A DNA stretch of 64,000 bases from Lachnospiraceae bacterium (lineage in GTDB: Bacteria > Bacillota > Clostridia > Lachnospirales > Lachnospiraceae). The position numbers and the translations under genes were made by a program. Positions 1 through 64,000 of this stretch are shown one piece after another (the stretch's first letter is position 1; each line of letters begins with the position of its first letter). The stretch lies in contig JAQXVT010000055.1 in NCBI GenBank assembly GCA_029225065.1, positions 1 to 64,000 on the forward strand, written 5' to 3'. The notes under the pieces are model-generated. The model ran no database searches, was not told the origin of the DNA, and saw only the letters and a list, made by a program, of their open reading frames with translations.

Positions 1-152
1 CATATCTTTTCAACAGACTGCATGGAAATATATTCGTTTCTTCCCAACTTGGCGAGAATATTCCCGCTGATTCCCGAACGATGCTGTAATTCAATTTTTT
101 TCATATTCTTTTTAGCCAACAGTTCCCACAGTCTTTCATAACATACTGCCAT
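1..152 (-). CDS. XRE-family HTH regulator, cut by the window edge
   Basis: About 50 residues are visible before the gene runs off the left edge. The start ATG is at 152-150, preceded by a GGAGG ribosome binding site. The protein begins MAVCYERLWELLAKKN and continues with a helix-turn-helix of the Cro/C1 type (HRSGISGNILAKLGRNEYIS), close in pattern to the small YozG-like HTH_26 proteins. Such proteins are usually autoregulators or mobile-element control genes. It lies on the same strand as, and downstream of, the Tn7-like genes, so it is probably transposon cargo. The C-terminus cannot be seen, so a fused effector domain cannot be excluded. Confidence 0.75.
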   Translation of the reverse strand, partial: MAVCYERLWELLAKKNMKKIELQHRSGISGNILAKLGRNEYISMQSVEKI

Positions 153-174
153 GTCTGTACCTCCATGTATAACT

Positions 175-187
175 ATACAAATTGTAT
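175..187. promoter_or_regulatory. 13-bp palindrome upstream of the XRE gene
   Basis: ATACAA-A-TTGTAT is a perfect palindrome about 10 bp upstream of the ribosome binding site of the XRE regulator. Its position suggests an autoregulatory operator. This is inference from position and symmetry only. Confidence 0.4.
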
Positions 188-286
188 CACGTTTTCATTA
201 GATTGAATACCTCAAAGATTTTGATTTTCCATATTTCAGCTGCCGGAAGAAGCTGCATAATAACAGCCTCCTCCGTTACTTAACAT

Positions 287-715
287 TTACTCAAAAGGAA
301 GTTCTTCTCCCTCCGGCACATTCATAAATCCATCACTGTCTGTTGTAGCTTTCCCTTCCCCTGTGTCGGCTCCTGTCTCTGCTTCATTTTTTGCTTTCGG
401 ACTGTCTGCAAATTCATGTTCTTCCACAATCACATCGGTAGTATAAACTGTTTTTCCATCTTTGTCCTTATAACTTCCGGTACTGATCCTGCCAAGTACA
501 GCAACTTTCATTCCCTTCCGAAGATATTTCTGGGCGAACTCTGCACCTTTTCCAAATACTACGCAAGAAATAAAATCAGCTTCCTGCTCACCGTCCTTCT
601 TATATCTGCGGTTAACTGCCAATGTATATATGGCAACTGCCATGTCGTTATCCTTTCCTCCGTATTTGATCTCGGGGTTTCTTGTCAGACGTCCCATTAA
701 AATAACTCTGTTCAT
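287..715 (-). CDS. ssb: Single-stranded DNA-binding protein, accessory copy
   Basis: This gene encodes a 142-residue OB-fold protein that coats single-stranded DNA. It starts MNRVILMGRLTRNPEIKY, the classic SSB N-terminus. The OB domain runs to about residue 105, followed by a short acidic linker and the C-terminal tip ...EELPFE, the element that recruits repair and replication partners. The start at 715 is chosen because GGAGG lies 8 nt upstream; a longer reading to 742 has no such site. It begins 30 bp after the tnsC remnant and in the same direction, so it probably belongs to the transposon rather than being the housekeeping ssb, which normally sits between rpsF and rpsR. Confidence 0.9.
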   Translation of the reverse strand: MNRVILMGRLTRNPEIKYGGKDNDMAVAIYTLAVNRRYKKDGEQEADFISCVVFGKGAEFAQKYLRKGMKVAVLGRISTGSYKDKDGKTVYTTDVIVEEHEFADSPKAKNEAETGADTGEGKATTDSDGFMNVPEGEELPFE

Positions 716-745
716 TCTGTTTTCCTCCATTTTCTTAATCATTCT

Positions 746-1201
746 TTACGCTGCGAAATCATCGCCCCACCGCATCGGTGTCAGTACAAATGCTCCTGCC
801 GGATCATCGTCCGGGCTGAAAAAAGCTTTGATGTCGAAGTACATCTGGTCATAGCCTTGATTGAGCATGGTAATATCTAGTGTTTCATAAGCTGTCAGTA
901 TCGCAATTTCTTGTGCATCGTGAATTAAAGAGACAACAACAGAAGTAACACCGCCGGAATGTTCGTAAAGCCAATCTATAATTTGTGGCGTAATCTCTGT
1001 GTATTTTTGCACATATTGATATTTGTATAATAGCTCACAAAATCCACTGAAATATTCATCATTGTTTAAAGCGTTGTATTGCAGTCCTAATGACCGGCGT
1101 GCCAACTGGAATGCAGTCTCAAGTAATGACGTTGTTTCGGGTGTACCTATCAATCCAATAGATATGCCGGAAGTGTTAATTAATTGTGTCAACATTGCCA
1201 C
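746..1201 (-). pseudogene. tnsC: TnsC-like AAA+ ATPase, N-terminal half deleted
   Basis: Only the C-terminal ~150 codons of a TnsC/TniB-type transposition ATPase remain. The sensor segment GLIGTPETTSLLETAFQLAR and the following lid helices are typical of TnsC. Walker A and Walker B, which should lie upstream, are missing. The open frame begins with a GTG inside the 3' end of the tnsB frame, in another register, at about 1190-1201. In intact relatives TnsC is the ATP-dependent matchmaker between the TnsAB transposase and the target-selection protein. Without its nucleotide-binding half it cannot work. The simplest explanation is one deletion that removed the end of tnsB and the start of tnsC. 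Confidence 0.75.
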
Positions 1202-2592
1202 CAGATACTTCCCGTTTCTCGCCGCAACACAATTTTTGTTCCCTCTAAATTCCTGCCATATTTGAAAATTTCATTAGCATATGGGGGAATTTTACTTTTC
1301 AACATATCGTCCGTATATGGGAAATTTTCAATTATTCGCTGTGAATTGTAATAAATAATGCAGCGGATCATAACCTTTTCAAATTGTTCCAATGTGAGGC
1401 AGGCATCTTTTCTGCAGTCATGCGCTCCCCTCTCTTGGAAATCCGGTTCAATCAAACCTTTTCCTTTTAGATATGGGCGAAAAAGATCCTGTATTATGCT
1501 AAAGAATTTCTCGACACTTCCCTTTAATTCCGGACGGTACACTGGAAGATTTACAACTTTTATTCCCAACTCTGCAATTTGTTCAAAACAATTACTCATA
1601 TATTCTGTTCCTTGATCTGTCACCAGAACACCTGGACACAACGAAAAATCCCACTCTTGCGAATTTAGATTTATTCCATGTTTCCGGCACAATTCTTGTT
1701 TATCTGTCACTACGTTAAGCATCAACTGCCGCAAGCTGTACATACCACCCTCCCATGTCAATGCATATCCACAACATAAGGAACTATAAGCATCAATACA
1801 AGCTGTCAATATAGGTCTGCCGATGATACCACCGGATTCATTTACCAAGTAAATATCGCAGATAGTGGCATCCAACATTCCCATTCCTGGTGCTTTCGCA
1901 TATGCCTGTATTCCATCACCAAGCAAAGGGCGATTGTTCCGCTGATAATTAGTCAAGCCATTGCGTGATATAAAGTATGTCTGCCGGTTTTTCCTTTTAC
2001 GGTAAAAGTATCTGAATTGATGAAATGTGGGATATTCTGCCACAAGATCCCCGTTTCCATCGCAATACTTTGCCTTGAGCATTAGCGTGTACGCAGTCTT
2101 TAAACTGTGCTTTTGGTATGAAAAATAATATTTGTTTAAGCCCCACCGCATATTCTTTTCATCTTTTGATAAGCATGTGTTGCTCTCTTTGTCTTTTGGG
2201 GCTAATATGGCAATGTCTTGAAATGAGAGGTAAAGGCAAAGGTATTTTCGCACTGTCTGTTTGCTTATTTTTTCGTTGGCTGCTATCAGAGATATCATCT
2301 CACACTTTTTCTGTTCATCTGACAGCAGTCGCAAAATCGGAGCAATCATCGTATATCGCTCATATGCTTTTTTACGGCTCTCTGGACACAGAGAGTCAAT
2401 CTCTGGCACTTCAATATTTGTAATAGCATACAAAGTTTCTTGTGAACACTGCTCCCACCCATCCAAAGAAGCTTTTTTCTTCCATTGTGGCATTGTTCGC
2501 CGCATACAATCAATTACAAGTATCTTACCGTCTCTTTCTTCCAATCCCCGAATAACAGAGTCATTTTTGAGATATAATTTATTCTTCTGCAT
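1189..2592 (-). pseudogene. tnsB: TnsB-like DDE transposase, C-terminally truncated
   Basis: This 467-codon frame encodes most of a Mu/TnsB-type transposase with an rve-family RNase H fold. The catalytic acidic residues are readable: D in MLDATICDIYLV, D in VLVTDQGTEYMS, and E in PELKGSVEKFFSII. N-terminal helical DNA-binding segments precede them. TnsB cuts and joins the transposon 3' ends. Family members continue with a beta-barrel and C-terminal TnsC-interaction region; here the frame stops soon after KYGRNLEG, with WWQC then stop overlapping the tnsC remnant. The start ATG overlaps the tnsA stop by 14 bp, a normal coupled arrangement. The catalytic core may still be translated, but the protein is very probably non-functional. 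Confidence 0.8.
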
Positions 2593-2926
2593 TTATCACA
2601 AGCCCCCAATCTACCACACCACGTTTTAACCAGTATTCTCTTGAAGCATTCAATAATTTCACATTCATTGGCTTTGTAAGTCTGTTTCTCTGTAAACATT
2701 CTCGTACCATTAAATCACCATTGGTTTTGATACATACGAAATCACTTGTGTACTCACCTTCTGACAATCCTTCAAGTAAAACATTACAGCGGATTTCTTG
2801 AATGTCCGGTGATTCTTCCAGCATGTCTGCATATTTACTTTGCAGAGGATCATATGTGCGACACACTTCCTTGCTTTTACTCAACGACTTCTTTACGCAT
2901 CGACCTTTGTAACCATTCTTTCGCAT
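2579..2926 (-). CDS. tnsA: TnsA-like transposon 5'-end endonuclease, short form
   Basis: This 115-residue protein resembles the short TnsA proteins of clostridial Tn7-like elements. TnsA has a restriction-endonuclease fold and nicks the 5' ends of the transposon. The expected pattern of E, then xDF, then ExK is partly visible: YADMLEES, YTSDFVC, and MVRECLQRN. Cysteine stands where the catalytic lysine of Tn7 TnsA would be, so activity is doubtful or uses another residue. The start at 2926 has AGGAGG 6 nt upstream. It is the first gene inside the right end and overlaps tnsB. Tn7 TnsA is 273 residues, so this form lacks the C-terminal DNA/TnsC-binding domain. Confidence 0.65.
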   Translation of the reverse strand: MRKNGYKGRCVKKSLSKSKEVCRTYDPLQSKYADMLEESPDIQEIRCNVLLEGLSEGEYTSDFVCIKTNGDLMVRECLQRNRLTKPMNVKLLNASREYWLKRGVVDWGLVINAEE

Positions 2927-2975
2927 AAGCACCTCCTGTATTTTGTTGCGACTTTTCCACTTTTAAAACAAATTT

Positions 2976-3156
2976 TTTCCCAAAAATGATTTCCCAAAAA
3001 TAAGGATTTTCCCAAAACCAGATTTTTCAACTTTCCCAAAAGCATTTCTGGGACTCCCATTTTTGATTTATTTTTGGAGTAAATTTGGGAAGCCAGTAAA
3101 ATCAAGGGTTTTCGACATTTTGGATTTGGGAAAACTCCCAAAAACATTTCCCAAAA
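2976..3156 (+). repeat. TTTCCCAAAA repeat array at transposon right end
   Basis: Exact copies of TTTCCCAAAA start at 2976, 2990, 3008, 3032 and 3147. A near copy (CTCCCAAAAA) starts at 3135. Inverted copies lie at 3084-3091 and 3125-3134. The array fills the space between the tnsA start and the terminus, where Tn7 carries its TnsB binding sites. I infer TnsB-binding sites; transcription of tnsA must start within or beside the array. Confidence 0.65.
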
Positions 3157-3346
3157 GTGAATTTTAGAAATCTACTATGTCGTGGGACAAACCAAATTAT
3201 CCTCAAAAAAGGCAAATCTCACATTCTCCCACTTTTCATATTCTCGTCATTATTTCTTTACAGTCTTTGAAAAACTAAATTAAATTTGTTTTTTATTGAA
3301 GTGCGAAAAATCGCATAAATCAAGGTTTTCGCCCATGTCCTGATAA

Positions 3347-3392
3347 CAAAAAAGACCTCGAGGGGCTGGATTTTCCCAGTCCATCAAGGTCT
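3347..3392 (-). terminator. Rho-independent terminator of ppdK
   Basis: Read on the minus strand, AGACCTTGA pairs with TCGAGGTCT (9 bp, one G-U), with a smaller CTGG/CCAG stem inside, followed by six U residues. It lies 90 bp after the ppdK stop and before the transposon end. Confidence 0.85.
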
Positions 3393-3481
3393 AATCTTAC
3401 GTTTGGACACATTTATTTAGTTGGTTGGGCAATTTACCCCTTTACAGGATAGATCACTTTACCCTCTCACACAATTGTTGC

Positions 3482-6115
3482 CTAATTCCTCTTGTTGGCG
3501 ATAGCAGCCTGCGCTGCCGCAAGTCTCGCGATCGGTACTCTGAACGGTGAGCAGGATACATAATCAAGTCCGAGCTTGTTGCAGAACTCTACGGATGTCG
3601 GGTCGCCGCCATGCTCACCGCAGATTCCGATGTGGAGGTTCGGATTTACGGACTTACCAAGCTTGATCGCCATTTCCATGAGCTTGCCGACGCCGTTCTG
3701 GTCGAGTTTTGCGAACGGGTCGTTCTCGAAGATCTTTGCATCGTAGTATGCATTCAGGAATTTGCCTGCGTCGTCACGGGAGAAGCCGTACGTCATCTGA
3801 GTCAGGTCATTTGTGCCGAAGCAGAAGAAATCTGCATCTTTTGCGATCTCGTCTGCAGTCAGAGCTGCACGCGGGATCTCGATCATCGTGCCTACCTCGT
3901 ACTTCAGGTCTACGCCGGATGCTGCGATCTCTGCGTCTGCCGTTTCAACGACTGCCTTCTTCACGTACTTCAGCTCTTTGTTGTCTCCTACAAGCGGAAT
4001 CATGATCTCCGGCTTTACGTTCCAGTCCGGATGTGCCTTCTGAACATTGATTGCTGCACGGATGACAGCCTGTGTCTGCATCTTTGCAATCTCCGGATAG
4101 GTGACGGCCAGACGGCAGCCACGATGTCCCATCATCGGATTGAACTCATGAAGGGAATTGATGATATTCTTGATCGTCTCAACAGACTTGTGCTGTGCAT
4201 CTGCCAGCTTCTCGATATCTGCTTCCTCAGTCGGTACGAACTCATGAAGCGGCGGATCCAGGAAACGGATTGTAACCGGGCATCCCTCCAGTGCTTCGTA
4301 AAGCTTCTCAAAATCGCTCTGCTGCTCCGGAAGAATCTTCGCCAGTGCTGCCTCTCTCTCTTCTACCGTCTCAGAGCAGATCATCTCGCGGAATGCGTCG
4401 ATACGGTTGCCCTCAAAGAACATATGCTCTGTACGGCAAAGACCGATACCCTCTGCGCCAAGCTCACGTGCCTTCTTTGCATCATGCGGTGTATCTGCGT
4501 TTGTTCTTACTTTCATGGTACGGTACTTGTCAGCCCATCCCATGATGCGGCCGAACTCGCCTGCGATTGTAGCATCTACCGTCGGAATGATTCCGTCATA
4601 AATGCAGCCGGTGGAACCGTCGATAGAGAGCCAGTCTCCCTCATGATACTCTTTGCCTGCAAGTACAAATTTTTTATTTTCTTCAGCCATTGCGATCTCG
4701 GCGCATCCCGATACGCAGCAGGTGCCCATTCCACGTGCAACAACGGCTGCATGGCTCGTCATACCGCCGCGAACAGTCAGGATACCCTGAGCACTCTTCA
4801 TGCCTTCGATATCCTCCGGTGAGGTCTCAAGACGTACAAGAACGACTTTCTCACCGCGCAGGTTCCATGTTTTTGCATCCTCTGCGGAGAATACAATCTT
4901 TCCACATGCTGCTCCCGGAGATGCTGCCAGTGCTCTTGCAACCGGAGTCGCTGCCTTCAGGGCTGCGGTATCAAACTGCGGATGAAGCAGGGTGTCAAGG
5001 TTTCGCGGATCAATCATGGCAACTGCCTTCTCCTCGGAGATCATGCCCTCGTCTACGAGGTCGCATGCGATCTTCAGAGCTGCCTTTGCGGTTCTCTTTC
5101 CGTTTCTTGTCTGGAGCATATAGAGGTGCTTGTCCTCAATCGTGAACTCCATATCCTGCATATCTCTGTAATGATCTTCCAGTGTATGGCAGATCTGCGT
5201 AAACTGCTCATATACTTCCGGCATAACTTCTTTCAGCTGATCGATCTTCTGCGGGGTACGAACGCCTGCTACAACGTCCTCTCCCTGTGCGTTCATCAGG
5301 AACTCACCCATCAAATGCTTCTCGCCGGTCGCTGGGTCACGGGTAAATGCAACGCCGGTACCGGAGGTCTCGCCCATGTTTCCGAATGCCATCATCTGTA
5401 CGTTGACTGCGGTACCCCAGGAATACGGGATATCATTGTCGCGACGGTAAACGTTTGCACGCGGGTTGTCCCAGGAGCGGAATACGGCTTTGATTGCCTC
5501 CATCAGCTGTTCCTTCGGATCCACCGGGAAGTCCTCGCCGATTTTTGCCTTGTACTCTGCCTTGAACTGATTTGCCAGCTCTTTGAGATCATCTGCGGTC
5601 AGCTCGACATCCTGTGTTACGCCTTTTTCAGCTTTCATCTTGTCGATAAGCTCTTCAAAGTATTTCTTTCCAACTTCCATAACAACGTCCGAGAACATCT
5701 GGATGAATCTGCGGTAGCAGTCCCATGCCCATCTCGGGTTGCCGGATTTTGCTGCAAGTACCTCAACTACCTCCTCGTTCAGACCAAGGTTCAGGATTGT
5801 GTCCATCATGCCCGGCATGGATGCTCTCGCTCCGGAACGAACGGAAACAAGAAGCGGGTTTTCTTTATCACCAAACTTTTTGCCGGTAATTTTCTCCATC
5901 TTCTCGATTGCAGTCATGATCTGCTCCATGATCTCATCGTTGATCTTTCTTCCGTCCTCATAATACTGCGTACAGGCCTCTGTTGTGATTGTAAAGCCCT
6001 GCGGCACCGGAAGTCCAAGGTTTGTCATCTCCGCAAGATTGGCACCCTTTCCACCAAGAAGATTTCTCATGTTGGCATTACCTTCTGTAAACATATAAAC
6101 CCATTTTGTCGCCAT
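3482..6115 (-). CDS. ppdK: Pyruvate, phosphate dikinase
   Basis: PPDK interconverts pyruvate + ATP + Pi and phosphoenolpyruvate + AMP + PPi; in anaerobes it serves both glycolysis and gluconeogenesis. The 877-residue protein has the ATP-grasp N-terminal domain (GGKGANLAEM near the start), the swivelling phosphohistidine domain with GGMTSHAAVVARGMG (catalytic His at residue 455), and the PEP-binding barrel with GICGEHGGDP (catalytic Cys at residue 832). Length and active-site numbering match the Clostridium symbiosum enzyme. The start at 6115 (MATKWVYMF) is chosen because AGGAGG lies 10 nt upstream; an upstream in-frame start would overlap that site. It is a single-gene unit with its own promoter and terminator. 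Confidence 0.98.
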   Translation of the reverse strand: MATKWVYMFTEGNANMRNLLGGKGANLAEMTNLGLPVPQGFTITTEACTQYYEDGRKINDEIMEQIMTAIEKMEKITGKKFGDKENPLLVSVRSGARASMPGMMDTILNLGLNEEVVEVLAAKSGNPRWAWDCYRRFIQMFSDVVMEVGKKYFEELIDKMKAEKGVTQDVELTADDLKELANQFKAEYKAKIGEDFPVDPKEQLMEAIKAVFRSWDNPRANVYRRDNDIPYSWGTAVNVQMMAFGNMGETSGTGVAFTRDPATGEKHLMGEFLMNAQGEDVVAGVRTPQKIDQLKEVMPEVYEQFTQICHTLEDHYRDMQDMEFTIEDKHLYMLQTRNGKRTAKAALKIACDLVDEGMISEEKAVAMIDPRNLDTLLHPQFDTAALKAATPVARALAASPGAACGKIVFSAEDAKTWNLRGEKVVLVRLETSPEDIEGMKSAQGILTVRGGMTSHAAVVARGMGTCCVSGCAEIAMAEENKKFVLAGKEYHEGDWLSIDGSTGCIYDGIIPTVDATIAGEFGRIMGWADKYRTMKVRTNADTPHDAKKARELGAEGIGLCRTEHMFFEGNRIDAFREMICSETVEEREAALAKILPEQQSDFEKLYEALEGCPVTIRFLDPPLHEFVPTEEADIEKLADAQHKSVETIKNIINSLHEFNPMMGHRGCRLAVTYPEIAKMQTQAVIRAAINVQKAHPDWNVKPEIMIPLVGDNKELKYVKKAVVETADAEIAASGVDLKYEVGTMIEIPRAALTADEIAKDADFFCFGTNDLTQMTYGFSRDDAGKFLNAYYDAKIFENDPFAKLDQNGVGKLMEMAIKLGKSVNPNLHIGICGEHGGDPTSVEFCNKLGLDYVSCSPFRVPIARLAAAQAAIANKRN

Positions 6116-6165
6116 GTTACACATTCCTCCTAAATTGTATTTCAACAGCTACTCACCGGACTGGG

Positions 6166-6208
6166 GCGAATATTTGCAATCCGCTTCGCTGCCTGACTCG
6201 GTTAAAAC
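6166..6208 (+). repeat. Dispersed intergenic repeat, copy A
   Basis: This copy has the core ATATTTGCAATCCGCTTCGCTG followed by CCTGACTCGGTTAAAA. Close relatives lie at 58574-58634, 54106-54160 and 26474-26504, with distant ones in 25552-25773. It sits in the 5' untranslated region of ppdK, between promoter and ribosome binding site. Confidence 0.7.
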
Positions 6209-6270
6209 GCTTCCGGTAGTAAGACGTTTTTTCATCATATCAGACCCGGCTCAATAACTCTTCTTCCTTA

Positions 6271-6298
6271 ATTGTAACATATTTCCACATTACGTCAA
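6271..6298 (-). promoter_or_regulatory. Promoter of ppdK
   Basis: On the minus strand TTGACG (6293-6298) and TACAAT (6271-6276) are separated by 16 bp. This is a good housekeeping sigma-factor match and gives a leader of about 150 nt that contains repeat copy A. Confidence 0.75.
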
Positions 6299-6418
6299 GT
6301 TTTTCAGAACTTTTTTATGTATTTTTTCTTGTAATTTTATTTTGGCATTGTGAAAATATTGTCGATTTCTTTATTTTTAAAAAACATTCACGACACAATG
6401 CACAATATCGCGGTTATA

Positions 6419-6468
6419 TTCAGAGACTCACCTCCAAAATGTCTGCACTTCGTCGATGCAGCATATCC
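6419..6468 (+). repeat. Second intergenic repeat family, copy 1
   Basis: TTCAGAG, CTCCAAAATG and CTTCGTCGATGC in that order, ending TATCC. A 50-nt relative with small indels is at 38385-38434. No coding capacity is evident. Confidence 0.6.
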
Positions 6469-6553
6469 ACCCGATAAAGCTTCAAAAATCATCTTAAAAA
6501 CGCGCGTATTTTACGCCTGTTTTCCTAAATTTTATCAGTCCCTGAATCAGCGC

Positions 6554-6586
6554 AAAAAAGATCGCCCAGAGCTGTTCCGGGCGATC
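6554..6586 (-). terminator. Terminator of the glyS operon
   Basis: On the minus strand GATCGCCC and GGGCGATC form an 8-bp stem around an 11-nt loop, followed by six U. It begins about 20 bp after the glyS stop. Confidence 0.9.
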
Positions 6587-6606
6587 CGCTTTATGCTATT
6601 CCGGCA

Positions 6607-8004
6607 TTAGAACTCAAACTTCTTCTCAAAGTAAGCCTTCAGATCCTCGATCTTCACACGCTCCTGCTCCATCGTATCACGGTCACGTACGGTCACTGCA
6701 CCGTCGGTCTCGGAATCAAAGTCGTAGGTTACGCAGAACGGTGTACCAATCTCCTCCTGTCTTCTGTAGCGTTTTCCGATGTTTCCTCTGTCATCGAACT
6801 CACAGTTATAATACTTGGACAGCTCTGTATAGATCTTTTCTGCGCCCTCGTTCAACTTCTTGGAGAGCGGAAGCACACCAATCTTGACCGGAGCAAGTGC
6901 AGGATGGAAATGCAGTACAGTACGCATATCCGGTTTTTCCTCGGTACCGATATTCTCCTCATCGTAAGCATTGCAAAGGAATGCAAGAACAACACGATCT
7001 GCACCAAGTGACGGCTCGATAACGTACGGAATATATTTTTCTTTCTTCTCGTCATCAAAGTAGGACATATCCTGACCGGATACATTCTGATGCTGTGTCA
7101 GGTCGTAATCCGTACGGTCTGCGATTCCCCACAGCTCGCCCCATCCGAACGGGAACAGGTACTCGATATCGGTCGTTCCCTTGCTGTAGAAGCTCAGCTC
7201 CTCCGGATCATGATCACGCAGACGCAGGTCTTCTTCTTTCATGCCAAGGGACTTCAGCCAGTTGAAGCAGAAGCTTCTCCAGTACTGGAACCAGTCAAGA
7301 TCCGTGCCCGGTACGCAGAAGAATTCCAGTTCCATCTGCTCGAACTCACGTGTACGGAATGTAAAATTGCCCGGTGTAATCTCATTACGGAAAGATTTTC
7401 CAATCTGGCCGATACCAAACGGAAGTTTCTTTCTCGATGTTCTCTGTACATTTTTAAAGTTTACAAAAATTCCCTGTGCAGTCTCCGGTCTTAAATAAAC
7501 CGTATTCTTTGCATCCTCTGTAACACCCTGGAATGTCTTGAACATCAGGTTAAACTGACGGATATCGGTGAAATTATGCTTGCCGCAGCTCGGACACGGA
7601 ATTTTTTTCTCTTCAATGAAGTCTGTCATCTCCTGCTGAGAGAATGCATCGATCGGTTTCTCCAGCTCAATGTCTTTTTCCTGACAGAAATCTTCAATCA
7701 GCTTGTCTGCACGGAAACGCTCGTGACACTCCTTGCAGTCCATCAGCGGGTCCGAAAATCCGCCAAGATGTCCGGAAGCGATCCAGGTCTGCGGGTTCAT
7801 CAGAATCGCACAGTCAACACCGACATTGTACGGATTCTGTGTGATGAACTTCTGCCACCATGCTTTTTTTACATTGTTCTTCAGCTCAACGCCGAGGTTG
7901 CCGTAATCCCATGTATTTGCAAGACCTCCGTAAATCTCAGATCCCGGATATACAAATCCTCTGCCTTTTGCCAGTGCAACGATTTTGTCCATTGTCTTTT
8001 CCAT
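6607..8004 (-). CDS. glyS: Glycyl-tRNA synthetase, single-chain alpha2 type
   Basis: This class II aminoacyl-tRNA synthetase charges tRNA-Gly with glycine. The 465-residue protein opens [27 protein letters not shown], typical of the eukaryote/Firmicute single-chain enzyme rather than the alpha/beta type. Motif 2 region ([15 protein letters not shown]) and the C-terminal anticodon-binding domain (from about residue 355) are clear, and paired CxxC motifs in the insertion ([17 protein letters not shown]) suggest zinc. The start at 8004 has GAGGAGG 6-8 nt upstream. It is the last gene of the run that includes era and recO, a common Firmicute order. I see no T-box in the 70-bp gap before it. Confidence 0.97.
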
Positions 8005-8074
8005 ACTGTTCCTCCTCAGGTTTTTCATTTATCGCATCAGAAAACGAAAACGCTTTCTGTGTGTCACTACAGGA

Positions 8075-8758
8075 TCATTCTTCCATATCAAAAATAATGT
8101 AAACGCGTTTATCCGCTGCTTTCTCATCAAAGCTTTTTTCCTCTGAGCCATCATCGGATTTTCCCGATGCATACACATCGTCTGCCGCAAGAATCTGCGC
8201 ATTGTCACTCGTATAGAGTACATTTCCCGGAACGTGCACCTCGACCGGAGCGGTCACAACCATCACCTCTGAGGCCATGTTTTTCAGTACCTCCGTGCCG
8301 GATACAGCTGCACTCCCCGCAACGCCGTTTTTCACTTCTTTATAGGAAACGTCAAACAAATAGCCCGCAAGCTGTGCATTGATCATCGAGCCATAATAAA
8401 ACTCCGTGTGGTTGAACTGCGCATAATCTTCTGCTTTTTCATACTCCATCGTAAGCTGAACGTCTTTTCCATTCACCTGAAAATCCTTCATGCTCACAGA
8501 GTTTTCCCCGTTTTTGCTGTTATAATCACTGATTTCGGATTCGATCATGCTCTGAAGCTCAGAAGCGCTGTAATAAGACTCATCCAGCGTATCCTTTACG
8601 TATTCCGTAATCCCGCCATCGCTTCCGACGGATATCGCCGATGACTTCTGCGGCGCCCACTCTTTCTCCCGGTTCAGCATGCTGCAGCCACCCATCATCA
8701 TGACACCGGCACACAAAACAGCCGTCACCGCAATCCTTCTCCCTGTCATCTTCGCCAT
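8075..8758 (-). CDS. Putative lipoprotein of unknown function
   Basis: This 227-residue protein has a lipoprotein signal: positive N-terminus MAKMTGRR, a hydrophobic stretch, and the lipobox MGGC with Cys at about residue 25. The mature part is polar and acidic with no motif I recognise. It should be anchored on the outer face of the membrane. It lies between recO and glyS on the same strand, 39 bp after recO and 70 bp before glyS, so it is probably cotranscribed. The start is uncertain by three codons: GGAGG is only 3 nt from the first ATG and 12 nt from the second. Confidence 0.8.
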   Translation of the reverse strand: MAKMTGRRIAVTAVLCAGVMMMGGCSMLNREKEWAPQKSSAISVGSDGGITEYVKDTLDESYYSASELQSMIESEISDYNSKNGENSVSMKDFQVNGKDVQLTMEYEKAEDYAQFNHTEFYYGSMINAQLAGYLFDVSYKEVKNGVAGSAAVSGTEVLKNMASEVMVVTAPVEVHVPGNVLYTSDNAQILAADDVYASGKSDDGSEEKSFDEKAADKRVYIIFDMEE

Positions 8759-8797
8759 CTTCCTCCTTTTATCTCAGCAATCTATGGTATTATACCG

Positions 8798-9466
8798 TTA
8801 AAAGCCGCCGGTTTCAACCATAGATTTTAAAATCTGCAAAGACTTGAAGTCCCGATCGATCCCCGTTCGGTTCAGCCGATCCTGTACTCTGCGCAGTTCC
8901 CGGAAAATTTCCGGCTTCAGGGTAAACGTGTACAGCTTCTGGATCGGTGCTTCCAGCACGTAGGCGATCGCATATCTCGTCGATTCCTGCAGTGACACAT
9001 CCTCCGTCACACTGTAGGGATACTCGCCGTTTAAGGCCATCGCCTTCATCTCAAATATGCAACGCACCAGCTCATTGTCCAGCTTCTCGTTCGAAAGAGC
9101 CAGAAGCGAAGCGTACAAAAGATTAAGAAGCTGCGAGCCGTCAAGATTTTCCCTTGTATAATAGGAAGCAACCTCCATGAAATAACAGCCGTAGCACGTT
9201 CCCACCACGTCCGCTTTCAACTCCATAAAATAATTGGAAACCTCCGCCTGCGCCAGCGTATATGCATCTCTTCCCTCATATACCGTAAAAACACCGAATA
9301 CAAACGGATTCGCCGCTGCCAGCAGCGGACTTTTCTGGCGGCGTGCCCCGCGCGCAAAGGCGGTTATTTTTCCTCTCTCTTTCGTCAGGAGTACCATACG
9401 TTTGTCATACTCTCCGCAAGAAGATGCCTGCAGCACCATTCCTCTTACTTTTTGCGGCTCGCTCAT
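8798..9466 (-). CDS. recO: DNA repair protein RecO
   Basis: RecO loads RecA onto SSB-coated DNA together with RecR in the RecFOR recombination pathway. The 222-residue protein has the N-terminal OB fold (VRGMVLQASSCGEYDKRMVLLTKERGKITAFARGAR begins near residue 7, here quoted only as landmarks VRGMVLQ and ARGARR) and the helical RecO_C part from about residue 80. It is somewhat shorter than the usual 240-260 residues, and I do not see a CxxC zinc pair. It starts 18 bp after era, the standard era-recO order of Firmicutes. Confidence 0.93.
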   Translation of the reverse strand: MSEPQKVRGMVLQASSCGEYDKRMVLLTKERGKITAFARGARRQKSPLLAAANPFVFGVFTVYEGRDAYTLAQAEVSNYFMELKADVVGTCYGCYFMEVASYYTRENLDGSQLLNLLYASLLALSNEKLDNELVRCIFEMKAMALNGEYPYSVTEDVSLQESTRYAIAYVLEAPIQKLYTFTLKPEIFRELRRVQDRLNRTGIDRDFKSLQILKSMVETGGF

Positions 9467-9484
9467 TTTTATTCCCTTTTCCAG

Positions 9485-10393
9485 TTAAATTTCTTTTTTA
9501 TCATAGCCGAAATTTTTGATCATAAAATCACTGTCTCGCCAGTCTTTTTTCACCTTGACCCAGAGCTGAAGATTGACCTTCATCTCCATCATTTTTTCGA
9601 TCTCCATGCGGGCCTGCGAGCCGATCCGGCGCAGCATTGCGCCTCCTTTTCCGATGATAATTCCCTTATGAGAATCCTTCTCACAGATGATTGTCGCATC
9701 GATGTCAATCATTGTTCCGTCCGGCCGTTCTTTCATCCGGTCAATCGCAACCGCGATTCCATGCGGGATCTCCTCATCCAGACAGCGGAGCGCTTTCTCA
9801 CGGATCATCTCCGCCACGATCTGGCGCTGCGGCTGATCGGTGATCGTCTCATCATCATAAAACTTCGGCCCGTACGGCAGGAAGCGGAAAATCGCACTGA
9901 TCACCTTTTCCATGTTGACACCACGCAGAGCGCAGACCGGGATGATCTCCTCAAAATCATAAATTTTACGATAATTTTCCATATATTCCGGCAGTTTTTC
10001 CTTTGCTACCATATCGATCTTATTCATAATCAGAATAACCGGAACATTTGCCTTTTTCAGCTGCTCCGCGATGTGAAGCTCTCCCTTTCCGATAAAAGAA
10101 GTCGGCTCTACCAGCCAGAGAACCACATCAACTTCTTTCAGCGTCTGCTCCGCCACGTTGACCATATATTCACCAAGCTTATTCTTTGCCTTGTGAATGC
10201 CCGGCGTATCCAGAAATACGATCTGCCCCTTTTTTGAGGTATAGACCGTCTGAATCCGGTTTCGCGTCGTCTGCGGCTTATTTGAAGTGATAGCGATCTT
10301 CTGCCCGATCAGATGATTCATCAATGTTGATTTTCCGACGTTCGGACGACCGATCAGTGTCGCGAATCCGGATTTAAATTTTGCATCTTCCAT
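9485..10393 (-). CDS. era: GTPase Era
   Basis: Era is an essential GTPase that binds the 3' end of 16S rRNA and helps mature the 30S subunit. The 302-residue protein shows G1 GRPNVGKST, G3 DTPGIH, G4 NKID, and the C-terminal KH domain with GKGGAMLRRIG. The start at 10393 (MEDAKFKSGFA) is chosen over an upstream in-frame ATG because GGGAG lies 7-8 nt before it and homologues begin at this point. It lies between the M16 protease and recO on the same strand. Confidence 0.97.
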   Translation of the reverse strand: MEDAKFKSGFATLIGRPNVGKSTLMNHLIGQKIAITSNKPQTTRNRIQTVYTSKKGQIVFLDTPGIHKAKNKLGEYMVNVAEQTLKEVDVVLWLVEPTSFIGKGELHIAEQLKKANVPVILIMNKIDMVAKEKLPEYMENYRKIYDFEEIIPVCALRGVNMEKVISAIFRFLPYGPKFYDDETITDQPQRQIVAEMIREKALRCLDEEIPHGIAVAIDRMKERPDGTMIDIDATIICEKDSHKGIIIGKGGAMLRRIGSQARMEIEKMMEMKVNLQLWVKVKKDWRDSDFMIKNFGYDKKEI

Positions 10394-10453
10394 TTTTTTC
10401 TCCCGATTATACCAAAATAAAGTGAATATCCGCAAGCAATTTCACAAGGGTGG

Positions 10454-13363
10454 CTAGACCAGTGCTTTCGTACTGTAAAACAGATCCGCATCCTCTTTGA
10501 TCTTCTGCTCGTTTCCGATGACACAGAGATTTCCCTGTCCAAGCACAGCACGCATCAGCGGTGCCAGCGCCCGGATCTGCTCCGGCTGTGCCCGCAGAAT
10601 CTCATCACGTTCTCTTTGAACATCCGCATCCGTGATACCAGAGAAATATGCACCAATGGAACGGCGTCCCTTCATCGACGGAGTCAATGGCGTGTCAAGA
10701 TCGCTGATGGTTCCGATGATGTATTTTGTCATCTCGCGTTCATCTGCCTTAAACTGCTCCAGATATGCCGGAATTCCCTCGTATACCTCGTTTGTCTTTC
10801 GCAGGTTCGGATCGCGATAGGAAACAAATGCTGTATCTCCGGTTCTTCCAAACGCCGCCATACAGCCATATGCACCGCCGAGCACACGGATGTTCTGCCA
10901 CAGATAATCGTAGCTCATCATCACCTTCACGATCTGCAAAAGACCTGTATAGGAAAAGCCTTCCTTTACAAAGTTTCCGGAACGCGCCACGTACTGCACC
11001 TGTCCTGCCGTTGTAAAACCTTCATTTTTCTTTGAAAGTGTCAGCGTGTGATCCTTTTTCTCTGTGGATGCCTCCGGCAGCGCATTTACAAATGCTCCCA
11101 GATACTCCTCTGTCTTTTTCAGTCCATCACCGTCGCACGTCACACTGACGATTAAATTTTCCTTACAGAACAACTCGCTGCACAGCTTGCGAAGCGTCGC
11201 TTTCAGTTTCTCTTTTCGCTCCTGGAAATGCTCTTCCAGATCCGCGATAACGCGGTAAAACTCGATTCCGCTGATTGCGTCGTTAAATGCAGAAAACTGA
11301 GAAAAATATGACAGGGAACGCCCCGCTGCTGTGCTGTGCCCCGCCGCCGGAAGGCGCATGGACAGCCGCGATTTCTGTTTTGAGAGAATTTCCTGCAGCC
11401 GCTTATCATCCGAAAAATCAGATGTCAAAAGAATCTCCTGTGCAATCTTATATGCATAATCAACTTTATCATACAGAACACTCGCACGGATTCCGAAAAA
11501 GCTGCGCACACTGCCATCCGAAAGCGGATAAAGACTGATTCCGCCGGAAATTCCACCGGAATTCTGATTGATGTCGTTATTCAGTTCCTGATAGGAATGC
11601 TCCGCCGTATTTACCATACCGAGCACCGCCTTCAGGATGCCGAGATACGGAATCTCCTCCGCGCTGATGCGGCTTGTTTCAAACAGAAGATCCAGATATG
11701 CGATTCCATTGGAAAATACGTCGTGGTGTACGACTTTTACACCGCTGCAGGTATATTCTGTATTCTGGAATCCGGCCGCTTTCGTTCCGATATCTGCTCT
11801 TGTGAGCATCGGAATCTTCTCAAGCTCTTCCTGTGTCGACGGCGCCTCCTGGAATTCCCGCAGCTGCTTTGTCTTTTCGACCAGTTCTCTTCGTGCTTCC
11901 TCACTCAGACTGTCCTTGAAAGATGCCAGTTTTCGGCGTACCGCTTCATCATGCTCCGCCGTCAGGCCTCGCCGCGGCGCGGCTACCAGAATGGAACCAT
12001 GCGTATTTTCCAGCAGATATGTCCGAATCAGAGACTCAAAATAGCCGTGGTCCAGATCCTCTCTCAGTTTTCCGTACACATCAAAACGCAGATAATCAAA
12101 TGGACGGCTGTCATCATAGAGCCAACTGTCAAAGACATCCAGCCCGTACATCAGTCCCTTTGGATAAGAACCGTAATCTGCTTCACGTGCCTTGAACTCC
12201 ATCACATTAATGCCAGCTAACAGCGCGCCACGGTCAATTCCATTTTCTGCCGCCTCTTTCAGCACCGTGCGGATTACTTCCACAAACCGGTCTTTGTCTT
12301 TCGCATTTGCATTTTTTGCAATGATGCTGTAGAACGGCTGACGGATTCCGCTCTCATAATTGCTCATGATATCTGTACCGATTCCCGCATCGAGCAGCGC
12401 CTGTTTGAGCACTGCGCCAGGCGAAGAAAGCAGCGCATAGTCAAGCACTGCAAACGCATTCGCCAGCTCCACGTCAAGGCTTGTCCCGACTACCACATTG
12501 TACGTCAGGTACGTCTTGTCCTCAAGCTCTTCCTCCTCAGACACCGGATACTCCCGGTAAAGCTCCCGCATTTTCTCAAACGGCTTCTGAAGCGGAATCT
12601 CAGAATCTACCTTAAGTTCATCAAAGTGACTCAGATATTTCTCATCGATCCACGCAAGATCACGCTCCATATCCATATTTCCATACAGATACAGATAGCT
12701 GTTCGACGGGTGGTAATATTTCCGGTGGAAATTCAGATACGCCTCATACGTCAGATCCGGAATACAGTCCGGATCTCCGCCGGACTCCACTCCATACGGA
12801 GTGTCCGGGAACAGCGTATTCATGATCTCACGGTCAATCACTTCTTCCGGTGAGGAAAATGCTCCCTTCATTTCATTGTAAACGACACCGTTGTAGGTCA
12901 GTTCACCATCCTCAGACTCCAGCTGATAATTCCAGCCCTCCTGGCGGAAGATTGCCTCATGCTTATAAATATTCGGATAAAATACCGCATCGAGGTACAC
13001 ATGCATCAGGTTGTGGAAATCCGTATCGTTGCAGCTTGCCAGCGGATACATCGTCTTATCCGGATATGTCATCGCATTCAAAAACGTATTTAACGAGCCC
13101 TTTACCAGTTCTACAAACGGATCTTTCGACGGGAACTCTCTGCTTCCGCACAGCACCGTGTGCTCTACAATGTGTGCCACACCGGTACTGTCCGCCGGCG
13201 GTGTACGAAAAGCAATATTAAATACCTTATTTTCATCCTCGTTTTCCAGTGCGAGAACACGTGCATGTGTCTTTCTGTGCTCCAGGAGATATCCCATCGC
13301 ATGAATATCATTCAACATCTCCTGTTTTATCAGCCGATACTGCGGCAGTTTCTCAAGGTTCAT
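10454..13363 (-). CDS. M16C-family zinc metalloprotease (presequence-protease type)
   Basis: This 969-residue enzyme has the inverted zinc motif HIVEH at residues 64-68 and the downstream conserved stretch FPSKDPFVELVKGS, marking it as an M16C insulinase-like peptidase similar to PreP and the Firmicute Zn-dependent peptidases. Four repeated halves of about 240 residues give the usual length. Without a signal peptide it should be cytoplasmic and degrade short peptides. Its ATG overlaps the TGA of the upstream DUF1461 membrane protein gene (ATGA), which implies translational coupling; era follows 60 bp later. Confidence 0.92.
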   Translation of the reverse strand: MNLEKLPQYRLIKQEMLNDIHAMGYLLEHRKTHARVLALENEDENKVFNIAFRTPPADSTGVAHIVEHTVLCGSREFPSKDPFVELVKGSLNTFLNAMTYPDKTMYPLASCNDTDFHNLMHVYLDAVFYPNIYKHEAIFRQEGWNYQLESEDGELTYNGVVYNEMKGAFSSPEEVIDREIMNTLFPDTPYGVESGGDPDCIPDLTYEAYLNFHRKYYHPSNSYLYLYGNMDMERDLAWIDEKYLSHFDELKVDSEIPLQKPFEKMRELYREYPVSEEEELEDKTYLTYNVVVGTSLDVELANAFAVLDYALLSSPGAVLKQALLDAGIGTDIMSNYESGIRQPFYSIIAKNANAKDKDRFVEVIRTVLKEAAENGIDRGALLAGINVMEFKAREADYGSYPKGLMYGLDVFDSWLYDDSRPFDYLRFDVYGKLREDLDHGYFESLIRTYLLENTHGSILVAAPRRGLTAEHDEAVRRKLASFKDSLSEEARRELVEKTKQLREFQEAPSTQEELEKIPMLTRADIGTKAAGFQNTEYTCSGVKVVHHDVFSNGIAYLDLLFETSRISAEEIPYLGILKAVLGMVNTAEHSYQELNNDINQNSGGISGGISLYPLSDGSVRSFFGIRASVLYDKVDYAYKIAQEILLTSDFSDDKRLQEILSKQKSRLSMRLPAAGHSTAAGRSLSYFSQFSAFNDAISGIEFYRVIADLEEHFQERKEKLKATLRKLCSELFCKENLIVSVTCDGDGLKKTEEYLGAFVNALPEASTEKKDHTLTLSKKNEGFTTAGQVQYVARSGNFVKEGFSYTGLLQIVKVMMSYDYLWQNIRVLGGAYGCMAAFGRTGDTAFVSYRDPNLRKTNEVYEGIPAYLEQFKADEREMTKYIIGTISDLDTPLTPSMKGRRSIGAYFSGITDADVQRERDEILRAQPEQIRALAPLMRAVLGQGNLCVIGNEQKIKEDADLFYSTKALV

Positions 13364-14073
13364 TTGCCATCCTCCATCGTTTTTGTATAAGTATATTCTT
13401 TCCTTCTCACCACACGGTATACTATTTCACAGAAAATACCGCCTGCGACGAGACAGACAATCACTGCCGCCGCACAGTGGAAGAAAAATTCATCCGGCAA
13501 AATCAGGATCACAGGATCCTTTGCCGGATCAAAAAGCCAGTAATCATTCGAAAACATCAGTTTGTGAAATCCGATAAAAAAGCGTTCCCAGTTTATCGCC
13601 ACAAGCGCTCCAAGCACTACGGGAATCGCAAGAGCTGCAACAGCCGTCGCCCTCAGAAAGCCATAGGATTTCCGACGCACATTCCAGATGATTCCGCCTG
13701 TGAATAACATCAGCGCAGCAATCATCCCATACTGCAGCACCACAAAAATACGTTTTACCTCTTCAAAATGAATGCGTCCCTGCTCCGACATTGGGAAATT
13801 CGGAAATCTAAGTGTATCCTGTCCTTTCCAAAAGAGATTGTAATCGATCAGCACGTCATAATTCTGGCAGATCGTCTCCTGTGACAAGCCGGTCTCTTCA
13901 GGCAGGTGCAGTGACTGCACATCATGATAATACAATGGCCGAAAATTCAGCACCAGCACAACAGAACACGTAAACAGAAAGAAAAAGCCGACAATGCCGG
14001 TCAGAATACCGAGCAACGGCATGCTTTTCCGGTGACTTGCTGCTTTTTGTCTGCTTGCATTTCTTTTTCGCAT
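13360..14073 (-). CDS. DUF1461 (TIGR01906) integral membrane protein
   Basis: A 237-residue membrane protein with a hydrophobic segment near residues 18-42, a soluble extracellular-looking loop (residues ~45-105, containing NYDVLIDYNLFW and LRFPNFPMSEQGRIHFEEVK), and three more hydrophobic segments at ~108-128, ~140-158 and ~195-217. The loop motif and length fit the TIGR01906/DUF1461 family, whose function is unknown. It heads an apparent operon with the M16 protease, era, recO, a lipoprotein and glyS, and shares the ATGA overlap with the protease. Confidence 0.85.
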   Translation of the reverse strand: MRKRNASRQKAASHRKSMPLLGILTGIVGFFFLFTCSVVLVLNFRPLYYHDVQSLHLPEETGLSQETICQNYDVLIDYNLFWKGQDTLRFPNFPMSEQGRIHFEEVKRIFVVLQYGMIAALMLFTGGIIWNVRRKSYGFLRATAVAALAIPVVLGALVAINWERFFIGFHKLMFSNDYWLFDPAKDPVILILPDEFFFHCAAAVIVCLVAGGIFCEIVYRVVRRKEYTYTKTMEDGK

Positions 14074-14105
14074 ATTCTCTCCCTGATTTTTCGTTCTTTC
14101 CTAAA

Positions 14106-14150
14106 GCGCATTTGAAAAATACTTTCTGCAAAATATTTTTTCAAACACGC
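14106..14150. repeat. Inverted repeat upstream of the DUF1461 gene
   Basis: TTTGAAAAATA (14111-14121) is mirrored by TATTTTTTCAAA (14134-14145) with GCG/CGC at the outer flanks. It lies 30-75 bp upstream of the gene and could be an operator or an mRNA leader hairpin. I cannot assign a protein to it. Confidence 0.45.
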
Positions 14151-14280
14151 TCTACTATAGCACAGATTTTCAATAATGTAAAATATGGCTTTTGTTTCCG
14201 CTGAAATTGTACACTTTCACACCATTTTGCATCAAGTAAAAATTGCCAAAAAGCGTTTTACTGTTTTTCTCTTTTGCAAC

Positions 14281-14328
14281 AAAAACGGAGCGCCCCGCAG
14301 GACGCCCCATTTCTGTATTACTCCGTTT
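14281..14328 (-). terminator. Likely terminator of the PFOR gene
   Basis: On the minus strand AAACGGAG (transcribed first) pairs with CTCCGTTT, with a GC-rich interior, followed by a short U run. It is 43 bp downstream of the PFOR stop. Confidence 0.6.
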
Positions 14329-14370
14329 GGACTCTATCTGAATAATTTTCAATCTTGTTCAGAATTTTAT

Positions 14371-17300
14371 TTATTTCTCAGCACCATACAGTGTGATCAA
14401 CTTGTTCAGGTACTCGTATCTCTCCTTGTTGCAAGCAGCATTCTTAGCAAACAGCTTCTCAGCTCTTTCCGGATTTGCTCTCTTCAGAGAGTTGTAACGA
14501 ACCTCGCCGTTCAGGAACTCCATCAGATCCTCGGTCGGAGCCTTGGAATCCAGGGAGAACTTGGACTCTGCTGCCGGGTTGAACCGGAACAGATGCCAGT
14601 AACCAGACTTAACAGCCAGCTCTTCCTCTGTCTGAGCCTTGCTCATACCCTTCTTGATACCATGGTTGATACACGGAGCGTAAGCAATGATCAGTGACGG
14701 TCCCGGATAAGCCTCTGCCTCTGCAAGAGCCTTAACGGTCTGGTTGTAGTCAGCACCCATAGCGATCTGAGCAACGTATACATAGCCGTAGCTCATAGCG
14801 ATGCTTGCCATATCTTTCTTCTTAACTTCCTTACCGCCTGCAGCGAACTGTGCAACTGCACCCGGCTGTGTAGACTTGGAAGCCTGTCCACCTGTGTTGG
14901 AGTAAACCTCGGTATCGAATACCATAATGTTGATGTCCTTGCCGCTTGCAAGTACATGGTCAACACCGCCGAATCCGATATCGTAAGCCCATCCGTCACC
15001 ACCGAAGATCCACTGGGACTTCTTGCCAAGATAATCCTTATTCTTCAGGATATCCTGAGCCTTGTCGCATCCGCATGCTTCCAGAGCAGCGATCAGCTTG
15101 TCGGTAGCGGTACCGTTTGTAGCTCCTACGGTGTAGGTATCCAGCCATTCCTGACCAGCTTCCTTCACATCTGCCGGAGCGTCACCTGCAACGAGAGCCT
15201 CAACCTTAGCCTTCAGGCCATCTCTGATTGCGTTCTGAGCAAGCAGCATACCATAACCGAACTCTGCGTTGTCCTCGAACAGAGAGTTGGACCATGCCGG
15301 ACCCTGTCCCTTCGCATTTACAGTGTACGGTGTGGACGGTGAGGAGTTACCCCAGATAGAGGAGCATCCTGTTGCGTTTGCGATGTACATTCTGTCACCA
15401 AACAGCTGGGTGATCAGTTTTGCGTACGGAGTCTCACCACAACCTGCGCATGCGCCTGAGAACTCAAGCAGCGGCTGTTTGAACTGAGATCCCTTTACGG
15501 TATTCTCTTTGAACTTGGCAACAACGTCTGTCTTAGCCGGCAGCTCTACTGCGTAATCGAATGCAGCCTGGCAGCCTGCGTTTGCTTCCATGTTTGCCAT
15601 AGCGATTGCCTTTGCACCCTTCTTGCCCGGGCATACGTTCACGCAGGAACCGCATCCTGTACAGTCAAGTGCAGAAACAACGATGGAGAATTTGTATCCA
15701 GCCATACCGGTCAGCGGCAGTGTCTGTGTGCCTTCCGGAGCTGCAGCAGCCTCTTCCTCAGTCATTGCAACCGGACGAATAACTGCGTGCGGGCATACAT
15801 AGGAACATCTGTTACACTGGATACAGTTTTCCGGATTCCATACCGGGATATCTACTGCAATACCACGCTTCTCAAATGCAGCTGCACCTGACGGTGTGGT
15901 ACCATCTACATAATCCTTGAATGCAGATACCGGAAGATTGTTTCCTTCCTGAGCGTTTACTGCATGCTGGATGTTGTTTACGAAATCTACTACGTCCTGT
16001 CTCTTGCCGGTAACATCCTTTGCGATGATGTCCTCATCCTCAGCGTTCTTCCAGCTCTCCGGAACGGTAACTTCTACTACCTGCTTTGCACCTGCGTCGA
16101 TTGCATCGTAGTTCATCTGAACGATTGCATCACCCTTACGTCCGTAAGTAGCCTTTGCAGCAGCCTTCATCAGTTCAATTGCCTGCTCCTCCGGAATGAT
16201 GTTTGCCAGTTTGAAGAATGCAGACTGAAGTACGGTGTTGATACGTCCGCCAAGTCCGATCTCCTTACCGATCTTGATACCATCGATCACATAGAATTTG
16301 ATGTTGTGATCAGCGATGAACTTCTTAACCTGTCCCGGAAGATGCTTCTCAAGACCTTCCATATCCCACGGGCAGTTCAGAAGGAATGTACCGCCATCTA
16401 CCAGCTCCTGTACCATATTGTACTTACGTACATAGGACGGGTTGTGGCATGCAACGAAGTTTGCTTTGTGAATCAGGTAGGTAGACTTGATCGGGGACTT
16501 ACCGAAACGAAGGTGAGACATTGTAACACCGCCGGACTTCTTGGAGTCATAATCAAAGTAAGCCTGTGCATACATGTCAGTATTGTCACCGATGATCTTG
16601 ATGGAGTTCTTGTTTGCACCTACAGTACCGTCAGCGCCAAGTCCCCAGAACTTGCAGTTGATGGTTCCTTCCGGAGTCGTAACAAGCGGTGCGCCCAGCT
16701 CCAGAGAAAGGTGTGTCACATCATCGTTGATACCGATCGTGAATTTCTGCTTCTCAGTATTGTTGTATACAGCTACGATCTGAGCCGGTGTGGTATCCTT
16801 GGAACCAAGGCCATAACGTCCGGTGAAGATCGGAGTATCGTTGAATTTTGTTCCCTTCAGAGCTGCTACTACGTCAAGGTACAGCGGCTCGCCAAGAGCA
16901 CCCGGCTCTTTTGTTCTGTCAAGAACGGTGATCTGCTTAACAGTCTCCGGAATTGCAGCTACCAGAGCCTCTGCGCAGAACGGTCTGTAAAGACGAACCT
17001 TTACAACACCGACCTTCTCGCCTGCAGCACGCAGGTAATCGATGGTCTCTTCGATCGTATCACATACAGAACCCATTGCAATGATAACCTTCTCAGCATC
17101 CTCAGCTCCGTAGTAGTTGAAGAGCTTGTAATCGGTACCGATCTTTGCATTTACCTTGTCCATGTACTCCTGTACAATAGCCGGCATAGCGTCATAGTAC
17201 GGGTTGATTGCTTCTCTTGCCTGGAAGAAGATATCCGGGTTCTGAGCAGAACCTCTCTGACACGGATGGTTCGGATTCAGACACTGATCTCTCCATGCCT

Positions 17301-17901
17301 GGATTGCATCGAAATCTGTCATTTCCTTCAGATCCTCGTAATCCCATGTCTCGATCTTCTGGATCTCATGAGAAGTACGGAAGCCATCGAAGAAGTTGAT
17401 GAACGGGAGACGTCCCTTGATTGCAGAAAGATGAGCAACCGGAGTCAGGTCCATTACTTCCTGTACGCTGGACTCACAGAGCATGCATGCTCCGGTCTGG
17501 CGACAGGCATATACATCGGAGTGATCACCGAAGATAGAAAGTGCATGGCTTGCAAGTGCACGTGCAGATACGTTGAATACGCCCGGAAGTCTCTCACCTG
17601 CTACCTTGTAGAGGTTCGGGATCATCAGAAGCAGACCCTGTGAAGCTGTATATGTAGTTGTCAGTGCACCAGCTGCCAGAGAACCGTGAACCGTTCCTGC
17701 TGCGCCTGCCTCGGACTGCATCTCTGTAACCTGTACGGTCTGTCCGAACATGTTCAGACGTCCCTGAGTTGCCCACTCATCTGTAGCTTCAGCCATAACA
17801 GATGACGGAGTAATCGGGAAAATTGCTGCGACATCAGTAAATGCATACGATGCATGAGCGGCAGCATGATTACCATCCATGGTCTTCATTTTTCTAGCCA
17901 T
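14371..17901 (-). CDS. nifJ: Pyruvate:ferredoxin (flavodoxin) oxidoreductase
   Basis: PFOR oxidatively decarboxylates pyruvate to acetyl-CoA and CO2, passing electrons to ferredoxin; it is the main pyruvate exit in strict anaerobes. The 1176-residue single chain carries the N-terminal pyruvate-binding domain (FPITPSSVMAE), the CoA-binding and EKR regions, two 4Fe-4S motifs (CIQCNRCSYVCP near residue 690 and CTGCGSCVNVCP near 745), proximal cluster cysteines (CAGCGETPYAK), and a TPP-binding domain with GDGWAYDIGFGG near 967. The start at 17901 has AGGAGG 9 nt upstream. An in-frame ATG at 17970 would add 23 poorly conserved-looking residues and overlap a hairpin, so I rejected it. Confidence 0.98.
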   Translation of the reverse strand: MARKMKTMDGNHAAAHASYAFTDVAAIFPITPSSVMAEATDEWATQGRLNMFGQTVQVTEMQSEAGAAGTVHGSLAAGALTTTYTASQGLLLMIPNLYKVAGERLPGVFNVSARALASHALSIFGDHSDVYACRQTGACMLCESSVQEVMDLTPVAHLSAIKGRLPFINFFDGFRTSHEIQKIETWDYEDLKEMTDFDAIQAWRDQCLNPNHPCQRGSAQNPDIFFQAREAINPYYDAMPAIVQEYMDKVNAKIGTDYKLFNYYGAEDAEKVIIAMGSVCDTIEETIDYLRAAGEKVGVVKVRLYRPFCAEALVAAIPETVKQITVLDRTKEPGALGEPLYLDVVAALKGTKFNDTPIFTGRYGLGSKDTTPAQIVAVYNNTEKQKFTIGINDDVTHLSLELGAPLVTTPEGTINCKFWGLGADGTVGANKNSIKIIGDNTDMYAQAYFDYDSKKSGGVTMSHLRFGKSPIKSTYLIHKANFVACHNPSYVRKYNMVQELVDGGTFLLNCPWDMEGLEKHLPGQVKKFIADHNIKFYVIDGIKIGKEIGLGGRINTVLQSAFFKLANIIPEEQAIELMKAAAKATYGRKGDAIVQMNYDAIDAGAKQVVEVTVPESWKNAEDEDIIAKDVTGKRQDVVDFVNNIQHAVNAQEGNNLPVSAFKDYVDGTTPSGAAAFEKRGIAVDIPVWNPENCIQCNRCSYVCPHAVIRPVAMTEEEAAAAPEGTQTLPLTGMAGYKFSIVVSALDCTGCGSCVNVCPGKKGAKAIAMANMEANAGCQAAFDYAVELPAKTDVVAKFKENTVKGSQFKQPLLEFSGACAGCGETPYAKLITQLFGDRMYIANATGCSSIWGNSSPSTPYTVNAKGQGPAWSNSLFEDNAEFGYGMLLAQNAIRDGLKAKVEALVAGDAPADVKEAGQEWLDTYTVGATNGTATDKLIAALEACGCDKAQDILKNKDYLGKKSQWIFGGDGWAYDIGFGGVDHVLASGKDINIMVFDTEVYSNTGGQASKSTQPGAVAQFAAGGKEVKKKDMASIAMSYGYVYVAQIAMGADYNQTVKALAEAEAYPGPSLIIAYAPCINHGIKKGMSKAQTEEELAVKSGYWHLFRFNPAAESKFSLDSKAPTEDLMEFLNGEVRYNSLKRANPERAEKLFAKNAACNKERYEYLNKLITLYGAEK

Positions 17902-17929
17902 TTGAATATTCCTCCTTGGATTATATTGC

Positions 17930-17955
17930 ATCAGTTCACCGTTTGACGAACTGAT
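17930..17955 (-). promoter_or_regulatory. Leader hairpin of the PFOR mRNA
   Basis: ATCAGTTC and GAACTGAT form a perfect 8-bp stem with a 10-nt loop, 30 nt before the PFOR start and just upstream of the ribosome binding site. It could stabilise the mRNA or bind a regulator. Confidence 0.5.
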
Positions 17956-17997
17956 ATTAAGAGTTGGCATACTCTCTATAACATCTCATACAGATTT

Positions 17998-18026
17998 ATT
18001 GTAGCACAACTCCATTTTTTTGTCTA
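17998..18026 (-). promoter_or_regulatory. Promoter of the PFOR gene
   Basis: On the minus strand TAGACA (18021-18026) and TACAAT (17998-18003) are separated by 17 bp, 5 of 6 matches in each box. The leader would be about 90 nt and include the hairpin at 17930-17955. Confidence 0.8.
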
Positions 18027-18104
18027 TTTGTCTTGTTCCCTTTTTTCCCATTTTTTTGTATTTTTCGCTGTACAGCAGGCGTTTTTCCCAAGTTTTTCGG
18101 TAAG

Positions 18105-19529
18105 TCATGCCATACCGTGACGGCGGATCAGTCTCCGCTTGACATAAAAATAACAGATGAGATGCACACTCTCCGTCAGGATCCAGCTGATCGGATATGA
18201 ATAGTACAGCACCCGCAGAGAATGGAAATGTGCAAACACCGTGCAGATCCAGATGACACGCAGCAGACAGGATCCGATCATCGAGACAACCATCGGCAGA
18301 ACCGACTCTCCCATTCCGCGCAGGGATCCGGAAAGCACATCCATCATACCGCACAGGCAGTACGTCACCGCAATCACACCCATTCGCGCGATTCCATACG
18401 CGATCGCCGCCTCATCGCCCGGCAGATAAATACCCAGCAGCTGCTCGCCGAAGAAGTACGCCCCGTTTCCCAGCACAAGACCGGTAATTGCCACCATCAC
18501 CAGACAGTTCAGCAGTACCTTATTAATTCTGTCGTATTTTTGCGCACCCACATTCTGGCTTGTAAAGGTCTGTGCCGACTGGTAAAACGAATTCATCGCA
18601 ACGTAAATAAAGCCTTCTATATTAGATGCCGCCGAATTTCCCGCCACTGCCAGCTCGCCGAAGCTGTTAATCGAGGACTGAATCAGCACATTGGAAAAGG
18701 AAAAAACTGCGGACTGGATCCCGGACGGAACGCCAACCTTCGCGATTCGAATCAGCTTTGGCTTCGAAATTTTTACAAGCCTCCACTCAAGTCGGATTTC
18801 CTGCTCCATACGCATTAAAAAGCGTAAAGTAAGTGCGGCAGATACCACCTCTGAGAGCACTGTTGCAATTGCAACTCCGGCTACGTCCATTCCGAATCCG
18901 GCTACAAATATTATGTTCAGCACAATGTTAATGATACCTGCTGTGACCAGATAGTAAAGCGGGTGCTTTGTATCTCCAAGTGAACGGAGAATAGCACTTC
19001 CGAAATTATAAATCGACATGGCCGGCAGTCCGATAAAATAAATGCGCAGATACAGCTCTGCCTTCCCAAGAATATTTTCCGGTGTTCCCATCATCCGCAG
19101 CATGATCGGGCTGAATACGATCCCGGCAATCAGGCAGATCACGCCGCCAATCAGGCTGATTGCAATTGAGGTATGGATCGTCTCCTTTACCTGGTCCATC
19201 TCGTTTGCTCCATAATAAAAAGCAACTGCCACGGCACAGCCAACCGACAGCCCGATCAGCAGATTCACGATCAGATTGATCAGTGCACCGTTTGAGCCGA
19301 CCGCCGCCAGGGAACTGCTCCCTGCAAACCGCCCCACGACAATAATATCTGCTGCGTTAAAAAAAAGCTGCAGAATGCTTGACAGCATAATCGGCAGCGT
19401 AAACATCAGAATCTTTCCGGTAAGTGGTCCGTGAATCATATCGACGTTCTGCTGTTTTTTTCTGTTTTCCTTCCCGGAACGGTATATTTTCCTGTCTGTC
19501 ATGTCTTTTTGTGTTCTTTCCTCCGACAT
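18105..19529 (-). CDS. MATE-family efflux transporter
   Basis: This 474-residue polytopic membrane protein has the twelve-helix MATE (NorM/DinF) pattern: GPLTGKILMFTLPIMLSSILQ at the start of helix 1, FFNAADIIVVGRFAG and the second half repeat SVFSFSNVLIQSSINSFG. MATE proteins export drugs or metabolites using Na+ or H+ gradients; the substrate cannot be told from sequence. The start at 19529 is chosen because GAGGAG lies about 6 nt upstream; the open frame extends another 34 codons upstream but those residues are charged and not MATE-like. It diverges from the ABC-F gene. Confidence 0.9.
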   Translation of the reverse strand: MSEERTQKDMTDRKIYRSGKENRKKQQNVDMIHGPLTGKILMFTLPIMLSSILQLFFNAADIIVVGRFAGSSSLAAVGSNGALINLIVNLLIGLSVGCAVAVAFYYGANEMDQVKETIHTSIAISLIGGVICLIAGIVFSPIMLRMMGTPENILGKAELYLRIYFIGLPAMSIYNFGSAILRSLGDTKHPLYYLVTAGIINIVLNIIFVAGFGMDVAGVAIATVLSEVVSAALTLRFLMRMEQEIRLEWRLVKISKPKLIRIAKVGVPSGIQSAVFSFSNVLIQSSINSFGELAVAGNSAASNIEGFIYVAMNSFYQSAQTFTSQNVGAQKYDRINKVLLNCLVMVAITGLVLGNGAYFFGEQLLGIYLPGDEAAIAYGIARMGVIAVTYCLCGMMDVLSGSLRGMGESVLPMVVSMIGSCLLRVIWICTVFAHFHSLRVLYYSYPISWILTESVHLICYFYVKRRLIRRHGMA

Positions 19530-19785
19530 AGCCTTCTCCTCTTTTTCTTTGTTTCCTTTTCCTGCGATTTCTGTTTTTCCATCGCGCTCCCGCAAAATCC
19601 TGCAGGCGGCAGGTATTACTTTTTTTATCATATCTCACCCGTTTCGGAAATGCAAGCTATAGAAAACCCGTGATTATACACTGCTTAAATACATCACTGC
19701 ATCAAAGCAAATATGCGAAATAAAAATGAAAAATTCGTCTGATTTCAGTCAAAAGTACCGCAGTTTCTCTTTTTTCTTTTGCTCT

Positions 19786-19809
19786 CCTTATAAAAAGCCT
19801 TATAAAAAG
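19786..19809 (+). repeat. Tandem 12-bp direct repeat upstream of ABC-F promoter
   Basis: CCTTATAAAAAG occurs twice head to tail at 19786-19797 and 19798-19809, ending 20 bp before the -35 box of the ABC-F gene. This is a typical location for an activator site or UP-like element. Confidence 0.6.
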
Positions 19810-19829
19810 AAGAATCTTCCCTGAAACAC

Positions 19830-19857
19830 TTGCTTTTTTCCCGTTTTTCTGTACAAT
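19830..19857 (+). promoter_or_regulatory. Promoter of the ABC-F gene
   Basis: TTGCTT (19830-19835) and TACAAT (19852-19857) with a 16-bp spacer. It would start a leader RNA of about 180 nt. Confidence 0.7.
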
Positions 19858-19863
19858 AGATAG

Positions 19864-19960
19864 CTGGAATGCCTGCGGGCATTCTGTTCCTGTAAGGCAA
19901 AGTCTGTCCATACCGAGTCCCGGCGATCCGGAGTGTGACAGCTGCAAATTACAGGCATCC
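19864..19960 (+). ncRNA. Structured 5' leader RNA with an 8-codon upstream ORF
   Basis: Between the promoter and the ABC-F gene the transcript can fold into several helices: GAATGCC/GGCATTC with a TGCG loop (19867-19884), a long-range helix CCTGTAA/TTACAGG (19889-19895 with 19949-19955), and inside it CTGTC-c-ATAC/GTGT-GACAG (19904-19913 with 19932-19941) topped by CCGG/CCGG. An upstream ORF ATG CCT GCG GGC ATT CTG TTC CTG TAA (19869-19895, MPAGILFL) ends in the long-range helix, so translation would change the fold. It matches no riboswitch class I recognise. Attenuation or a cis-regulatory aptamer is inference. Confidence 0.5.
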
Positions 19961-20045
19961 AAAGTCAGATGAATTTTATAAAATTTATAAAAGATACTCT
20001 TTGGATCCTTCCTGAAACTATCAAAAATGAAAAATGAGGTATCAC

Positions 20046-21683
20046 ATGATCAGTGCAAATAATGTAACCTACCGTGTGGGCAAAAAAGCCCTGTTTGAAG
20101 ATGTAAACATTAAATTTACCGAGGGCAACTGCTACGGCGTCATCGGTGCAAACGGAGCCGGCAAATCCACTTTTCTGAAAATTCTTTCCGGAAAGCTTGA
20201 GACAACAAACGGCGATATCGTCATCACACCGGGTCAGCGTCTCTCTGTCCTGGAACAGGACCACTTTAAATATGATGAGTTCCCGGTGCTCGACACCGTC
20301 ATCATGGGTAATCAGAGACTGTATGACATTATGAAGGAAAAGGAAGCCATCTATGCAAAAGAGGATTTCACAGATGAGGACGGCATCCGCGCCAGCGAGC
20401 TCGAGGGTGAATTCGCTGAGATGAACGGCTGGGAAGCAGAATCTGATGCCGCTACGCTTTTAAACGGTCTTGGCATTGCGCCGGAGCTTCACTATACTCT
20501 GATGAAAGATTTAAACGGTAATGACAAAGTCAAGGTGCTGCTTGCTAGAGCACTCTTCGGAAATCCGGACATTTTGCTGCTCGACGAGCCGACCAACCAT
20601 TTGGATCTCGACGCGATTAACTGGCTGGAGGAATTCCTGATCAACTTTGAAAACACCGTCATCGTCGTTTCCCATGACCGTTACTTCTTAAATAAAGTCT
20701 GCACGCAGATCGCCGACATCGATTACGGCAAGATTCAGCTCTATGCAGGAAACTACGACTTCTGGTACGAATCCAGCCAGCTGCTGATTCGCCAGATGAA
20801 GGAAGCAAACAAGAAGAAGGAAGAGAAAATTAAAGAACTGCAGGACTTCATCTCCCGCTTCTCCGCAAACGCTTCCAAATCAAAGCAGGCGACTTCCAGA
20901 AAGCGTGCCCTGGAAAAAATCCAGCTCGACGAGATCAAACCGTCCAGCCGTAAATATCCGTACATCGATTTCCGTCCGAACCGCGAAATCGGAAACGAAG
21001 TCCTCATGGTTGAAAATCTCTCCAAGACGATTGACGGCGTAAAAATCCTTGACAATATCACCTTCACCCTCGGTCATAACGACAAGGTTGCATTTGTCGG
21101 CGGAAACGAGCTTGCAAAGACAACATTCTTCAAGATTCTGATGGGCGAGATGGAGCCGGACGAGGGTACTTACAAATGGGGCGTTACCACCTCTCAGGCA
21201 TACTTCCCGAAGGACAGCACAAAAGAATTTGATTCTGACCTGACAATCGTCGACTGGCTGACTCAGTTCTCCGAGATCAAGGATGCTACCTATGTCCGCG
21301 GTTTCCTTGGCCGTATGCTTTTTGCCGGTGAGGACGGTGTAAAGCATCTGAATGTCCTCTCCGGAGGTGAGCGTGTGCGCTGCCTGCTCTCCAAGATGAT
21401 GATCTCCGGAGCAAACATCCTGCTCCTTGACGAGCCGACCAACCATCTGGACATGGAGTCCATCACTGCACTGAACAATGGACTGATCAAGTTCCCGGGC
21501 GTTCTGCTCTTCTCTTCCCGCGACCATCAGATCGTGGAAACCACTGCAAACCGCATCATGGAGATTCTGCCGAACGGCCGCCTGATCGATAAGATCACGA
21601 CGTACGACGAGTATCTTGAAAGCGATGAGATGGCAAGAAAGAGACAGGTTTATTCTGCAGATGAGACTGTAGCGGATAACTAA
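20046..21683 (+). CDS. ABC-F family ATPase, YkpA/YbiT-like
   Basis: This 545-residue protein has two ABC ATPase domains and no membrane segments, the ABC-F pattern; such proteins act on the ribosome E site as translation factors or antibiotic-protection proteins. Domain 1 has Walker A GANGAGKST and LLLDEPTNHLDLDAINWLEEF. The signature is altered to LNGNDKVKVLLA. Domain 2 has an altered Walker A (GNELAKTTFF), a normal LSGGERVRCLL and DEPTNHLDMES. The linker (about 235-300) is rich in Lys and Glu. These variations fit the YkpA/YbiT subgroup rather than known resistance types. The start at 20046 has GAGG 7 nt upstream. Confidence 0.9.
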   Translation: MISANNVTYRVGKKALFEDVNIKFTEGNCYGVIGANGAGKSTFLKILSGKLETTNGDIVITPGQRLSVLEQDHFKYDEFPVLDTVIMGNQRLYDIMKEKEAIYAKEDFTDEDGIRASELEGEFAEMNGWEAESDAATLLNGLGIAPELHYTLMKDLNGNDKVKVLLARALFGNPDILLLDEPTNHLDLDAINWLEEFLINFENTVIVVSHDRYFLNKVCTQIADIDYGKIQLYAGNYDFWYESSQLLIRQMKEANKKKEEKIKELQDFISRFSANASKSKQATSRKRALEKIQLDEIKPSSRKYPYIDFRPNREIGNEVLMVENLSKTIDGVKILDNITFTLGHNDKVAFVGGNELAKTTFFKILMGEMEPDEGTYKWGVTTSQAYFPKDSTKEFDSDLTIVDWLTQFSEIKDATYVRGFLGRMLFAGEDGVKHLNVLSGGERVRCLLSKMMISGANILLLDEPTNHLDMESITALNNGLIKFPGVLLFSSRDHQIVETTANRIMEILPNGRLIDKITTYDEYLESDEMARKRQVYSADETVADN

Positions 21684-21759
21684 AATCTGATCCGATCTTT
21701 CACATAAGAAGCAGCACTTAATTTCAGTTGCAGCTTCTATGTTACATATTGTTTTTTAA

Positions 21760-21799
21760 AAAACAGCAGGGAATTTCGTTTACATTCCCTGCTGTTTTT
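21760..21799 (+). terminator. Terminator of the ABC-F gene
   Basis: AACAGCAGGGAAT pairs perfectly with ATTCCCTGCTGTT (13 bp) and is followed by a U run; the preceding A run means it can also act on the converging TPM-domain gene. Confidence 0.95.
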
Positions 21800-21862
21800 C
21801 GTATTTATCGCTTTTTATAATGCTGCTCATCTGCCTGCAGCAGTTAAAGAGCAGACCTTATT

Positions 21863-22660
21863 CTAAAATTTCCCGCCGGTACCGCCTGCTGTTCCGCCGT
21901 CCGAGGTCGTATGAGTTGAACTGCCTCCTCCGGAAGAGCTCTCGTGCTCAATTTTCTGTTTATCTACCGTGCGGTACAGGAAAATGTCGCTTCTGCTCGC
22001 CAGATGAAAGCTCCCTTCGCGCACGTAATCCTGCGCGGATTCCTTCGGTGCAACCGATTTCAGCTGTATACTGAGGATAGTAATGACAACTCCGCTCACG
22101 ATCAGAGCAGCAACCGCAGCAACTGCCAGATGTACCCAAAAGGGCAGCGGCTCCGAATATGTATGGTTCGTGTCGTACGGCTCTCCGTATTCGGCTTCCT
22201 CCATAAAGGCTTCCGCCGTTGTGCCGAACGTCTTAAACGCCTTGTAATATTCTCCGTCGCTCAAATCGCTCAGAAACATCTCTTTGAGGCGCTCCAGTCC
22301 ATAGTCTGTAAAGGTCTGGATTGCACTTCCTCTTGTCGCAATCCACCAGTCGCGGTCTTCCATGCTGACCATCAGCATGATACCGTCAAGATCCGAACCG
22401 TAGCCATAATCATGTTCATAATAATAATCGTCCGCATAATTCATCGGCGACTTGCCGTCCAGCGTATTCGTCGTAACAACGGCAATATCACACTGGTATT
22501 TTTCTGCAATCTGTGTAAACTGTTCTTCCAGTTTTTCTTCTTCCTTATCGGTCAGGATATCTGCATTGTCGACCACCTTATCCGGATTTTCTGCGTAAAC
22601 CGGCACACCAACCATCAGAAACAGTAAGAGGAGAAGCAACAGATGTTTTATTTTTTTCAT
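21863..22660 (-). CDS. TPM-domain membrane protein, YdjH/YgcG-like
   Basis: A 265-residue exported protein: signal peptide (KKIKHLLLLLLLFLMVGVPVYAE), a TPM/YgcG domain (about residues 30-150, with VVDNADILTDKEEEKLEEQ and MLMVSMEDRDWWIATRG), a transmembrane helix near 175-198, and a Gly/Ser-rich tail ending GGTGGKF. TPM proteins are linked to membrane protein turnover and envelope stress. It is the third gene after an SPFH protein and a zinc-ribbon membrane protein; the same three families make up ydjG-ydjH-ydjI in Bacillus subtilis. I prefer the ATG at 22660 because GGAG is 9 nt upstream, versus 3 nt for 22666. Confidence 0.85.
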   Translation of the reverse strand: MKKIKHLLLLLLLFLMVGVPVYAENPDKVVDNADILTDKEEEKLEEQFTQIAEKYQCDIAVVTTNTLDGKSPMNYADDYYYEHDYGYGSDLDGIMLMVSMEDRDWWIATRGSAIQTFTDYGLERLKEMFLSDLSDGEYYKAFKTFGTTAEAFMEEAEYGEPYDTNHTYSEPLPFWVHLAVAAVAALIVSGVVITILSIQLKSVAPKESAQDYVREGSFHLASRSDIFLYRTVDKQKIEHESSSGGGSSTHTTSDGGTAGGTGGKF

Positions 22661-22679
22661 GCTCATTTTCTCCTTTTTC

Positions 22680-23759
22680 TCAGAACAGCCACGTCAGGCC
22701 AAACACCAGAATAAATACCGCTGCAAATACTCCGCCAAAGATCTTCCAGACGGTTCCATTGTCCATTGGAAGATTTCCGACGAATTTTCCGGTCTGACCA
22801 TTCATCGCAAACGTGTAAATCTCGCCTTTGTACTTCGTGCTCAGCACCCAGACCGGCAGCAGTGCATAGGAAATTTTTCCCTGACGAAGACGGATATCCG
22901 TCTTTTCCGGCACGCATAATGTATAGCCGTTAATCGTGTCCAGAAATGAACGCTCGGTACTCTCCTGCATTCTCCTGTTGGCACGCTTTGCGCACTCTTC
23001 CGAACTCACATCGTATTTGTCCGCCAGATAACCGGCCAGATAAGCCTTTTCAAACGGAACGGCCGCCTCATATTCATAAGGCTCGATGGATTCCATCAGA
23101 TCATCGGCCATCTTTCTGGAACCATCCGCCGGGACATTATCAAATGCAATCTGTCCGCCGCGGCTCACCAGATAATGGGAAGTCTCCGTATATTCGTAAT
23201 CACTGGTTCTCCAGGTACGCACCTTTGTCGCACGGCACTGAATCTCCGCATCCGCATCACTGCTGTAGAGCCAGAACGGAACATAGATTCCTTTTACTTC
23301 CTTAATCCGATTTTCACTGCGGAACAGCTTCGGCAGCAGAACCTTTCCTTTCAAATGCTCCTTCAGCTTCTGCTCTGCCTGTTTTTTATCCAGTTTAAAC
23401 GGAATAATCAGATCCGGCTTCAGCATTCCTTCAAACTGCTTCGGTACAACTACCGGGTTGCCGCAGTACGGACAGCTCGTCGCCGCTGTATTGTCATCCG
23501 TGATGATCTCGCCGCCGCAGGAATCGCAGACGTACGTCTTAAATGTGCCGTCATCGCCGATCTGCTCACTGCTCTGCGCTACATTGTCGGCATCCCACTC
23601 GGGATCCTTTGCCTCCTTTTTATCTTCCTCCTCGAACTGCTTCAGCGTATCCAGTTCAAACTCCGTGTCGCAGTACGGACACTTCATTTTCTGGAGGCGG
23701 CTGTTGAACTCAATCGCACCGCCGCAGCACGGGCATTTATATTCCAGAATATCGCTCAT
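22680..23759 (-). CDS. Zinc-ribbon membrane protein, YdjG-like
   Basis: This 359-residue protein has two N-terminal zinc ribbons (CPCCGG...CPYC near residues 9-33, and CDSCGG...CPYC near 77-98), a soluble central domain, and a single C-terminal transmembrane helix (IFGGVFAAVFILVFGLTWLF), so it is tail-anchored. The ribbons resemble TFIIB-type rubredoxin-like folds and often lead to misleading helicase annotations; there is no helicase motif. It lies 13-19 bp before the TPM-domain gene. In Bacillus the equivalent YdjG anchors PspA at the membrane. Here no pspA is visible nearby. Confidence 0.8.
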   Translation of the reverse strand: MSDILEYKCPCCGGAIEFNSRLQKMKCPYCDTEFELDTLKQFEEEDKKEAKDPEWDADNVAQSSEQIGDDGTFKTYVCDSCGGEIITDDNTAATSCPYCGNPVVVPKQFEGMLKPDLIIPFKLDKKQAEQKLKEHLKGKVLLPKLFRSENRIKEVKGIYVPFWLYSSDADAEIQCRATKVRTWRTSDYEYTETSHYLVSRGGQIAFDNVPADGSRKMADDLMESIEPYEYEAAVPFEKAYLAGYLADKYDVSSEECAKRANRRMQESTERSFLDTINGYTLCVPEKTDIRLRQGKISYALLPVWVLSTKYKGEIYTFAMNGQTGKFVGNLPMDNGTVWKIFGGVFAAVFILVFGLTWLF

Positions 23760-23864
23760 TCCATTCTCCTTTTATCCAGCCTGCAGCTTCCATTGAAGCA
23801 GAGCTTTTCAGGTCTTCGCATAACGTCACCGCCGGCCGGATCATATTCTGTTGCATCGCCGCCT

Positions 23865-23925
23865 GTCAAAGCAGCTATTTTTCTCTGCTTTGAATATAAG
23901 CATCATCCACGCCGGGAATGCTTAT
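23865..23925. other. Two tandem hairpins in the intergenic gap
   Basis: CAAAGCAG/CTGCTTTG (23867-23892) and ATAAGCAT/ATGCTTAT (23896-23925) sit side by side between the SPFH and zinc-ribbon genes. No U run follows on the minus strand, so they are more likely mRNA processing or stability elements than terminators. Confidence 0.5.
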
Positions 23926-23935
23926 CTGCATTCAA

Positions 23936-25282
23936 TCAGTTCACACGGTCATTATCATCGAATGTGTCTCCGCACTCCGGGCAGAATTTTGGCGGATGTG
24001 CCGGATCCTTCGGCTTCCAGCCACATTTATCGCACTGGTACACCGGTGCTCCGGCCGGACGCTTCGCGCCGCACTCCATACAGAATTTTCCTTTATTTGA
24101 TGCGCCGCAGGACGGGCAGATCCATCCCTCTTCCGGCTTTTTCGCACCGCATTCCACGCAGAATTTACCGGTATTCACCGCGCCGCAGCTGCATTTCCAG
24201 CTTCCCGCCGGAGCTGCCTGTGCCGCTTCTTTCGCCGGCTGCGCTGCCTGCTGTGCCTGACGTGCCGCCTGCTGCTGCGCCCCCATCGCATAGAGATCCT
24301 GTGCATTCATGCCGCCTGCCTGTGATGCCATGTTCATGCCCATAAATCCCATCATCGCACCGTTTGAATTGGAAGCTGCCGCACGCATTGCGTCACTCTG
24401 TGCGCCCACCAGCTGTGCCGCCGCCATCGTCGGATCACGCATGACCGCGCTCTTCTGGAGCTGCTTGATCATATCCTCGTCTTCCTTAGATGCAGATACG
24501 GAATTCACTCCGACAGAAGCAATCACAATTCCTCTCGTCTCTTTCCATTTTCGTGAGAGTACCTCGTTCAATGCATCCGCCAGCTCCAGTGTATGACCTG
24601 GCAGTGCACTATAGCGTACGCCCATGTCAGAAATTCTGGCAAACGCCGGCTGAAGTGCTGTGAGCAGCTCACTTTTGAGCATACTGTCAAGGTTTGATCT
24701 CTCGTAAATATCTGCAACATTGCCGCATACATTCGTATAGAACAGAATCGGGTCTACGATGCAGTACGAATATTCGCCATTGCAGCGGATCGAGATATCA
24801 ACATCCAATCCAATGTTGCGGTCTACCACACGAAACGGTACCGGTGTCGCCGTCCCGTATTTGTTTCCAAAGATTTCCTTCGTATTAATATAGTAAACTC
24901 TCTGATCTCCTGCCGCCTGTCCGCCATAGGAAAAGCGCTTCCCAATCTCAGCAAACGTCTTTTTCAGTCCTTCTCCGAGGCTTCCGCCAAAAATGCTCGG
25001 TGCCGCACTGTTGTCATACGTATATTCACCCGGCTCCGCGCAGACCTCTGCGACCTTTCCATTTTCCACGATAATCATGCACTGACCGTCTGCCACTGCA
25101 ATTCCGGAACCGTCTGTGATGATATTGTCACTGCCCAAGCGGTTGGAAGAGCGGCGTGACGTGCGCTTCTGTCCTTTCATCACCAGTGTATCCGCATCCA
25201 TCGCCTCACAGTAAAAATACTCTTTCCACTGATCCGCCATTGTGCCGCCAGCAGCACCCATCAATGCTTTTATTAATCCCAT
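23936..25282 (-). CDS. SPFH-domain protein with C-terminal zinc ribbons, YdjI-like
   Basis: This 448-residue protein begins with an SPFH/virion-core-like domain (about residues 1-290; MGLIKALMGAAGGTMADQW is a typical YdjI start). An Ala/Gln-rich linker (about 340-370) leads into three zinc ribbons: CSCG...CVECG, CPSCG...CMECG and CDKCG...CPECG. SPFH proteins scaffold membrane microdomains. Bacillus YdjI is about 320 residues with shorter Zn-binding tails. It is the first gene of the cassette, has its own promoter at 25414-25442, and is followed by a 176-bp gap with two hairpins. Confidence 0.85.
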   Translation of the reverse strand: MGLIKALMGAAGGTMADQWKEYFYCEAMDADTLVMKGQKRTSRRSSNRLGSDNIITDGSGIAVADGQCMIIVENGKVAEVCAEPGEYTYDNSAAPSIFGGSLGEGLKKTFAEIGKRFSYGGQAAGDQRVYYINTKEIFGNKYGTATPVPFRVVDRNIGLDVDISIRCNGEYSYCIVDPILFYTNVCGNVADIYERSNLDSMLKSELLTALQPAFARISDMGVRYSALPGHTLELADALNEVLSRKWKETRGIVIASVGVNSVSASKEDEDMIKQLQKSAVMRDPTMAAAQLVGAQSDAMRAAASNSNGAMMGFMGMNMASQAGGMNAQDLYAMGAQQQAARQAQQAAQPAKEAAQAAPAGSWKCSCGAVNTGKFCVECGAKKPEEGWICPSCGASNKGKFCMECGAKRPAGAPVYQCDKCGWKPKDPAHPPKFCPECGDTFDDNDRVN

Positions 25283-25413
25283 CTGTGTTATCCTCCATTA
25301 TTTATTGTATGTTTTGTATGCACTACTTTCTAACTTCTTTTCTCTATGAAGTATAAGAGCCTGTTTGAAAATGCTCTAAAAAGACTTTGTCTTTCCCTCT
25401 TCATTCTGGCATC

Positions 25414-25442
25414 ATCATATCAGATTGCACTAAACAATACAA
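25414..25442 (-). promoter_or_regulatory. Promoter of the SPFH cassette
   Basis: On the minus strand TTGTAT (25437-25442) and TATGAT (25414-25419) are separated by 17 bp. The leader, about 125 nt, contains a small AAGAC/GTCTT hairpin near 25381-25393. Confidence 0.6.
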
Positions 25443-25551
25443 TACTTTTTCTGTTAAATTCTGATTTTTCCTATAATTCTTGTTAATTTTTGGTTATTCA
25501 CTTTTTCCCTGACTCTGTCCATTGGTTATTGCGCCTCGTCCCACAGGGTAC

Positions 25552-25773
25552 TGCATGATACAGATCAAAGCGGAGATTCACAATCGAATAGCTGCTTTGC
25601 AGCTTATTCGGTTAAATAAAAGGACAGATTCCCATATTTCTCTGAATCTGTCCTTTTTCTCTGTTTTCTTTATTTTATGTCCGATTTTTTCTATACCAAA
25701 ATTCACTTTTTAACCGAGCAGCAAAGCGGATTGCTCATGAACACAGTCGCTTCGCGACCTGTATCATATAGCA
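25552..25773. repeat. 222-bp MITE-like inverted repeat element enclosing a terminator
   Basis: The outer ends TGC-ATGATACAG (25552-25563) and, reversed, TGCTATATGATACAG (25759-25773) are imperfect inverted repeats. Inside, GCTGCTTTGCAGCTTATTCGG (25591-25611) is mirrored by sequence at 25708-25729 related to CCGCTTTGCTGCTCGGTTAAAA in segments. The arms resemble the dispersed GCGGAT...TCGGTTAAAA repeat. There is no transposase gene inside. It could be a non-autonomous element or two repeat copies in opposite orientation. Confidence 0.6.
25619..25656. terminator. Bidirectional terminator inside the inverted repeat
   Basis: AAAGGACAGATTC and GAATCTGTCCTTT form a perfect 13-bp stem followed by U residues in the plus direction; on the minus strand the flank is also U-rich. 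It would end transcription of the phospholipase-like gene before the SPFH promoter. Confidence 0.85.
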
Positions 25774-25781
25774 GATCAGAC

Positions 25782-26390
25782 TCACGCGCACTGCCACTTA
25801 AGCGGCCGCAGCTTCTCATCCGCCTCGCAGATGATATTTACCAGTCCGATCAATGCCCAGGAGCACATCTCCACAATCCAGCGGCAGTCATCTGCCACAT
25901 TGTGTACCGCTCCGAGATACGTCTGGTGCGTCTTTTCAATATAGGCAAACAACTGCGAAACATTTGTAATCTGTCCTTTGCGCATCCGCTGTACCTGAAA
26001 AATGTTTCTTGCATTGCCCGTATGGATGTACGCGCGCATCGCATGCTTCATATCCCGCTCATACAGACAGTGGTCTTTGAGATTACCGTCAAACACTGTG
26101 TTGTGCGGAAATGTAAAGTAATCCGCCAGATAGTGCATGACTACGCCAAGTCTTCTCCATACCACGCGCTCTTTTCCCTCACCAGTCCGGACATAAGCGA
26201 TGAGATCGCGGATCTTTTGCTGCAACTCATGGTAAGAGGTCTGGAATTCATGCGGTACCGCAAACATTTTCGGTGTCAGGTCCGGCAGAATCGATCCAAG
26301 ATAAAACGCCTTTTTGTGCCGGTCCAACTGTTCTGATTCCAGTTCTCCGATCAGGTAAGTTGCAAGTGATATATGTGATTTTTTACGCAT
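25782..26390 (-). CDS. Zinc-dependent phospholipase C-like protein
   Basis: This 202-residue protein matches the pattern of bacterial zinc-dependent phospholipase C-domain proteins: early SHISLATYL, SILPDLTP, MHYLADYFTFPHN and CLYERDMKHAM supply the spaced His and Asp residues expected to bind zinc. Family members of this length have no signal peptide and unknown substrates, so the phospholipase label is by fold only. The start at 26390 has GGAGG 8 nt upstream. The gene stands alone between the inverted-repeat element and carB. Confidence 0.75.
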   Translation of the reverse strand: MRKKSHISLATYLIGELESEQLDRHKKAFYLGSILPDLTPKMFAVPHEFQTSYHELQQKIRDLIAYVRTGEGKERVVWRRLGVVMHYLADYFTFPHNTVFDGNLKDHCLYERDMKHAMRAYIHTGNARNIFQVQRMRKGQITNVSQLFAYIEKTHQTYLGAVHNVADDCRWIVEMCSWALIGLVNIICEADEKLRPLKWQCA

Positions 26391-26473
26391 TTCTTTTTCC
26401 TCCGTTTTGAGCGGCTGACGCAGAGTCAGTGCAAATCCCCGAAATCCCGCATGAGACTTGCCCGCCTCATGTC

Positions 26474-26504
26474 AAAGTGGATATTTGAGATCCGCCTTCG
26501 CTGC
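26474..26504 (+). repeat. Dispersed intergenic repeat, copy F (diverged)
   Basis: AAAGTGGATATTTGAGATCCGCCTTCGCTGC aligns in pieces with copies A and B. A CATGAG/CTCATG hairpin lies just before it at 26450-26471. Confidence 0.5.
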
Positions 26505-26575
26505 TTCTACATTCCATTGCACAGTGTACTTCTCTTTTTCTTTTTTTGCAAGCCTGAGTCTGTAAATTTTCTGTG

Positions 26576-26607
26576 AAAAAAGGAGCCGCGCCCAAAGGCA
26601 CAGCCCC
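26576..26607 (-). terminator. Terminator of carAB
   Basis: On the minus strand GGGGCTGTGCC pairs with GGCGCGGCTCC (11 positions with G-U pairs, TTTG loop) and is followed by six U, immediately after the carB stop. Confidence 0.9.
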
Positions 26608-26621
26608 TCTCATTTCCTCTC

Positions 26622-29600
26622 CTACCGTGACGCCACCGTCGCGATATCGATCAGAGACAGCTTATTAATGTTATTATTTTCCAGACTCGTAATCAGTGCC
26701 TGTGCCGTATCGAGTGCAGTCAGCACATTGACTCCTGTTTCGATTGCGTTACGGCGAATCAGGAATCCATCCTTTGCATGATCTACACCCTGTGACGGTG
26801 TGTCAATGACAAGATCAATCTCATGTCCGAGAATCAGATCCATCAGGTTCGGTGACTCGCCCTCGATCTTGTTGATCATGCGTGCGTGAACACCATGCTC
26901 CTGAAGTGCACGCGCAGTTCCTCTCGTCGAGAAAATGCGGTATCCAATGGCCTCAAATCTTCTTGCAATATCGATCACGTCAAGCTTATCAGAATCCTTT
27001 ACGGTGATAATCATATTCTTGTGCTTCGGCAGATTGATGCCGGCGCCAAGGAATGCCTTATAAAGTGCCTCATCAAACGTCTTTGCAATACCCAGACACT
27101 CACCGGTAGATTTCATCTCCGGTCCAAGGCTGATATCTGCACCGCGGATCTTCTCAAAGGAGAATACCGGCATCTTGATTGCAAAGTAATCTGCCTCCGG
27201 CTGCAGACCCGGCTCATAGCCAAGCTCACGGATCTTATGACCGAGAATTACCTTTGTCGCAAGCGGAACGATCGGGATACCGGTTACCTTGCTGATGTAC
27301 GGTACGGTACGGCTGGAACGCGGATTTACCTCGATCACATACACCTCATCGTTGCTTACGATAAACTGAATATTGATCAGTCCGATGACATGGAGCTCTT
27401 TCGCCAGTTTTCTGGTGTAATCCTCAATGACACGCTTGATCTTTGCAGAAATGCTCTGCGCCGGATATACAGAAATACTGTCTCCGGAATGGATACCGGC
27501 GCGCTCAATATGCTCCATGATACCAGGAATCAGCACATCCTCGCCGTCACATACCGCGTCGACCTCGATCTCTTTTCCAACCAGATACTTGTCAACAAGA
27601 ATTGGATGCTCCTGTGCAATCCGGTTGATGATACCAATAAACGCATCCACGTCCTCATCATTGATCGCAATCTGCATGCCCTGACCGCCAAGTACGTAGG
27701 ACGGGCGGACAAGCACCGGATATCCAAGTTCGTGTGCTGCTTTCTTTGCTTCCTCCGCCGTAAATACGGTGTGGCCTGACGGACGCGGAATACTGCATTT
27801 TTCCAGTACTTCGTCAAACAGCTCTCTGTCCTCTGCCCGGTCTACGTTTTCTGCAGAAGTACCAAGGATCGGCACACCCATCTTCATCAGAGACTCCGTC
27901 AGCTTGATCGCGGTCTGACCGCCGAACTGAACAACTGCCCCATCCGGATGCTCCAGATTTACAATATTTTCCACATCCTCCGGTGTCAGCGGCTCAAAGT
28001 ACAGCTTGTCTGCGATGTCGAAGTCTGTGCTGACCGTCTCCGGATTGTTGTTTACGATGATTGTCTCATAGCCTTCTTTTGCAAATGCCCAGGTACAATG
28101 TACGGAACAGAAGTCGAACTCAATACCCTGTCCGATACGGATCGGACCGGAACCAAGTACGAGCACTTTCTTCTTGCCGCTTGTCTCCACGGCCTCATTT
28201 TCACTTCCGAATACGGAATAGTAATACGGTGTCTCGGCTGCAAACTCTGCCGCACACGTATCAACCATCTTATAAGCAGCCACGATACCGTTATCGTAGC
28301 GCATCTTTTTGATCTCAGCTTCTGGCTTTCCGGTCAGACGCGCAATAACGTTGTCCGGGAACTCAATCCGCTTTGCCTCTTTTAAAAGGTCGACGGTCAG
28401 CGGCTGTGTCTGCAGCGCCTGCTCCATCTCCACCAGAATGGCAAGCTTATCGATAAACCACACATCAATCTTTGTGATCGTATGGATTGTCTCATAGGAA
28501 ATGCCGCGGCGCAGTGCTTCTGCGATTACCCAGATTCGACGGTCATCGACAACCTCCAGCTGGCGCATCAGTCCATCCTCGTCCAGATCAGAGAAATCAT
28601 AAGAAAGCAGGCAGTCCACATGCTGCTCCAGAGAACGGATTGCTTTCATCAGGCCGCCCTCGAAATTGTTGGCAATACTCATAACCTCACCGGTCGCCTT
28701 CATCTGCGTTGTCAGCTTACGGCTTGCACTGATGAACTTGTCGAACGGAAGTCTTGGCATTTTAACCACGCAGTAGTCCAGCATCGGCTCAAAGCTTGCG
28801 TATGTCTTTCCGGTGATTGCATTTTTGATCTCATCCAGTGTATAGCCAAGTGCGATCTTCGCAGCTACCTTTGCGATCGGATAACCGGTCGCTTTGGAAG
28901 CCAGCGCTGAAGAACGGCTGACACGCGGATTTACCTCGATGACACAGTACTCAAAGCTGTCCGGATTTAAGGCAAACTGCACATTGCAGCCTCCGGTGAT
29001 TTTCAGCTCACTGATGATATTCAGTGCGGAAGTACGCAGCATCTGATATTCTTTATCGCCAAGAGTCTGGGACGGAGCCACTACGATACTGTCGCCCGTA
29101 TGCACGCCGACCGGATCGATATTTTCCATGTTGCAGACCGTGATCACGTTGCCTGCTGAGTCACGCATTACCTCGTATTCGATCTCTTTCCATCCGGCGA
29201 TGCAGCGCTCCACGAGTACCTCGCCGACACGGGAGAGACGCAGACCGTTTTCCAGGATTTCTACCAGCTCCTGATAGTTGTGTGCGATTCCGCCGCCGCT
29301 TCCGCCAAGCGTATAAGCCGGACGAAGTACGACCGGATAGCCGATTGTCTGCGTAAACTCCACACCTTCCGGAACTGTGTGTACGACCTTGGATGCCGCT
29401 ACCGGCTCCCCGATCTTTTCCATCGTATCCTTAAATTCCTGACGGTCCTCTGCCTTTTTGATGGTCTCGGCCGTCGTACCGATCAGGCGAACATTATGCT
29501 CCTTTAAAAAGCCGCGCTCTTCCAGCTCCATCGCGAGGTTCAGTCCGGCCTGTCCTCCAAGCGTCGGGAGAACGCTGTCCGGCTGCTCCTTTAAGATCAG

Positions 29601-29828
29601 CTGCTCCACTACCTCTACGGTCAGCGGCTCGATGTAAACCTTATCAGCAATATCCTTATCTGTCATGATGGTTGCCGGGTTGGAATTCAGCAGAACAACC
29701 TCGATTCCCTCCTCTTTCAAGGAACGGCAGGCCTGTGTGCCCGCATAGTCGAACTCTGCTGCCTGGCCGATGATAATCGGACCGGAACCAATCATAAGTA
29801 CCTTCTTAATATCTGGATTCTTCGGCAT
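26622..29828 (-). CDS. carB: Carbamoyl-phosphate synthase, large subunit
   Basis: CarB uses ammonia delivered by CarA, bicarbonate and two ATP to make carbamoyl phosphate for pyrimidines and arginine. The 1068-residue protein has the two homologous ATP-grasp halves: KVLMIGSGPIIIGQAAEFDYAG near residue 9 and KVLVLGSGPIRIGQGIEFDF near residue 560 (landmarks SGPIIIGQ and SGPIRIGQ), each with the PRVSRSSALASKATG or PRSSRTVPYISKVTG motif, and a C-terminal MGS-like allosteric domain from about 935. Its ATG overlaps the carA stop by one base (TAATG). It has the standard length of the family. Confidence 0.98.
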   Translation of the reverse strand: MPKNPDIKKVLMIGSGPIIIGQAAEFDYAGTQACRSLKEEGIEVVLLNSNPATIMTDKDIADKVYIEPLTVEVVEQLILKEQPDSVLPTLGGQAGLNLAMELEERGFLKEHNVRLIGTTAETIKKAEDRQEFKDTMEKIGEPVAASKVVHTVPEGVEFTQTIGYPVVLRPAYTLGGSGGGIAHNYQELVEILENGLRLSRVGEVLVERCIAGWKEIEYEVMRDSAGNVITVCNMENIDPVGVHTGDSIVVAPSQTLGDKEYQMLRTSALNIISELKITGGCNVQFALNPDSFEYCVIEVNPRVSRSSALASKATGYPIAKVAAKIALGYTLDEIKNAITGKTYASFEPMLDYCVVKMPRLPFDKFISASRKLTTQMKATGEVMSIANNFEGGLMKAIRSLEQHVDCLLSYDFSDLDEDGLMRQLEVVDDRRIWVIAEALRRGISYETIHTITKIDVWFIDKLAILVEMEQALQTQPLTVDLLKEAKRIEFPDNVIARLTGKPEAEIKKMRYDNGIVAAYKMVDTCAAEFAAETPYYYSVFGSENEAVETSGKKKVLVLGSGPIRIGQGIEFDFCSVHCTWAFAKEGYETIIVNNNPETVSTDFDIADKLYFEPLTPEDVENIVNLEHPDGAVVQFGGQTAIKLTESLMKMGVPILGTSAENVDRAEDRELFDEVLEKCSIPRPSGHTVFTAEEAKKAAHELGYPVLVRPSYVLGGQGMQIAINDEDVDAFIGIINRIAQEHPILVDKYLVGKEIEVDAVCDGEDVLIPGIMEHIERAGIHSGDSISVYPAQSISAKIKRVIEDYTRKLAKELHVIGLINIQFIVSNDEVYVIEVNPRSSRTVPYISKVTGIPIVPLATKVILGHKIRELGYEPGLQPEADYFAIKMPVFSFEKIRGADISLGPEMKSTGECLGIAKTFDEALYKAFLGAGINLPKHKNMIITVKDSDKLDVIDIARRFEAIGYRIFSTRGTARALQEHGVHARMINKIEGESPNLMDLILGHEIDLVIDTPSQGVDHAKDGFLIRRNAIETGVNVLTALDTAQALITSLENNNINKLSLIDIATVASR

Positions 29829-30901
29829 TATTTATTTCCCTCCATCATCTTCATGAAACGATCAAACAGATATGCGGAATCCCGCGGTCCCGGGCATGCC
29901 TCCGGGTGATACTGTACGGTAAAAATATTCTTTCCCGTGTAAGCCAGTCCCTCATTCGTTCCATCGTTGACATTTTCAAATGCCGGAACTGCCACGGACG
30001 GATCCAGCGTATCGGTATCTACCACGTAGCCATGGTTCTGGGAAGAAATGTAAACGCGTCCCGTCTCCAGATCACGCACCGGATGATTTCCTCCGCGGTG
30101 GCCGTACTTCATTTTGTACGTGTCCGCACCGTTTGCCAGCGCCATCAGCTGATGACCGAGGCAAATTGCAAAGATCGGCACATCCGACTGATACAGCTTT
30201 TTGATTTCTTCTATTATAGAGGTGCACTCCTTCGGGTCTCCAGGGCCGTTGGAAAGCATGATTCCATCCGGGTTCGAACCAAGAATCTCCTCAGCAGAAG
30301 TAAGTGCCGGATAAACGGTCACTTCACAGCCGCGCTCATTTAAGCTGCGTGCAATGTTGCGCTTTGCGCCAAGATCCAGCAGCGCAACCTTCGGTCCGTC
30401 GCCGTTTAATACGTATTTTTCTTTGCAGGTAACCTTTTCCACTACCTTGCCGGTCGTATATGCTTTCAGTTTCGGGATAATTTCATCGATCTGATAATGC
30501 TCATCCGTCGTAATGCAGCCGTTCATGGTGCCTTTTTCACGGAGAATCTTTGTAAGTGCTCTTGTGTCAATACCGGAAATACCCGGAATGTCATATTTTA
30601 ATAAGAAATTCTGAATTGTGTCTTCCGAGCGGAAATTACTCGGGATGCGGGATAACTCACGGACGATAAATGCATCCGGCCATGGTCTGTCGGATTCCAT
30701 ATCCTCATAACAAATGCCGTAATTACCAATCAATGGATACGTCATAACAACTGCCTGTCCGGCATAAGATGGGTCAGTCAGAACCTCAAGATATCCTGTC
30801 ATTGAGGTATTAAAAACAATCTCACTGATTACCTCCCGCTGGGCACCGATGCTCTGACCGGTAAATACTGTACCGTCTTCCAGTATCAGAAATGCTTTCA
30901 T
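29828..30901 (-). CDS. carA: Carbamoyl-phosphate synthase, small (glutamine amidotransferase) subunit
   Basis: CarA hydrolyses glutamine and channels ammonia to CarB. The 357-residue protein has the CPSase small-chain N-terminal domain and a class I glutamine amidotransferase domain with the nucleophile motif FAICLGHQLMAL (Cys near residue 245) and the His-Glu pair in QYHPEACPGP (near 330). It is the first gene of carAB. The ribosome binding site is weak (AAAGGA about 17 nt upstream), but the N-terminus MKAFLILEDGTVFTG is the conserved one. A promoter with an adjacent CodY-like sequence lies upstream at 30951-30998. Confidence 0.97.
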   Translation of the reverse strand: MKAFLILEDGTVFTGQSIGAQREVISEIVFNTSMTGYLEVLTDPSYAGQAVVMTYPLIGNYGICYEDMESDRPWPDAFIVRELSRIPSNFRSEDTIQNFLLKYDIPGISGIDTRALTKILREKGTMNGCITTDEHYQIDEIIPKLKAYTTGKVVEKVTCKEKYVLNGDGPKVALLDLGAKRNIARSLNERGCEVTVYPALTSAEEILGSNPDGIMLSNGPGDPKECTSIIEEIKKLYQSDVPIFAICLGHQLMALANGADTYKMKYGHRGGNHPVRDLETGRVYISSQNHGYVVDTDTLDPSVAVPAFENVNDGTNEGLAYTGKNIFTVQYHPEACPGPRDSAYLFDRFMKMMEGNK

Positions 30902-30950
30902 ACTATCACCGTAGTCCTTTCTCAGCAGTATTTTTGCTCAAATTGTAACG

Positions 30951-30979
30951 ATTCTACCACATTCCACTCAATATTTCAA
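30951..30979 (-). promoter_or_regulatory. Promoter of carAB
   Basis: On the minus strand TTGAAA (30974-30979) and TAGAAT (30951-30956) are separated by 17 bp. The leader is about 45 nt, too short for a pyrimidine attenuator such as the PyrR type. Confidence 0.8.
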
Positions 30980-30983
30980 CTAA

Positions 30984-30998
30984 TTCCTTCAGAAAATT
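30984..30998. promoter_or_regulatory. Possible CodY box upstream of carAB
   Basis: TTCCTTCAGAAAATT matches 11 of 15 positions of the known CodY motif AATTTTCWGAAAATT and sits 4 bp upstream of the carAB -35 box. codY itself is in this window. The match is modest. Confidence 0.35.
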
Positions 30999-31052
30999 TT
31001 CACGTATTTCATTTGCCCGAATAAACTATCAGTAAGTGCCTTTGGAGGCCCC

Positions 31053-32330
31053 ATGCATTATCTGCGTTCTTCCTCATCCATTCATGCACTCCAAAATGAT
31101 TTTCCCGACCGCGGCGAGCTTCAGGTCACAGCTGTGACAGACCGTAATCTGCCCATCCGGGATGCCCGCGTTTCCATCTCCTTTACCGGTGATCCGGATG
31201 AAGTACTGGAAACAACACAGACTGATTCCGATGGCCGGACAGAATTGCTCACGCTTTCGACACCTCCTGTCGAATACAGCCTTGAGTCTTCCAATGAAAT
31301 TCAGCCCTACGCAGAATATACAATCCGAATCACAGCCCCAGGCTACGAAACTGCCGTAACAAACGGCACACAGCTTCTCGCCAGTCAGCGTGCACTGCAG
31401 CGCATCACGCTCCGTCCGCTTGAACCGTCTGAAGCCCCAGACACCGTTGTCATACCAGCGCACACTTTATATGGAAGCTATCCACCAAAAATTGCCGAGA
31501 CCGAGACAAAACCGATCGATGTCACCGGTGAAATCGTCTTAAATGAAGTCGTAATCCCGGAATTCGTTGTCGTTCACGACGGTACACCGCGCGATTCCAC
31601 CGCTTCCAATTATTATGTGCGCTACAAGGATTACATCAAAAATGTCGCCAGCAGTGAGATCTATGCCACATGGCCATATGAGACACTGATTGCAAATATT
31701 CTTGTTATTCAGTCATTTACCATGAACCGGATCTATACGGAATGGTATCGAAACAAAGGATATAATTTTACCATTACTTCCTCCACCGCCTTCGACCAGA
31801 AATGGATGTACGGGAGAAATATCTTTGAGAGCATCGATGAGGCCGTCGAGGATGTCTTCCGAAACTACCTTTCCCGTCCGAACGTGCGCCAGCCTATCCT
31901 GACTCAGTACTGCGACGGGAGGCGCGTGCAGTGCCCGCAGTGGCTGCGCCAGTGGGAAAGCATGGCGCTCGGTGAGCAGGGCTACAGTGCGATCGAGATC
32001 ATCCGCGCCTTTTACGGAGATTCCATGTACATCAACTCCTCGGAGGAGGTCTCCGGCGTACCGGCCTCCTACCCCGGCTTTCCGCTCTCTCTCGGTTCCT
32101 CCGGCAGTGATGTCATGAAAATTCAGGAGCAGTTAAACCGCATCTCCGACAATTATCCGCTGATTCCAAAGCTCGTACCGGACGGAATCTTCGGCACACA
32201 GACGCAGGAGGCCGTAAAAGTCTTCCAGTCCATCTTCGGCCTGACTCAGGACGGGGTGGTCGGAAGCCGCACCTGGTACCGGATTCAGGATATTTATGTT
32301 GCCGTCACCCGCATTGCGGAAGGGGTCTGA
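31053..32330 (+). CDS. SleC-like spore cortex-lytic / peptidoglycan-binding protein
   Basis: This 425-residue protein has an N-terminal beta-sandwich (LQVTAVTDRNLPIRDARVSISFTG), a central region resembling SleC/SpoIID-type domains (YIKNVASSEIYATWP, MNRIYTEWYRNKGY, FVVVHDG), and a C-terminal peptidoglycan-binding domain (LGSSGSDVMKIQEQLNRI ... VPDGIFGTQTQEAVKVFQ). Clostridial SleC degrades spore cortex during germination after protease activation. There is no signal peptide, as for SleC deposited from the mother cell. Length (425 versus about 438) agrees. Start ATG has GGAGG 6 nt upstream. Whether it is catalytic cannot be told from sequence alone. Confidence 0.75.
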   Translation: MHYLRSSSSIHALQNDFPDRGELQVTAVTDRNLPIRDARVSISFTGDPDEVLETTQTDSDGRTELLTLSTPPVEYSLESSNEIQPYAEYTIRITAPGYETAVTNGTQLLASQRALQRITLRPLEPSEAPDTVVIPAHTLYGSYPPKIAETETKPIDVTGEIVLNEVVIPEFVVVHDGTPRDSTASNYYVRYKDYIKNVASSEIYATWPYETLIANILVIQSFTMNRIYTEWYRNKGYNFTITSSTAFDQKWMYGRNIFESIDEAVEDVFRNYLSRPNVRQPILTQYCDGRRVQCPQWLRQWESMALGEQGYSAIEIIRAFYGDSMYINSSEEVSGVPASYPGFPLSLGSSGSDVMKIQEQLNRISDNYPLIPKLVPDGIFGTQTQEAVKVFQSIFGLTQDGVVGSRTWYRIQDIYVAVTRIAEGV

Positions 32331-32380
32331 ATAAGAATCCAAAAGAAACAAATATTTTTTATCAATCTTGGATTTTTTTC

Positions 32381-32409
32381 TCGTCAATCTGGAAATTATG
32401 TGGTAGAAT
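32381..32409 (+). promoter_or_regulatory. Promoter of the aldolase gene
   Basis: TCGTCA (32381-32386) and TAGAAT (32404-32409) with a 17-bp spacer; the leader is about 63 nt and ends with AAAGGAGGAA. Confidence 0.6.
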
Positions 32410-32478
32410 ACATTCGTATCGATGAGGAATACCAAAAATCCCCATCGAAGGTCATAATACTAAAGGAGGAATTTAATT

Positions 32479-33447
32479 ATGGCATTAGTAACCACGACCG
32501 AAATGTTTAAGAAAGCATACGATGGCGGCTACGCAATCGGCGCTTTCAACGTAAACAACATGGAAATCGTTCAGGGTATCACCGAGGCAGCAGGCGAGCT
32601 GCACTCTCCGGTTATCCTTCAGGTATCCAAGGGAGCAAGAGCTTACGCTAACCATACTTACCTGGTAAAGCTTGTTGAGGCAGCTGTACAGGAGAACCCG
32701 GATATTCCGATCGCTCTGCATCTGGATCACGGCGATTCTTTCGAGCTTTGCAAGAGCTGCATCGACGGCGGATTCACATCTGTCATGATCGACGCTTCTT
32801 CCAAGAGCTTTGAGGACAACATCGCTCTGACAAAGCAGGTTGTTGAGTATGCACATGCCCACGGCGTTGTAGTAGAGGCTGAGCTTGGTACTCTGGCTGG
32901 TATCGAAGATGAGGTTGTTGTTGAGGCTGGTCACGAGAGCTACACACGTCCGGAAGAGGTTGAGGAGTTCGTAAGCAGAACAGGCTGCGATTCTCTGGCT
33001 ATCGCAATCGGAACAAGCCACGGCGCTTACAAGTTCACTGCTGATCAGTGTACAAGAAACGCAGACGGCATCCTGGTTCCGCCACCACTTCGTTTCGACG
33101 TTCTTGAAGAGTGCATCAAGAGACTGCCGGGCTTCCCGATCGTTCTTCACGGATCTTCTTCTGTACCGCAGGAGTTCGTAAAGATGGTTAACCAGTACGG
33201 CGGAAACATGCCGGATGCAGTAGGTATTCCGGAAGAGCAGTTAAGAGAGGCTGCTAAGCTTGCTGTATGCAAGATCAACATCGATTCCGATATCCGTCTT
33301 GCTATGACAGGTACTATCCGCAAGCACTTTGCTGAGCATCCGGAGCACTTCGATCCGCGTGAGTATCTGAAGCCGGCTCGTCAGGCTGTTAAGGAAATGG
33401 TTGCTCATAAGATCGTTAACGTTCTCGGAAGCGACAACAAAGCCTGA
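32479..33447 (+). CDS. fba: Fructose-bisphosphate aldolase, class II
   Basis: This zinc enzyme splits fructose 1,6-bisphosphate into dihydroxyacetone phosphate and glyceraldehyde 3-phosphate. The 322-residue protein shows GAFNVNNMEIVQGI near the N-terminus, ALHLDHGDSFE with metal-binding His residues (His in LDHGD near 83-84), VVEAELGTLAGIEDE, and VLHGSSSVP with GTSHGAYKF for phosphate and metal binding. Codon use is strongly biased to a few codons, as for highly expressed genes. It has a strong ribosome binding site (AAAGGAGG), its own promoter and a strong terminator, so it is a monocistronic unit. Confidence 0.97.
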   Translation: MALVTTTEMFKKAYDGGYAIGAFNVNNMEIVQGITEAAGELHSPVILQVSKGARAYANHTYLVKLVEAAVQENPDIPIALHLDHGDSFELCKSCIDGGFTSVMIDASSKSFEDNIALTKQVVEYAHAHGVVVEAELGTLAGIEDEVVVEAGHESYTRPEEVEEFVSRTGCDSLAIAIGTSHGAYKFTADQCTRNADGILVPPPLRFDVLEECIKRLPGFPIVLHGSSSVPQEFVKMVNQYGGNMPDAVGIPEEQLREAAKLAVCKINIDSDIRLAMTGTIRKHFAEHPEHFDPREYLKPARQAVKEMVAHKIVNVLGSDNKA

Positions 33448-33482
33448 GTTTTTCAGGTCTGAGATTTACTCAGTATAAAAGA

Positions 33483-33510
33483 CCGCCGCAGAAATCCTGC
33501 GGCGGTTTTT
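33483..33510 (+). terminator. Terminator of fba
   Basis: CCGCCGCAG and CTGCGGCGG form a 9-bp GC-rich stem with a 5-nt loop followed by five U. The upstream flank on the opposite strand is also U-rich, so it may serve the converging nitroreductase-like gene. Confidence 0.95.
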
Positions 33511-33585
33511 ATTTTCACTCTAAAACGTTTTCTCAATAAGACAACATCTTTTCTATTTTTCTGTTTTCCTATTTTGTATGACTTC

Positions 33586-34401
33586 TTATGCATATTTCCA
33601 CTGATGTTCTTTTACAGACTTTCTCTGCAGATGCCCGTTTTTCTCCTCCATGCTCTCCTGTGCTTTTGATGAAAGTGCTTCCCGATCCACCTTTCTGCAG
33701 ACACTAATCAGGTAATCTGGCCCTGCCACCTGCTGTAATCCATATAAGTTTACCATATCAAGATCAATCCAAAGCTCCTCCGCTGCCGTCATCAGCGCGC
33801 CAAGCACCACGCCTGCATGAAACTCTGAAACAGCTCGATTTCTTCCAAAACTGCTGCCTGCCGCAATATGGATCACGTTCTCCCGCCTGATCACCCGAAC
33901 TCCGGTCTGCACATCCGCCGTCAGCAGCTTTCCTGCCGCTGCAAAAACATCTTCCATCCAGTGCTCTTCTCTTTTCTGACTGATCAGAAAACAATCAGCA
34001 TCCATTTCCTCCCACCTGGAAGCAAAGGAACTTTCCGTCTTCGTACCAATCGAAAGAATTCCAAGGCAATGCCGGTCACCAAGCTCTTCCGGTACCTGCT
34101 GGAGAATTTTCGCCGAAATCCTTCTGCTGCGCAGAAACTCCAGTCCCTGCTTCAGCACATAACCTGCATTGAATGCCCCCTGTCCTTCTTTCCCAATGAC
34201 CAGAAGATACCACTGCGCTGCCTTCTGCCTGCTCCGTTTTTCCAGTCTCCGTCCATCGCAAAGCTCTGTTTTGATCTTCTCCTGCGGATGCGGAAGCTCC
34301 AGACTCTGCATATACTGCAGTACTTCCTGCGCTTCCCGCTCCGATACCATCTGTATTTTCTTCGTTTCCGGCCTTCTGGCCAGCTTCCGGAATAAATTCA
34401 T
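33586..34401 (-). CDS. Nitroreductase-like protein (TM1586 type), divergent
   Basis: This 271-residue protein is tentatively a flavin nitroreductase-fold protein. The region WYLLVIGKEGQGAFNAGYVLKQG and the C-terminal GVVLGALMTAAEELWIDL resemble the two-half TM1586 nitroreductases, in which NAGY precedes a helix lining the flavin. The usual N-terminal Arg-Arg-Ser phosphate-binding signature is not evident, so flavin binding is uncertain. The start at 34401 (MNLFRKLARRPE) is chosen because a GGTGG sequence lies close upstream; an in-frame ATG at 34479 has no ribosome binding site. It follows the second MATE gene on the same strand. Confidence 0.5.
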   Translation of the reverse strand: MNLFRKLARRPETKKIQMVSEREAQEVLQYMQSLELPHPQEKIKTELCDGRRLEKRSRQKAAQWYLLVIGKEGQGAFNAGYVLKQGLEFLRSRRISAKILQQVPEELGDRHCLGILSIGTKTESSFASRWEEMDADCFLISQKREEHWMEDVFAAAGKLLTADVQTGVRVIRRENVIHIAAGSSFGRNRAVSEFHAGVVLGALMTAAEELWIDLDMVNLYGLQQVAGPDYLISVCRKVDREALSSKAQESMEEKNGHLQRKSVKEHQWKYA

Positions 34402-34533
34402 TTGTCCACCATCCAACATTTTTAACAAGTCCGATAAGTTTTTAATATTTCGTAATAGAACTGTAACATATTTTTTCAAAAATTACCAGACCTTTTTGGA
34501 AAAAATTTTATACATTTTTTCTTAAGAAGGATG

Positions 34534-35931
34534 TCACGACTCTTCTGCCACCAGATTCTGAAGCCAGATGCCCTTTTTTACAAGCACATAGCCGATCACA
34601 CACTTGATGATATCAACGGCCTGACAGCAAATATACGTTGCCAGAATCGGAAGCGGCGTATAGCGGCTGAGTACAAATGCCAGTGGAATGGTCACTGCCC
34701 ACATAAATCCGCTGTCAAAGAAAAATGTGACGACTGTCTTTCCACCGGAACGGATTGTAAAATACGCAGCATGCAGGAACGCCTGAAACGGCATATAGCA
34801 CGCGGATACAATAATAAACTGTGTTGCAAGGCCGCGCACGGCCTCGCTCGTATTGTAAATCTGTGGAAATACAAATGCCAGTCCGATCAGCACCGCTCCG
34901 ATTCCAAAGCAGCTTGCTACTGAGAAAAAGATCAGCTTCCGGTCCGTGTCCTTTGCCTCTTCCATCTTTCCCGCCCCGAGCAGCTGTCCAATGATGATTG
35001 CGATCGCATTTCCCATTGCAATCCAGATCACGCTGCAGACATTTGAGATTGTGGACGAAATATTAATTCCGGCTACCACTTCCAGTCCGTATGTCGAATA
35101 GCACTGAGAAAGCGCCGCCATTCCAACTGACCACAGAATCTCATTTACCATCAGCGGTGAGCCTTTTTTCAGAATTTTTCCGGTCAGCTCCACCGGAACG
35201 CGAAGCGTCCGATACACGCCCCGGATAAAAGTGAACTGTTCCGCGCGCCGGTGCGTCCACGTCATAACAAGTGCACACTCCACAAAACGGGAGATTACCG
35301 TCGCGATCGCCGCTCCCTCTACACCGAGCTTCGGCGCACCGAATTTTCCAAAGATCAGAATATAGTTGAGCGTCGTGTTTGTAATGACCGCCACAATCCC
35401 GGCACGCATCGGCGCTACCGTCTCCCCCATCTCACGCAGCGTGCTTGCATAGATCTGGGCAAACGCATACGGCACAAGTCCGATCAGCATAATTTTCAGA
35501 TAGCGCATGCCATAGGCGAGCGTCGCATCTGCCATACCATTTCCAGTGTTATCGTGGAGATACAGTGAGATCAGCTGCTCGCCCCACGTACTCAGGATTA
35601 CGATACCTGCCAGCGTCAGAAGCAGGTTTGAAATGATTTTAAAGCGGAAGGTATCCCGGAATCCATCCATATTTTTGCTTCCGAAAAACTGGGTGCCGAA
35701 AATTCCGGCGCCGGAGAGCATCCCAAACATGCTCACGTTAAATACAAACATCAGCTGATTGACCACCGCGACTCCCGACATCTGCTCGGTGCCCACGCGG
35801 CCAATCATAATATTGTCAATCATCGCGACAAAATTGGTGATACCGTTTTGTACCATGATCGGAATTGCAATGCCAAGCAGCATCGTATAAAATGCCCGGT
35901 CACCAATATATCGTTTCATTCTTGTTTTCAT
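34534..35931 (-). CDS. MATE-family efflux transporter, second copy
   Basis: A 465-residue MATE transporter with the two-bundle, twelve-helix pattern: FYTMLLGIAIPIMVQNGITNFVAMIDNIMIG in helices 1-2 (landmark IPIMVQNGITNFV) and the second-half repeat GSPLMVNEILWSVGMAALSQ. It differs clearly from the one at 18105-19529, so it is not a recent duplicate. Substrate unknown. The nitroreductase-like gene begins about 130 bp downstream on the same strand and may be cotranscribed. The start has an AGGAAAG site. Confidence 0.93.
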   Translation of the reverse strand: MKTRMKRYIGDRAFYTMLLGIAIPIMVQNGITNFVAMIDNIMIGRVGTEQMSGVAVVNQLMFVFNVSMFGMLSGAGIFGTQFFGSKNMDGFRDTFRFKIISNLLLTLAGIVILSTWGEQLISLYLHDNTGNGMADATLAYGMRYLKIMLIGLVPYAFAQIYASTLREMGETVAPMRAGIVAVITNTTLNYILIFGKFGAPKLGVEGAAIATVISRFVECALVMTWTHRRAEQFTFIRGVYRTLRVPVELTGKILKKGSPLMVNEILWSVGMAALSQCYSTYGLEVVAGINISSTISNVCSVIWIAMGNAIAIIIGQLLGAGKMEEAKDTDRKLIFFSVASCFGIGAVLIGLAFVFPQIYNTSEAVRGLATQFIIVSACYMPFQAFLHAAYFTIRSGGKTVVTFFFDSGFMWAVTIPLAFVLSRYTPLPILATYICCQAVDIIKCVIGYVLVKKGIWLQNLVAEES

Positions 35932-36032
35932 ACTTTCCTGTAAAACTCCCTTTTCTCTTTTATAGGTCCGTTTTTCTTTTCCTGCTTTTTTATCAGAAAT
36001 CGGTTTGGAGAATATCGTGACAATGTGCGGCT

Positions 36033-37520
36033 TTACTTCTTATTATACCGCGCAATGCACAGCGTCATTTTAGTTTTCTCATTTAAAAGGAACGTCTTCT
36101 CCATCCGGAAATTATCATATCTGCGAACCGCCTCCGCCGCATACTGCGGATAAGCCGCATACAGGATCACAATTCCCCCGTCATTTAAATGCTGCTGCGC
36201 CTTTTCAAAAAAGTCAAGGTAAAGATGGTGGATCTCCTCTTTTGGTCTGGTTCCGCTTACCTGCGGCAGATCCGTAATGATCTCATCAAACAGATAATCG
36301 TGTTCAAACGTAAAAAAGTCACGCTGAATATAATTGACCCGGCAATTTGCCCGGGCCGTGTTGCTCTTTGCCTTTTCGATCGCGTCCCCGAAAATATCAA
36401 GCCCGTACATCGTCTTTGCAGCAAGCGCACGGTTCCTCTCAATCAGCAGCGTCCCGACTCCGCAGAACGGATCCAATATCTGTGCATCCTCTTTCATCCA
36501 CGGTCTGGCCAGTTGTACACAGAGCGCTGCATTGACCGGCTTCATCGAAGAACCGATGCTTTCCTTCCGGTAAGCAAATCTCCGGTCTTCAATTGTATAC
36601 AGCCGCAGAAACGCTGCCATCGTCCCATCTTTTTTCATTAAAAGCCGAATCTCCGCCTCGTAATTTGAAACGGAATTGATCCAGGATGCCTGTGATTCCT
36701 GTTCCAATGCATCTGAAACTTTGCGGATCCAGACGCCTTTCTTCGCCTCCTCCAGCCCCTTCGGCTCAATCCGGAAATAATAAGGTGCCTTTCCATCATG
36801 AAGACGTGCCATCAGATCCGTCATCTCGGAGGCCGCAAGCTGTTTTCCAATCTCCTCCGGTGCATTTACCGGCAGAGACTTTGTTCTTATCGGAAACAGC
36901 AGCTCGGAATACGTACGCACAGGAAGGATTTTTCCAATCCTGGCATCCTTAATCCGGATACCTCCCTTCAGAAGCGTATGCGTTCCCTCTTTGATTCCTT
37001 CCGCAACCGCCCTCGTCTGTTCTCTGTTCACAAGCAAAAGCATCGATTCCTCTTGATCATAGCCGGTAAATGGATGTGGCTGCGGTTTGCGGTGTTTCAG
37101 CAAAATCCCCTGCAGCATCCGCATCTCTGCGCTGATATGCTTTTTCTCCTCCGGAAGCAGTTCTTTTGTGCGCAGCCGCTCAAGCTGTTCTTCCATTTCA
37201 TCCAGATATGGCTCACAATCCATCTCGCCGATTGCTTTCAGATAATCCGGCCGAACAAACAATGTCTGCTCTTTTTTATATGCGTCAAAAAGAATCGGAA
37301 GTACATCTTCCGATTCCATTTCACCAAGCAGCAGCGCCGCATTTTTTCTCACTTTCGGATCCTCGTGTTCCAGCAGACGGCACAGCACGGTAAAATCGCC
37401 GCCGAGCAGATAGGCAAACGCCCGCTTTTCTTTCTCGTCTTTCACCGCGCTTCGCAGTGCAATCAGATTTGCTCTCGTCTCTTTTCCCGCACAAACCGCC
37501 TCATAGTATTCTCTAATCAT
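36033..37520 (-). CDS. HEAT-repeat / THUMP-like RNA methyltransferase fusion
   Basis: This 495-residue protein combines N-terminal helical HEAT-like repeats (about residues 1-130; LLEHEDPKVRKNAALLLGEM, AYKKEQTLFVRPDYLKAIGEM) with a middle part that may be THUMP-like (HTLLKGGIRIKDARIGKILP) and a C-terminal SAM-dependent methyltransferase of the UPF0020/Trm14 type. Motif I is ILDPFCGVGTLLIER; the motif IV position reads TDLPQVSG rather than NPPY. It probably modifies RNA; substrate unknown. The start at 37520 overlaps the stop of the upstream amidase gene (ATGA), so the two are translationally coupled. Confidence 0.75.
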   Translation of the reverse strand: MIREYYEAVCAGKETRANLIALRSAVKDEKEKRAFAYLLGGDFTVLCRLLEHEDPKVRKNAALLLGEMESEDVLPILFDAYKKEQTLFVRPDYLKAIGEMDCEPYLDEMEEQLERLRTKELLPEEKKHISAEMRMLQGILLKHRKPQPHPFTGYDQEESMLLLVNREQTRAVAEGIKEGTHTLLKGGIRIKDARIGKILPVRTYSELLFPIRTKSLPVNAPEEIGKQLAASEMTDLMARLHDGKAPYYFRIEPKGLEEAKKGVWIRKVSDALEQESQASWINSVSNYEAEIRLLMKKDGTMAAFLRLYTIEDRRFAYRKESIGSSMKPVNAALCVQLARPWMKEDAQILDPFCGVGTLLIERNRALAAKTMYGLDIFGDAIEKAKSNTARANCRVNYIQRDFFTFEHDYLFDEIITDLPQVSGTRPKEEIHHLYLDFFEKAQQHLNDGGIVILYAAYPQYAAEAVRRYDNFRMEKTFLLNEKTKMTLCIARYNKK

Positions 37521-38260
37521 TTTTCCGCTGCCTCTCTGCATTCTTCAATATAATTCATCACATCGCCCTTGAACTCTTCCCATTTGTCTTCATGTTCCAC
37601 GTAATAAAGCGGACACTCTTTTCCGGTCACATCATAGTGACGGATGATGTGATCCCGATCGAGACCGTATTTGTCAACCAGCCAAGCCGTCAGATGCACC
37701 AGCGACTGGTATGTATTCTCCGTGAAACGCCCTGTCGTATCCAGGTGACAGTTTTCGATCGAAACAGAAAGATGGTTCATGGAGTTCGAGGCATACGCGA
37801 TCTCTCCTGGCGGCACACACTCGATAATCTCTCCTTCAAGGCCTACGATGAAATTTGCACTCATCGAAACGTCCTGCAGATCCTTCAGGCTTTCAAAATA
37901 GTCATGATTCTGCTGCGCCGTCGTCTTCGGATTTGCAAGGTAATGAATGACCACATAATCCACCGAATCTACATTTTCACCCGGTCTCGAGAAATCGTTG
38001 ATCGTAAGCAATTGTTCATCAATATCCGGACGCGGCACAAGCCCTTTCTCCGTCTGCGCTTCTGTATGTGGCTCCGTCTCAAATACAAATGGTTCTGTAC
38101 TGTCAAGCAGCGAATCAACCTCTTTATCATCCTTTGGAATCAGATACAGCAGAATCGCAATTGCAACGGCCGTAAAAACAATCGCTGCCGTCCAGATCAG
38201 CACTCTGCCAATTCTTATCTTTCCAGGCTCTCTTTCTTTTTTTGTTTTTCCGTTTTTCAT
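37517..38260 (-). CDS. N-acetylmuramoyl-L-alanine amidase, membrane-anchored
   Basis: This 247-residue protein has an N-terminal transmembrane anchor (VLIWTAAIVFTAVAIAILLYLI, given as residues ~20-41), a Glu/Thr-rich linker, and an amidase_2/PGRP domain from about residue 95. Zinc ligands are visible as His in YVVIHYLAN, His in IIRHYDVTGKECP and the nearby Cys. These enzymes cleave the lactyl-amide bond between MurNAc and L-Ala in peptidoglycan. It should act outside the membrane. GGAGG lies 6 nt before the ATG. The following methyltransferase gene overlaps by four bases, an unusual pairing. Confidence 0.9.
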   Translation of the reverse strand: MKNGKTKKEREPGKIRIGRVLIWTAAIVFTAVAIAILLYLIPKDDKEVDSLLDSTEPFVFETEPHTEAQTEKGLVPRPDIDEQLLTINDFSRPGENVDSVDYVVIHYLANPKTTAQQNHDYFESLKDLQDVSMSANFIVGLEGEIIECVPPGEIAYASNSMNHLSVSIENCHLDTTGRFTENTYQSLVHLTAWLVDKYGLDRDHIIRHYDVTGKECPLYYVEHEDKWEEFKGDVMNYIEECREAAEK

Positions 38261-38380
38261 AGTTCCTCCGTGTATCCTGCATTCTCTGCTTTCCCGTTTC
38301 AGTTAACCTACAGATAAAAACAGTATACAACATTTCCTGCATATATGCATCTTTTTTTTCATGGTTTTATATTAAAAACT

Positions 38381-38441
38381 ACTGTTCAGAGCCAACTTCC
38401 AAAATGCTGCGCATTTCGTCGATGCGGCGTATCCGAACAGT
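38381..38441. repeat. Second intergenic repeat family, copy 2, with 7-bp terminal inverted repeats
   Basis: A core at 38385-38434 matches copy 1 at 6419-6468 (TTCAGAG, TCCAAAATG, TTCGTCGATGC, TATCC). ACTGTTC at the left and GAACAGT at the right make a 61-bp unit with inverted ends. It lies between the guaB terminator and the amidase gene start. Confidence 0.65.
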
Positions 38442-38446
38442 AACCA

Positions 38447-38481
38447 TAAAAATGGCAGGCATCCGTTTCCGGCCGCCTGCC
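38447..38481 (-). terminator. Terminator of guaB
   Basis: On the minus strand GGCAGGC and GCCTGCC form a 7-bp stem with inner GC pairing, followed by A and five U, 20 bp after the guaB stop. Confidence 0.85.
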
Positions 38482-38499
38482 GACAAAATAACCATTGTT

Positions 38500-39993
<1,494 letters not shown>

Positions 39994-40010
39994 TCATGCT
40001 TTGAATACTT

Positions 40011-40039
40011 ACTCTAACAAATTCGCTTTTCAATGTCAA
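40011..40039 (-). promoter_or_regulatory. Promoter of guaB
   Basis: On the minus strand TTGACA (40034-40039) and TAGAGT (40011-40016) are separated by 17 bp, giving a leader of about 50 nt. Confidence 0.75.
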
Positions 40040-40088
40040 CTGCAAATTTTAATTTTTAACTGAATTGCTGTTTTAAACAGCCAACACA

Positions 40089-40130
40089 AAAGCAGGATTT
40101 GTCAAACCTGTCGGTCTGTCAGATCCTGCC
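40089..40130 (-). terminator. Terminator of the DUF6106-like gene
   Basis: On the minus strand GCAGGAT and ATCCTGC form a stem with additional inner pairs and are followed by U4, just after the stop at 40137. Confidence 0.75.
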
Positions 40131-40136
40131 TTCCTA

Positions 40137-40637
40137 CTAGTACAAATTCACTTTGCGCGGTGCGATCCGGCGGATATCACTGATAATCGAATCTTCCAGT
40201 TCCACGCGGATCATCTCCTGTCCTTTTTCTTTGTTGAATACGAGCAGATAGCTTTTTACCTGCGGATCCAGAGACGTATAATCGTTGATCTTCACGCCCT
40301 GCTTGTTCTTATAGGAATCGATTGCATGAGAATCTGACGGTGCCAGAATCTCAAGCTCTGCCATATCGTAAGTACCCATTTTTTTCCGTTTCTGTCTGGA
40401 ATAGATCGCGTCGATATCCAGCTCTCCGTTCACATACAGATACTCATACTCCACCTCAAACTTTGGTACCACAAAATAATCCACTGCGATCAGAATTGCT
40501 CCGACAATCAGCAGCGGCCACATCAGAAGTCCGGCCACCAGACTTAAAACGGTCAGTCCGATCAGTGCACCTTTCAGTACCCGCATTCCCACCGGTGTCT
40601 GTCTTTTCACCAGTATTTCTTTGTAAGAGTCATTCAT
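40137..40637 (-). CDS. Small membrane protein, DUF6106-like
   Basis: A 166-residue protein with two closely spaced transmembrane helices (about residues 19-38 and 40-56) and a C-terminal soluble domain of about 105 residues (FEVEYEYLYVNGELDIDAIYSR, KYLLVFNKEKGQEMIRVELED-like strands). The layout resembles the DUF6106 family of Lachnospiraceae; function unknown. The start has GGAGGGTGACAAA before ATG. It follows the next gene (40663-41439) by 25 bp and is probably in one operon with it. Confidence 0.75.
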   Translation of the reverse strand: MNDSYKEILVKRQTPVGMRVLKGALIGLTVLSLVAGLLMWPLLIVGAILIAVDYFVVPKFEVEYEYLYVNGELDIDAIYSRQKRKKMGTYDMAELEILAPSDSHAIDSYKNKQGVKINDYTSLDPQVKSYLLVFNKEKGQEMIRVELEDSIISDIRRIAPRKVNLY

Positions 40638-40662
40638 TTTGTCACCCTCCGTTGTATTTTCT

Positions 40663-41439
40663 CTAATCTTCTGCTGTCACACCTGTACCGCCTAACAGAT
40701 AATCAAGGAACTCCACCGCCGTATCCGTGTGCTTGCTGTTGCCAAGAATCACTGCATAGACCGGCTCATCATAATAGGCATTGAATTCCTTTATCACCAG
40801 TGCGTCCTGCATCTTCAGTGCAACCGGAACTTCTGTGCCGCCTGATGTATTTTCCTGCGCAGAAATTGTCTCAGCCGTATCAGAAGACGTGGTATCTGCT
40901 TCCGACTCTGTCTGCTTCTCGACCTCGCCGTACACCAGCAGGTCAGACCAGTCCGCCAGCTGCTCCTTCGTCAGAATCGTAGTGAGATCGGCAAACGCCC
41001 CGGAACCGTCGTACTTGTCATACGCCGACTGATTCAGCAGAAGCACATCCACATCGCCCGCCGCGATATACGCTGTCATCTTCATCTGGTTTGCCGTGCC
41101 ATAGTTTGACATATCTTCGTCATCCAGCGTCGTCATCGTATCCACATGGATCTCATCCTTCTCGCCAATGCCGCCAAGATATGCTGCAAAATCTGATGCT
41201 ATCGCATCTCCATCCGCATCCAACGCGTTGCAGTTAATAAAATAGGCATTCAACAGCGTGTTGATCTGCATGTTGTGATAGATACTCACGCCAATCGAAA
41301 TTGCCAGAATCACACCTGCTATCGCCACCATCAACGGCTTATAGTAATCCCAGATGTAAACAATCCTCTCTCCCCACGAAAGCTTTGACAGTTTTTTCCA
41401 TTCCTCACGTATCGTCTCCCGAATCGATCTGTCGTCCAT
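40663..41439 (-). CDS. Membrane-anchored protein of unknown function
   Basis: A 258-residue protein: cytoplasmic N-terminus with basic and acidic residues (about 1-32), one transmembrane helix (about 35-55, MVAIAGVILAISIGVSIY), and an extracellular domain that reads like part of a substrate-binding fold (DVDVLLLNQSAYDKYDGSGAFADLTTIL, then VYAVILGNSKHTDTAVEFLDYLL near the C-terminus). A Ser/Thr/Glu-rich linker lies near 175-200. I do not recognise the family. It is upstream of and probably cotranscribed with the DUF6106-like gene. The ATG has AAGGAG 8 nt upstream. Confidence 0.75.
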   Translation of the reverse strand: MDDRSIRETIREEWKKLSKLSWGERIVYIWDYYKPLMVAIAGVILAISIGVSIYHNMQINTLLNAYFINCNALDADGDAIASDFAAYLGGIGEKDEIHVDTMTTLDDEDMSNYGTANQMKMTAYIAAGDVDVLLLNQSAYDKYDGSGAFADLTTILTKEQLADWSDLLVYGEVEKQTESEADTTSSDTAETISAQENTSGGTEVPVALKMQDALVIKEFNAYYDEPVYAVILGNSKHTDTAVEFLDYLLGGTGVTAED

Positions 41440-41482
41440 TCCACTACTCCTTCATTTGTACGCTTTCGTTCCAGTTTAACAC

Positions 41483-41518
41483 AAATGAGGGTAAACTGTC
41501 CATGGTTTACCCTCATTT
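41483..41518. terminator. Perfect hairpin between groL and the next gene
   Basis: AAATGAGGGTAAAC and GTTTACCCTCATTT form a perfect 14-bp stem with an 8-nt loop, 40 bp after the groL stop. The U tract on the minus strand is short and interrupted (UUUGUGUU), so termination may be partial. Confidence 0.7.
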
Positions 41519-41556
41519 TATAAAGATTTAATCGAATCTCCGTTTGTCTGTTCGGA

Positions 41557-43221
<1,665 letters not shown>

Positions 43222-43278
43222 TTATTCTCTGAATCTCCGTTTTTGATTTTCAGACCATGCGTCTGCATCAATCTTTTA

Positions 43279-43566
43279 TTAGCCTTCTACAACAGCAAGA
43301 ATATCATTCTGTCTTACAATGATGTACTCTTCGTCACCAAGCTTTACTTCATTTCCTGAATACTTGGAGTAAATAACCTTGTCGCCAACCTTTACCTGCA
43401 TGGTAACTTCTTTTCCGTCAACGACTCCGCCCGGGCCTACTGCGATAACTTCAGCTTCCTGCGGCTTCTCCTGTGTCTTGCTTGCCAGAATGATTCCGGA
43501 TTTTGTCTTTTCTTCTGCCTCATACTGCTTTAATACAACTCTGTCACCCAACGGTACTAATTTCAT
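43279..43566 (-). CDS. groS: Co-chaperonin GroES (Hsp10)
   Basis: GroES caps the GroEL ring. The 95-residue protein starts MKLVPLGDRVVLKQYEAEEKTKSG, the conserved Hsp10 opening, with the flexible loop (ILASKTQEKPQEAEVIAVGPG) and the C-terminal YSKYSGNEVKLG...ILA. The start has AAGGAGG 8 nt upstream. It is the first gene of groESL. Confidence 0.98.
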   Translation of the reverse strand: MKLVPLGDRVVLKQYEAEEKTKSGIILASKTQEKPQEAEVIAVGPGGVVDGKEVTMQVKVGDKVIYSKYSGNEVKLGDEEYIIVRQNDILAVVEG

Positions 43567-43617
43567 ATCTGATTCCTCCTTAGATGATTAAATTCTCTTT
43601 CATTTTTTCTTTCTTTA

Positions 43618-43644
43618 TTAGCACTCACTAGCATCGAGTGCTAA
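43618..43644. promoter_or_regulatory. CIRCE operator (HrcA binding site)
   Basis: TTAGCACTC-N9-GAGTGCTAA is an exact CIRCE match. It lies just after the transcription start predicted from the promoter at 43656-43684, so HrcA should repress groESL at normal temperature. hrcA itself is not in the window. Confidence 0.98.
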
Positions 43645-43655
43645 CCAACACAGAT

Positions 43656-43684
43656 ATAATAGTGAAATTGTGTTAATATTGCAA
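43656..43684 (-). promoter_or_regulatory. Promoter of groESL
   Basis: On the minus strand TTGCAA (43679-43684) and TATTAT (43656-43661) are separated by 17 bp, with the CIRCE operator immediately downstream. Confidence 0.85.
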
Positions 43685-43772
43685 CTTCCGTAAAGTCTGG
43701 ATTTTTCCAGTTTTTTTCTTTTATACTCTTATTATCTCTTTTTTACTCTGTTTTTCTTACCTATCCATATTT

Positions 43773-43925
43773 TTATTTAAATTTTGTCCCGGACGGATCA
43801 ATCTCATGCGAAACTCCAAGAGCAGTAAAATAACTTTTCTGTATCTGCCATGTGCCCCTGATACTGATTACATAAACATCCCTTGGGTCAGGCAAAAAAC
43901 TGCCGCAGAAAAATGATTTTCTCAT
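43773..43925 (-). other. 50-codon open frame of unknown status between codY and groS
   Basis: An ATG at 43925 opens a frame of 50 codons to the TAA at 43773. The second half reads protein-like (RDVYVISIRGTWQIQKSYFT, then GVSHEIDPSGTKFK), but its start lies inside the codY terminator hairpin and no good ribosome binding site precedes it. It may be a decayed gene tail, a conserved intergenic repeat, or chance. I do not recognise it. Confidence 0.25.
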
Positions 43926-43938
43926 TTCTCTGCGGCAG
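43894..43938 (-). terminator. Terminator of codY
   Basis: On the minus strand CTGCCGCAG pairs with CTGCGGCAG and the stem extends inward (AGAAATGA/TCATTTTT), followed by six U, 60 bp after the codY stop. Confidence 0.9.
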
Positions 43939-43999
43939 CTTCTCTCCTGCAGCTTTATCCTCAGACTTTCTGCAGGTGTTTTTCTTTCGCTTTTTGTTC

Positions 44000-44782
44000 T
44001 CAGATATTTTTACTCTTGCGGATCTCCGCCAGTTCGTCAAACACAACGTCATTGAGTACCTTAATATACGTACCCTTCATGCCGGAAGATCTGGACTCGA
44101 TTACGCCTGCACTTTCAAACTTGCGAAGTGCATTGACAATGACAGATCTTGTAATTCCCACACGGTCTGCGATCTTGCTCGCCACCAGAATTCCTTCTGT
44201 TCCGTCAAGCTCATCAAAAATATGGATGATCGCTTCCATCTCGGAAAAGGAAAGTGTGCTGATTGCAGACTTCACGATCTGCACCTTGCGGTTCTCTTCT
44301 GCATTCTCTTCGTTCACGGAACGCATCATCTCCAGGCCGACTACCGTTGTGCCGTATTCACTCAGGATAATATCGTCGATCTCGTACTGGCTTCCGTACT
44401 TATACATAAATACGGTACCAAGCCGTTCACCGGCAATGTCGATCGGATTGATAATCGCCTGATACTTTCGGACATTCTCGTCTTCAAATCCAAGCGTCTC
44501 CAGGTTCACGTTTTCTTTTGTGGAAAGTACGCCAAGAAGACGATCGTTGAGCAGCGGATCAATAAAACCGCCCACCTTATCCACGATCAACTCGCCGATT
44601 TCATCAACGCCATCGCACAAACCAACTCCCAGCACCTTGCCCTTTCGGCTGATCACAAGGATATTGGAATTCAGGATGCCAGTAAGTACGTCACAGATAT
44701 CGTTGAACACGACCTTACTGGTATTGTTGTTATGCAGGAGCTGGTTTATCTTCCTGGTTTTATCCAGTAACTGTACACTCAT
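44000..44782 (-). CDS. codY: GTP- and branched-chain-amino-acid-sensing repressor CodY
   Basis: CodY is the global nutrient regulator of low-GC Gram-positive bacteria; it binds isoleucine and GTP and represses amino-acid and central metabolism genes in rich conditions. The 260-residue protein has the N-terminal GAF domain (MSVQLLDKTRKINQLL ... YGSQYEIDDIILSEY) and the C-terminal winged helix (VASKIADRVGITRSVIVNALRKFESAGVIESRSSG; landmark ITRSVIVNALRK). The start has GGAGG 7 nt upstream. It lies just downstream of topA, recalling the dprA-topA-...-codY cluster of Bacillus with the middle genes missing. Confidence 0.98.
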   Translation of the reverse strand: MSVQLLDKTRKINQLLHNNNTSKVVFNDICDVLTGILNSNILVISRKGKVLGVGLCDGVDEIGELIVDKVGGFIDPLLNDRLLGVLSTKENVNLETLGFEDENVRKYQAIINPIDIAGERLGTVFMYKYGSQYEIDDIILSEYGTTVVGLEMMRSVNEENAEENRKVQIVKSAISTLSFSEMEAIIHIFDELDGTEGILVASKIADRVGITRSVIVNALRKFESAGVIESRSSGMKGTYIKVLNDVVFDELAEIRKSKNI

Positions 44783-44827
44783 GTCAAACCTCCTCTACAC
44801 ACATCAGATGCTTTTCTGCTATTTTTT

Positions 44828-44856
44828 ATATTAACATATAATTTTCAGAAAATCAA
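44828..44856 (-). promoter_or_regulatory. Promoter of codY
   Basis: On the minus strand TTGATT (44851-44856) and TAATAT (44828-44833) are separated by 17 bp, with the CodY box at 44840-44854 filling the spacer and part of the -35 box. Confidence 0.75.
44840..44854. promoter_or_regulatory. CodY box in the codY promoter
   Basis: AATTTTCAGAAAATC matches the established CodY motif AATTTTCWGAAAATT at 14 of 15 positions. Its position between -35 and -10 predicts negative autoregulation. Confidence 0.85.
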
Positions 44857-44917
44857 TGTATATTGTGTATATTGGCAAATTTTTTCTGATAGTTCAGCCA
44901 TATAAGAAATCAACCGG

Positions 44918-46999
44918 CTATTTTTCCTGCTCTTCCTCTGTTTTTTCACAAATATAGCCGCACATTTTGTCTGCGCAGACCAGGCGATTGCCCTTTTCTA
45001 CCATATATCCGCCGCACTGCGGGCATTTCTTTGCCACCGGCTTCTGCCATGACATGAAATCGCAGTCCGGATTGCCCTCACAGCCGTAGTATCTTCTTCC
45101 CTTTTTCGTCTTTCGGATTACGATATCCTTTCCGCATTTCGGGCAGGCTACCCCGATTTTTTCCAGGTACGGCTTCGTATTGCGACAGTCAGGGAAGCCC
45201 GGGCAGGCAAGGAATTTTCCATGCGGCCCATATTTGATCACCATATTTCTGCCGCACTCCTCACAGACAACATCGGTCACTTCGTCTGCAATTTCCACCT
45301 TCTCCAGGTTCTTTTCGGCCTCCTGAACCGCCTCATCCAGATCTGGATAGAAGTTTTCCACTACCGTCTTCCAGTGAATCTTGCCTTCACCGATCGAGTC
45401 AAGCAGTGACTCCATGTTTGCAGTAAAGTTCACATCCACAATACTCGGAAACGCGTCCTTCATGATATTGTTGACGACTTCTCCAAGCTCCGTCATATAG
45501 AGATTTTTATTTTCCTTCGTGACGTACCGTCTCGCAATGATCGTTGTGATGGTCGGCGCGTACGTACTCGGACGGCCGATTCCTTTCTCCTCCAGTGCAC
45601 GTACCAGAGATGCCTCCGTGTAATGTGCCGGCGGCTGTGTAAAATGCTGACGACTGTCAAGCTCTGAGAGCTTCAGTTCCATACCCGGCTCAATGTTTCC
45701 GGTAATTACATTGTTTTCCTCTTTTGCATCTTCACTTTCTGTGTACACACTCCGGAATCCATCAAACGCAAGGCGCGATGCAGATGCATTGAACCGATAA
45801 CCGGCAGCTCCGATCCGCACCGCTGTCGTCTCATAGCGTGCCGGCGTCATCCGGCTTGCCGCAAATCGTTTCCAGATCAGCTGGTACAGGCGGAACTGAT
45901 CTCTTCCAAGGGATTCCTTCATCTCTGCCGGAGTTCTGGAAAGGTCAGTCGGACGAATCGCCTCATGTGCATCCTGAATCTTCTTTCCATCATTAGCAGC
46001 GGCAACACATTCTGCCACATACTCCGCTCCGTACTGCTCCTCAATATATGCTCTCGCTGCCGCATCTGCTTCCTCCGAAATTCGGGTAGAATCCGTACGC
46101 AAATACGTGATCAGTCCGACAGTACCGCTTTCTTTCAGCTCCACGCCCTCATAGAGCTGCTGCGCAAGACGCATCGTTTTCTGCGTCGAAAAATTCAGAA
46201 CATTCGCTGCTTCCTGCTGCAGCGTACTTGTCGTAAACGGTGCCGGCGCTTTTTTCATGCGCTCGCCTTTTTTCACCTCTTCTACCACATACGCAGCATT
46301 TTCCAGTGCTTTTTTGATTGCATCCATCTGCTCTGCCGACTCAATCGGCAGTTTTTTGTCTTTTCCGTAAAATTTCGCGGCAAGCGGCTTCTTCTCACCC
46401 GGTACTGTCAGCATCGCATCCAGCGTCCAGTACTCTTCCGGGATAAATGCATTGATTTCATCCTCCCGGTCTCCGATAATGCGCAGTGCAACTGACTGCA
46501 CACGTCCGGCACTCAGGCCCCGCTTTACCTTCTGCCAGAGCAGCGGGCTGATCCGGTAACCCACCATACGGTCCAGAATCCTTCGCGTCTGCTGTGCATC
46601 TACCAGATCCATATCGATCGGGCGCGCATGCTTTAAAGATTCCTTGACCGCACTTTTCGTGATCTCGTTGAATGTGATTCGCATTTTCTTCGTCTCATCC
46701 AGCTTCAGCGCCTCGGCCAGATGCCACGAAATTGCCTCTCCTTCCCGGTCAGGGTCCGTTGCGAGATAGACTTTATCTGCTTTCTTCTCCGCTTTGCGCA
46801 GCGCCGCGAGAATGTCGCCCTTTCCTCTTATTGTAATATATTTCGGTTCGTAATCGTGCTCGACATCCACTCCGAGACGGCTCTTCGGAAGATCCCTTAC
46901 GTGTCCGTTTGAAGCCAGCACTTCATAATTCGATCCCAGAAATTTTTTGATCGTTTTTACCTTCGCCGGTGACTCCACGATCACCAAATATTTCGGCAT
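44918..46999 (-). CDS. topA: DNA topoisomerase I
   Basis: TopA relaxes negative supercoils through a transient 5'-phosphotyrosine. The 693-residue type IA enzyme has the Toprim domain (IVESPAKVKTIKKFLG, DPDREGEAISWHLA near residues 80-93), the active-site Tyr in LITYLRTDSTRIS near residue 298, and three C-terminal zinc-finger domains with four Cys each (CEECGRN...C, CPKCGKD...C, CPQCGGY...C). The start has GGAGGTTATTGCT ATG. It is the third gene of comM-dprA-topA. Confidence 0.98.
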   Translation of the reverse strand: MPKYLVIVESPAKVKTIKKFLGSNYEVLASNGHVRDLPKSRLGVDVEHDYEPKYITIRGKGDILAALRKAEKKADKVYLATDPDREGEAISWHLAEALKLDETKKMRITFNEITKSAVKESLKHARPIDMDLVDAQQTRRILDRMVGYRISPLLWQKVKRGLSAGRVQSVALRIIGDREDEINAFIPEEYWTLDAMLTVPGEKKPLAAKFYGKDKKLPIESAEQMDAIKKALENAAYVVEEVKKGERMKKAPAPFTTSTLQQEAANVLNFSTQKTMRLAQQLYEGVELKESGTVGLITYLRTDSTRISEEADAAARAYIEEQYGAEYVAECVAAANDGKKIQDAHEAIRPTDLSRTPAEMKESLGRDQFRLYQLIWKRFAASRMTPARYETTAVRIGAAGYRFNASASRLAFDGFRSVYTESEDAKEENNVITGNIEPGMELKLSELDSRQHFTQPPAHYTEASLVRALEEKGIGRPSTYAPTITTIIARRYVTKENKNLYMTELGEVVNNIMKDAFPSIVDVNFTANMESLLDSIGEGKIHWKTVVENFYPDLDEAVQEAEKNLEKVEIADEVTDVVCEECGRNMVIKYGPHGKFLACPGFPDCRNTKPYLEKIGVACPKCGKDIVIRKTKKGRRYYGCEGNPDCDFMSWQKPVAKKCPQCGGYMVEKGNRLVCADKMCGYICEKTEEEQEK

Positions 47000-47046
47000 A
47001 GCAATAACCTCCTAATGAAACAGACAAATCCATCCTTGGTATTTCC

Positions 47047-48261
47047 CTATCTCACCTTTACATAATAGTTTCTTTCCATCTCTTTGACGAGACCCTTCGC
47101 TTCAAGCGCAAGCAGGCTTCCGCTTAAGTCCGCAAGAGAAAGGGAAGTGCATTCTTCCAGCTCCCAAAGGCTTTTTGAATGCAAATCGAGACTACTATAC
47201 ACTAATTTTTCTGAAGGTGCAAGTGCTATGTCAGCCACTTTATTCTTTTTTTGCCGACGAAAATCGGGAAAAATCTGCTCCACAAAGCTTTCCGCCGACA
47301 GGATGACGCCTGCTCCCTGCGCAATCAGTTCGTTGCAGCCGCGGCTTAATTCGTCATCCAGCCGTCCCGGAACAGCCAGAACTGTCCTCCCCTGCTCCAA
47401 CGCATAATCCGCCGTAATCAAAGAACCGCTTCCATGCTTTGCCTCAATCACCGTGACAATCTCGGAAAGTCCGCTGATAATCCGATTACGCATTGGAAAA
47501 TGATAGCGCAGCGGTCTCGTGCCCGGTGGAAATTCGGAGAGCACACCGCCTTCCTCTTCCAGTCTGTCATACAGCTGATCATTTGCACGCGGATAACGAC
47601 AATCCACTCCACCGCCCACCACAGCAAAACTCGCGCCGCCGGCCGACAGCGCCGCCCACTGAGCTGCCCCATCAATCCCATATGCCGCGCCGCTCACTAC
47701 TTCTCCGCCCGCCTGCGCGATCTGTCCGGCGATCTGCTCTGCAAGGTGTTTTCCATAATGTGTACAGACGCGCGCGCCCACCACAGCGATCTGCTTTTTT
47801 CCTTTCATCGGCAGCCGTCCTTTATAAAAAATACCATATGGAAAATCCCGAATTGTCCGCAGCAATTCCGGATAATCTGATTGCACGCAGCTGGTAAATT
47901 GTATTCCCATCCGGCGGTTCTTATACACGGTTTCCTGCGGACTGCTTTCTTTTTGATACGCTTCCACATAATCCGCCCAGTCGCAGCCGTGCTCTCTTAA
48001 GTGCTTCCATTCCCCGGTGCCCGCCTGCCAGACTCCCTCCGGGCTCAAAAAACAGCGCAGCAAAATCTCCTGGTGCCTGCGATAAATGCCGGGAATACTG
48101 CAAAACCACTCCCAGTACCGGGAATCCATGCACTGCATCGAAGTTTCTTCTATATTATTCTTCTGAGCTTCTTTTGCAATTTCACTTTTTGGAACCTCAA
48201 GTGGAAAATCCCTGTCTTTTTGATTCATTTTTATGGCATTTTTCTTTTCTGAGTCTGTCAC
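47047..48261 (-). CDS. dprA: DNA-processing protein DprA (Smf)
   Basis: DprA protects incoming single strands and loads RecA during natural transformation, and also acts in recombination. The 404-residue protein carries the Rossmann-like DprA fold (ISVVGAR-type VVGARVCTHYGKHLAEQIA, then VSGAAYGIDGAAQWAAL, GGGVDCRYP) and a C-terminal winged helix-like region. An N-terminal tail of about 45 charged residues precedes the usual YWEWFCSIPGI start; the start codon at 48261 is GTG and is uncertain. It lies between comM and topA. Confidence 0.9.
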   Translation of the reverse strand: MTDSEKKNAIKMNQKDRDFPLEVPKSEIAKEAQKNNIEETSMQCMDSRYWEWFCSIPGIYRRHQEILLRCFLSPEGVWQAGTGEWKHLREHGCDWADYVEAYQKESSPQETVYKNRRMGIQFTSCVQSDYPELLRTIRDFPYGIFYKGRLPMKGKKQIAVVGARVCTHYGKHLAEQIAGQIAQAGGEVVSGAAYGIDGAAQWAALSAGGASFAVVGGGVDCRYPRANDQLYDRLEEEGGVLSEFPPGTRPLRYHFPMRNRIISGLSEIVTVIEAKHGSGSLITADYALEQGRTVLAVPGRLDDELSRGCNELIAQGAGVILSAESFVEQIFPDFRRQKKNKVADIALAPSEKLVYSSLDLHSKSLWELEECTSLSLADLSGSLLALEAKGLVKEMERNYYVKVR

Positions 48262-48363
48262 TTTCCTATTTCTATTCTCTCCTTGTCTTCATGTATTTCA
48301 TTTCATTTTTTACAATTTTGGTATTTCTATTGCGCACAGATTTCCTTTCATTCTTTGCTGCAC

Positions 48364-49887
48364 TTACATCAGATATTCATCCGGCCGATACAAAAATGCT
48401 TCATTCAGGTGCGTGACCGTTACTTTCTCCGCGCCCTCCATATCCGCAATCGTCCGCGCCACGCGAAGCATCCGATGATACGCCCTCGCGGTCAGATGCC
48501 GCCGTTCGAAAAGGTAGGCCATGCGCTCCTTCTCCTCATTTCCGAATCTGCAGTATTCCTCCAGGGCAGACGGCGGAATCTCTGAATTGAAACGCCATGA
48601 TTTTCCCTTATAACGCTGCCGCTGCAGTCTGTGTACCGCCTCCACCCGGCGCCTAATGCTGGCAGAATCCTCCTCTTTTGTCCCACTTATCAGATCCTGA
48701 TAACGGATCTGCTCCGACTGCACGTGCAGATCGATCCGATCCAGTAACGGGCGGCTGATTCTTGACAGATAGCGCCGAACATCTCCCTCCCTGCAGGTAC
48801 AGCGCGTCCGATCTGGATAATAGCCGCATTTACAGGGATTTCGTGATGCCACAAGCATAAAATCTGCCGGAAATATATAATTTCCGCTGCTTCTTGCGAT
48901 CCGCACCTCTGCATCCTCCAGCGGCTGCCGCAGAATCTCCAGCGTCTCCTTTTGAAATTCCGGAAGCTCATCGAGGTATAAAACACCCCTGTGCGCCAGA
49001 CTGATCTCACCAGGATGCGGCACAACTCCTCCCCCTGCAAGAGCGCTGGCCGACACGGTGTGATGCGGCATCCGAAACGGGCGGCTCGTCAGAATGCCTT
49101 CCTTTGGGAGCGTCCCGACTACACTGTGGATTCTGGATACCTCCAGCGATTCTTCCAGCGTCAGAAGTGGAAGGATCGACGGAATACATTTTGCAGTCAT
49201 GGACTTACCGGACCCTGGCGGACCGCTGATCAGCAGATTATGCATTCCGCTGGCCGCAATCTCCGCCGCCCTTTTTACAAGCCTCTGGCCATGAACATCA
49301 GCAAAATCCGGTCCGGTATGAGAAACTCCTTTTTGAAATTTTTCTTCTATATTAATAGATATCTTCTCCAGTTCCTGCCCGCCATTCAGATGATTTGCCA
49401 GTTCGCGCAGATGTCTGACTCCGTATACTTCAATTCCACCGACCGCAGCAGCTTCCGCCGCATTTGCCTGCGGCACCATACAGGCATGGCAGCCTGTACG
49501 CTTCGCTTCCATCACCATGCCCAGAATGCCCCGGATCCCATGTACACTCCCATCCAGGCTCAGCTCTCCGGCAAAAAAGATCCCATTCAGCACTTTTTGA
49601 GGAAGATATTCATATGCTGCCATCACAGCCATCGCAATCGGCAGATCAAACCCCGCCCCGGACTTTCGAATATCACCCGGTGCCAGATTCACCGTGATCT
49701 TTCTTGGCTGCAGCTGATAACCTGAATTGCGAAGTGCTGTCCGCACACGGTCCTGCGCCTCCCGCACCTCCGATGCCAGGTATCCCACCATGGAAAAACC
49801 GGGCAGACCGTTACTGACATCTGCCTCCACTGATACCATATGACTGTCAATTCCTGTGATTGCTGCTGATTTTACTGTTCCAAACAA
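48364..49887 (-). CDS. comM: YifB/ComM-type Mg-chelatase-like AAA+ ATPase
   Basis: ComM is a hexameric helicase that promotes branch migration during natural transformation. The 507-residue protein has an N-terminal Lon-like S5 domain (VEADVSNGLPGFSMVG), the AAA+ core with Walker A SGPPGSGKSMTAK near residue 217 and Walker B GVLYLDELPEF, and a C-terminal Mg_chelatase_C domain. The start is TTG at 49887 with GGAGA 7 nt upstream. It is the first gene of comM-dprA-topA, with a promoter at 50122-50149. Confidence 0.95.
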   Translation of the reverse strand: MFGTVKSAAITGIDSHMVSVEADVSNGLPGFSMVGYLASEVREAQDRVRTALRNSGYQLQPRKITVNLAPGDIRKSGAGFDLPIAMAVMAAYEYLPQKVLNGIFFAGELSLDGSVHGIRGILGMVMEAKRTGCHACMVPQANAAEAAAVGGIEVYGVRHLRELANHLNGGQELEKISINIEEKFQKGVSHTGPDFADVHGQRLVKRAAEIAASGMHNLLISGPPGSGKSMTAKCIPSILPLLTLEESLEVSRIHSVVGTLPKEGILTSRPFRMPHHTVSASALAGGGVVPHPGEISLAHRGVLYLDELPEFQKETLEILRQPLEDAEVRIARSSGNYIFPADFMLVASRNPCKCGYYPDRTRCTCREGDVRRYLSRISRPLLDRIDLHVQSEQIRYQDLISGTKEEDSASIRRRVEAVHRLQRQRYKGKSWRFNSEIPPSALEEYCRFGNEEKERMAYLFERRHLTARAYHRMLRVARTIADMEGAEKVTVTHLNEAFLYRPDEYLM

Positions 49888-50121
49888 GTCTGTTCTCCTT
49901 TACTCTGCTTTCGGCAGTGCTTTGTTTTTCCTATCATTCGGTTTCTTTTTATTTTATAAATTCGTTTTTGTTTTCTGCGTTTCTTATCTCTTTTATAATT
50001 ATTGTGCCTCTATTGTTTGTTTTATTTCCCCATTCTTTTATCTCTGTTATGTGATAATTTTTCAAAATGTTATTCTTTGTTTTATTTAATACTCTTTTTG
50101 TATTTATTTTCTTTTAAATAT
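49888..50121 (-). other. AT-rich 230-bp leader of the comM operon
   Basis: This gap between comM and its predicted promoter is very T-rich on the plus strand and contains no gene, hairpin or riboswitch that I recognise. Confidence 0.5.
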
Positions 50122-50149
50122 AGCATATCACTTATTATCATTTTGTCAA
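50122..50149 (-). promoter_or_regulatory. Promoter of comM-dprA-topA
   Basis: On the minus strand TTGACA (50144-50149) and TATGCT (50122-50127) are separated by 16 bp, with an extended -10 TGA before it. It starts right after the terminator at 50152-50196. Confidence 0.6.
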
Positions 50150-50151
50150 GC

Positions 50152-50196
50152 AAAAAGAGACATCAAAAGAAGATTTTTCTTCTCTCTGATGTCTCT
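50152..50196 (-). terminator. Terminator of the YgjP-like gene
   Basis: On the minus strand AGAGACATCA pairs with TGATGTCTCT, with an inner AGAAGA/TCTTCT stem, followed by U residues, just after the gene stop at 50213. Confidence 0.9.
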
Positions 50197-50212
50197 CTTT
50201 CATTCAGGGACT

Positions 50213-50812
50213 TCACCCCATCAGCCGCCAACCTTCCGTCCGCAGCCATCTTTTCCGCTCCTGATAGTCCGGCAGGACTTTCTCTACCTCTTTCCAGAAT
50301 AGTACTGAATGATTCATCTGCTTCCGGTGACACAATTCATGTACTACCACATAATCCAGCACCTCCGGAGGCGCCAAAATCAGTCGAAAATTGTAATTGA
50401 GGTTTCCGGCACGGCTGCAGCTGCCCCATCGCGTTTTCTGGTCACGGATCGTAATTCTCCCATAATTTACACCGATGATTCCAGCAAAAAACGCGGTGCG
50501 CTCTGCAAATCGATCCGCGGCCTGCATTCTGTATGCCTGCAGCTCTTCCTCTGTCATCCCGGAAAAAAGCCGTTCTTCTTCGCTTCGCATCCGCTGTTTT
50601 TCCTGGTGCAGCGTAATCCATGGCTTTTTTTCCCGGATAAACGCGCGGATCGACGCTTCCGACATACGCAGCGGCGCCCTTGCCAACACAGTCCCATCTT
50701 TTTGCAGCTGAATTGCAAGGCTTTTGCGGCGGCTGCGGATCAGTTTAAATGAGATTCCGGACTCTTCCAGCCATTTTTCTGTTCCTGATCCATTTTTTCT
50801 TCTCTCTGCCAT
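50213..50812 (-). CDS. YgjP/SprT-like metallopeptidase (DUF45)
   Basis: This 199-residue protein has the DUF45/YgjP zinc motif HELCHRKQMNHSVLFW (HExxH with the third His later in NHS). An early IRSRRKSLAIQLQKDGTVLARAPLRMS segment is typical. DUF45 proteins are probably peptidases or nucleases-associated zinc proteins, with unknown substrates. The start at 50812 (MAERRKNGSG) lies 14 bp after the GH20 gene stop and has GAGGAT before it; a longer frame upstream lies inside the GH20 gene and is rejected. Confidence 0.9.
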   Translation of the reverse strand: MAERRKNGSGTEKWLEESGISFKLIRSRRKSLAIQLQKDGTVLARAPLRMSEASIRAFIREKKPWITLHQEKQRMRSEEERLFSGMTEEELQAYRMQAADRFAERTAFFAGIIGVNYGRITIRDQKTRWGSCSRAGNLNYNFRLILAPPEVLDYVVVHELCHRKQMNHSVLFWKEVEKVLPDYQERKRWLRTEGWRLMG

Positions 50813-50825
50813 ATCCTCGCTAACC

Positions 50826-52769
50826 TTAATACACCTGCGGCAGCCATGCCCACGCAAGCGGTGATACCGCTGCAATGTCGATCCAGGAGAGATATCCGCC
50901 CTCCATCCTCTGCTCACCGGTCTTCTCCGGAAATACCGGAAGCCGCTTTTCCTCCAGCTCTGGAAGCGACAACAACGCTCCATCTGCATAAGCCTTCAGC
51001 CGTTTTGCTGTGCTCTCCATACGACCGCTCACCCCGTAATAGCGGATATCAAGAACTTCCCAGCCAAATACCTTTCCTTCGTTCATCCAGAGCGTCTCCC
51101 GCAGGCTGTGGCATCGCTGAATCTCCGCGATAAGTCCCGGAAGTTCCGTCTCTGCAATCGATTTCAGAGCCTCTTTTTCGCTCTTCTGATAAGCTTCCAG
51201 AATCCGCAGGCCAAGATCCGCCTTCTTCGACAGAATGTTCGCCTCAATCTCATACAGATCCAGGATCTGTTTCATCTCTGCGCTCCAAAATCCCGGAACT
51301 GCCTTATGCAGCGCTTTTCCGCTCTCCAGCTTTTCTGCGATCTCCCGATAATAGCTTCCGTAACGCACGCCCTCGGTCTGTCCATCATAAATGCCAAGCA
51401 GCAAATCCTGGAAAAACAGTCCCTTTGACGGATCTGCTCCGACCGCTCCATCTGACATTTTCCCGGACGGCAGATCAAATTTCCCAAGCTCCAGATACGT
51501 CTGATAATCGCAGCCGGTCAAGAATTCAAACCGCTCTCCGATCCGGTTTCCATCCGGTTCCTCTCCAAAACCGTACTCTGCAGCGAGAAGTACCGGTCCA
51601 AGTCCTGCAAACTGCGGCGTCTCCGTACCATCATCCGCCCACAGCGTATAGATCGCGTCCCGCAGTTTTTCTGCCCGGCATGCCCGAAATGCCGCACGCG
51701 TCACTGCCTCTGCTGTCTGCAATGCCGGAGCAATTCCGCACCATGTCCAGCCGCCGCCGGCAAAAATCACGCGGTCAGTCAGCTGACGGTGCAGCCTGAT
51801 ATAATTGCGGTAATATTCCTCATCGGTGTGGTAATAATCCCAGTAAACAAGTGACATTCCTTCCGGCGGAAGCGCCCCTGTCCGCATGTCAGTATCCGGC
51901 TTTACATTATAATAATCCTCTGTCTCCGAGTGAACTCGGAAATACATATCCGACCAGATCATCGGCTCAAGCCCTTCTTCTTTGCACAGCTCCATCACCC
52001 TCTCCATATGCTGACGGATGATCTCGCGCTTCGGCGTATATCCATTTTTGATCAGATATTTTCCAAGGCCAAGGCTCCATGCCTCGTCCATTCCAAGATG
52101 CACCTTTCTCGTCCGGAAACACTTCGATACCTGACGAATGCAGGCGCGCAGAAAATCATAAACCTTTTCATCGCCGACGAGTGCAATATCACTCGTATCC
52201 CGCAGCTCACGCATTGCCGGCCAGCGAAGCGGCTGCTGCAGATGGCCAAGCGCCTCGATACACGGAATCAGCTCAATACCGAGCATCTGCGCATACTCAT
52301 CCAGCTCTTTGAATTCTTCCGCCGTATATCTTCCGCGGAGCGCGCCGAAATACGGATATTCCGGCACCTCATACGTATCCTCCGTGTACAGCATCATCAC
52401 ATTCATTCCGACGCAGGCCTGCATTCTCAGCCACGCCTTCGCCGCTGGAACGCTCATCACGCAGTTTCTGGAGCTGTCCACCATACAGCCGTTGTGATCC
52501 AGCCAGATTTCCTCCTTCTTTGCATACGCGTTCTCCGTTCCGTATGTCTCCAGCTGCATCACGAGAGTCATCAGCCCGCGATACAGAAATGCAGTCTCAG
52601 GCGCCGTAACTACCGCCTGCTCTTTTTCATAAGCTATGGTAATTTCACGCTCCGTACTCTCTTTTAACTGTACTTTGATCCCGGATTCACAAGCATAGCC
52701 ACGTTCCAAAAGCAGTTCCTGAAAACCCCGTTCGTATTTTTTCGAATCTTCCGTCAAAATAAAATCCAT
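50826..52769 (-). CDS. GH20 beta-N-acetylhexosaminidase, intracellular
   Basis: This 647-residue glycosidase belongs to family GH20, which removes terminal GlcNAc or GalNAc by substrate-assisted catalysis. The catalytic pair is visible as HLGMDEAW with Asp 228 and Glu 229. An N-terminal alpha/beta domain (about 1-90) precedes the barrel. No signal peptide is present, so the substrate is probably an imported oligosaccharide (for example from host glycans or peptidoglycan). It is followed 14 bp later by the YgjP-like gene. The start has GGGAGG 6 nt upstream. Confidence 0.9.
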   Translation of the reverse strand: MDFILTEDSKKYERGFQELLLERGYACESGIKVQLKESTEREITIAYEKEQAVVTAPETAFLYRGLMTLVMQLETYGTENAYAKKEEIWLDHNGCMVDSSRNCVMSVPAAKAWLRMQACVGMNVMMLYTEDTYEVPEYPYFGALRGRYTAEEFKELDEYAQMLGIELIPCIEALGHLQQPLRWPAMRELRDTSDIALVGDEKVYDFLRACIRQVSKCFRTRKVHLGMDEAWSLGLGKYLIKNGYTPKREIIRQHMERVMELCKEEGLEPMIWSDMYFRVHSETEDYYNVKPDTDMRTGALPPEGMSLVYWDYYHTDEEYYRNYIRLHRQLTDRVIFAGGGWTWCGIAPALQTAEAVTRAAFRACRAEKLRDAIYTLWADDGTETPQFAGLGPVLLAAEYGFGEEPDGNRIGERFEFLTGCDYQTYLELGKFDLPSGKMSDGAVGADPSKGLFFQDLLLGIYDGQTEGVRYGSYYREIAEKLESGKALHKAVPGFWSAEMKQILDLYEIEANILSKKADLGLRILEAYQKSEKEALKSIAETELPGLIAEIQRCHSLRETLWMNEGKVFGWEVLDIRYYGVSGRMESTAKRLKAYADGALLSLPELEEKRLPVFPEKTGEQRMEGGYLSWIDIAAVSPLAWAWLPQVY

Positions 52770-52869
52770 AAAAACCTCCCAAAAAATGCATTTTTATCAG
52801 TTCTATTCTACATGGACAGACAATCAAATACAATCTGTTTTTCGAAAAATGCAAATCTTTCTGTTTTGC

Positions 52870-52898
52870 TTGACTTTTCTGCTTTAAAGCGTTATACT
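52870..52898 (+). promoter_or_regulatory. Promoter of the TrpX-type ABC transporter operon
   Basis: TTGACT (52870-52875) and TATACT (52893-52898) with a 17-bp spacer, a strong match. The leader is about 65 nt. Confidence 0.85.
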
Positions 52899-52929
52899 TT
52901 TCGCATGTTCTGCGGCAGTTTAAAGCGTT
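52883..52929 (+). promoter_or_regulatory. Direct repeat TTTAAAGCGTT flanking the start site
   Basis: TTTAAAGCGTT occurs at 52883-52893 (overlapping the spacer and the first base of -10) and at 52919-52929 (in the leader), 36 bp apart. CTGCGG/CCGCAG at 52910-52915 and 52936-52941 can enclose the second copy in a hairpin. A repressor site pair is likely but unproven. Confidence 0.5.
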
Positions 52930-52971
52930 GGTGGACCGCAGCATTATTTCTCACACAGGAGGTACATAGTT

Positions 52972-53970
52972 ATGAAAAAAAATGTTATTTCTGCAGTCCT
53001 CGCAGCTGCAGCGGTTGGAGTCATGACAGTCTGCCCGGTCGGAGCTGAGGAAAGCCAGACTTACAATGTTGGCATCTGCCAGCTCGTGCAGCACGTCGCA
53101 CTCGATGCAGCAACCGAAGGCTTTAAGGATGCGCTTACCGACAAGCTCGGTGACGCAGTTACATTTGACGAACAGAATGCACAGGGTGATTCCAACACAT
53201 GCTCGACAATCATCAACAGCTTCGTTTCCAATGATGTCGATCTGATTCTTGCAAACGCTACACCGGCCCTTCAGGCAGCAGCGGCAGGCACCGATACGAT
53301 CCCGATCCTCGGTACCGCAGTTACCGAATACGGCGTAGCGCTTGGTCTTGATGATTTCGATGGCACCGTCGGCGGAAATATTTCCGGTACTTCTGATCTT
53401 GCTCCGCTCGATCAGCAGGCAGCCATGCTCCAGGAGCTGTTCCCGGATGCAAAAAATGTAGGTCTTCTCTACTGCTCCGCTGAGGCAAACTCCCAGTATC
53501 AGGTAGATACCGTAAAAGCTGCTCTTGAGGATCTCGGTTATACCTGCGAGTACTACGCATTCTCTGATTCCAACGATCTTTCCTCTGTTGTGACGACAGC
53601 AGCTTCCGAGTCAGACGTCATCTACGTACCGACAGACAACACTGTTGCTTCCAACACAGAAATCATCAACAACATCTGCCTTCCGGCGCAGATTCCGGTT
53701 ATCGCAGGTGAGGAAGGTATCTGCTCCGGATGCGGCGTAGCTACTCTTTCCATCAGCTACTACGATCTTGGTTATGCAACCGGCGAGATGGCTGCAAGAA
53801 TTCTGGCAGACGGCGAAGATATCTCCACCATGCCGATCGAGTATGCTCCGAAATTTACCAAAGAATACAATGCAGAGATCTGTGAAGAGCTCGGTGTCAC
53901 TGTTCCGGATGACTACGTTGCAATCGGTGCAGCTGACGCAGAGGCAGAGACTGAAGCTGTAACTGAATAA
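52972..53970 (+). CDS. ABC transporter substrate-binding protein, TrpX type
   Basis: This 332-residue protein of the ABC_sub_bind (PF04392) family captures a small ligand; characterised relatives bind tryptophan or tyrosine. It starts with a signal peptide (MKKNVISAVLAAAAVGVMTV...GAEE). A Cys is present at residue 21 but the preceding residues MTV are not a lipobox, so no lipid anchor is expected; the mature start is probably after VGA. The periplasmic-binding fold follows (YNVGICQLVQHVALD, QAAMLQELFPDAKNVGLLYCSAEANS). It ends in an acidic tail. It is the first gene of a three-gene importer. Confidence 0.9.
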   Translation: MKKNVISAVLAAAAVGVMTVCPVGAEESQTYNVGICQLVQHVALDAATEGFKDALTDKLGDAVTFDEQNAQGDSNTCSTIINSFVSNDVDLILANATPALQAAAAGTDTIPILGTAVTEYGVALGLDDFDGTVGGNISGTSDLAPLDQQAAMLQELFPDAKNVGLLYCSAEANSQYQVDTVKAALEDLGYTCEYYAFSDSNDLSSVVTTAASESDVIYVPTDNTVASNTEIINNICLPAQIPVIAGEEGICSGCGVATLSISYYDLGYATGEMAARILADGEDISTMPIEYAPKFTKEYNAEICEELGVTVPDDYVAIGAADAEAETEAVTE

Positions 53971-54031
53971 GACACAGAAAAGCAACACATTCTGAAAAAA
54001 AGACTGCTCTGCCTGTAAAGCAGACATTCAT

Positions 54032-54080
54032 AAGCCGGAAACGGACTGGCGTTCTTTTGGCGCAGTCCCTCTCCGGCTTT
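54032..54080 (+). terminator. Intergenic hairpin between the binding protein and permease
   Basis: AAGCCGGA and TCCGGCTT enclose GGACTG/CAGTCC, giving a long stable hairpin 60 bp after the binding-protein gene with only a short U run. It can let the binding protein mRNA be more abundant than the permease part. Confidence 0.65.
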
Positions 54081-54105
54081 CCTGTCATCTGCGCAGTCTC
54101 CCGGT

Positions 54106-54160
54106 CAAAACGGATATTCACAGTCCGCTTCGCTCCGAGCAGCTGCCTGACTCGATTCAA
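54106..54160 (+). repeat. Dispersed intergenic repeat, copy C
   Basis: AAACGGATATTCACAGTCCGCTTCGCTC followed by CCTGACTCGATTCAA aligns in pieces with copy A. It lies just before the permease ribosome binding site. Confidence 0.6.
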
Positions 54161-54180
54161 CTAATTGGAGGAACTTTTTT

Positions 54181-55107
54181 ATGAATATCATGACTCTCAT
54201 CAATGCGCTTCCTGGTGCAGTCGCTCAGGGACTGATCTGGGGCATTATGGCGATCGGCGTATATCTTACGTTTCGTATTCTTGATTTTGCCGATCTGACG
54301 GTCGACGGCTCCATGTGTACCGGCGGTGCGGTCTGCATTATGATGATGCAGGCCGGTTTTGGCGTCTGGCCATCCATGCTGGCTGCCACCGGCGCAGGCA
54401 TGCTCACCGGCCTGGCCACCGGCATCTTTCACACGTTTATGGGAATCCCGGCAATTCTTTCCGGCATTCTGACCCAGCTTTCTCTCTATTCCGTCAACCT
54501 GAAAATCATGGGGAAGGCAAACCAGGCGATCTCCGTCGGAAAATATGATCTGCTCGTTTCCCTGCGCTATATCAAAGGCGTTCCATTCTATCAGAATACC
54601 ATCTTTGTTGTAGCCGCCTTTATCGTCGTTCTGATCGCTGTTTTATACTGGTTCTTCGGAACCGAGCTTGGCTGCGCCATCCGTGCAACCGGCTGCAACA
54701 GCAGTATGTCCCGCGCTCAGGGCATCAACACCAGCTTTAATAAAGTGCTCGGTCTGATGGTATCAAATGGACTGGTCGCTCTTTCCAGCGCACTGCTCGC
54801 ACAGTATCAGGGGTTTGCAGATGTCAACATGGGCCGCGGTGCCATCGTCATCGGACTGGCCGCAGTCATCATCGGAGAGGCAGTTTTCAGCAAAATCTTC
54901 CGCAATTTTGCTCTCCGTCTTCTTGGCGTTGCGCTTGGCTCCATCCTTTACTATCTGGTATTGCAGACTGTCATCTGGCTTGGCATTGATACCGACCTGC
55001 TGAAACTCCTTTCCGCAATCGTTGTTGCCATCTTCCTGGCAACTCCATACTGGAAGGGAAAATATTTTTCAAAACCTACGAAACGGGGAGGAAATACAAA
55101 TGCTTGA
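54181..55107 (+). CDS. ABC transporter permease, TrpY type
   Basis: This 308-residue permease of the branched-chain-amino-acid/CUT2 type (BPD_transp_2) has about eight hydrophobic helices and starts with GAVAQGLIWGIMAIGVYLTFRILDFADL. It forms the membrane channel for the substrate captured by the upstream binding protein. The start has TTGGAGGAAC. Its stop overlaps the next gene by 8 bp. Confidence 0.92.
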   Translation: MNIMTLINALPGAVAQGLIWGIMAIGVYLTFRILDFADLTVDGSMCTGGAVCIMMMQAGFGVWPSMLAATGAGMLTGLATGIFHTFMGIPAILSGILTQLSLYSVNLKIMGKANQAISVGKYDLLVSLRYIKGVPFYQNTIFVVAAFIVVLIAVLYWFFGTELGCAIRATGCNSSMSRAQGINTSFNKVLGLMVSNGLVALSSALLAQYQGFADVNMGRGAIVIGLAAVIIGEAVFSKIFRNFALRLLGVALGSILYYLVLQTVIWLGIDTDLLKLLSAIVVAIFLATPYWKGKYFSKPTKRGGNTNA

Positions 55108-55894
55108 GCTGAAAAACATCTACAAAACCTTTAATCCGGGTACCATCAATGAAAAAGTGGCTCTGAACGGCGTTTCTCTCTCCTTAAACGACGGAGATTT
55201 CGTCACCGTCATCGGCGGAAACGGTGCCGGAAAATCGACTCTGCTTAACGCGGTGGCCGGCACCTGGTTCGTTGACGAGGGCAATATCCTCATCGACGGC
55301 AATGATGTCACCAGACTTCCCGAGCATAAGCGCGCCATCTACCTCGGACGCGTTTTCCAGGATCCGATGACCGGAACCGCAGCTACAATGGAGATTCAGG
55401 AAAATCTGGCACTTGCAAAGCGCCGCGGAAACAAACGTTTTCTCCGTCCCGGCATCACAAAGCAGGAACGCGAGGAATACATTTCTCTGCTCGCTTCCCT
55501 TGGCCTTGGCCTCGAAAACCGTCTCACCTCCAAGGTAGGACTTCTCTCCGGCGGACAGCGCCAGGCGCTCACGCTTCTTATGGCTACCTTAAAAAAACCG
55601 AAGCTTCTGCTTCTCGATGAGCACACCGCAGCGCTCGACCCGAAAACCGCTGCCAAAGTCCTCTCGATCACTGACCAGATCGTCAACCGTGATCATCTGA
55701 CTACGCTGATGATTACGCACAACATGCGTGATGCAATTCTCCACGGCAACCGCCTGATCATGATGAGCGAGGGAAAAATCATTCTTGACATCAGCGGCGA
55801 GGAAAAGAAAAAGCTGACCGTAAAAGACCTGCTTGAGCAGTTCGAGAAAGCCAGTGGTGAAGAATTTGCAAACGACCAGGCACTGCTTGGGTAA
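55100..55894 (+). CDS. ABC transporter ATP-binding protein, TrpZ type
   Basis: The 264-residue ATPase energises the importer. Walker A is GGNGAGKSTLLN near residue 42, the signature LSGGQRQALTL, and Walker B LLLLDEHTAALD, where the usual P after DE is replaced by H, as in this subfamily. The ATG at 55100 has GGGGAGG 6 nt upstream and lies within the permease gene; a longer reading to 55022 is rejected. Confidence 0.95.
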   Translation: MLELKNIYKTFNPGTINEKVALNGVSLSLNDGDFVTVIGGNGAGKSTLLNAVAGTWFVDEGNILIDGNDVTRLPEHKRAIYLGRVFQDPMTGTAATMEIQENLALAKRRGNKRFLRPGITKQEREEYISLLASLGLGLENRLTSKVGLLSGGQRQALTLLMATLKKPKLLLLDEHTAALDPKTAAKVLSITDQIVNRDHLTTLMITHNMRDAILHGNRLIMMSEGKIILDISGEEKKKLTVKDLLEQFEKASGEEFANDQALLG

Positions 55895-55956
55895 ATTATA
55901 AAATGGATTGCAAATTTTCCCTTTCGTCTTCCTTACATTCTTTGTATTGACAGATA

Positions 55957-56007
55957 AAAAGTCAGCAAATATCTCATTTTACAATGATGTGATATCTGCT
56001 GACTTTT
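55957..56007. terminator. Bidirectional terminator after the ABC operon
   Basis: AAAAGTCAGCA pairs with TGCTGACTTTT; an inner ATATC/GATAT stem extends it. The A and U runs on the two sides allow it to end both the ABC operon and the converging marR transcript. Confidence 0.85.
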
Positions 56008-56163
56008 GTTATCCCTTTTTTTATCTTACTTTATAATGCTTTTGCTTTAATTCCTGAAAATATTTTCGCAGAGCCCTGTTCACTTTTATCCAATCAAAGC
56101 CCCGCCGTTTTTGCTGTTATCACTCCTGCGCAATTTGCAAGTACTTTCGCATTTCCCTGCAGG

Positions 56164-56691
56164 TCACTTCTCCTCAAAGCTTCCCAATCGCCGCAGTATC
56201 CGCACCAGCTCCCTGCTGTCGCGCTCTCCAAGATATTCCTGCAGCTTCCGATACCATGCATGCAGCCGCTCATTCGTCCGCACTGCATGTTCCCGTCCCT
56301 GTTCCGTGATGTATACAATCACCTTTCTGCTGTCTTTCGGATCATCTCTTCTGGAGATCAGTTCTTTTTCTTCCAGGCGCTTTAATATATCAGCCATTCT
56401 GCCTGAACCGACCTCCAGCTGCTCTTTCAGAAACCCGGAAGAAACCCCGTTTTTCTTGTATGCAAGGTAATGAAGCAATCCTTCCTCGCCGCTCACGCTG
56501 GCCGTCGCTTCTTTTTGCAGATTCCATCTGCCAAGATTTGCAAACATGACATAAAGTTCCTGACTGATCGCATCCGCTGACTGCCCTGCCGCTTCCGGCA
56601 GTTCCTCTGGAAACGAATTTGAGGAATCCTTTCCATCAAACCGTTCCGCCGTCTCCTGTCCCTGCCCTGTTTCCCACACTGTCCTGTCCAT
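56164..56691 (-). CDS. MarR-family transcriptional regulator
   Basis: The 175-residue protein has a winged helix-turn-helix of the MarR type (GVSSGFLKEQLEVGSGRMADILKRLEEKELISRRDDPKDSRKVIVYIT; landmarks VGSGRMADILKRLEEK and DDPKDSRKV). MarR proteins bind palindromes as dimers and often release on a small ligand. It begins 14 bp after the citrate synthase stop on the same strand and probably shares its transcript, which makes the palindrome at 58076-58088 a candidate operator. An N-terminal tail of about 40 polar residues is unusual. The start is uncertain: GAGG is 11 nt from the ATG at 56691, and an ATG at 56727 overlaps the previous gene. Confidence 0.85.
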   Translation of the reverse strand: MDRTVWETGQGQETAERFDGKDSSNSFPEELPEAAGQSADAISQELYVMFANLGRWNLQKEATASVSGEEGLLHYLAYKKNGVSSGFLKEQLEVGSGRMADILKRLEEKELISRRDDPKDSRKVIVYITEQGREHAVRTNERLHAWYRKLQEYLGERDSRELVRILRRLGSFEEK

Positions 56692-56704
56692 TTTTCTTTT
56701 TGCC

Positions 56705-58048
56705 TCATCGCCGATCTCTCGGCACATACTCCCGCTCTACCATCAGGCTCTTGTAAGCCGGACGGATGATCTTCTCCATGCTTACCAGCTCCTCAATCCG
56801 GTGCGCACTCCAGCCGGTAATACGGGCAATCGCAAACAGCGGAGTATACAGTTCCATCGGAATGCCAAGCATCTCATACACAAAGCCGCTGTAAAAATCG
56901 ACGTTCGGGCTGACACCCTTATACATCTTGCGCTGCTTTGCGATCAGCATCGGAGCGATCTCCTCGATCCGCTGATACAGCCCCATATCTTCCTCTCTGT
57001 GCTTCTGCACTGCCAGGCGTTCCACAAAGCTCTTCAGCACACGCTCACGAGGGTCAGACACCGAATAAACCGCATGTCCCATACCATAGATCAGTCCTTT
57101 ATGGTCAAACGTCTCTTTATTCAGGATCTTTGCCAGATAATACTCGATCTCCTCGTCATCCTTATAATCTTTCACATGTGCACGGATATCGTCCATCATT
57201 TTCATAACCATCAGATTCGCTCCGCCATGCTTCGGCCCTTTCAGGGATGAAAGTGCTGCCGCAACCGCAGAATACGTATCGGAACCAGACGACGTCACGA
57301 CGCGCGTCGTAAACGTGGAATTGTTTCCGCCGCCATGCTCCATATGCAGGATCAGCGCGACCTCAAGCACCTTCGCCTCCAGATGATTGAACTCTTTGTC
57401 CGGACGCAGCATCCGCAGGAAATTCTCTGCGGTGGAAAACGACGGATCCGGGCGGTGAATATACATGCTCTCGTCTTTGTCATAATGATTGTAAGCGTGA
57501 TAGCCGTATACCGCCAGCATCGAAAAAACGCTGATCAGCATCATACACTGGCGCAGCACATTGTCCAGATCAAGGACCGTGGCATCTTTATCATACGATG
57601 CAAGCGTCAGCACACTCTTCGTCATGGAATTCATGATATCGACACTCGGCGCTTTCATGATAACATCACGCGTAAAATTAGTCGGAAGATCCCGGCTCTG
57701 TGCGAGAACCTCCTTGAAATTTTTCATCTCCGTCTCAGACGGCAGCTCTCCGAATAAAAGAAGGTACGCCGTCTCTTCGAATCCAAACAGGGAGTCTCCG
57801 CTGCCCCGGATCAGATCCTCCACATTGTATCCGCGGTACCACAGCTGGCCGTCGCAGGGAACGCGCTGGCCGTCTTCTTCCTTAAACGCAACCACGTTGG
57901 AAATATTCGTCAGTCCGGTCAGGACGCCCTGCCCGTTCAGGTCGCGCAGTCCGCGCTTCACACCGTATTTCAGATACAAATCCTTATCGATCGTATCGAC
58001 CTGCTGACACTTTTTCGCATGCTCTGCGGTAAATTCATTCATATTCAT
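56705..58048 (-). CDS. gltA: Citrate synthase
   Basis: This enzyme condenses oxaloacetate and acetyl-CoA to citrate, the entry to the oxidative half of an incomplete TCA cycle that makes glutamate in these bacteria. The 447-residue protein has the catalytic His in KHGGANL, the second His in YGMGHAVYS, and Asp in NVDFYSGFVYEM. It is of the Si type, not the Re type of some clostridia. The start at 58048 (MNMNEFTAEH) has GGGAGG 9 nt upstream. A promoter and a palindromic operator lie upstream, and a marR gene follows. Confidence 0.95.
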   Translation of the reverse strand: MNMNEFTAEHAKKCQQVDTIDKDLYLKYGVKRGLRDLNGQGVLTGLTNISNVVAFKEEDGQRVPCDGQLWYRGYNVEDLIRGSGDSLFGFEETAYLLLFGELPSETEMKNFKEVLAQSRDLPTNFTRDVIMKAPSVDIMNSMTKSVLTLASYDKDATVLDLDNVLRQCMMLISVFSMLAVYGYHAYNHYDKDESMYIHRPDPSFSTAENFLRMLRPDKEFNHLEAKVLEVALILHMEHGGGNNSTFTTRVVTSSGSDTYSAVAAALSSLKGPKHGGANLMVMKMMDDIRAHVKDYKDDEEIEYYLAKILNKETFDHKGLIYGMGHAVYSVSDPRERVLKSFVERLAVQKHREEDMGLYQRIEEIAPMLIAKQRKMYKGVSPNVDFYSGFVYEMLGIPMELYTPLFAIARITGWSAHRIEELVSMEKIIRPAYKSLMVEREYVPRDRR

Positions 58049-58075
58049 ATCAGATGCCCTCCCCCTGTCAGATAT

Positions 58076-58088
58076 CTCGCACTGCGAG
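58076..58088. promoter_or_regulatory. Palindromic operator at the citrate synthase start site
   Basis: CTCGCA-C-TGCGAG is a perfect 13-bp palindrome placed 8 bp after the -10 box, over the expected transcription start. A repressor there would block gltA; the cotranscribed MarR protein is the simplest candidate. Confidence 0.65.
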
Positions 58089-58096
58089 TTATTCAA

Positions 58097-58124
58097 ATAA
58101 TACCATAAAAAGGGGAGATGTCAA
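58097..58124 (-). promoter_or_regulatory. Promoter of gltA-marR
   Basis: On the minus strand TTGACA (58119-58124) and TATTAT (58097-58102) are separated by 16 bp, a strong match. Confidence 0.85.
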
Positions 58125-58150
58125 CCCACTTTAGAAAAACTTAATATTAC

Positions 58151-58459
58151 CTAAAACAACTCTGCTTCCAGCTCTTCTCTCGTCTTATATCCGACAGATT
58201 TTTTCACAATTTCACCGTCCTTCATCAGCACCAGCATCGGGATCGCAGCTGCCTTGAAGCGCTGTACCAGCTCCATCTCCTCATCCGCATTTACTTTTCC
58301 CACGATGATTTCCGGATGTGCCTCACTAATTTCCTCCACGATCGGTGCAAGCATCTGGCACGGTCCGCACCATACGGCCCAGATATCGATCAGAACCGGC
58401 TTGTCTGCCTTTAATACCTTCTCCTCAAAATTTTCTTTTGTTATTGTAAGTACTGCCAT
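58151..58459 (-). CDS. trxA: Thioredoxin
   Basis: Thioredoxin reduces protein disulfides using the WCGPC motif, here WAVWCGPCQMLAP with Cys 31 and Cys 34. The 102-residue protein starts MAVLTITKENFEEKV. The start at 58459 has AAGGAG 8 nt upstream. I see no terminator between it and the gltA promoter 27 bp downstream, so readthrough into gltA is possible. Confidence 0.97.
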   Translation of the reverse strand: MAVLTITKENFEEKVLKADKPVLIDIWAVWCGPCQMLAPIVEEISEAHPEIIVGKVNADEEMELVQRFKAAAIPMLVLMKDGEIVKKSVGYKTREELEAELF

Positions 58460-58493
58460 TTTTATTCTCCTTTCTGTTGTATGCTTTTTCTTC

Positions 58494-58522
58494 ATTATTC
58501 GCTTTTTCCTGCATTCTGTCAA
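58494..58522 (-). promoter_or_regulatory. Promoter of trxA
   Basis: On the minus strand TTGACA (58517-58522) and AATAAT (58494-58499) are separated by 17 bp. Confidence 0.75.
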
Positions 58523-58573
58523 GTAGCGAAGTTTTCTTGCACTTTTATGTTTTTTTTATTATTATAATAACCA

Positions 58574-58634
58574 AAGCGGATATTTGCAATCCGCTTCGCT
58601 ACCTGCTCATAACAGAGCAGCTGCTCGGTTAAAA
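58574..58634 (+). repeat. Dispersed intergenic repeat, copy B
   Basis: AGCGGATATTTGCAATCCGCT forms a hairpin by itself; it is followed by TCGCTACCTGCTC and, after GAGCAGCTGCTC, by CGGTTAAAAT. It is the closest relative of copy A and lies between trxA and the MerR gene. Confidence 0.7.
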
Positions 58635-58693
58635 TATTACAAACCAGACCTGCAATTGCCCGATTCAGGCAGTCTTTTGCAGAAAGGAGTACC

Positions 58694-59875
58694 ATGAAAT
58701 TACCTGGATACTATTCCTCCGGACAATTTGCAAAAATGGCAAATGTTTCTGTCCGCACAATCCGGTTTTATGACAAACAAAATATTCTGAAACCATCCTA
58801 TGTCACGCCAGCCGGCGCACGGTTTTATACTGACTCTGATTTTGCCAGACTGCAGCAAATTCTTCTTCTTAAATATCTCGGCTTTTCGCTCGATGATATC
58901 CGTGAAATGACGATCAATGACCTCGACTGCCATTTCATGCTCAGCTCTCTGAAAATGCAGAAAAAGCTTGTTCAGGACCGCATGGAGCAGCTACAGCTTG
59001 TTGAACATGCCATTGACAACACCATTTCCGCCATCGGTGAGCAGAAACAGATTGACTGGAGTCAGATGCTCGATCTGATTCATCTCACTAGTATGGAAAA
59101 AAGTCTCAAGACACAGTACCAGGATGCCACAAATATTTCCGCGCGCATCCGGCTGCACCGCGATTATTCCACCAATAAAGAAGGGTGGTTTCCATGGCTG
59201 TACCGCCAAAGCCAGATCCGTTCCGGCATGGAAATCCTTGAAGTCGGCTGCGGCACAGGTTCCTTATGGCAGGAAAATAAGGAGCGTCTTCCTGATAAAG
59301 TACACATCACTCTCTCTGATATTTCCGATGGAATGCTGCGCGATGCCAGAAGAACAATCGGTCTTGAAGATTCCCGTTTTTCCTTCCAGCCATTCGACTG
59401 TCATCATATTCCGTTTTCGGATATGTCATTCGATCTTATCTTTGCCAATCATGTACTTTTTTATTGTGAAGATCTCTCTTCCGTATTTCAGGAAGTGTGC
59501 CGTGTACTGCGCCCTTCCGGAGTTTTTATCTGCAGCACATACAGCAGACATCATATGCAGGAAATCAGCAGTCTTGTCCGGGAGTTCGACAACCGAATCG
59601 TTCTCTCAGCAGACAAGCTTTATGATCATTTCGGCCTGGAAAACGGTGCTGCGCTGCTGCAGCCTTATTTTTCTTCTGTTTCTGAACATATGTATGAAGA
59701 CTCGATCGAGCTTGGTCAGCCGGAGCCTCTGATCGAATATATTCTTTCCTGCCATGGGAACCAAAACCAGATCCTGCTTGACCGATACCACGAATTTCGG
59801 ACTTTTGTCGAAAAAAAGGTGCAAAATGGCTTTCATATTACAAAAGAATGCGGAATCTTTTTATGCCGTAAATGA
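58694..59875 (+). CDS. MerR-type regulator fused to a SAM-dependent methyltransferase
   Basis: This 393-residue protein has an N-terminal MerR winged helix (YSSGQFAKMANVSVRTIRFYDKQNIL, residues 8-33; then DFARLQQILLLKYLGFSLDDIREM), a coiled-coil dimer helix (about 85-130), and in place of the usual ligand pocket a class I methyltransferase (EILEVGCGTGSLW near residue 182, FDLIFANHVLFYCED). It may sense or modify a small molecule. The start has AGAAAGGAG 6 nt upstream. The rfb genes follow 300 bp downstream with a MerR-type promoter. The target of methylation is unknown. Confidence 0.85.
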   Translation: MKLPGYYSSGQFAKMANVSVRTIRFYDKQNILKPSYVTPAGARFYTDSDFARLQQILLLKYLGFSLDDIREMTINDLDCHFMLSSLKMQKKLVQDRMEQLQLVEHAIDNTISAIGEQKQIDWSQMLDLIHLTSMEKSLKTQYQDATNISARIRLHRDYSTNKEGWFPWLYRQSQIRSGMEILEVGCGTGSLWQENKERLPDKVHITLSDISDGMLRDARRTIGLEDSRFSFQPFDCHHIPFSDMSFDLIFANHVLFYCEDLSSVFQEVCRVLRPSGVFICSTYSRHHMQEISSLVREFDNRIVLSADKLYDHFGLENGAALLQPYFSSVSEHMYEDSIELGQPEPLIEYILSCHGNQNQILLDRYHEFRTFVEKKVQNGFHITKECGIFLCRK

Positions 59876-60013
59876 TGTTTGACAGCAGGTTTTCCGGCAA
59901 ATATCGTGTGCACAACGTAAAATACGAATAATCGCTTTACTTACAACATAATTTCTATAAAAAATTATTAATCCTTTTATAAAGACATTAAAAAAAAAAA
60001 AAGCAAAAAAAGC

Positions 60014-60044
60014 TTGCAGGTGACGTTACGTCATCTTTTATAAT
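60014..60044 (+). promoter_or_regulatory. MerR-type promoter with 19-bp spacer before rfbA
   Basis: TTGCAG (60014-60019) and TATAAT (60039-60044) are separated by 19 bp, and the spacer carries the perfect 13-bp palindrome TGACGT-T-ACGTCA (60021-60033). A long spacer with a dyad is the hallmark of MerR-activated promoters. A further inverted repeat TCATCTT/AAGATGA (60031-60037, 60048-60054) overlaps the -10 box. The start would be about 125 nt before rfbA. Confidence 0.55.
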
Positions 60045-60176
60045 AACAAGATGAACAAGAGTTGTATTATCGTTTTACTTACATAGTGTTTCTTACTTTT
60101 ACGTCATTCATAAATTAAATATTTACCTGTTCTGCAGCGTACAATTCAGGTATATGATACAAAGGAGGGCTATCAT

Positions 60177-61076
60177 ATGAAAGGAATCATTCTCGCCGGC
60201 GGATCTGGCACACGTTTGTATCCGCTCACTATGGTAACATCAAAACAGCTTCTTCCGATTTATGACAAACCGATGATTTATTATCCAATGTCGGTTCTGA
60301 TGAATGCCGGAATTCGTGACATCCTGATTATCTCAACTCCTCAGGACACGCCGCGTTTCCACGAACTGCTTGGTGACGGGCATCAGTTTGGTGTTCATCT
60401 GACCTACGCCGTACAGCCAAGCCCGGACGGACTGGCACAGGCTTTCATTATCGGAGAAGAATTTATCGGAAACGACACGGTAGCTATGGTACTCGGTGAC
60501 AACATCTTCACCGGTCAGGGATTAACCCAGCGCTTAAAAGATGCCGTTTCAAATGCAGAAACCGGAAAGGGTGCTACGGTATTCGGTTATTACGTCGATG
60601 ACCCGGAACGTTTCGGTATTGTTGAATTCAACACAGAAGGCAAGGCTGTTTCCATCGAGGAAAAACCGCTGCATCCAAAGAGTAATTACTGTGTTACCGG
60701 ATTATACTTCTATGACAATAAAGTTGTAGAATACGCAAAAAATCTGAAACCGAGTGCCCGCGGAGAGCTTGAAATTACAGACTTAAACCGCATCTATCTG
60801 GAAAGCGGCAATTTAAATGTGGAACTGCTTGGTCAGGGCTTTACCTGGCTGGATACAGGTACTCATGAAAGCCTCGTTGAAGCAACAAATTTCGTCAAGA
60901 CGATTGAATCGCATCAGCATCGGAAGATCGCCTGCCTGGAAGAGATTGCTTATCTGAACGGCTGGATTACCGAAGAAGAAGTATTGGAGGTTTACGAAGT
61001 ACTGAAGAAAAATCAGTATGGACAGTATTTGAAAGATGTACTTGACCACAAATATATCGATATTCTGCATCGGTAA
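60177..61076 (+). CDS. rfbA: Glucose-1-phosphate thymidylyltransferase
   Basis: RfbA (RmlA) makes dTDP-glucose from glucose 1-phosphate and dTTP, first step of dTDP-L-rhamnose synthesis for cell-surface polysaccharide. The 299-residue protein begins [37 protein letters not shown] (nucleotide-binding [11 protein letters not shown]), and has the conserved [12 protein letters not shown] and [20 protein letters not shown]. The start has AAAGGAGG 6 nt upstream. First gene of rfbABDC. Confidence 0.97.
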
Positions 61077-61166
61077 TACTATAATGTTTTTAAGTACGTA
61101 TCAATTACTGCCTTTTAAACCAAAGAATTCTATAAAACATCAGATGCAAAGGAGATTTTATCACAT

Positions 61167-62186
61167 ATGAATATTATCGTTACCGGCGGTGCCGGATTTA
61201 TCGGAAGCAACTTTATTTTTCACATGCTGGAGGCTCATCCGGATTACAGGATCGTATGCCTGGACTGTCTGACCTATGCAGGAAATCTTTCCACACTTGC
61301 TCCGGTCATGGATCAGCCAAATTTCCGTTTTGTAAAAGACAGCATCACAGATCGTGAAGCAGTTTACCGTCTGTTTGAGGAGGAGCACCCAGATATCGTG
61401 GTCAACTTCGCTGCCGAATCTCATGTGGACCGTTCCATCGAAAACCCTGAGATCTTTCTTGACACCAACATCAAGGGAACTGCTGTTTTAATGGATGCCT
61501 GCCGTAAGTATGGCATCACCCGCTATCATCAGGTATCTACTGATGAAGTTTACGGTGATCTTCCGCTCGACCGCCCGGATCTCTTCTTCACGGAAGAAAC
61601 CCCGATCCACACAAGTTCTCCATACAGTTCTTCCAAAGCAGGTGCAGACCTTCTCGTTCTTGCTTATCACCGCACGTATGGTCTTCCTGTTACGATCAGC
61701 CGCTGCTCCAACAATTACGGCCCTTACCATTTCCCGGAGAAACTCATTCCACTCATGATCGCCAATGCATTAAACGATAAGCCGCTTCCGGTCTACGGAA
61801 AAGGTGAAAATGTACGCGACTGGCTGTATGTTGAGGATCACTGCCGTGCAATCGATCTGATTATCCACAAAGGACGTGTCGGTGAGGTCTACAACGTCGG
61901 CGGCCACAATGAGATGCGCAACATCGACATCGTAAAACTGATCTGCCGCGAACTCGGCAAACCGGAAAGTCTGATTACTTACGTTGCTGACCGCAAGGGT
62001 CACGATATGCGCTATGCAATCGATCCAACCAAGATTCACAACGAACTCGGATGGCTTCCGGAAACAAAATTCGCGGATGGCATCAAGAAAACCATCGAGT
62101 GGTATTTAAACAATCGTGAATGGTGGGAAACCATTATTTCCGGTGAATATCAGAATTACTACGAAAAAATGTACGGAAATCGTTAA
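61167..62186 (+). CDS. rfbB: dTDP-glucose 4,6-dehydratase
   Basis: RfbB (RmlB) converts dTDP-glucose to dTDP-4-keto-6-deoxyglucose. The 339-residue extended SDR protein shows the NAD-binding GGAGFIGSNF, the Thr-Asp-Glu active-site segment VSTDEVYGDL, and YSSSKAGADLL (Tyr and Lys of the YxxxK motif). The start has AAAGGAG 7-8 nt upstream, 90 bp after rfbA. Confidence 0.97.
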   Translation: MNIIVTGGAGFIGSNFIFHMLEAHPDYRIVCLDCLTYAGNLSTLAPVMDQPNFRFVKDSITDREAVYRLFEEEHPDIVVNFAAESHVDRSIENPEIFLDTNIKGTAVLMDACRKYGITRYHQVSTDEVYGDLPLDRPDLFFTEETPIHTSSPYSSSKAGADLLVLAYHRTYGLPVTISRCSNNYGPYHFPEKLIPLMIANALNDKPLPVYGKGENVRDWLYVEDHCRAIDLIIHKGRVGEVYNVGGHNEMRNIDIVKLICRELGKPESLITYVADRKGHDMRYAIDPTKIHNELGWLPETKFADGIKKTIEWYLNNREWWETIISGEYQNYYEKMYGNR

Positions 62187-62218
62187 AAGAATCAAAACCT
62201 GTCAATGGGAGGTATAAC

Positions 62219-63151
62219 ATGAAGGCACTTGTTACCGGAGTCGGCGGCCAGCTTGGTCATGATGTAATCAATGAATTAGTAAAACGTGGACATGAATGCA
62301 TTGGTTCCGGTCTTACTTCAGAATATAACGGCAATCAGGATGGTACTGCTGTAACCAGAGTATCTTATGTGTCAATGGACATCACCGATGAGGCAGCCGT
62401 AAAGCATGTAATTACAGAATTTTCTCCAGACGTCGTAATACACTGTGCAGCCTGGACCGCTGTTGATCTCGCAGAAGAAAAAGATAACATTGCAAAAGTT
62501 CACGCAGTCAATGTCTGCGGCACAGAAAATATTGCCCGCGCCTGCAGGGAAATTGATTGTAAAATGATTTACCTCTCTACAGATTACGTATTCAATGGCC
62601 AGGGGAATCTCCCCTGGCAGCCTGATTGTAAGAATTATCATCCGCTCAACGTATATGGGCAAACAAAGCTGGAAGGCGAACTGGCGGTTTCTTCTTTGCT
62701 TGAAAAATACTTTATTGTCCGTATTGCGTGGGTATTCGGTACAAACGGAAGCAACTTTGTCAAAACCATGTTAAATATCGCAAAAACACACAATACGCTT
62801 CGTGTTGTCAATGATCAAATCGGTACGCCGACTTATACTTTCGATCTTGCCTCTCTGCTCTGCGACATGGCCGAAAGCGATAAATACGGATATTACCACG
62901 CAACAAATGAAGGCGGTTATATCAGCTGGTATGATTTTACAAAAGAAATTTTCCGTCAGGCCGCAGAGCTCGGTCATACTGAATATTCAGAAATCACTGT
63001 GCTTCCTGTCACAACCGCTGAGTATGGGCTTTCAAAAGCCGCCCGGCCATTCAACAGCCGCCTTGATAAAAGCAAACTTATCACAAATGGTTTTACGCCG
63101 CTCCCTGATTGGCGTGACGCTCTTCACCGCTATCTTCAGCAGTGTCTATAG
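62219..63151 (+). CDS. rfbD: dTDP-4-dehydrorhamnose reductase
   Basis: RfbD (RmlD) reduces dTDP-4-keto-L-rhamnose to dTDP-L-rhamnose. The 310-residue SDR protein has the motif GVGGQLGHDVINEL near residue 7, the STDYVFNGQG segment, and the YGQTKLEGE active-site Tyr and Lys. The start has GGGAGG 6 nt upstream. It lies 32 bp after rfbB and before rfbC. Confidence 0.96.
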   Translation: MKALVTGVGGQLGHDVINELVKRGHECIGSGLTSEYNGNQDGTAVTRVSYVSMDITDEAAVKHVITEFSPDVVIHCAAWTAVDLAEEKDNIAKVHAVNVCGTENIARACREIDCKMIYLSTDYVFNGQGNLPWQPDCKNYHPLNVYGQTKLEGELAVSSLLEKYFIVRIAWVFGTNGSNFVKTMLNIAKTHNTLRVVNDQIGTPTYTFDLASLLCDMAESDKYGYYHATNEGGYISWYDFTKEIFRQAAELGHTEYSEITVLPVTTAEYGLSKAARPFNSRLDKSKLITNGFTPLPDWRDALHRYLQQCL

Positions 63152-63230
63152 TGTAAAATGATAGTTTATAATATTCCAGATCCATTCAAGCGAATGCCTC
63201 GTGGAAATGAATAGTTTCAGGAGATTAAAA

Positions 63231-63839
63231 ATGGGACAGATTAAAGTTGAAAAAAACGCAGGTGGTATTGAAGGGCTTTGCATCATTACCCCTGCAGTTC
63301 ATGGAGATGCTCGTGGATATTTCGCAGAAACTTATAATCAAAATGACATGAACGAAGCTGGATTAACCATGAAATTTGTTCAGGACAATCAATCCGGCTC
63401 TGTAAAAGGTGTTCTGCGAGGTCTTCATTATCAAAAAGAGCATCCTCAGGGCAAGCTGGTACGCGTCATTCGCGGCTCTGTTTTTGATGTAGCCGTCGAT
63501 TTACGTAAAGACAGCGCCACCTATGGTAAATGGTTTGGTATTGAGCTTACAGAAGAAAATCATAAGCAATTTTATATTCCTCAGGGATTTGCTCACGGCT
63601 TTCTGGTGCTCAGTGACATCGCGGAATTCTGCTATAAATGTACCGACTTCTACCGTCCCGGTGATGAAGGCGGCATGGCATGGAATGATCCGGATCTTGG
63701 TATTGTCTGGCCGCAGCTGGTTGGTTCTTACAACGGTACGCCGTCCGCTGCGGGATATACACTTGAGGATGGCACACCGCTTAATTTAAGCGATAAAGAC
63801 CAGAAATGGCTTGGATTTAAGGACACCTTTACTTTTTAA
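63231..63839 (+). CDS. rfbC: dTDP-4-dehydrorhamnose 3,5-epimerase
   Basis: RfbC (RmlC) epimerises dTDP-4-keto-6-deoxyglucose to the L-rhamno form; it acts before RfbD despite being the last gene. The 202-residue cupin has the conserved DARGYFAETYNQ near the start, the catalytic His in VLRGLHYQ, and QFYIPQGFAHGFLVLS. The start at 63231 (MGQIKVEKNAGG) has AGGAG 7 nt upstream; a longer frame from 63201 lacks such a site. Confidence 0.95.
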   Translation: MGQIKVEKNAGGIEGLCIITPAVHGDARGYFAETYNQNDMNEAGLTMKFVQDNQSGSVKGVLRGLHYQKEHPQGKLVRVIRGSVFDVAVDLRKDSATYGKWFGIELTEENHKQFYIPQGFAHGFLVLSDIAEFCYKCTDFYRPGDEGGMAWNDPDLGIVWPQLVGSYNGTPSAAGYTLEDGTPLNLSDKDQKWLGFKDTFTF

Positions 63840-63868
63840 AATTATTTTTGCCCGAAAGGCATTCTCTC

Positions 63869-63912
63869 CCCTGCAGCTGACACCAGACGGGAATCGGCTA
63901 CAGGGATTTTTT
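63869..63912 (+). terminator. Terminator of the rfb operon
   Basis: CCCTGCAGCTGA pairs with TCGGCTACAGGG (one internal mismatch and a G-U) around a 13-nt loop, followed by six U, 30 bp after rfbC. Confidence 0.85.
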
Positions 63913-63927
63913 ATAGACTTTTTCCGT

Positions 63928-63977
63928 AAAAAACAGTCAGGAAAATCAATTTCCAATTCGTTGATTTCCCTGACTGT
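63928..63977 (-). terminator. Terminator for a gene beyond the right edge
   Basis: ACAGTCAGG and CCTGACTGT with an inner AAATCAA/TTGATTT stem form a strong hairpin. The run of six A at its left end is a U tract on the minus strand, so it probably serves a minus-strand gene outside the window. Confidence 0.7.
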
Positions 63978-64000
63978 CTCTGTCTTCTTTATTAATTCAA

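Follow-up and report, generated by a model that had tools for sequence, protein, structure and literature searches.

A MerR-methyltransferase fusion protein as a candidate regulator of dTDP-rhamnose genes in Lachnospiraceae and relatives

The window, the whole 64,000-nucleotide stretch of Lachnospiraceae DNA analyzed here, contains a gene encoding a MerR-methyltransferase fusion protein, followed on the same strand by the dTDP-rhamnose genes rfbA, rfbB, rfbD, and rfbC (Table 1). The identities of RmlA, RmlB, RmlD, and RmlC were assigned by NCBIfam equivalog cut-offs, all four of which were exceeded. The ORF of rfbC opens at a GTG (63201), and its probable start is the ATG at 63228. Past the end of the window, the same genome carries opposite-strand ORFs after rfbC (locus L074, 7038-10266), including what we take by eye to be a LytR-CpsA-Psr-like protein (8824-9900, opposite strand) and, at the contig end, what is presumably a fragment of a CpsD-like kinase. 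Going by these names, given by eye, the genes after rfbC are a surface-polysaccharide setting. Upstream of the fusion gene, the hairpin GCGGAT-N7-ATCCGC (58576-58594) is a dispersed palindromic repeat with 57 copies in the genome and none for the reversed control; its commonest form among the copies listed is GCGGATATTCGCAATCCGC.

Table 1. Features of the fusion gene, the rfbA promoter, and the rfb operon (positions in the window)
Feature	Position	Strand	Evidence or remark
Ribosome-binding site AAAGGAG of the fusion gene	58683..58689	+	Read by eye
MerR-methyltransferase fusion gene, 393 aa	58694..59875	+	ORF; Pfam; AlphaFold2 model; structural matches
-35 element TTGCAG of the rfbA promoter	60014..60019	+	Sequence; TTG conserved in orthologous loci
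Candidate operator, perfect dyad TGACGTTACGTCA (TGACGT-T-ACGTCA)	60021..60033	+	Within the 19-bp spacer 60020-60038
-10 element TATAAT of the rfbA promoter	60039..60044	+	Sequence; conserved in orthologous loci
Ribosome-binding site AAAGGAGG of rfbA	60161..60168	+	By eye; ~130 nt downstream of the promoter
rfbA/rmlA, glucose-1-phosphate thymidylyltransferase (proposed target)	60177..61076	+	TIGR01207, 486 bits (cut-off 361)
rfbB/rmlB, dTDP-glucose 4,6-dehydratase (proposed target)	61167..62186	+	TIGR01181, 492 bits (cut-off 365)
rfbD/rmlD, dTDP-4-dehydrorhamnose reductase (proposed target)	62219..63151	+	TIGR01214, 286 bits (cut-off 224)
rfbC/rmlC, dTDP-4-dehydrorhamnose 3,5-epimerase (proposed target)	63228..63839	+	TIGR01221, 235 bits (cut-off 156)

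An earlier note, made from the sequence alone, had described the gene upstream of rfbA as a MerR DNA-binding domain joined to a SAM methyltransferase, and Pfam placed both domains within the single 393-aa ORF: MerR_1 at residues 7 to 72 (E = 2.8e-17) and Methyltransf_11 at residues 182 to 280 (E = 2e-21). The N-terminal part matches MerR winged-helix models (PF13411, 63 bits against a cut-off of 21.6; PF00376, 40.9 against 28.2), with PF09278 at residues 51 to 108 barely above its cut-off (26.7 versus 25.4). This domain is followed by a predicted long helix (residues 79 to 117) and by the methyltransferase at about residues 136 to 393. The AlphaFold2 model has a mean pLDDT of 81.4 and low confidence in the helix and linker, with block values of just 57 to 63 for the helix. 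The C-terminal half has the Rossmann-like fold, the glycine-rich SAM motif, and the acidic residue after strand 2 of a class I SAM methyltransferase, and the motif (E-x-G-x-G-x-G) and acidic residue (D209) are invariant across 37 orthologues, as are many further residues. In the Pfam search (E up to 0.001), this half matched methyltransferase models, along with DUF6387 below its cut-off, and no GyrI-like or TipAS effector model. Assignments as BioC (95.9 bits; NCBIfam equivalog cut-off, 185) and MenG/UbiE (61.8 bits; cut-off, 158) were rejected.

The rfbA promoter is of the sigma-A type and carries the candidate operator dyad in its spacer. Its length of 19 bp falls within the 19 to 20 bp described as typical of MerR promoters in PMC8113463. 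The dyad is centered on the eighth spacer base, with 7 bases between the center and the -35 element, in keeping with the 7 to 8 bp given for MerR promoters in PMC5045206. The coordinates on which the earlier note had based its reading of a MerR-activated architecture, a 19-bp spacer with a perfect dyad, are confirmed, and the geometry fits both sources. The scan of locus L074 found no such promoter or dyad upstream of the fusion gene's own start; autoregulation was therefore not seen there. Two further repeats were noted around the promoter. One half of the operator, TTACGTCAT, occurs again in the rfbA leader at 60099-60107, 73 bp downstream, and an 18-nt direct repeat (59928-59945 and 60066-60083; 89% identical, 138 bp apart) flanks the promoter. 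The latter has only two weaker matches elsewhere in the genome with two mismatches allowed and is possibly a site for a second regulator.

One copy of the dyad is by itself modest evidence. The exact dyad is present once in the 3.18-Mb genome, sites with one mismatch number three, and those with two mismatches are many (1.84 expected per window). Because a single 13-mer dyad could arise by chance, the weight comes from conservation, which we assessed in loci from two scans. Named genomes yielded 39 loci. Of 397 genomes of the family, 66 had a match (E up to 1e-60), including a few paralogues of 34 to 35% identity; 29 from among the best-scoring of these 66 were used. Four genomes of the genus (the window's own included) and one distant paralogue were added with longer loci. 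A 30% partial match from Myxococcota (L069) was left out of all counts. Among the 72 loci examined (L031-L068, L071-L075, and L096-L124), an rfb gene follows the fusion gene on the examined piece in 59, or 55 after removal of four exact duplicates. Alignment A1 was built without L067, which is cut by a contig end, and L048, which has an in-frame stop.

Orthologues without the dyad, which the earlier note had named as evidence against its reading, did not appear among these best-scoring orthologues: the promoter and dyad precede the first rfb gene in all 55 nonredundant loci, which span Lachnospiraceae, Lactobacillus, and Erysipelotrichaceae types. The first rfb gene is rfbA or rfbB, several gene orders occur, and rfbA is ~90% or ~66% identical to that of the window. 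The site was scored in the rfb-upstream regions of 54 of the 55; in L031 it overlaps the regulator stop codon and was found by whole-locus scan, the scanned upstream region having started past that codon, which leaves 1 misplaced row of 55 in the column conservation. The weakest site scored 13.8 (L066) and the remaining loci at least 35, against a background of at most 0.7 in 72 coding sequences. Since 28 of these sites had gone into training the scoring matrix, which fixes the spacing, we also ran a matrix-free pattern (dyad core, TTG, and TANNNT with a spacer of 19 in fixed register), which matched 51/55 nonredundant orthologous regions versus 0/11,000 Markov-shuffled regions. Judged by their cores, the misses were L031 and three variants; in the core of L121, CCCTTAGGG, both arms are altered symmetrically. 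The next commonest spacings in the 55 regions, 21 and 24 (15 each), reflect other TA-T words downstream.

A TTG stands at the -35 place in 54 of the 55 loci, and L031 has one at its own site in the whole-locus scan. Mean information per column is 1.39 bits within the site, 0.64 in the A-rich 20 bases upstream, and 0.26 downstream. Recognition-helix type tracks the core variant (16/19 CT-containing cores versus 4/36 others), a match that is not independent evidence because it involves only three changes on the tree. In Lactobacillus delbrueckii DSM 20074 (L048, 8001-9176), the fusion gene has an in-frame stop and the rfbB promoter site is kept.

The site also co-occurs with the regulator. In the genus, the fusion gene is present in 4 of 47 genomes and the strict site pattern in 5: the four regulator carriers, with one site per genome, and G044, whose site stands in front of a different MerR gene. 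The reversed-pattern control matched none of the 47. Homologues of rfbA were found in 41 of the 47 genomes, and 30 of the 49 matches were examined as loci, 4 with the regulator and 26 without it. All four loci of regulator carriers have the site (scores of 46.9 to 50.3), and it is absent from all 26 others examined (best score, -1.9), four of which offered less than 1400 nt upstream (L178, L186, L193, and L199); in 19 of these 26 site-less loci, RfbA is 86 to 89% identical to that of the window. Across the family, 50/397 genomes have the strict pattern. Fourteen of the 30 strict family sites with loci adjoin rfb or the fusion gene, with a fusion-gene match in all 14 genomes, and the other 16 are at other places, with another MerR homologue nearby in 13 cases. 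Judged from these counts, the ACGTnACGT site type is common to several MerR groups, and the rfb one goes with the fusion.

Where regulator and target are apart, the site stays with rfb. In four loci it lies 21 to 200 nt before rfb despite gaps of 0.6 to 2.7 kb between regulator and rfb (L121, 608 nt; L118, 796 nt; L068, 1897 nt; and L066, 2741 nt, the last three with ORFs between). We ran a looser pattern over the full sequence of fifteen genomes, 12 of which lack rfb after the regulator on the examined piece. In nine of these 12, the site directly precedes an rfbA or rfbB located elsewhere: G210, G357, G378, G458 (Blautia hansenii), G459 (Coprococcus comes), G460, G462 (Kandleria vitulina), G463, and G466, with site-to-regulator distances of ~1.5 kb in G357, ~2 kb in G378, and ~11 kb in G210. 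In G464 and G465, the site follows the regulator and the contig then ends, and G461 gave no match by the looser pattern, its locus L056 having a degenerate site (19-bp spacer; score, 12.3) in front of rfbA. Among the other three genomes of the fifteen, G037 has the site before its paralogue's own gene, and G176 is linked.

Other arrangements were also found. The order in G406 is site, rfbB-type gene, and fusion gene (L207), and the site precedes rfb in the more distant loci L212, L213, and L214. In L208 (G170) and L211 (G255) it precedes the fusion gene and heads a fusion-rfb operon. A second copy in G189 (L203, 41% identical) follows a weak site (17.4) and an rfbB-type gene, and three fusions of 33 to 34% identity (L204, L205, and L206) have neither a scored site nor an rfb neighbor.

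To look for a wider family, we searched 391 genomes of the taxonomic class, using a stand-alone relative of the methyltransferase half as the query, and obtained matches in 29. Outside the rfb group, the relatives examined comprise 16 fusions and 15 stand-alone proteins. Downstream of nine of the 16 fusions lies a DegT-type aminotransferase gene, judged by its first residues; the four of these nine aminotransferases that were scanned all match PseC/ArnB/WecE-type sugar aminotransferases, below equivalog cut-offs. In 7 of the 16, a scored 19-bp MerR-type site lies upstream of the fusion's own gene or at its start. The fusion in L234 (1035-3731) has a 19-bp-type site upstream and precedes an arginine deiminase gene, so sugar genes do not adjoin every member, and no sugar-gene neighbor was identified in L204, L205, L206, L218, L227, or L244. 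One stand-alone relative (L210, 5730-6530; 36 to 37% identical) lies between galK and galE/galT.

Two motifs mark the rfb-linked proteins, counted in sets that have some genomes in common. SCHGNQ is present in 59/59 proteins with rfb on the same piece, 11/13 with rfb off the piece, and 11/11 rfb-linked proteins of the wider set, missing in the cut-off L067 and the 37% paralogue L075; none of the 16 other fusions or 15 stand-alone relatives has it. NHxLFY is found in 47/59, 11/13, and 11/11 of the same rfb sets versus 1/16 other fusions and 0/15 stand-alone relatives. The PseC-like clade has mostly SMPGN and N[HN]xLYH. Motif and descent are inseparable, because the rfb-linked copies group in a single clade (21 of 53 rows; SH-aLRT, 100); the DegT-linked copies fall in two places. 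The Lactobacillus copies (L047, L048, L049, L050, and L063) are 56 to 59% identical to the window protein, and L047, the sole one on the tree, sits within Lachnospiraceae sequences at a support of about 90 (not starred), which suggests gene transfer between Lactobacillus and Lachnospiraceae.

On these comparative grounds, the pairing of regulator, operator, and rfb is very probable, and the regulator-operator pair is strongly supported by the sequence comparisons. The proposal of the earlier note that surface rhamnose synthesis is switched by this regulator gains support from the site at rfb and its co-occurrence with the fusion gene. By analogy with MerR proteins, the fusion protein most likely activates rfb by promoter distortion. 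The 19-bp spacer and the dyad centered on its eighth base point to a protein, probably a dimer, that would bind within the spacer of the rfbA promoter. On its own, such an over-long promoter would be weak or kept off, as in BmrR, CueR, and EcmrR. Once the right ligand occupied the C-terminal domain, the protein would distort the spacer and make the promoter usable for RNA polymerase. Activation would turn on the rfbABDC operon and supply rhamnose for surface glycans. The methyltransferase domain would presumably be the sensor, binding SAM or SAH together with a pathway-linked metabolite, for example a dTDP-sugar intermediate, and the residues special to the clade (SCHGNQ and, largely, NHxLFY) would read that metabolite. 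A ligand from the pathway is conjectured because these residues are clade specific and many neighbors are enzymes of NDP-sugar chemistry; we offer this signal as a tentative guess. SAM or a methyl acceptor, which the earlier note had put forward as the signal, is plausible given the invariant SAM motif and other invariant residues.

The dyad might instead serve as the stem of the fusion gene's intrinsic terminator. It sits 3' of that gene, and a scan flagged a stem at 60018-60036 followed by TTTTATAATAA as terminator-like, but the site keeps to rfb rather than to the fusion gene across intervening genes and long gaps (L066, L068, L118, and L121), is found at rfb where the regulator is elsewhere in the genome, and lies upstream of the fusion gene itself in G170, G255, G037, and several Clostridia. 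Furthermore, TTG and TANNNT at 19-bp spacing are conserved with the dyad, and a terminator needs neither. We rejected this highly improbable reading as contradicted by the position of the site relative to rfb and the fusion gene. A different MerR protein could control the promoter, with the fusion merely traveling with the operon, because similar 19-bp sites (ACGTnACGT) serve other MerR-type genes of the family; five other places in the window genome also match parts of the fusion protein. This is very unlikely, however, as the same four of 47 congeners have both the site at rfb and the fusion gene, with the sole other site preceding another MerR gene, all 14 family genomes with an examined strict site beside rfb or the fusion gene have a fusion-gene match, and the exact dyad is unique in the window genome.

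If the fusion protein does act at this promoter, it could chiefly repress rfb until its ligand releases it, with no activation by distortion. Uninduced MerR proteins do act as repressors according to the review PMC9909328, but the 19-bp spacer is conserved (51/55 by the matrix-free pattern) where a simple repressor could use a 17-bp promoter, and conserved over-long spacers mark activation (PMC8113463). We consider simple repression unlikely. The domain could also be a trigger enzyme, that is, a working methyltransferase acting on a pathway sugar, nucleotide sugar, or carrier, with regulation through its turnover state. The invariance of the SAM motif, D209, and many more residues in the 37 orthologues would fit this, as would the small-molecule methyltransferases that are its closest folds and the existence of stand-alone relatives such as that between galK and galE/galT. 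A SAM-binding pocket can be retained for sensing alone, however, and no catalytic residue or substrate was identified for the domain. An active enzyme is a less probable option.

The regulator, candidate operator, and target hold across at least three bacterial families. If right, they offer a handle on how surface rhamnose is set in Blautia, Coprococcus, Lachnospira, and lactobacilli, and MerR proteins would gain a metabolic enzyme fold among their sensor domains. With protein, promoter, and candidate operator defined, a direct search for the ligand is possible. The fusions before sugar-aminotransferase genes in other Clostridia suggest a wider family of nucleotide-sugar regulators. It is conceivable, if speculative, that MerR-methyltransferase fusions are a broad undescribed class that monitors the nucleotide-sugar pools for surface glycans. 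In that case, the methyltransferase fold would have become a sensor for a nucleotide keto- or deoxysugar intermediate plus SAM, and a few residues (SCHGNQ and mostly NHxLFY in the rfb clade, and those given above for the PseC-like clade) would set the pathway whose intermediate is read; if true, this would link methyl-donor status to cell-surface make-up.

The domain types and the promoter mechanism are known, and the combination and regulon were not found in the open-access literature: as far as titles and abstracts go, none describes a MerR-methyltransferase regulator of rhamnose or nucleotide-sugar genes, and the open-access work on MerR regulators that was searched gave no report of any MerR-type regulator of dTDP-rhamnose genes. 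The fusions beside DegT/PseC-like genes in other Clostridia have the same architecture and are 31 to 38% identical, but they form separate clades, and the non-rfb fusions lack SCHGNQ and, in 15 of 16, NHxLFY. The class I small-molecule methyltransferases OxaG (5w7k), TmtA (5egp), GtmA (5jgk), and M. mazei 3mgg are only 13 to 20% identical; no DNA-binding half aligned in these matches, and their substrates are not transferable. The metal regulators CueR and MerR share the 19- to 20-bp spacer and the dyad center 7 to 8 bp from the -35 element, as given in PMC5045206, but have a short metal-binding C-terminal loop in place of a methyltransferase domain. By profile, the nearest solved DNA-binding domains are 3hh0, MtaN (1jbg/1r8d), TipAL (2vz4), and BmrR. 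The fusion resembles BmrR, MtaN, and TipAL in having a MerR domain followed by a long predicted helix and a 19-bp-spacer promoter with a dyad. That subgroup targets drug efflux or its own gene and has GyrI-like or TipAS drug-binding C termini, whereas the fusion ends in a class I SAM methyltransferase and its proposed target is a nucleotide-sugar operon.
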